Below are positions 1-18,859 of a stretch of DNA of 18,859 bases, one piece after another. Source of the DNA: Pseudomonadota bacterium (GTDB lineage Bacteria > Pseudomonadota > Gammaproteobacteria > PS1 > Pseudothioglobaceae); the NCBI GenBank assembly GCA_022600395.1, contig JAHZKM010000112.1, positions 1-18,859 of the forward strand, given 5' to 3'. A program made the translations under genes and the position numbers. Numbering within the stretch: position 1 is the stretch's first letter; every line of letters starts with the position of its first letter. Below the pieces are notes generated by a model, which made no database searches, had not been told where the DNA came from, and saw only the letters and a program-made list of their open reading frames with translations.

Positions 1-82
1 CCTATATTATAAGAATCCTAAAAATAATCAAATTAGTACAACAAAATACAATTATTTTGATCACAATAACTAAGGGGGAGAT

Positions 83-2455
83 ATGAGTGATTATGTTGTT
101 TGGCTAGACCAAGTTGGTATTGCTGATGTAGAAAGTGTTGGCGGGAAAAACGCCTCTTTAGGCGAAATGATTGGTGCTTTAGCAAATCAAGGTGTTCGAG
201 TGCCTGGCGGCTTTGCAACAACCGCTTATGCTTTTGAGCAATTTTTAGAACACAACGATCTAAAAACAAAAATTAATGATCTACTCAAAGATTTAGATCC
301 TAATAATATCCAAACACTAACCTCTGTAGGCTCAACCATTCGAAACTGGGTACAAGAGGCAGATTTCCCAGAGGTATTACTCAATGAGATTAAGCATAAT
401 TATCAACAATTAGAACAAGACTTAGGCATTGTCACTTCTTTTGCTGTTAGATCATCCGCAACAGCCGAAGACTTACCTGAAGCCTCTTTTGCTGGACAGC
501 AAGAAACCTATTTAAATGTTCATGGAATTGATGATATTCTTATTGCTATCAAAAAAGTGTTTGCATCGCTTTACAATGATCGAGCAATTTCGTATCGAGT
601 ACATCAAGGATTTGAACACTCAGAAGTTGCGCTATCAGCTGGTATTCAACAAATGGTTAGAAGTGATGTTGGTGCCAGTGGTGTTATGTTTACTATTGAC
701 ACCGAGTCCGGATTTGATGAAACTGTTTTTATTACCTCTGCTTATGGACTGGGAGAAACAGTAGTCCAAGGCTCAGTCAATCCTGACGAGTTTTATGTGC
801 ACAAACCTTCATTAAAAGCTAATAAACTAGCTATTTTGAGTCGCACCCTAGGCTCAAAAGAAATCAAAATGACGTATGCTTATGATGACTTAAAAAGCAG
901 TGTTGCCATTGAATCAGTGCCACTAGATCAACAACAACAGTTTAGTTTGAATGACGATCAAATCCAAGAATTAGCCCAATATGCAATACTAATAGAACAG
1001 CACTATCAAAGGCCGATGGATATCGAATGGGCACTTGATGGAAACACTAATAAACTTTATATTGTTCAAGCTCGTCCAGAAACTGTTAAAAGTAGAAACA
1101 ATACTTCGCACACAATTGATAGATACAAGTTAACAAAAAAATCATCGGTACTTGTCGAAGGTAGAGCCATTGGTCAAAAAATTGGTCATGGGCTTGCACG
1201 TGTTATTAGTAATATTTCTGAGATGGACCAAGTGCAAGAAGGAGATGTTTTAGTAACAGACATGACAGACCCAGATTGGGAGCCAGTGATGAAGCGCGCC
1301 TCTGCTATTATTACCAATCGCGGAGGACGCACTTGTCACGCCGCTATTATTGCTCGCGAACTTGGTGTACCAGCCATTGTAGGCACTGGGAATGCAACTG
1401 ATGTTTTAGCCAATCAAATGCCAATTACTGCCTCTTGTGCACAAGGTGATACAGGCTATGTCTATGAAGGTATTTTAGATTTTGAGCATTCACAGTTATC
1501 CGTTGAAGCTCTGCCTGAAATTACGACTAAAATTATGATGAATGTGGGTAACCCAAGCAGAGCATTTGATTTTGCCAGCATCCCTAATGCAGGTGTTGGT
1601 CTGGCTCGCTTAGAATTTATTATCAATACCACCATTGGCATTCACCCAAAAGCATTGCTTGAATTTGATCAATTACCAAAAGACATGCAAGCAGAAATTC
1701 AACAACGATCAGCAGGCTATAAGTCTCCATTAGATTTTTACGTAGGCAAACTCACTGAAGGCATTGCTACTATCGCCGCCTCATTTTCTAATAGTCCTGT
1801 TATTATCAGAATGTCGGACTTTAAATCCAATGAATATGCCAATCTTTATGCTGGCACAATATACGAACCCACTGAGGAAAACCCAATGATTGGTTTTCGA
1901 GGAGCAGCCCGATACTTATCAAAAGACTTTAGCGGTTGCTTTGAATTAGAATGTCAAGCACTTAAAAAGGTTAGAGAAGACATGGGGTTTACCAATGTAG
2001 AAATTATGATCCCCTTTGTCAGAACTTTATATGAAGCTAAACAAGTTATTGAACTCTTAAAGATTAACGGATTAGAACGAGGTGTTAACGGCCTTCGAGT
2101 TATTATGATGTGCGAGTTGCCTTCAAATGCCGTGCTTGCGGATGAATTTCTACAATATTTTGACGGCTTCTCTATTGGCTCAAATGACTTAACACAGCTC
2201 ACCTTGGGCATGGATCGCGACTCAGGTATTATTGCAGATGGATTTGATGAACAAGATCCAGCTGTGAAAAAGATGATTTCTATGGCAATCAACGCTTGCC
2301 ATGCACAAAATAAATATATTGGCATTTGCGGACAGGGTCCCTCTGATCATCCAGACTTGGCACAATGGCTCTTAGAACAAAAAATTACCAGTATTTCGCT
2401 TAATCCAGATACTGTGGTAAAAACCTGGTCGCATCTTGGTCAAGCCCAACACTAA
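83..2455 (+). CDS. ppsA: Phosphoenolpyruvate synthase (pyruvate, water dikinase)
   Basis: Cytoplasmic enzyme converting pyruvate + ATP + water to PEP + AMP + phosphate, the gluconeogenic entry from pyruvate. The 790 residues match the usual length. The N-terminal ATP/pyruvate-binding domain (about 1-335) has the [18 protein letters not shown] stretch near 122-139. The swivelling phosphohistidine domain carries GGRTCHAA with catalytic His419. The C-terminal PEP-binding TIM barrel (about 480-790) ends with [11 protein letters not shown] and the catalytic Cys near 749. The start is supported by a very strong Shine-Dalgarno, AAGGGGGAG, a few bases upstream. Its regulator ppsR overlaps its 3' end, so the pair is probably co-transcribed. 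No convincing promoter could be assigned in the 82 bases before it. Identity is essentially certain. Confidence 0.97.
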
Positions 2456-3260
2456 AAGTAGAGCTGTCTTTTTTGTTTCTGACCGAACAGGCATTACGGC
2501 AGAAGCTCTAGGCAGTAGTCTATTAAGCCAGTTTGAAGGTGTGGATTTTAACAAAAAGCACCTGTCTTTTATTGATACGCTTGATAAGGCAAATGAAGCA
2601 GTTAAACAGATTAATCGCGCGTCCTTGCAAATAGGTGAACCAGCCCTAGTCTTTAGCACTCAAATTAACCATGAATTTCGAGTCATGATGTCTAAGAGTG
2701 ATTGTGTATTTTTTGATTTTTTTGATACCTTTATCTCAAAAATGGAGCGCTCATTAGATTTAAAATCTTCGCATACTGCTGGACGATTGCACGGTTTAAA
2801 TCATTATAGTAGCTATTCTAATCGTATCAGTAGCATTAACTTTGCCCTAGGTAGCGATGACGGTTTAGGCGCTAAAAGTTATGAAAATGCGGATCTTATT
2901 CTCATTGGTGTGTCCCGCTCTGGTAAAACACCGAGCTGTTTATTTATGGCATTACAATACGGCATTAACGCGGCTAACTATCCACTAATCGAACAAGACT
3001 TGGAAAATACGCAACTGCCGGACGTTTTAAAACAATACAAACATAAACTATTTGGGCTAACCATTAACCCAATTCGCTTGCAAAAAATCAGAGATGAGCG
3101 CAGAAGCAACAGCCACTATGCCTCACTCAAACAATGTCAAAGCGAGGTCAATCGCGCAGAAGATTTATACCACGCTCAATGCATTCCTTTTATTGACACA
3201 ACACAAACCTCTATCGAAGAAATTAGCACCAAAATTATTCATAAGCTATCTTTAAGGTAG
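2436..3260 (+). CDS. ppsR: PEP synthase regulatory protein (DUF299 kinase/pyrophosphorylase)
   Basis: Bifunctional regulator that in characterised homologues inactivates PEP synthase by ADP-dependent phosphorylation of a Thr next to the catalytic His, and reactivates it by Pi-dependent dephosphorylation. The 274 residues include the N-terminal motif [16 protein letters not shown] (11-26), a central [15 protein letters not shown] segment and the P-loop-like [10 protein letters not shown] (158-167), all family hallmarks. The start is TTG at 2436. It is the only usable start, because an in-frame stop lies at 2418 and no ATG or GTG occurs before the conserved motif. It overlaps ppsA by 20 bases, implying translational coupling and low initiation, which suits a regulator needed in smaller amounts than its target. 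The target Thr in PpsA lies in the RGGRTCHA motif. Confidence 0.95.
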
Positions 3261-3652
3261 AGTCGCAAAGCTAATTCTACTTGATTGTCGATCATGCTAA
3301 TTTTCTTAAAGACAGCTACTTTTTATTCTACAAATATGTAACTAACTATCAGCCTTACTCACAAAATAAGAAAGTATGAGCACATAATGCGGCCTTAAAA
3401 CAATTTAAACGCTTAATTTCTTTAATTTTTCTGTCATTTTTAAAAAATCTAAAATTTTTAAAAAAACCAATATTGATTCTATTTTTTCGCCTTAATTGGT
3501 GTATTTTTATTAAAAATTCTTTAAATTTAAAGCAAATTAAGGCACTTTCAATGCTTAATTGACACTCTACAGGTACTGTACTTACAGTATTTTTACTTAT
3601 TTTAATTTTTTATCAATTTTTTTTAAAGGGATAATTTTATTTAATTTAAAAC
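3261..3652. other. AT-rich intergenic region before the division cluster
   Basis: About 390 bases with no gene I can support. The ppsR end has only a weak inverted repeat (GTAGA 3257-3261 / TCTAC 3276-3280) without a T-run, so it is not a good terminator. Bases 3420-3540 are dominated by short A- and T-tracts that could bend DNA or act as UP elements. The string CTTAATT recurs at 3412, 3491 and 3554, and with AATTAAG at 3535-3541 it forms a 7-base inverted repeat with a 12-base loop. A small RNA here is possible but nothing specific shows it. Confidence 0.5.
3559..3594 (+). promoter_or_regulatory. Consensus -35 box overlapping a short hairpin with a T-run
   Basis: A perfect TTGACA lies at 3559-3564. 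With an 18-base spacer the -10 would be TACAGT (3583-3588), a 4/6 match. The same bases form a perfect 6-base inverted repeat, TACTGT (3574-3579) / ACAGTA (3584-3589), with a 4-base loop, followed by TTTTT (3590-3594). It could be a weak terminator for ppsA-ppsR transcripts, an operator over a distal division-cluster promoter, or chance in AT-rich DNA. The sequence does not decide between these. Confidence 0.3.
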
Positions 3653-3687
3653 AAAGTGGTTGAAAGTGGTACAAAGTGGTATAAAAT
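3653..3687 (+). promoter_or_regulatory. MraZ operator (three AAAGTGGT repeats) overlapping a sigma-70 promoter
   Basis: Three identical AAAGTGGT units start at 3653, 3663 and 3673, an exact 10-base (one helical turn) period. MraZ binds arrays of TGGG- or AAAGTG-type direct repeats with this period upstream of its own operon in E. coli and mollicutes, so this is very likely the autoregulatory operator. A promoter is embedded in it: TTGAAA (3660-3665), 16-base spacer, TAAAAT (3682-3687). Occupancy would therefore block RNA polymerase. Transcription should start near 3694-3697, giving a leader of about 150 bases before mraZ. Confidence 0.85.
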
Positions 3688-3692
3688 GTTTA

Positions 3693-3743
3693 TTTATAAC
3701 GACTTGAGGAGAGTTATAAAAAATGCAATTTATTCATCACTAG
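3693..3743 (+). other. Leader hairpin presenting a Shine-Dalgarno, followed by a 6-codon ORF
   Basis: TTTATAAC (3693-3700) pairs perfectly with GTTATAAA (3713-3720). The 12-base loop contains GAGGAGA, a Shine-Dalgarno-like sequence. Eleven bases after its GGAG core, ATG at 3723 opens a six-codon frame (MQFIHH) ending in TAG at 3741-3743, and that stop abuts the ribosome-binding site of the next small ORF. It may be a translated micro-leader or an RNA landing site for the mraZ message. The stem is AT-rich and weak, and the ORF is too short to support by composition. Confidence 0.25.
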
Positions 3744-3753
3744 GGAGAGAAAT

Positions 3754-3831
3754 ATGGAAACATTACTACACACCTTTATTTACACATCAGCCGTGGTTAT
3801 TTTTTCAATAGGCTTTGCAACCATTGTTTAG
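3754..3831 (+). CDS. Predicted 25-residue single-span membrane peptide upstream of mraZ
   Basis: The ORF begins METLLHTFIY and ends SIGFATIV before TAG. Residues 8-25 are almost entirely hydrophobic, enough for one membrane span, with no basic residues. The ribosome-binding site is excellent: GGGAGAG at 3743-3749, with GGAG six bases before the ATG. By contrast mraZ, which starts 12 bases after this stop, has no Shine-Dalgarno of its own. The ORF may therefore feed ribosomes to mraZ by termination-reinitiation, or encode a real small membrane protein, or both. It is in the same frame as mraZ but separated from it by two stops (3829 and 3838), so it is not an N-terminal extension. I do not recognise the family. 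Function is unknown. Confidence 0.5.
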   Translation: METLLHTFIYTSAVVIFSIGFATIV

Positions 3832-3843
3832 CCTTATTAAAAA

Positions 3844-4296
3844 ATGTTTAGGGGTGTACATAATTTAACTGTTGATGCTAAAGGGCGACTAAAAGTACCT
3901 ACGCGTCATCAAGTGCAAATCAATGAGCTATGCGCTGGAGAGATGGTGCTCAGTATTCACCCTGAAGATCCTTGTTTATTACTATATCCTTTAACAGATT
4001 GGCAAGCTCTGGAAGAAAAAGTTAGCGCCCTGCCATCTTTAAATATTCACACTAAACGTCTAAAGCGGAAACTCATTGGACACGCAACAGATTGCGAATT
4101 GGACAAAGCAGCGCGCATCTTGATTCCTGTGGCTTTGCGAGACTACGCTAATATTGGTAAGAAAATTATTATGAGTGGCCAAGGTCATAATTTTGAACTT
4201 TGGAATGAAGACATTTGGAATGAACAGCTCGACAATCTAGATGCACTGAGCAAAAAAGCAGAAATCCCAATAGAAATTTCCCAATTGTCGTTATGA
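3844..4296 (+). CDS. mraZ: Transcriptional regulator MraZ
   Basis: DNA-binding repressor of the division and cell-wall (dcw) operon. The 150-residue protein has the two SpoVT/AbrB-like half domains: MFRGVHNLTVDAKGRLKVPT at 1-20 and CELDKAARILIPVALRDYA at 84-102. It opens with the family's typical MFRG, which fixes the start although no Shine-Dalgarno precedes it. The upstream triple AAAGTGGT array is its probable own operator. Its stop overlaps the rsmH start by four bases (ATGA), so the two are translationally coupled. In E. coli MraZ represses its own operon, and the same is likely here because the operator lies over the promoter. Confidence 0.95.
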   Translation: MFRGVHNLTVDAKGRLKVPTRHQVQINELCAGEMVLSIHPEDPCLLLYPLTDWQALEEKVSALPSLNIHTKRLKRKLIGHATDCELDKAARILIPVALRDYANIGKKIIMSGQGHNFELWNEDIWNEQLDNLDALSKKAEIPIEISQLSL

Positions 4297-5216
4297 CTTC
4301 CAATCATCATCAATCCGTGATGTTTGATGAATCAATCGATGCACTTGATTTAGTGAATGAGGGCATATACATTGATGCGACATTTGGGCGTGGCGGGCAT
4401 TCACAAGGCATTTTAGATCGACTCGGGAGTATGGCTCAGCTCATCGCTTTTGATCAAGATATTAGCGCTATTAATTATGCTAAAGAAACCTTTAATGATC
4501 CACGTTTAAAACTTTTTCATAGTCCTTTTGCAAAAATGCATACGGTTATTAATGATTTAGGATTAACGGGAAAAATCAATGGTATTTTGATGGATTTAGG
4601 TGTTTCTTCACCACAACTCGATAATGCTGAACGTGGCTTTAGTTTTATGGCAGATGGGCCACTCGATATGCGTATGAATCAAACCGTTGGACTTAGTGCA
4701 GCTCAGTGGTTAGCTCAAGCTGATGAAGAAGAAATTGCCAATGTTATTTATCAATTTGGAGATGAGAAAAAATCTCGCCATATTGCTAGTCGCATCAAGA
4801 AATTTCAACTAGAACAACCACTAGAGACTACTTTTCAACTTGCCAATATTGTGAGCGAAGTAGTTCGAGGCCAAAAGAAAAAGCACCCGGCTACGCGTAC
4901 TTTTCAAGCTATTCGTATTTTCATTAATCAAGAATTGAAGCAGCTTGCAGAAACGCTTGAGCATTCAAAAGACATTCTGGCTCATCATGGCAGATTATCA
5001 ATTATCAGTTTTCATTCAATTGAAGACCGAATTGTAAAGCGCTTTATTCAAAAAAATTCACGGCAAAAATCCTTACCTAAAGGTTTGCCAATAGTTGATC
5101 AGGCATTAGAAAAAATGCCGTTTAAAGACTTAGGTAAAAAATTTGCCACTAAAGAAGAAGTTCAGCATAATAAGCGCTCTCGCAGTGCTATTTTAAGAGT
5201 TGCGGTGAAAAATTAG
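4293..5216 (+). CDS. rsmH: 16S rRNA (cytosine1402-N4)-methyltransferase
   Basis: SAM-dependent methyltransferase that modifies C1402 in the decoding centre of 16S rRNA (formerly MraW). The 307 residues match E. coli RsmH. Visible motifs are HQSVM (6-10), the SAM-binding DATFGRGGHSQGIL (28-41), FDQD (53-56), MDLGVSSPQLD and the C-terminal ISFHSIEDRIVKRF. It overlaps mraZ by four bases and lies two bases before ftsL, the standard position in the dcw operon. Nothing unusual is seen. Confidence 0.97.
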   Translation: MTSNHHQSVMFDESIDALDLVNEGIYIDATFGRGGHSQGILDRLGSMAQLIAFDQDISAINYAKETFNDPRLKLFHSPFAKMHTVINDLGLTGKINGILMDLGVSSPQLDNAERGFSFMADGPLDMRMNQTVGLSAAQWLAQADEEEIANVIYQFGDEKKSRHIASRIKKFQLEQPLETTFQLANIVSEVVRGQKKKHPATRTFQAIRIFINQELKQLAETLEHSKDILAHHGRLSIISFHSIEDRIVKRFIQKNSRQKSLPKGLPIVDQALEKMPFKDLGKKFATKEEVQHNKRSRSAILRVAVKN

Positions 5217-5218
5217 CT

Positions 5219-5512
5219 ATGTCAGTAAGTATCAATAAACTTTACTTTAATCTTTTTCTGCTTTTAGTTGTGATCATATTAAGCTTGTTAAGTATTATTT
5301 GGCATCATCAAACCTATAAGCTTTATAAACAGATTAAGCACATCAACTCATTGCAGTATCAAGCAATCGCTTTAAACAAGCAACTCTTAAGTGAACGCTC
5401 TCAAATTATTAGCGGTAGTGAAATTAAATTTCATGCTATTAATGTACTAAAAATGAAAGAGGCTGAGCAAGCTGACTTTGGCAAATGGTTTAATGGAAAC
5501 TTATCATTATGA
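5219..5512 (+). CDS. ftsL: Cell division protein FtsL
   Basis: Small bitopic divisome protein that with FtsB and FtsQ controls activation of the septal FtsWI synthase. The 97 residues comprise a short cytoplasmic N-terminus, one membrane span at about 9-27 rich in Leu/Ile/Val, then a periplasmic region with heptad-like hydrophobics suited to coiled-coil pairing with FtsB. FtsL is poorly conserved, so the call rests on topology, length and position: two bases after rsmH and overlapping ftsI by four (ATGA). The basic linker after the span and the short length fit gammaproteobacterial FtsL. Confidence 0.9.
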   Translation: MSVSINKLYFNLFLLLVVIILSLLSIIWHHQTYKLYKQIKHINSLQYQAIALNKQLLSERSQIISGSEIKFHAINVLKMKEAEQADFGKWFNGNLSL

Positions 5513-7398
5513 AGACTACACTGACAAAAAACCTGCCAGGTTTTGAAAAAGTTCAGGGCTATTGGCGTCGACAAGGGTTTGTGAAATTTGTGTTTGTTAC
5601 CTTATTCGCTATCTTTTCTTATCAAGCTGTTTCTATTTCAAATGCTGACTATCCAGAACAGTCTATCCAAGATCGAGCGCACAACCAAGCAAATAAAATA
5701 CAAACCAATACTGCTAGAAGAGGGGACATTCTTGATCGAAATGGCAATATATTGGCTAGCTCAAGATTACTCAAACGTGTCATTTTAGATCCAATGCTTA
5801 TTCATCCAGCTTTTATCCCTGGGCTTGCTAAAGCGCTCAATATGAATGAGGAAAAATTAAGCGCACTACTTGCTAAAAAAAGAGCCATCAAATCTCGCTA
5901 TTTACCCATCAAAAAAAATATTACACTTACTGATCCTATTCTTAAAAATCTAATCGAGTTCAAAAAACAAACAGTTAAAGTTTGCACTGAAAAAATGGTT
6001 GATGCTGAAATTGGACTGATTGATAAGATGCTAAACGCAATAAACTGGAAATCTGTAAAAGCTGCAAAAATAAAACAGTCGCCATGTAGAGATAAGCGAA
6101 TTGGTCAAGCTGTTGTTCTTAGACAAGATACTCAAAGATACTATCCAAAATCTGCTTCTATAGCACCTTTGTTAGGCCGTGTTAATGCTGAAAATAAAGG
6201 AAGCTCAGGTATTGAAGCAGAATTTGAATCGGTTCTGGCTGGCGTAGATGGCAAAAGTCATCTAAATTTTTCAAATACAGGCAATAAAGCCTACTTTAAT
6301 CCGCAAGTAAAAACCAAACTATCGCATGGTCAGAATATTGAATTAACGATTGATAGCGACATCCAATATCATACTTATGCGGCCATTAAAAAATCGGTTC
6401 TAAAACATGAGGCAAATTCAGGATCTGCGATTATTCTTTCAGCTAATGGCGAAATATTAGCTATGGCTAATTACCCAGCTGACGATCCAAATGATAAAAG
6501 CCTATACAATCCAAGTCATTATCGTAATCGCGTTTTATCTGACAAAGTAGAGCCAGGCTCAACAATGAAGCCATTTACTATGTTATTAGCGCTTGATCAA
6601 GGAAAAATTAGCGCCGAAGATGACGAGTTAATTGATGTTAGCAAATCCATTGGCCATCTTAAAACCAATCAAGAAGTTAGAAAGTATGGCGATGCTATTA
6701 CTGTGAAAAAAATCCTACAAAAATCTCATAATTTAGGCACCGTTAATGTCTCTGAACGCCTTAGCAAACAAGCTATGTATGACACCTGGAACAAGCTTGG
6801 ATTTAGCCATCCTCTAGGGCTAATTCCCAGTATTGAAAACCCAGGCTCGCTTAGGCATTATTCATCATGGGGAATGATGGATAAACGTACACTCTCCTTT
6901 GGATATGGCCCTATGAACACTAATCTAGCACAACTAGCTAGAGCTTATTTGGTCTTTGCTAATCGAGGCGCAATGCCCAATTTAAAACTAGTTAAAAATA
7001 TGATTTATGATGAACAAAAGGTGCAAATTTTTAAGCCAGAATCTACTGAAAAAATAGCAGAGCTACTCGATAGTGTTGCCTCAAATGAAGGCTCTGGCTA
7101 TTGGTCAAACATTAAAGGGTATAGTATAGCTGGCAAAACTGGGACGGCGGAGATGAGTATCAATGGTGCTTATGATAAAAATGGCGCTCAACGCACTTTT
7201 TTTGCAGGCTTTGTGCCTGTAAAAAAACCAAAATACATCATGCTAGTTAGACTAGATCATCCTAAAAAATGCTTTTCAAAAGGCAAAGTCAAACTTAAGA
7301 GAAATTGCCAGGGCTCTAATTCAGCTGCCATTGTCTTTAACGAAACAATGAAACATGTTCTTACCAATGATAAATCAATTAGAATCAGTTTGAAATAA
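5509..7398 (+). CDS. ftsI: Septal peptidoglycan transpeptidase FtsI (PBP3)
   Basis: Class B penicillin-binding protein that cross-links septal peptidoglycan with FtsW. One membrane span lies at about 25-44, followed by the dimerisation domain with ARRGDILDRNGNILASS (69-85). The transpeptidase motifs are all present: STMK with nucleophile Ser351, SHN at 406-408 and KTGT at 543-546. At 629 residues it is about 40 longer than E. coli FtsI. The extra length is largely a Lys-rich insert around 150-197 containing Cys159 and Cys193, and a loop near 588-600 bounded by Cys588 and Cys600. It overlaps ftsL and is the last gene of this truncated dcw run: murE does not follow, and convergent dnaG begins at the next base. 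FtsI rather than another class B PBP is supported by the ftsL linkage. Confidence 0.95.
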   Translation: MKTTLTKNLPGFEKVQGYWRRQGFVKFVFVTLFAIFSYQAVSISNADYPEQSIQDRAHNQANKIQTNTARRGDILDRNGNILASSRLLKRVILDPMLIHPAFIPGLAKALNMNEEKLSALLAKKRAIKSRYLPIKKNITLTDPILKNLIEFKKQTVKVCTEKMVDAEIGLIDKMLNAINWKSVKAAKIKQSPCRDKRIGQAVVLRQDTQRYYPKSASIAPLLGRVNAENKGSSGIEAEFESVLAGVDGKSHLNFSNTGNKAYFNPQVKTKLSHGQNIELTIDSDIQYHTYAAIKKSVLKHEANSGSAIILSANGEILAMANYPADDPNDKSLYNPSHYRNRVLSDKVEPGSTMKPFTMLLALDQGKISAEDDELIDVSKSIGHLKTNQEVRKYGDAITVKKILQKSHNLGTVNVSERLSKQAMYDTWNKLGFSHPLGLIPSIENPGSLRHYSSWGMMDKRTLSFGYGPMNTNLAQLARAYLVFANRGAMPNLKLVKNMIYDEQKVQIFKPESTEKIAELLDSVASNEGSGYWSNIKGYSIAGKTGTAEMSINGAYDKNGAQRTFFAGFVPVKKPKYIMLVRLDHPKKCFSKGKVKLKRNCQGSNSAAIVFNETMKHVLTNDKSIRISLK

Positions 7399-9222
7399 TC
7401 AAGCCTTGCGCTTAGCTTTGAGAATGCCTTTCATAATTTTTTGCTGATCTTTTAAAGTATGCGCATGATGAATAGAGGATTTAATCCGCTCAGATTTTTG
7501 TTGATTTTCTATCGCAGTTAGTATGGCTAAAAACTCATCTCGAGCTTGAACCTCGCTTAAGCGAGGCTCTAGTGTGCATAATTGCTGAAGTCGATTATAA
7601 ACCCCTTGCTTATCCTGAAAAGGCTTAATAAGCTCGGATTGTGAAATATCTTCATTCATTTGTGCCGATCTCACCAACTCCAAAAGCACTTGTGAGTTCT
7701 CAATAGCGCGCACTCTAACTTCAGTCGTTGAATCTGCTAATGTTGGATAGTTAAGTAGCAAGGTAATCATTTTAGACATAAGCGCTTTCATATTAACCTG
7801 GCTGGCAGGAGGCTTACGCACAGGTGGATAATGCCTGCTATCTGAAAAACTAGACATGTCAATCTCATCTAAATGCTCATAATCAACATCTATATCTGTA
7901 TAAACAGCACTTGAGTCTTGCGCTTGAGGAGCTTGTTGTTCAGCAATAGAGCGCACTTGATCAATATTTTGATCCACTACTTGAGCCAAACCCTGCATTA
8001 GTTGCTGTTGATAGGCTTTGTAATTAACTAATTTAATCAGTCTGGTTGCTTTTTCCAAAAACAAGGTCTTGCCCTCAATCGTGTTAAAGTCGACTTCTGC
8101 TTGAAGATGATCAAACAAAAATTGAGACAAAGTCTGAGCTTTAGAAATACGTTTTTCAAAGGCTTTAGCAGACTCTTTTTTGACTAGTGAGTCTGGATCT
8201 TCCCCATCAGGTAAAAATAAAAACTTAAAAGTCGCGCCCGCTTTTATCACCGATAGAGAGTTTTGCAAGGCTTTCCAAGCTGCTGAACGACCTGCTTCGT
8301 CTCCGTCAAAACAGAACACAACAACATTAGTCGTTCGTATTAAAATTTGCAAATGCTCAGTGCTCGTTGCTGTGCCAAGCGTGGCAACTACTTTTGTAAT
8401 GCCTGCTTGATGAAGCGCTACTACATCCATATAACCTTCTACTACCAGCATATAATCCATAGATCTGGAATTTTTGCGTGCATGATATAAGCCGTACAAC
8501 TCCCTTGACTTAGAAAAAATAACACTTTCAGAAGAGTTTAAGTATTTGGCTTTTACCTCTTTGTCAAAGGCTCTGCCACCAAAGGCAATAATATTACCCT
8601 TGGCATTATGAATTGGAAACATCAGGCGATCACGAAAGAAATCGTAATCTCCATACTGACCCTCTTTCACCAATCCTAGTGTTTTTAAATCAGCCAGTTC
8701 TTGTTCATTATCTTTAAAATGTAGTAATAAGTCTTTATTACTTGGCGTGGCAAAGCCCAGCTCAAAACGTTTGGCAATTTCGCCACTAAGACCTCTGGAT
8801 TTGGCATAATCTACCGCTTTAGCTTTAGCTGGTGAATTGCGTAATTGCGACATATAGAATTCGCCTACTTTTTTTGATAAGGCTCGATAACGCTCTATTC
8901 TTGGATCGACTGGTGTGGAATTAGAATCATACTCAATGGTTAACCCACATTCAGTGGCAATTGTTTCAATCGCTTCGACAAAGTCTAAATTGTCAAATTT
9001 TTGGATAAAACTAATAGCGCCACCACTCTCGCCACACTTAAAACAATGATAAAATTGCTTATGAGCATTCACTGCAAAATTGCGATTTTTACCGCCGTGA
9101 AATGGACAAGGCGCACGATAATCACTGCCAGATTTTTTGAGAGGCACGCGCTTATTAATCAAATCAACAATATCGATTTGATTAGGAAGATCGTCAATAA
9201 AGCTCTGACTAATATAAGGCAT
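7399..9222 (-). CDS. dnaG: DNA primase DnaG
   Basis: Synthesises RNA primers for lagging-strand replication. The 607 residues show the N-terminal zinc finger with CPFH (Cys39, His42) and CFKC (Cys60, Cys63), and the RNA-polymerase core. The TOPRIM domain has VVEGYMDV (Glu262) and FDGDEAGR (Asp306, Asp308), the metal-binding acids. A C-terminal DnaB-interaction domain occupies about 440-607 and diverges, as is usual. It is not part of the rpsU-dnaG-rpoD macromolecular synthesis operon; neither neighbour is present. Its stop abuts that of convergent ftsI with no intervening base. Its start lies 13 bases from the divergent acyltransferase start, so its promoter must lie inside that gene. Confidence 0.97.
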   Translation of the reverse strand: MPYISQSFIDDLPNQIDIVDLINKRVPLKKSGSDYRAPCPFHGGKNRNFAVNAHKQFYHCFKCGESGGAISFIQKFDNLDFVEAIETIATECGLTIEYDSNSTPVDPRIERYRALSKKVGEFYMSQLRNSPAKAKAVDYAKSRGLSGEIAKRFELGFATPSNKDLLLHFKDNEQELADLKTLGLVKEGQYGDYDFFRDRLMFPIHNAKGNIIAFGGRAFDKEVKAKYLNSSESVIFSKSRELYGLYHARKNSRSMDYMLVVEGYMDVVALHQAGITKVVATLGTATSTEHLQILIRTTNVVVFCFDGDEAGRSAAWKALQNSLSVIKAGATFKFLFLPDGEDPDSLVKKESAKAFEKRISKAQTLSQFLFDHLQAEVDFNTIEGKTLFLEKATRLIKLVNYKAYQQQLMQGLAQVVDQNIDQVRSIAEQQAPQAQDSSAVYTDIDVDYEHLDEIDMSSFSDSRHYPPVRKPPASQVNMKALMSKMITLLLNYPTLADSTTEVRVRAIENSQVLLELVRSAQMNEDISQSELIKPFQDKQGVYNRLQQLCTLEPRLSEVQARDEFLAILTAIENQQKSERIKSSIHHAHTLKDQQKIMKGILKAKRKA

Positions 9223-9235
9223 AAATCATATTTTA

Positions 9236-10132
9236 ATGAATAACCGACAATTTTATCATCCTAAATTTCTACCAACTTGGCTACTCATCGGCTTGATGAA
9301 ACTCGGTGCTAAACTACCCTTTAAAGTGCAAATAATGATTGGCAAAATAATGGGATTGGCTTTATATCCTCTACTAAATCGCTTTAGAAAAATTGCTTTT
9401 ATTAATATCTCTCATTGCTTTCCCAATAAAAACAAATCAGAAGTGGAAATGTTGGTACGCCAAAACTTTGAATCCTTGGGTATTTCTGTCTTTGAAACTG
9501 CTAATGCTTACTTTGCTTCGGATGAAAAAGTTAATGCCATGCTAAATATTCATAATGAACATTATTTAACTAAAGCCATTAATAACGGTCAAAGCGTCAT
9601 TTTATTATCCGCACATTTTATGCCGCTCATGCTAGGGTCTCGAGCCCTGTTGCTGAAACATCATATTGCTAATATATACCGACCACAAAACAACGCTTTA
9701 TTTGATGAAGTCATGCGTCAAGGTTTTGTTAATAATGGCGCCACTATGATTAAAACCAAAGACACTAAAGCTATGCTCAAAGCAATTAAAAATAAGTTGC
9801 CAATTTGGTATGCGCCAGATCAAGACCTAGGTTTAGAAAAATGCATCTTTGCACCTTTTTTTGGCATTCAAACTGCCACTGTCTCTGCGACCGCTCGCCT
9901 TGCTAAAGGCGACAATACGACTGTGATACCCTACTTTTTTACTCGCAGTGAATCAGGCTACAATATGAGCTTTGAAGCGCCTATTAAAAACTACCCCGGT
10001 GCAAACGCTAGCGAAAGTGCTAGAATAACAAACCAAATTTTAGAAGATCAAATTCTAAAGCACCCTGAACAATATCTATGGATACATAAGCGCTTTAAAA
10101 CTCGCCCTGAAGGTGAACGTGATTTTTATTAA
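9236..10132 (+). CDS. lpxL: Lipid A biosynthesis late acyltransferase, LpxL/HtrB type
   Basis: Inner-membrane acyltransferase family that adds a secondary acyl chain to Kdo2-lipid IVA. The 298 residues resemble E. coli LpxL throughout: FLPTWLLIGLMKLGAKLP at the N-terminus, IYRPQNNALFDEVM (147-160), WYAPDQDLG (191-199), IFAPFFG (204-210) and a C-terminal EQYLWIHKRFKTRPEGE. The HX4(D/E) catalytic motif is altered: His127 is present in SAHFMPLMLG, but the acidic residue is Met132. All other signatures are intact, so this is a full-length gene with one striking substitution. No Shine-Dalgarno precedes the ATG, and the 13-base gap to dnaG leaves no room for a promoter. LpxL versus LpxM/LpxP specificity cannot be settled. 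Confidence 0.88.
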   Translation: MNNRQFYHPKFLPTWLLIGLMKLGAKLPFKVQIMIGKIMGLALYPLLNRFRKIAFINISHCFPNKNKSEVEMLVRQNFESLGISVFETANAYFASDEKVNAMLNIHNEHYLTKAINNGQSVILLSAHFMPLMLGSRALLLKHHIANIYRPQNNALFDEVMRQGFVNNGATMIKTKDTKAMLKAIKNKLPIWYAPDQDLGLEKCIFAPFFGIQTATVSATARLAKGDNTTVIPYFFTRSESGYNMSFEAPIKNYPGANASESARITNQILEDQILKHPEQYLWIHKRFKTRPEGERDFY

Positions 10133-10149
10133 CTTATTTAGCTTAAGTA

Positions 10150-10179
10150 TTAGAACAATTAATCAAATTAGCGTATAAT
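10150..10179 (+). promoter_or_regulatory. Sigma-70 promoter of rpsO
   Basis: A perfect -10 TATAAT at 10174-10179 is preceded by TTAGAA at 10150-10155 with an 18-base spacer (4/6 match to the -35 consensus). Transcription would start near 10186, giving a leader of about 30 bases. rpsO itself has no clear Shine-Dalgarno. Confidence 0.7.
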
Positions 10180-10215
10180 CTACCCTTTATTATTTAAGTT
10201 TCAGAATTATTTATT

Positions 10216-10476
10216 ATGTCAATTGATACACAAGCAATTATCAAGGAATACCAAACTGCTGAGGGAGATACCGGCTCTACTAACGTGCAAGTCGCTTTAT
10301 TAACTGCTCGCATCAAGCACTTAACAGAGCATTTTCAAACACATAAAAAAGATCATCACTCAAGAAGAGGTCTTTTACGTTTAGTTTCTCAGCGTAAAAA
10401 ATTATTGACGTACCTTAGAGGTACAAACGTGAATGCATATTCTGATTTAATTTCACGCCTAGGTCTAAGAAAATAA
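10216..10476 (+). CDS. rpsO: 30S ribosomal protein S15
   Basis: Small-subunit protein binding the 16S central-domain three-way junction early in assembly. The 86 residues carry the family core: [17 protein letters not shown] near 17-33, [22 protein letters not shown] (43-64) and a final RLGLRK. In E. coli S15 represses its own translation through a leader pseudoknot. The leader here is too short and AT-rich for me to identify an equivalent. It has its own promoter and a strong terminator and is not followed by pnp, its usual enterobacterial partner. Confidence 0.97.
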
Positions 10477-10492
10477 TTTAAATTATTTTCAT

Positions 10493-10518
10493 AAAAGCCC
10501 CGTTTTGGGGCTTTTTTT
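10493..10518 (+). terminator. Rho-independent terminator of rpsO
   Basis: GCCCC (10497-10501) pairs with GGGGC (10507-10511) around a GTTTT loop. The stem extends by AAAA (10493-10496) with TTTT, and seven consecutive T follow (10512-10518). It begins 17 bases after the rpsO stop and ends only 28 bases before the prfB start. Confidence 0.93.
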
Positions 10519-10546
10519 ATGTCCTCTAAATAGTAAAATCAAGATC

Positions 10547-11641
10547 ATGGAGCTATCCCCTACTTATCAAAAAATCAATGAATTGCTTGAGCGTTCAGAC
10601 CTGCTTTCTTCCCACTTAGAGCTTGAGGAAAAAAAAGGACGTTTAGAAGAAGTGCTACTAGAAATGGAAAATCCTGAGCTGTGGTCTAACCCAGAAGAGG
10701 CGCAACGACTAAGCCAAGAAAAAGTCAAACTAGAAACTATTTGCCAAACATTCGACCAGGCAGACAATATTTTAGATGATGCTAAAGAATTACTTGAAAT
10801 GGCACAAGCCGAAGATGATAATGAGACTGTTTTAGGGGTGCAAGCTGACTTAAAATCTATTGAAGTTGCCATTGCCCGATTAGAGTTTGAGCGCATGTTT
10901 AATGGTGAATTAGATGCAAATTCAGCGTATTTAGACATTCAATCAGGTTCAGGAGGAACAGAGGCACAAGATTGGGCGGAAATGGTACTGCGCATGTATT
11001 TACGCTGGGGTGAGAAGCACAAATTTAAGGTTACTCTAATGGAAGTTTCCGCTGGTGAAGTAGCCGGTATTAAATCTGCCACAATTCATATGCAGGGAGA
11101 GTATGCTTACGGTTGGCTTCGAAGCGAAATCGGTATTCATCGATTAGTTCGAAAATCACCTTTTAACGCCAATGGCAAACGTCATACCTCATTTTGTTCA
11201 GTTTTTGTCTCTCCTGAGGTAGATGATAATATTGATATTGAAATCAATAAAGCTGATATTCGTATTGATACCTATCGTGCTAGTGGTGCGGGCGGTCAGC
11301 ACGTCAACAAAACTGATTCAGCTGTACGTATCACCCACTTACCCAGCAATACTGTCGTACAATGTCAAGATGGACGTTCGCAACATGCTAACAAAGACCA
11401 GGCTATGAAACAACTAAAATCTAAGCTTTACGAACTTGAAATACAAAAGCGTAATAGTGAAAATCAAGAGCTGGAAGATGCAAAGTCAGATATTGGCTGG
11501 GGGCATCAAATCCGCTCTTACGTACTAGACCAGTCTCGTATTAAGGATTTACGAACCGGCGTTGAATCATCCAATACAGGCGATGTGTTGGATGGCAATT
11601 TAGATATATTTATTGAAGCCAGTTTGAAGGCTGGCTATTAA
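10547..11641 (+). CDS. prfB: Peptide chain release factor 2 (no programmed frameshift)
   Basis: Recognises UGA and UAA stop codons and triggers peptide release. The 364 residues align along their length with E. coli RF2. The anticodon-like SPF is at 204-206, which discriminates RF2 from RF1, and the GGQ hydrolysis motif is at 249-251. The ATG at 10547 gives a normal N-terminus. A longer TTG-initiated frame from 10505 would start inside the rpsO terminator and is rejected. In many bacteria prfB has an in-frame UGA near codon 26 requiring +1 frameshifting. Here that region ([12 protein letters not shown]) is read straight through, with no UGA, CUUUGAC slippery site or upstream SD stimulator. 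Only 28 bases separate it from the rpsO terminator, so it depends on read-through or a promoter within rpsO. Confidence 0.96.
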
Positions 11642-11670
11642 TGAGCGGCTAATCTTGCTCATCACTTTTT
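11641..11670 (+). terminator. Possible weak terminator between prfB and gor
   Basis: ATGAGC (11641-11646) pairs perfectly with GCTCAT (11657-11662) around a 10-base loop, and TTTTT follows at 11666-11670 after three bases. The stem is short for an efficient terminator and may act only as an attenuator. The gor ribosome-binding site AGGAAAA lies just downstream. Confidence 0.35.
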
Positions 11671-11686
11671 ATATTAGGAAAACCAT

Positions 11687-13033
11687 ATGACAAACAAAAC
11701 ACAAATAAAACATTACGATATGATTGCAATTGGCGCTGGATCTGGCGGCTTATCAGCAGTAGAAAGAGCCTCTGAATACGGCAAAAAATGTGCGGTTATT
11801 GAAGTTAAAACCATTGGTGGTACTTGTGTCAATGTAGGCTGTGTACCAAAAAAAGTTATGTGGTTTGCTGCAAATACCGCCACCCAAATCAACAGCGCTA
11901 AAGGATTTGGTTTTGATGTAGAGTTAAAAAACTTCTCTTGGAAAACACTTAAAGAAGGTCGAGATAATTACATCAAAGGTATTACCACTTGGTACGATGG
12001 CTACCTTGAAGACTTAGGAATAGACTATATTCATGGCTTTGGAAAATTAGTCGATCAGCATACCGTTAGTGTTAATGACACGCTTTATAGTGCTGATACT
12101 ATTGTTCTATCTCCAGGTGGAGAGCCTGCTGTGCCACATATTAAAGGTTCGGAATACGGCATTACCTCAGATGGTTTTTTTGAGCTAGAGGCGCTGCCAA
12201 AAAAAGTAGCTGTCATTGGCAGTGGTTATATTGGTGTAGAGCTTGCAGGTGTACTTAACGCCCTAGGATCAAGTGTCGAAATCTTTGGCAGGTCTGACAA
12301 ACTATTACGTGGATTTGACCCAATGATCCAAGATGCGCTAGATAAGGATTATACAAATCATGGCATTCAACTTCATCATAACACGCATATTGATAAAATC
12401 TCAAAAGATAAAACTATCCATACTAACAAAGGTGATTTTTCTGGCTATGATGTAATTATTTGGGCGGTAGGTCGCAATCCAATGACTCAACACTTGGGCT
12501 TAGAAAATGCAGATGTAGAAGTTAATCAACGAGGCTTTATTCCAACAGATAAATTTCAAACAACAAATGTTGAGCATATTTTTGCATTAGGCGATGCAAC
12601 TGGTCGAGCGCCACTAACGCCTGTTGCTATTGCCGCTGGTAGAAGATTATCTGATCGCCTATACAATAACATGACAGACCGTCATCTTGATTACAACAAT
12701 ATTGCCACTGTGGTGTTTTCTCATCCGCCAATCGGAACGATTGGACTTACCGAAGAAGAGGCTAATGAAAAATTTGATCAAATTAAAATTTATAAATCTG
12801 AATTCACTCCAATGGCAGATGCTTTGCTCGCCCATAAAACCACCACTGCTTTAAAGCTTGTTTGCGAAGGGGATGATGAAAAGGTTGTAGGTTGTCATAT
12901 CATGGGCCATGGCGCTGATGAAATGCTCCAAGGCTTTGCAGTGGCTATTAAGATGGGGGCAACTAAAAAGCAATTAGATGACACGGTAGCAATTCATCCT
13001 TCAAGTGCTGAAGAGCTCGTCACCATGCGCTAA
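11687..13033 (+). CDS. gor: Glutathione-disulfide reductase
   Basis: FAD flavoprotein reducing oxidised glutathione with NADPH. The 448 residues match E. coli Gor: FAD-binding GAGSGG (16-21), redox disulfide CVNVGC (Cys47, Cys52), the NADPH-fold GSGYIG (178-183), the second FAD motif ALGDATG and the C-terminal catalytic HPSSAEE (His437). Arg202 and Arg208, spaced six apart after the Rossmann motif, are the residues that select NADPH over NADH in this family and separate it from lipoamide dehydrogenase. A Shine-Dalgarno AGGAAAA precedes the ATG. It lies 45 bases downstream of prfB, with a possible weak terminator between them. Confidence 0.95.
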
Positions 13034-13093
13034 GCTTCGTCTTTTTAGTTTTGTCCATGTTGTTTTCTTTACTCACTTCAGTTGTTTAGTATT

Positions 13094-13122
13094 AAGTTAA
13101 AAAACTACTAATTATTTAACTT
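13094..13122. repeat. AT-rich inverted repeat at the gor / nuclease convergence
   Basis: AAGTTAAA (13094-13101) pairs perfectly with TTTAACTT (13115-13122) over a 13-base spacer, overlapping the last codons and stop of the minus-strand nuclease gene. It may help end convergent transcripts, but it has only one G-C pair per arm and no good T-run on either side, so termination is doubtful. Confidence 0.3.
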
Positions 13123-13581
13123 TCTCCATTTATACGGCTCGATTGGTGGAGTGTCAAAGCCCCAAAATCCGAGCTTTTGCCTCTTGGCAGATTCTTCTTC
13201 TTGACGATATGTATCTTGGTATGAAAACGCCATACCTGACTCAACCATAAGTCTGCCAATATTAGTATCGCCTTTATACACTCGAACTAAAATACGTTGA
13301 TAATGATCCACGCCCATAGGCTGAATATTAATTTTTCCAGGGAGATTTTTAAGAAGTTTTTGTAAATAGTGTTTTGATAACTGCCCACAATCAATCATTT
13401 GATTAGCACTTTTACGACATTTTTGCTTGATTTCGGGTGTATCTATGCCAGCAATTCGCATCTGTAAACTCACACTATCGCCATCAATAATATAAAGCGA
13501 TCGATTACTATTGATTGAAAAATGCTCAATATTTGAATAAACATTGAATGACAAAAATAAGCCAAATATAAATAATTTCAT
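13108..13581 (-). CDS. Secreted thermonuclease-like protein (SNase family)
   Basis: Ca-dependent nuclease fold resembling staphylococcal nuclease. The 157 residues start with a signal peptide (MKLFIFGLFLSFNVYS, likely cleaved near 16-17), so it acts in the periplasm or outside the cell. The active-site pattern is complete: DGDSV (Asp33, Asp35), RIAGIDTPE (Arg42, Asp47, Thr48, Glu50) and a second Arg in YQRILVRV (Arg96). These correspond to D19/D21, R35, D40, T41, E43 and R87 of the Staphylococcus enzyme. A typical family C-terminus follows: RLMVESGMAF and KLGFWGFDTPPIEPYKWR. Cys55 and Cys65 could form a disulfide. It is a lone gene between gor and hisI, divergent from hisI. A role in scavenging extracellular DNA is inferred only. 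Confidence 0.9.
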   Translation of the reverse strand: MKLFIFGLFLSFNVYSNIEHFSINSNRSLYIIDGDSVSLQMRIAGIDTPEIKQKCRKSANQMIDCGQLSKHYLQKLLKNLPGKINIQPMGVDHYQRILVRVYKGDTNIGRLMVESGMAFSYQDTYRQEEESAKRQKLGFWGFDTPPIEPYKWRKLNN

Positions 13582-13624
13582 CTATTGAAGTAGTAGCGGT
13601 AAAATTAATCATTTTATCTGATGA

Positions 13625-14017
13625 ATGATGCAATCTATGAACGCATTAGAGCAAACAAAATTTGATAAGCAAGGGTTAATACCTGCCATTGCTCAAGATT
13701 ACCAAACAGGTGACATTCTAATGTTTGCCTGGATGAATAAAGAATCATTAGCACTAACCATTGAAAAGCAGCAGGCGGTATATTATTCTCGCTCAAGAAA
13801 AAGGCTTTGGTTCAAGGGTGAGGAATCCGGCCATATTCAGATTATTAAAGATATCTATACCGACTGTGATCGTGACGTTATTCTTCTTAAGGTTGAGCAA
13901 GTTGGTGGTATTGCATGTCATACGGGAAGAGCCTCGTGTTTTTTTCAAAAATTAGATAAAAACAGCTGGGATACAGTTGCTGATGTGATTAAAAACCCAA
14001 AGGATATTTATGGATGA
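13625..14017 (+). CDS. hisI: Phosphoribosyl-AMP cyclohydrolase
   Basis: Third step of histidine biosynthesis, opening the adenine ring of PR-AMP with Zn and Mg. The 130 residues contain [12 protein letters not shown] (31-42), [18 protein letters not shown] (53-70), the metal-binding DCDRD (80-84) and [14 protein letters not shown] (94-107) with Cys98 and Cys105. It is the stand-alone cyclohydrolase, with hisE separate rather than fused as in enterobacteria. Three in-frame ATGs (13625, 13628, 13637) lie close together and none has a clear Shine-Dalgarno, so the exact start is uncertain by up to four codons. It overlaps hisE by eight bases and heads the hisI-hisE-tatABC run. Confidence 0.95.
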
Positions 14018-14327
14018 TATTTTGAAAAAACTGGAAGATGTATTGGAACAGCGTAAAAATGCAGATTCTGACAGCTCTTACGTATCCTCTTTGTACCAAA
14101 AAGGCACCGATGAAATTTTAAAAAAAATCGGTGAAGAATCTGCTGAAGTGATTATGGCAGCTAAAGATGGGGTTGACAGTAAAATTATCTATGAAGTGGC
14201 AGATTTATGGTTTCACACACTGGTATTACTTCGACACAAAGGTATAGAAGTCGATAAAATAGAGCAAGAATTATCAAAACGCTTTGGCTTGTCGGGGTTA
14301 GAAGAAAAAGCCAATCGAAAAAAGTAA
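14010..14327 (+). CDS. hisE: Phosphoribosyl-ATP pyrophosphatase
   Basis: Second step of histidine biosynthesis: hydrolyses PR-ATP to PR-AMP and pyrophosphate. The 105-residue all-helical MazG-like protein has the metal-binding pattern [17 protein letters not shown] (38-54; Glu42, Glu43, Glu46) and [14 protein letters not shown] (61-74; Glu62, Asp65). Its start overlaps hisI by eight bases, implying translational coupling, and tatA follows after 18 bases. Catalytic order is reversed relative to gene order, as is common when the two are adjacent. Confidence 0.95.
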
Positions 14328-14345
14328 ATTAAATAGGAGAGAGTT

Positions 14346-14555
14346 ATGATGCCAGGACCTTTTGAACTCATTATTATTTTAGTCATTGTATTGCTATTGT
14401 TTGGTGGTAAACGCCTTAAAAACATTGGTGGTGACTTAGGTGGTGCCATTAAAGGCTTTAAAAAATCAATGAAAGAAGGTGAAAACGATAAGCTTGACGA
14501 CAAAGAAGAAATTATCGAAGCCAAAGTTGTCGAAGAAGACAAAAACAAAAAATAA
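14346..14555 (+). CDS. tatA: Sec-independent protein translocase subunit TatA
   Basis: Pore-forming component of the twin-arginine pathway, which exports folded proteins across the inner membrane. The 69 residues show a membrane span at about 6-19, the hinge FGGKRL (19-24), an amphipathic helix to about residue 41 containing [13 protein letters not shown], and an acidic/basic tail. The start has a strong Shine-Dalgarno (AGGAGAGAG) shortly before the first of two ATGs. It is followed by tatB nine bases later. TatA rather than TatE is supported by position in tatABC. Confidence 0.95.
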
Positions 14556-14564
14556 AACACCATT

Positions 14565-14852
14565 ATGTTTGATGTTGGATTCTGGGAGTTTGCCTTAATT
14601 GGTGTAATTGCACTTATTATTGTAGGTCCAGAGCGCATGCCTGGGATTGCCAGAACGGCAGGCAAATACGCTGGTAAGGCGAAACGTTTTATTGCCAAAA
14701 TTCAAGATGATGTCAGTGAAGAACTAGAAGTTGACAAACTCAAAGAGCAACTCAATGCTATGGACAAAGATGCCAACATTGTTGAAATTTTTGATGAAAC
14801 CAAGCAAGCGATTAGCGACATCAAAACTGATGTTAAAAAAACTAAATCATGA
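14565..14852 (+). CDS. tatB: Sec-independent protein translocase subunit TatB
   Basis: Receptor-complex partner of TatC for twin-arginine signal peptides. The 95 residues begin MFDVGFWEF, with a span at about 5-20. The diagnostic Glu near the N-terminus (Glu8) and the GPERMPGIARTAGKY stretch (21-35) distinguish it from TatA. An amphipathic, mixed-charge helix follows. It is shorter than E. coli TatB (171 residues), as in many AT-rich marine gammaproteobacteria. It overlaps tatC by four bases and lacks its own clear Shine-Dalgarno. Confidence 0.93.
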   Translation: MFDVGFWEFALIGVIALIIVGPERMPGIARTAGKYAGKAKRFIAKIQDDVSEELEVDKLKEQLNAMDKDANIVEIFDETKQAISDIKTDVKKTKS

Positions 14853-15784
14853 CTTCTAAAGAAATGACTTTTGTTCAACATTTGGTTGAGCTGCGTGATA
14901 TATTACTCCGCTCAGTCATTGCCATACTGGTCATCTTTATTAGCTTATTTCCTTTTGCTAACGAAGTTTATAGTTTTATTGCCGCGCCAATTATCAGTGT
15001 CTTGCCCCAAGGCAGTAATATTATTGCTATTGGGGTCATCTCTCCTTTTCTAACGCCACTTAAAATGGCGCTAATCATGGCGGTTTATATCGCCATGCCT
15101 TATCTCCTTTACCAAGTTTGGAAATTTATTGCGCCGGCACTTTACAAAAATGAAAAACAAATGATTGTACCCTTAGTGATTTCTTCAACGATTTTGTTTT
15201 ATGCAGGGTTATTGTTTTCTTTTTATATTGTCTTCCCTGTTATTTTTGGATTTCTGTCAGGTATTGGCCCTAGCATTGTTGACTTTACACCTGACATTCA
15301 ATACTACCTAGACTTTGTTCTCAAAGTTTCATTTGCATTTGGAGTTGCTTTTGAGGTGCCGATTGCCACTATTTTGCTATTGATGTTTGGGGCAACTACT
15401 ATTGAAAATTTAAAAAAAAATAGGCCTTATGTGGTAATTGGCGCTTTCATATTGGGAATGTTACTAACCCCACCTGACATTATCTCACAAACACTAATTG
15501 CCATCCCTATGTGGCTACTATTTGAAGCAGGATTAATATTTGCTCCGTTGTTTATGCGTAAATCGGATGATAAAAACACAGACAACAACTCTAATAATAA
15601 CTCAACTCAGCAATCTTCTAATCAAGCTTCAGAAAATCAAAAAGAAGAACAAGAAGAAGATTGGGACGATGATGAGTTTGACATGGAAATGGATAAAATC
15701 GACAAAGACTTTCAAAAAATAGATGAAGAGTACGATGAAGATTTAAAAAAATCAAAAAATGAACACTCTAAAAAAGAGGTTTAG
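14849..15784 (+). CDS. tatC: Sec-independent protein translocase subunit TatC, with long acidic tail
   Basis: Core Tat receptor that recognises the twin-arginine signal. The six-span core occupies about 1-237: cytoplasmic FVQHLVELRDILLRS (8-22), periplasmic FIAAP near 43-47, AFEVPIATILLL (167-178) and LLTPPDIISQTLIAIPMWLLFE (205-226). The remaining 74 residues form a low-complexity cytoplasmic tail. It has an Asn/Ser/Gln stretch (240-263), then a strongly acidic segment (265-300) with DWDDDEFDMEMDK and the near-repeats KIDKDFQ / KIDEEYDED, then a basic end. E. coli TatC has 258 residues in total, so the tail is an extension. The gene ends five bases before the convergent ANTAR gene, with no terminator between. 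Confidence 0.95.
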   Translation: MTSKEMTFVQHLVELRDILLRSVIAILVIFISLFPFANEVYSFIAAPIISVLPQGSNIIAIGVISPFLTPLKMALIMAVYIAMPYLLYQVWKFIAPALYKNEKQMIVPLVISSTILFYAGLLFSFYIVFPVIFGFLSGIGPSIVDFTPDIQYYLDFVLKVSFAFGVAFEVPIATILLLMFGATTIENLKKNRPYVVIGAFILGMLLTPPDIISQTLIAIPMWLLFEAGLIFAPLFMRKSDDKNTDNNSNNNSTQQSSNQASENQKEEQEEDWDDDEFDMEMDKIDKDFQKIDEEYDEDLKKSKNEHSKKEV

Positions 15785-15789
15785 TATAA

Positions 15790-16374
15790 CTACTCCAATA
15801 ATTCAAAAGCACTAATCACACTCTCGGCGACGTCAACAATTCTTTTGTTTTTATCCATTGCCATTTTTCGCAAAGATTGATAAGCGTCATCCTCGGTAAT
15901 TTCTTTATGCTTCATTAAAAGTCCCTTGGCCTTTTCAACGGCTTTTCGCTCTGATAGTTGATTACGAGTAGCATCTAACTCATCTTTAAGCGCCTGAAAT
16001 TCTCTAAATCGAGCCATGGCCACATCAATAATTGGCTGAACACGATTCTCCTCAAGTCCATCCACAATATAAGCATTAACACCTGATTTAATAGCTGAAC
16101 TAGCCATTTCAGAATTAGATTCTTCAGCAAACATTACAATAGGTTTTGGCTTGGTTTTATTGACATCTGTTAAATTTGCAAATACCTCTTCATCAGGAAT
16201 ATCGGCGTTGACAATTACAACATCTGCATGCGTCATTTCATTGCTATCTTGAAGCTGGGCGCTACTGGCCATTCGACAAATAACCTCATGACCCTTGTCT
16301 TGAAGTGCTCTGCGTAACATGGCGGAACGCCCTGAGTTTTCATCAACCAAGATGATTTTAAGTGCTGTATTCAT
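15790..16374 (-). CDS. NasT-like ANTAR-domain antiterminator with pseudo-receiver
   Basis: RNA-binding regulator that promotes transcription through leader terminators by stabilising tandem hexaloop hairpins. The 194 residues comprise a receiver-like domain (6-118; IILVDE at 8-12, GVNAYIVDG, IIDVAMARF), a short helical linker and a C-terminal ANTAR domain (about 131-192; SERKAVEKAKGLLMKHKEITEDDAYQSLRKMA). The whole length resembles NasT of nitrate assimilation. The residue at the phosphoacceptor position of strand beta-3 is Asn56 (VVIVNADIP), not Asp, so canonical phosphorylation is unlikely. NasT is normally held by NasS; no NasS is present here. It lies 16 bases downstream of a CBS-domain gene on the same strand, downstream of glnK-amtB. 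A matching RNA target lies in the glnK leader at 18687-18726. Confidence 0.9.
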   Translation of the reverse strand: MNTALKIILVDENSGRSAMLRRALQDKGHEVICRMASSAQLQDSNEMTHADVVIVNADIPDEEVFANLTDVNKTKPKPIVMFAEESNSEMASSAIKSGVNAYIVDGLEENRVQPIIDVAMARFREFQALKDELDATRNQLSERKAVEKAKGLLMKHKEITEDDAYQSLRKMAMDKNKRIVDVAESVISAFELLE

Positions 16375-16390
16375 AGGAAGTTTTTTTTGT

Positions 16391-16834
16391 TTATGATGTC
16401 ATACAAGACTTAAAAATAGCTCTATGTACATCGCCAATACTCACAATGCCTACCAATTTACCTTGCTGAGTTACTGGAATTCTACGGTATTTTTTAAGCC
16501 ACATAGCGCTGGCCGCTTTTAAACAAGGCATGTCAAGATCAATACTATCAACTCCATGAGTCATGATTTCACTAATTTTGACATTCATCGTTTCTTTATA
16601 ATTGGTTTCCATATTTTCAAAATCAAAATGAGTGTCACTCATAACATCTTCCAACTTCGGAAACATGTGCTGCAAAATATCTTTTTCGGAAATAATTCCA
16701 ATTAGATTGTTCTCAATATCAACAACCGGAGCACCACTAATGTGGTCCATAATCATCATTAGCGCAATATCTTTAACAGGCTGGTCAGCAGTTACTGTTT
16801 TTACATTAGTTGACATAATATCTTGAACAATCAT
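16391..16834 (-). CDS. Paired CBS-domain protein
   Basis: Stand-alone Bateman module of 147 residues. CBS1 spans about 1-59 (MIVQDIMSTNVKTV, then GIISEKDILQHM) and CBS2 about 85-143 (VKISEIMTHGVDSI, then GIVSIGDVHRAIF). Such pairs typically bind adenine nucleotides or S-adenosyl compounds and transmit energy or ligand state to a partner. No other domain is fused. The start has a good Shine-Dalgarno (TGGAGAAA) and its own promoter after the amtB terminator. The ANTAR regulator follows 16 bases downstream, so the two are almost certainly one transcript. A role as sensor or partner for the ANTAR protein is inference from linkage only. Confidence 0.9.
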   Translation of the reverse strand: MIVQDIMSTNVKTVTADQPVKDIALMMIMDHISGAPVVDIENNLIGIISEKDILQHMFPKLEDVMSDTHFDFENMETNYKETMNVKISEIMTHGVDSIDLDMPCLKAASAMWLKKYRRIPVTQQGKLVGIVSIGDVHRAIFKSCMTS

Positions 16835-16868
16835 AATTTCTCCATCTTTGTTAAATGTTAGTTGCCCT

Positions 16869-16898
16869 ATTCTACATAATTAATTTTTAAACAGCCAA
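16869..16898 (-). promoter_or_regulatory. Sigma-70 promoter of the CBS-ANTAR operon
   Basis: On the minus strand TTGGCT (16898-16893) and TAGAAT (16874-16869) are separated by 18 bases. The start point would be near 16862, leaving a leader of under 30 bases with the Shine-Dalgarno GGAG. It sits between the amtB terminator and the CBS gene, which supports independent transcription. Confidence 0.5.
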
Positions 16899-16910
16899 CG
16901 GATTTATACC

Positions 16911-16933
16911 AAAAAACCCCGCATAAGCGGGGT
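16911..16933 (-). terminator. Rho-independent terminator of glnK-amtB
   Basis: Read on the minus strand, ACCCCGC pairs with GCGGGGT around a TTAT loop and runs into six T (16916-16911). It ends the amtB transcript about 30 bases after the stop codon and isolates it from the CBS-ANTAR unit. Confidence 0.93.
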
Positions 16934-16962
16934 AAAAATTGTTTTGAAATTTTTATCAGGGG

Positions 16963-18174
16963 TTATTTGGTAAACTCTGGGTAAGCCTCTAGACCACACT
17001 CAGCAATATCAGCGCCTGAATATTCTTCTTCTTCAGAAATTCTAACACCCATAATCGCCTTAAGTGCTAGCCACAATACTAAAGAAGTACCAAATACCCA
17101 AACAAAGATTGTACCTGCGCCTGCTAACTGGCCACTAAACGAAACAGCTGAATTAGTAAGTGGTACAGCTAATAAACCCCAAAAACCAACCACACCGTGT
17201 ACAGAAATAGCACCCACTGGATCATCAATCTTAAAAACTTTATCTAACGTAGAAATTGAGAAAACAACCAAGATACCACCAACAGCACCAATTAAAGTAG
17301 CCTCTAAAGCTGTTGGCGTATCAGGACCGGCAGTAATTGCCACGAGACCAGCTAATGCACCGTTTAATGCCATAGTTAAATCCGCCTTTCCCCATAGTAA
17401 TTTGACCAAAATCAATGCAGCAATAACACCGCCCGCTGCCGCAGCATTAGTATTCAAAAATACCATTGCAACTGCATTTGCACTTTCTTTACTAGCCATT
17501 GCTAATACCGAACCACCATTAAAGCCAAACCAGCCCATCCACAGAATAAAAGTACCTAATGTTGCAAGTGGCATATTTGCACCTGGAATAGCGTTCGATG
17601 ATCCATCTTTGTTGTATTTACCCTTGCGCGCTCCCAAGACAATAACACCTGCTAAAGCTGCAGCAGCACCAGCCATATGTACAATACCCGAACCTGCAAA
17701 GTCGGCAAAACCTAAGTCGCCCAATTTATAAAGGCCAAATACTGACTCTCCGGCCCACGTCCAAGCACCTTCCATCGGATAAATAATGCCTGTAAATACA
17801 ACCGCAAAAGCAAAGAATGAGAAAAGTTTCATACGCTCAGCAACTGCTCCTGAAACAATACTCATCGCCGTTGCAACGAATACAACCTGAAAGAAAAAGT
17901 CAGAAGCATTTGAGTATTTATCACCTGCACCACTAATACCATCTAATAAAATACCGCCGCCATACATTAAGTCATAGCCATAAACCATGTAAGTCGTACA
18001 GGCAATCGCAAATAAGCCGATATTTTTCGTTAAAATTTCTGCCGTATTTTTACTACGAACCATTCCCGCTTCTAGCATTGAGAAGCCCGCTGCCATCCAC
18101 ATAACTAATGCACCCATCATTAAGAAATAAAAGGTATCCAATGCAAATTGCATTTCTAAAATCGTATTTTCCAT
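16963..18174 (-). CDS. amtB: Ammonium transporter
   Basis: Trimeric inner-membrane channel of the Amt/Rh family conducting ammonia/ammonium. The 403 residues have about 11 membrane spans and the conserved pore elements DFAGSGIVHMAGA (158-170, first pore His166), GWFGFNGGS (214-222) and AISVHGVVGFWG (322-333, twin pore His326). Asp158 occupies the ammonium-binding support position. The cytoplasmic C-terminal tail (SEEEEYSGADIAECGLEAYPEF) has the family's GlnK-responsive signature. It begins ten bases after glnK with a perfect Shine-Dalgarno AAAGGAGG, so translation is strong and independent. Together with glnK it forms the standard PII-gated uptake pair. No cleavable signal peptide is evident. 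Confidence 0.96.
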   Translation of the reverse strand: MENTILEMQFALDTFYFLMMGALVMWMAAGFSMLEAGMVRSKNTAEILTKNIGLFAIACTTYMVYGYDLMYGGGILLDGISGAGDKYSNASDFFFQVVFVATAMSIVSGAVAERMKLFSFFAFAVVFTGIIYPMEGAWTWAGESVFGLYKLGDLGFADFAGSGIVHMAGAAAALAGVIVLGARKGKYNKDGSSNAIPGANMPLATLGTFILWMGWFGFNGGSVLAMASKESANAVAMVFLNTNAAAAGGVIAALILVKLLWGKADLTMALNGALAGLVAITAGPDTPTALEATLIGAVGGILVVFSISTLDKVFKIDDPVGAISVHGVVGFWGLLAVPLTNSAVSFSGQLAGAGTIFVWVFGTSLVLWLALKAIMGVRISEEEEYSGADIAECGLEAYPEFTK

Positions 18175-18184
18175 GTTGCCTCCT

Positions 18185-18639
<455 letters not shown>

Positions 18640-18646
18640 ATCGTGC

Positions 18647-18693
18647 AAAAAAAAACGTTTATTTAAATCCTTAAAAAGAACCTAAATAAACGT
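18647..18693 (-). terminator. Leader terminator T1, mutually exclusive with ANTAR hairpin P2
   Basis: On the minus strand ACGTTTATTTA (18693-18683) pairs perfectly with TAAATAAACGT (18665-18655). The 17 bases between can continue the helix with about seven more pairs, including G-U, capped by UUU. T-run 18655-18647 follows. Bases 18687-18693 are shared with P2 of the ANTAR element, including the whole P2 3' arm, so the two structures cannot coexist. That is the hallmark of an ANTAR-controlled attenuator. Confidence 0.88.
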
Positions 18694-18726
18694 CAGTGTT
18701 TAGTGTTAACTTCCCGCCTTTGGGAA
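18687..18726 (-). promoter_or_regulatory. ANTAR RNA target: tandem hexaloop hairpins P1 and P2
   Basis: Minus strand. P1 is TTCCC-[AAAGGC]-GGGAA (18726-18711), extendable by two G-U pairs. P2 is TAAAC-[ACTGAC]-GTTTA (18702-18687). The linker is 8 bases. Both loops are six bases with A at position 1 and G at position 4, the conserved identity of ANTAR-protein RNA substrates. P2 overlaps the 5' arm of T1, and P1 starts only a few bases after the predicted transcription start. Binding of an ANTAR dimer would stabilise P2, prevent T1 and let transcription run towards glnK-amtB. An ANTAR gene lies at 15790-16374. Confidence 0.85.
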
Positions 18727-18739
18727 ACAACTGTTTGAA

Positions 18740-18768
18740 ATTATAACCGCTTTAAAAAAATAAAGCAA
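18740..18768 (-). promoter_or_regulatory. Sigma-70 promoter of glnK-amtB with overlapping palindrome
   Basis: On the minus strand a perfect -10 TATAAT (18745-18740) follows a 17-base spacer from TTGCTT (18768-18763), a weak -35. The start point is near 18733, just before P1. A palindrome, GCTTTA (18749-18754) / TAAAGC (18761-18766) with 6 bases between, overlaps the -35 and spacer and could be an operator. No sigma-54 -24/-12 pair was found, unlike many glnK promoters. Confidence 0.65.
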
Positions 18769-18793
18769 ATGGTTTTTCAAAAGTTAGTCGCAT

Positions 18794-18859
18794 CTAAGCG
18801 TAATTATTGTCAAAATTATCCAAAAAATCATCGATGGCTAAATAATGGTTGCCATCACA
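18794..18859 (-). CDS. Possible 3' end of an upstream minus-strand gene
   Basis: From the window edge one minus-strand frame is open for 21 codons (CDGNHYLAIDDFLDNFDNNYA) and ends at TAG 18796-18794; the other two minus-strand frames stop early in this stretch. Composition looks protein-like, but it is too short to identify. If real, it is codirectional with glnK and has no terminator before the glnK promoter, so read-through transcripts would also meet P1/P2, T1 and T2. Confidence 0.35.
   Translation of the reverse strand, partial: CDGNHYLAIDDFLDNFDNNYA

Follow-up and report, generated by a model that had tools for sequence, protein, structure and literature searches.

Two attenuators in series, probably under ANTAR control, in the glnK-amtB leader of a Thioglobus/SUP05 relative

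The leader of the glnK-amtB operon in the DNA analysed here (the window: 18,859 nt, positions 1 to 18,859 of contig JAHZKM010000112.1, assembly GCA_022600395.1) carries two attenuators in series, and we consider it highly probable (roughly 0.88) that tandem antitermination by an ANTAR protein at the two terminators, T1 and T2, controls the production of PII and the ammonium channel. Named members of the family to which the window genome belongs include Thioglobus, SUP05, the Bathymodiolus symbionts, Ruthia, Vesicomyosocius and Pseudothioglobus. SUP05 and Thioglobus, which are marine sulfur oxidisers, inhabit, together with their symbiont relatives in mussels and clams, oxygen-poor and vent waters; how nitrogen uptake could be controlled in the absence of NtrC and sigma-54 is not evident from their genomes, and the locus offers a testable answer, namely double termination by default, relieved by an ANTAR protein.

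All features described below lie on the minus strand. The glnK gene for PII (18185..18529; PF00543), whose start at MKIITA was placed by alignment with relatives, precedes amtB (16963..18174; PF00909), which encodes an ammonium transporter of the marine subtype (TIGR03644, 614.9 bits). Behind amtB stands an intrinsic terminator of seven pairs, six of them G-C, followed by TTTTT (16916..16933), and a comparable terminator is found behind amtB in 24 of the 40 loci examined, the window included. Further downstream are genes for a CBS-pair protein (16391..16834; PF00571), which is absent from this interval in many relatives, and for a REC-ANTAR protein (15790..16374; PF03861, 2.6e-19), the presumed antiterminator. 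Because the terminator behind amtB is strong, the CBS and ANTAR genes probably form a transcription unit of their own; the linkage of the ANTAR gene to amtB is therefore one of neighbourhood, and the idea of a single glnK-amtB-CBS-ANTAR operon with positive feedback was dropped on the same ground.

For comparison, 58 glnK leaders were extracted, of which 12 were duplicates as judged by their last 230 bases, leaving 46 distinct leaders. Leader statistics refer to the 41 with an intact amtB, five others (L050, L051, L085, L090 and L095) being excluded since their amtB is degraded or lost; L086 was further excluded from alignment A2 (40 rows), and pair changes were counted on 39 distinct rows. 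As the leaders share ancestry, these counts do not represent independent events, and kinship is only partly removed by slid and shuffled controls. The P2 anchor and P4 were located with patterns that prefer or require A1/G4 loops, and for the pairing of T1 and T2 a few offsets near P2 and P4 were compared and the best taken, a choice that favours pairing and overlap. The window genome is 94% complete, and many of the genomes are fragmented drafts, so that the absence of a gene is weak evidence throughout.

The promoter element proposed by the first-pass annotation is present: a TATAAT -10 box occupies 18745-18740 (feature 18740..18745) and is exact in 43 of the 46 distinct leaders, with one mismatch in the other 3. 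The -35-like hexamer TTGCTT (18763..18768), set off by a 17-nt spacer, is weak alone, having 3 mismatches to TTGACA; an exact TTGACA occurs in 4/46 leaders (L043, L044, L067 and L081) with spacers of 16-19. In all 46 distinct leaders this box lies 51-60 nt upstream of the 3' arm of P2, and hence both terminators stand between promoter and gene.

Downstream of the promoter, the two tandem hexaloop hairpins with A1/G4 loops that had been claimed for this site (AAAGGC and ACTGAC) are both present on the minus strand. The first, P1, reads GTTTCCC[AAAGGC]GGGAAGT (18709..18728, loop 18721-18716); its G4 is kept in 41/41 leaders and its A1 in 33/41, the remaining 8 having G at position 1, and its stem covaries, with 70 cells altered on both sides where shuffles average 24.4; the 70 was reached in 0/500 shuffles and is far above the slid controls. 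The second, P2, reads TAAAC[ACTGAC]GTTTA (18687..18702, loop 18697-18692), and keeps G4 in 41/41 and A1 in 39/41 leaders, the first three pairs of its stem forming in 41/41 with hardly any variation. The spacing between the two loops is 16-19 nt in 40/41 leaders and 24 in L086. T1 is an intrinsic terminator (18647..18694, core 18692-18656, nine T at 18655-18647) that has its 5' arm in common with P2, and the two structures are mutually exclusive. An 11-pair terminator overlapping the second hairpin had been described here; the overlap and the long run of nine T stand, whereas the helix, which is A/T-rich, folds as 17-19 pairs. Across the family the T1 helix, which includes the 3' arm of P2 and starts in the P2 loop (its start being sought only in the neighbourhood of the P2 loop and arm), pairs at 8/8 positions in 41/41 leaders, followed by the T-run. 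Covariation of P1, P2 and T1 in aligned glnK leaders had been proposed as a check on the structure; it is borne out for P1, whereas P2 and much of T1 hardly vary and are too invariant to tell, so that covariation says little there. In RNA folding the 106-nt stretch has a minimum free energy with z = -4.2, its best full structure being P1 + T1, and in growing prefixes P1 + P2 remains optimal as long as the 3' arm of T1 has not been transcribed. The stems of P2 and P4 are short, each alone being worth only about -0.9 kcal/mol. As an observation at this locus, the dual-hexaloop attenuator is confirmed as real.

The first-pass annotation had placed one attenuator at 18647..18740. The attenuator holds; the number does not, given that a second module composed of P3, P4 and T2 follows P1-P2/T1 at 18642-18554, between T1 and the glnK start, making the leader two attenuators in series. 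Here P4 is a hairpin with a 3-pair stem, GGT[ATTGAA]GCC (18604..18615, loop 18612-18607), with both A1 and G4 in 40/41 leaders, a count for which the pattern had asked for them, the exception being L076. In a plain, pattern-free alignment the A1 of P4 is invariant and its G4 reaches >=90%, and the columns for the P1 G4 and the P2 A1 and G4 are likewise invariant or >=90%. The P4 stem shows a concerted change from TGGT..GCCA to TAGC..GCTA in L067, L089 and L041. T2, an intrinsic terminator with an 8-T run (18554..18609), has its 5' arm in common with P4, and the pair is again mutually exclusive: in prefix folding P4 forms and is then displaced by T2. Stem pairs 1-8 of T2 form in 38-41 of the 41 leaders, where shuffling leads one to expect 18.1-21.5 at pairs 2-7, and T2 covaries strongly across these leaders. 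P3 (18626..18642) is less uniform. In the window it carries the pentaloop ACGAG, with A1 and G3, instead of the hexaloop by which ANTAR targets are defined, and an A1/G3 pentaloop is found in 19/41 leaders including this one; an A1/G4 hexaloop is possible in another 19/41 and the other 3 fit neither, and among the 19 hexaloop-capable leaders a tetraloop with a paired A1 scores better in 13.

The specificity of the design was probed with a strict descriptor that demands a pair of A1/G4 hexaloop hairpins and a terminator overlapping the second of them. Applied to the window and loci L067-L122 (1.21 Mb when both strands are counted), it returned 18 matches in 15 loci, every one in a glnK leader and, in the window, at this site only; two of the matches represent P3-P4 modules, and a third repeats the L114 site in another register. 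It finds 15 of the 38 glnK leaders in the scanned set, the other 23 failing its rules, and gave 0 matches in 3.63 Mb of first-order Markov sequence. Rfam 15 gave no match at the gathering score, and with relaxed thresholds the leader had 32 matches, each falling short of its gathering score and none to an ANTAR family, a result that speaks neither for nor against the identity of the leader as an ANTAR target. Retention in relatives of the A1/G4 loops and of the overlap between P2 and T1 had been set beforehand as a check, and both are retained (G4 41/41, terminator helix 41/41). As judged from sequence comparison, the reading of the glnK-amtB leader as an ANTAR-controlled attenuator is supported.

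Among the closest known systems is EutV acting on the eut leaders of Enterococcus faecalis, which in the available parts of the sources resembles the present system in its REC-ANTAR protein, its dual A1/G4 hexaloop RNA and the overlap of P2 with an intrinsic terminator, the EutV dimer binding the hexaloops via G4 and preventing formation of the terminator (PMC3369931; PMC8934654). It differs from the present system, on the same sources, in that the targets here are nitrogen uptake genes and two modules stand in series before one operon. We propose that transcription of glnK-amtB would start at the TATAAT promoter and by default stop at T1 and T2 in series. By analogy with EutV, NasR and NasT, the active ANTAR protein, encoded downstream in the cluster, would bind the A1/G4 loops as the transcript emerges, P1 then P2 and P3 then P4, holding the RNA strand needed for each terminator and so permitting read-through to PII and the ammonium channel. 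Two checkpoints could tighten the off state, and the nature of the target genes suggests nitrogen limitation as the activating condition.

The ANTAR domain of the window protein scores 69.2 bits against PF03861 (curated cut-off 27.3) and is the only ANTAR match in its genome; relatives in the PDB are Rv1626 (1s8n), EutV (6wsh) and NasR (4akk). A match to the protein is present in 32 of the 36 family genomes, G010 having only a C-terminal fragment, and among these 36, many of them drafts, none was found in G018, G019, G024 and G025, though glnK1 targets occur in G018 and G024, and a glnK2 leader in G025. Residues were counted in 61 family sequences, excluding L121 (39% identity). In EutV, according to the accessible part of the structural report, Arg142, Lys149 and Glu160 contact G4 and Met172 forms a plug (PMC8934654). 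Their counterparts R143, K150, E161 and M173 are invariant in 61/61, as are K144, R169 and R178; position 148 is K or R, and EutV Asn173 and Arg175 are replaced by D/N174 and N176.

The receiver domain departs from EutV, which is described as activated by phosphorylation at Asp54 (PMC3369931; PMC8934654, as far as available): the phosphoacceptor site is Asn56 in 61/61 family sequences, with Asp only in the non-family L121. Judged by this residue, phosphorylation is unlikely as the signal route. A NasS-type partner is not apparent either, PF13379 (NasS/NrtA-type) having no match in 34/36 family genomes including that of the window and scoring <25 bits in G025 and G034, compared with >250 bits in six outside genomes, in five of which it adjoins the ANTAR gene. 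These two observations, together with the clustering of the four genes, favour a sensor within the cluster, namely the CBS-pair protein, PII (GlnK) or the pseudo-receiver of the ANTAR protein itself, acting without a separate kinase or NasS. Such a sensor is compatible with tandem antitermination and would complete it, and we rate it at somewhat short of even odds. In G019, which is 98% complete, ANTAR, PII and strong leader matches are missing together, but this is one genome; many relatives lack the CBS gene in this interval, for which reason it was set aside as an obligatory sensor; and in other relatives the ANTAR gene stands away from glnK, with no conserved partner gene seen beside it in four such loci, and linkage fixes no partner. 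The locus provides a natural system for the activation of a receiver that has neither a phosphoacceptor nor NasS.

Further candidate targets of the predicted switch were sought with a covariance model trained solely on the P1-P2 portion of glnK leaders and run on 57 genomes; covariance E-values are rough, and the window leader belongs to the training set of models R1 and R2. The glnK-only model matches nirB leaders in 16 of the 19 family genomes that have nirB over cut-off, family identity being confirmed on L164, and a P4-type A1/G4 loop accompanies 15 of these 16 (not L178). It also matches a serC leader (G023) and serB leaders (G034, and G030 by ORF start). The serC and serB attenuators are found at L161, L162 and L165, the L162 serB leader holding a short ORF that overlaps the serB start. 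Among 369 genomes sampled from the class under stricter filters, strong leader matches occurred only in the 4 family members present. Weak model matches within the hisG coding sequence of several genomes were rejected as chance and a match in G259 (27 bits) for want of a terminator. A P1-P2-T1-like element also precedes a 60-codon ORF at L183 (G026:C90:5086-5127).

The nirB targets raise the question whether the switch answers nitrate or nitrite, like NasS-NasT and NasR, with glnK-amtB as a secondary member of a nitrate regulon. The system in Paracoccus denitrificans, as available in part (PMC3795266), likewise ties a REC-ANTAR protein to nitrogen assimilation, nirB-type nitrite reductase genes being among the family targets here, and the nearest homologues of the window ANTAR protein outside the family (42-44% identity) lie directly beside nitrate-transporter-like genes, which suggests descent from a NasT-type regulator. 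It differs in that the window genome lacks a NasS-type (PF13379) match and in that the target there is glnK-amtB, twice, with the ANTAR gene beside one of the two. At 94% completeness the window genome yielded no NirB over cut-off and has nevertheless kept its glnK attenuators, and nitrate therefore need not be the signal; the serine genes among the targets of relatives also fit poorly, and we regard a nitrate switch as unlikely.

An action of the ANTAR protein mainly on translation or RNA stability, instead of termination, is suggested by the nirB leaders of G025, G028 and G032 (L195, L196 and L197), the three of the 19 genomes left over from the model matches, where two A1/G4 loops adjoin a hairpin masking the ribosome-binding site in place of a terminator, a translation-type layout, albeit with stems of only 2-3 pairs in two of the three; a translational case is also among the predictions in the available part of Ramesh et al. 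(2012; PMC3369931). The window has a run of 8-9 T behind each of the hairpins that P2 and P4 overlap, and such an action is very unlikely to be the main one here. That T1 and T2 are ordinary terminators shielding glnK from upstream read-through, with incidental hexaloops, can be given hardly any weight, for although the window ends just upstream, leaving room for read-through from upstream genes, and T2 alone looks a plain terminator by eye, the TATAAT box of 46 leaders (43 exact, 3 with one mismatch) puts both between promoter and gene, the loops are conserved alongside compensatory changes in the P1 stems, and the same module precedes nirB, serB and serC.

The usual control of glnK-amtB is exerted by NtrBC and sigma-54, which act on initiation. 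The presumed role of the ANTAR switch is the same, turning on PII and the ammonium channel when nitrogen is limiting, but it would work on elongation. RpoN is over cut-off in only 2 of the 36 family genomes (G022 and G035), of nearly full length but lower score in G002, G004 and G031, present as fragments in G014 and absent from the window genome. The NtrC equivalog is over cut-off in 0/36 family genomes, that of the window included, compared with 14 of 21 outside genomes. A scan of the 400 nt preceding the window glnK turned up no GG-N10-GC (-24/-12) site; since it detected no clear consensus in outside genomes either, this part of the comparison is weak evidence. As RpoN and NtrC-equivalog matches over cut-off are both missing from the window genome, the suggestion that antitermination operates rather than NtrC/sigma-54 is favoured, and from gene content the ANTAR switch appears to stand in for NtrC/sigma-54 in the family.

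A second glnK-amtB pair lies outside the window in the same genome (L226, G000:C106:5532-5597, with glnK at 5646). The leader of this glnK2 contains P1' CTAC[AATGGC]GTAG, P2' AGC[AGTGTT]GCT and a pentaloop hairpin GCCC[ATGAG]GGGT (A1/G3), an arrangement found in 19 of the 30 glnK2 leaders of the family, and its P1' covaries (23 cells vs 5.8, 0/500 shuffles). There is no clear terminator in the glnK2 leader, and the fold of the whole leader is no better than shuffles (z 0.29). A model of it, R3, found no further strong match, with five at E 0.05-0.4; having been built from the same 19 leaders that it later matched, it is informative only for that lack of other strong matches. The A1/G3 pentaloops are taken seriously mainly because they recur in glnK and glnK2 leaders, and they make the locus a natural system for asking how strict the six-base loop rule is for ANTAR proteins.

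That glnK-amtB should be an ANTAR target was presented as noteworthy in the first-pass annotation, and this is less novel than it seemed: the target class is already known, because Ramesh et al. (2012; PMC3369931), in the part available, report ANTAR targets upstream of P-II and ammonium transporter genes in diverse bacteria, and predict for Desulfotomaculum acetoxidans at least 13 ANTAR sites in six units. The main text of that paper (PMC3369931) makes no mention of Ruthia or Vesicomyosocius. No literature naming ANTAR together with Thioglobus was found, nor, among the matches listed, ANTAR together with SUP05, Ruthia magnifica, Vesicomyosocius or Pseudothioglobus. What is new here is the doubling of the attenuator, the apparent substitution for NtrC/sigma-54, the lack of a sensor and the variation in the loops. 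On a wider view, it is conceivable, if doubtful, that in the Thioglobaceae/SUP05 a phosphorylation-independent ANTAR protein without NasS has replaced NtrC/sigma-54 as a general regulator of nitrogen status, with an RNA regulon comprising two PII-ammonium-channel operons, nirB and serine genes. Such a regulator would act by tandem antitermination, and in some leaders by unmasking of the ribosome-binding site, might accept A1/G3 pentaloops besides hexaloops, and would draw its signal from PII or from a metabolite bound to the pseudo-receiver.

Some observations concern the decay of these loci. In the complete genome G001 (L198 318-605) nirB is cut to 95 codons with its double attenuator intact, and the ORF after the truncated nirB resembles, by eye, the nitrate reductase NasA. 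The symbionts with a degraded or lost amtB (L050, L051, L085, L090 and L095) retain the glnK, CBS and ANTAR genes. Among their leaders, L050 has lost P1, P2 and P4 altogether, L051 has lost P2 and kept P1 and P4, L090 and L095 have lost P4 and kept the P1- and P2-type A1/G4 hairpins, and L085 has kept all three. As the P1- and P2-type hairpins persist in L085, L090 and L095 without amtB, decay of the leader is uneven and does not simply track that of amtB; the clam-symbiont leaders show only partial decay. The nirB leader (L179) of G033, the genome from which L050 comes, is still recognisable.
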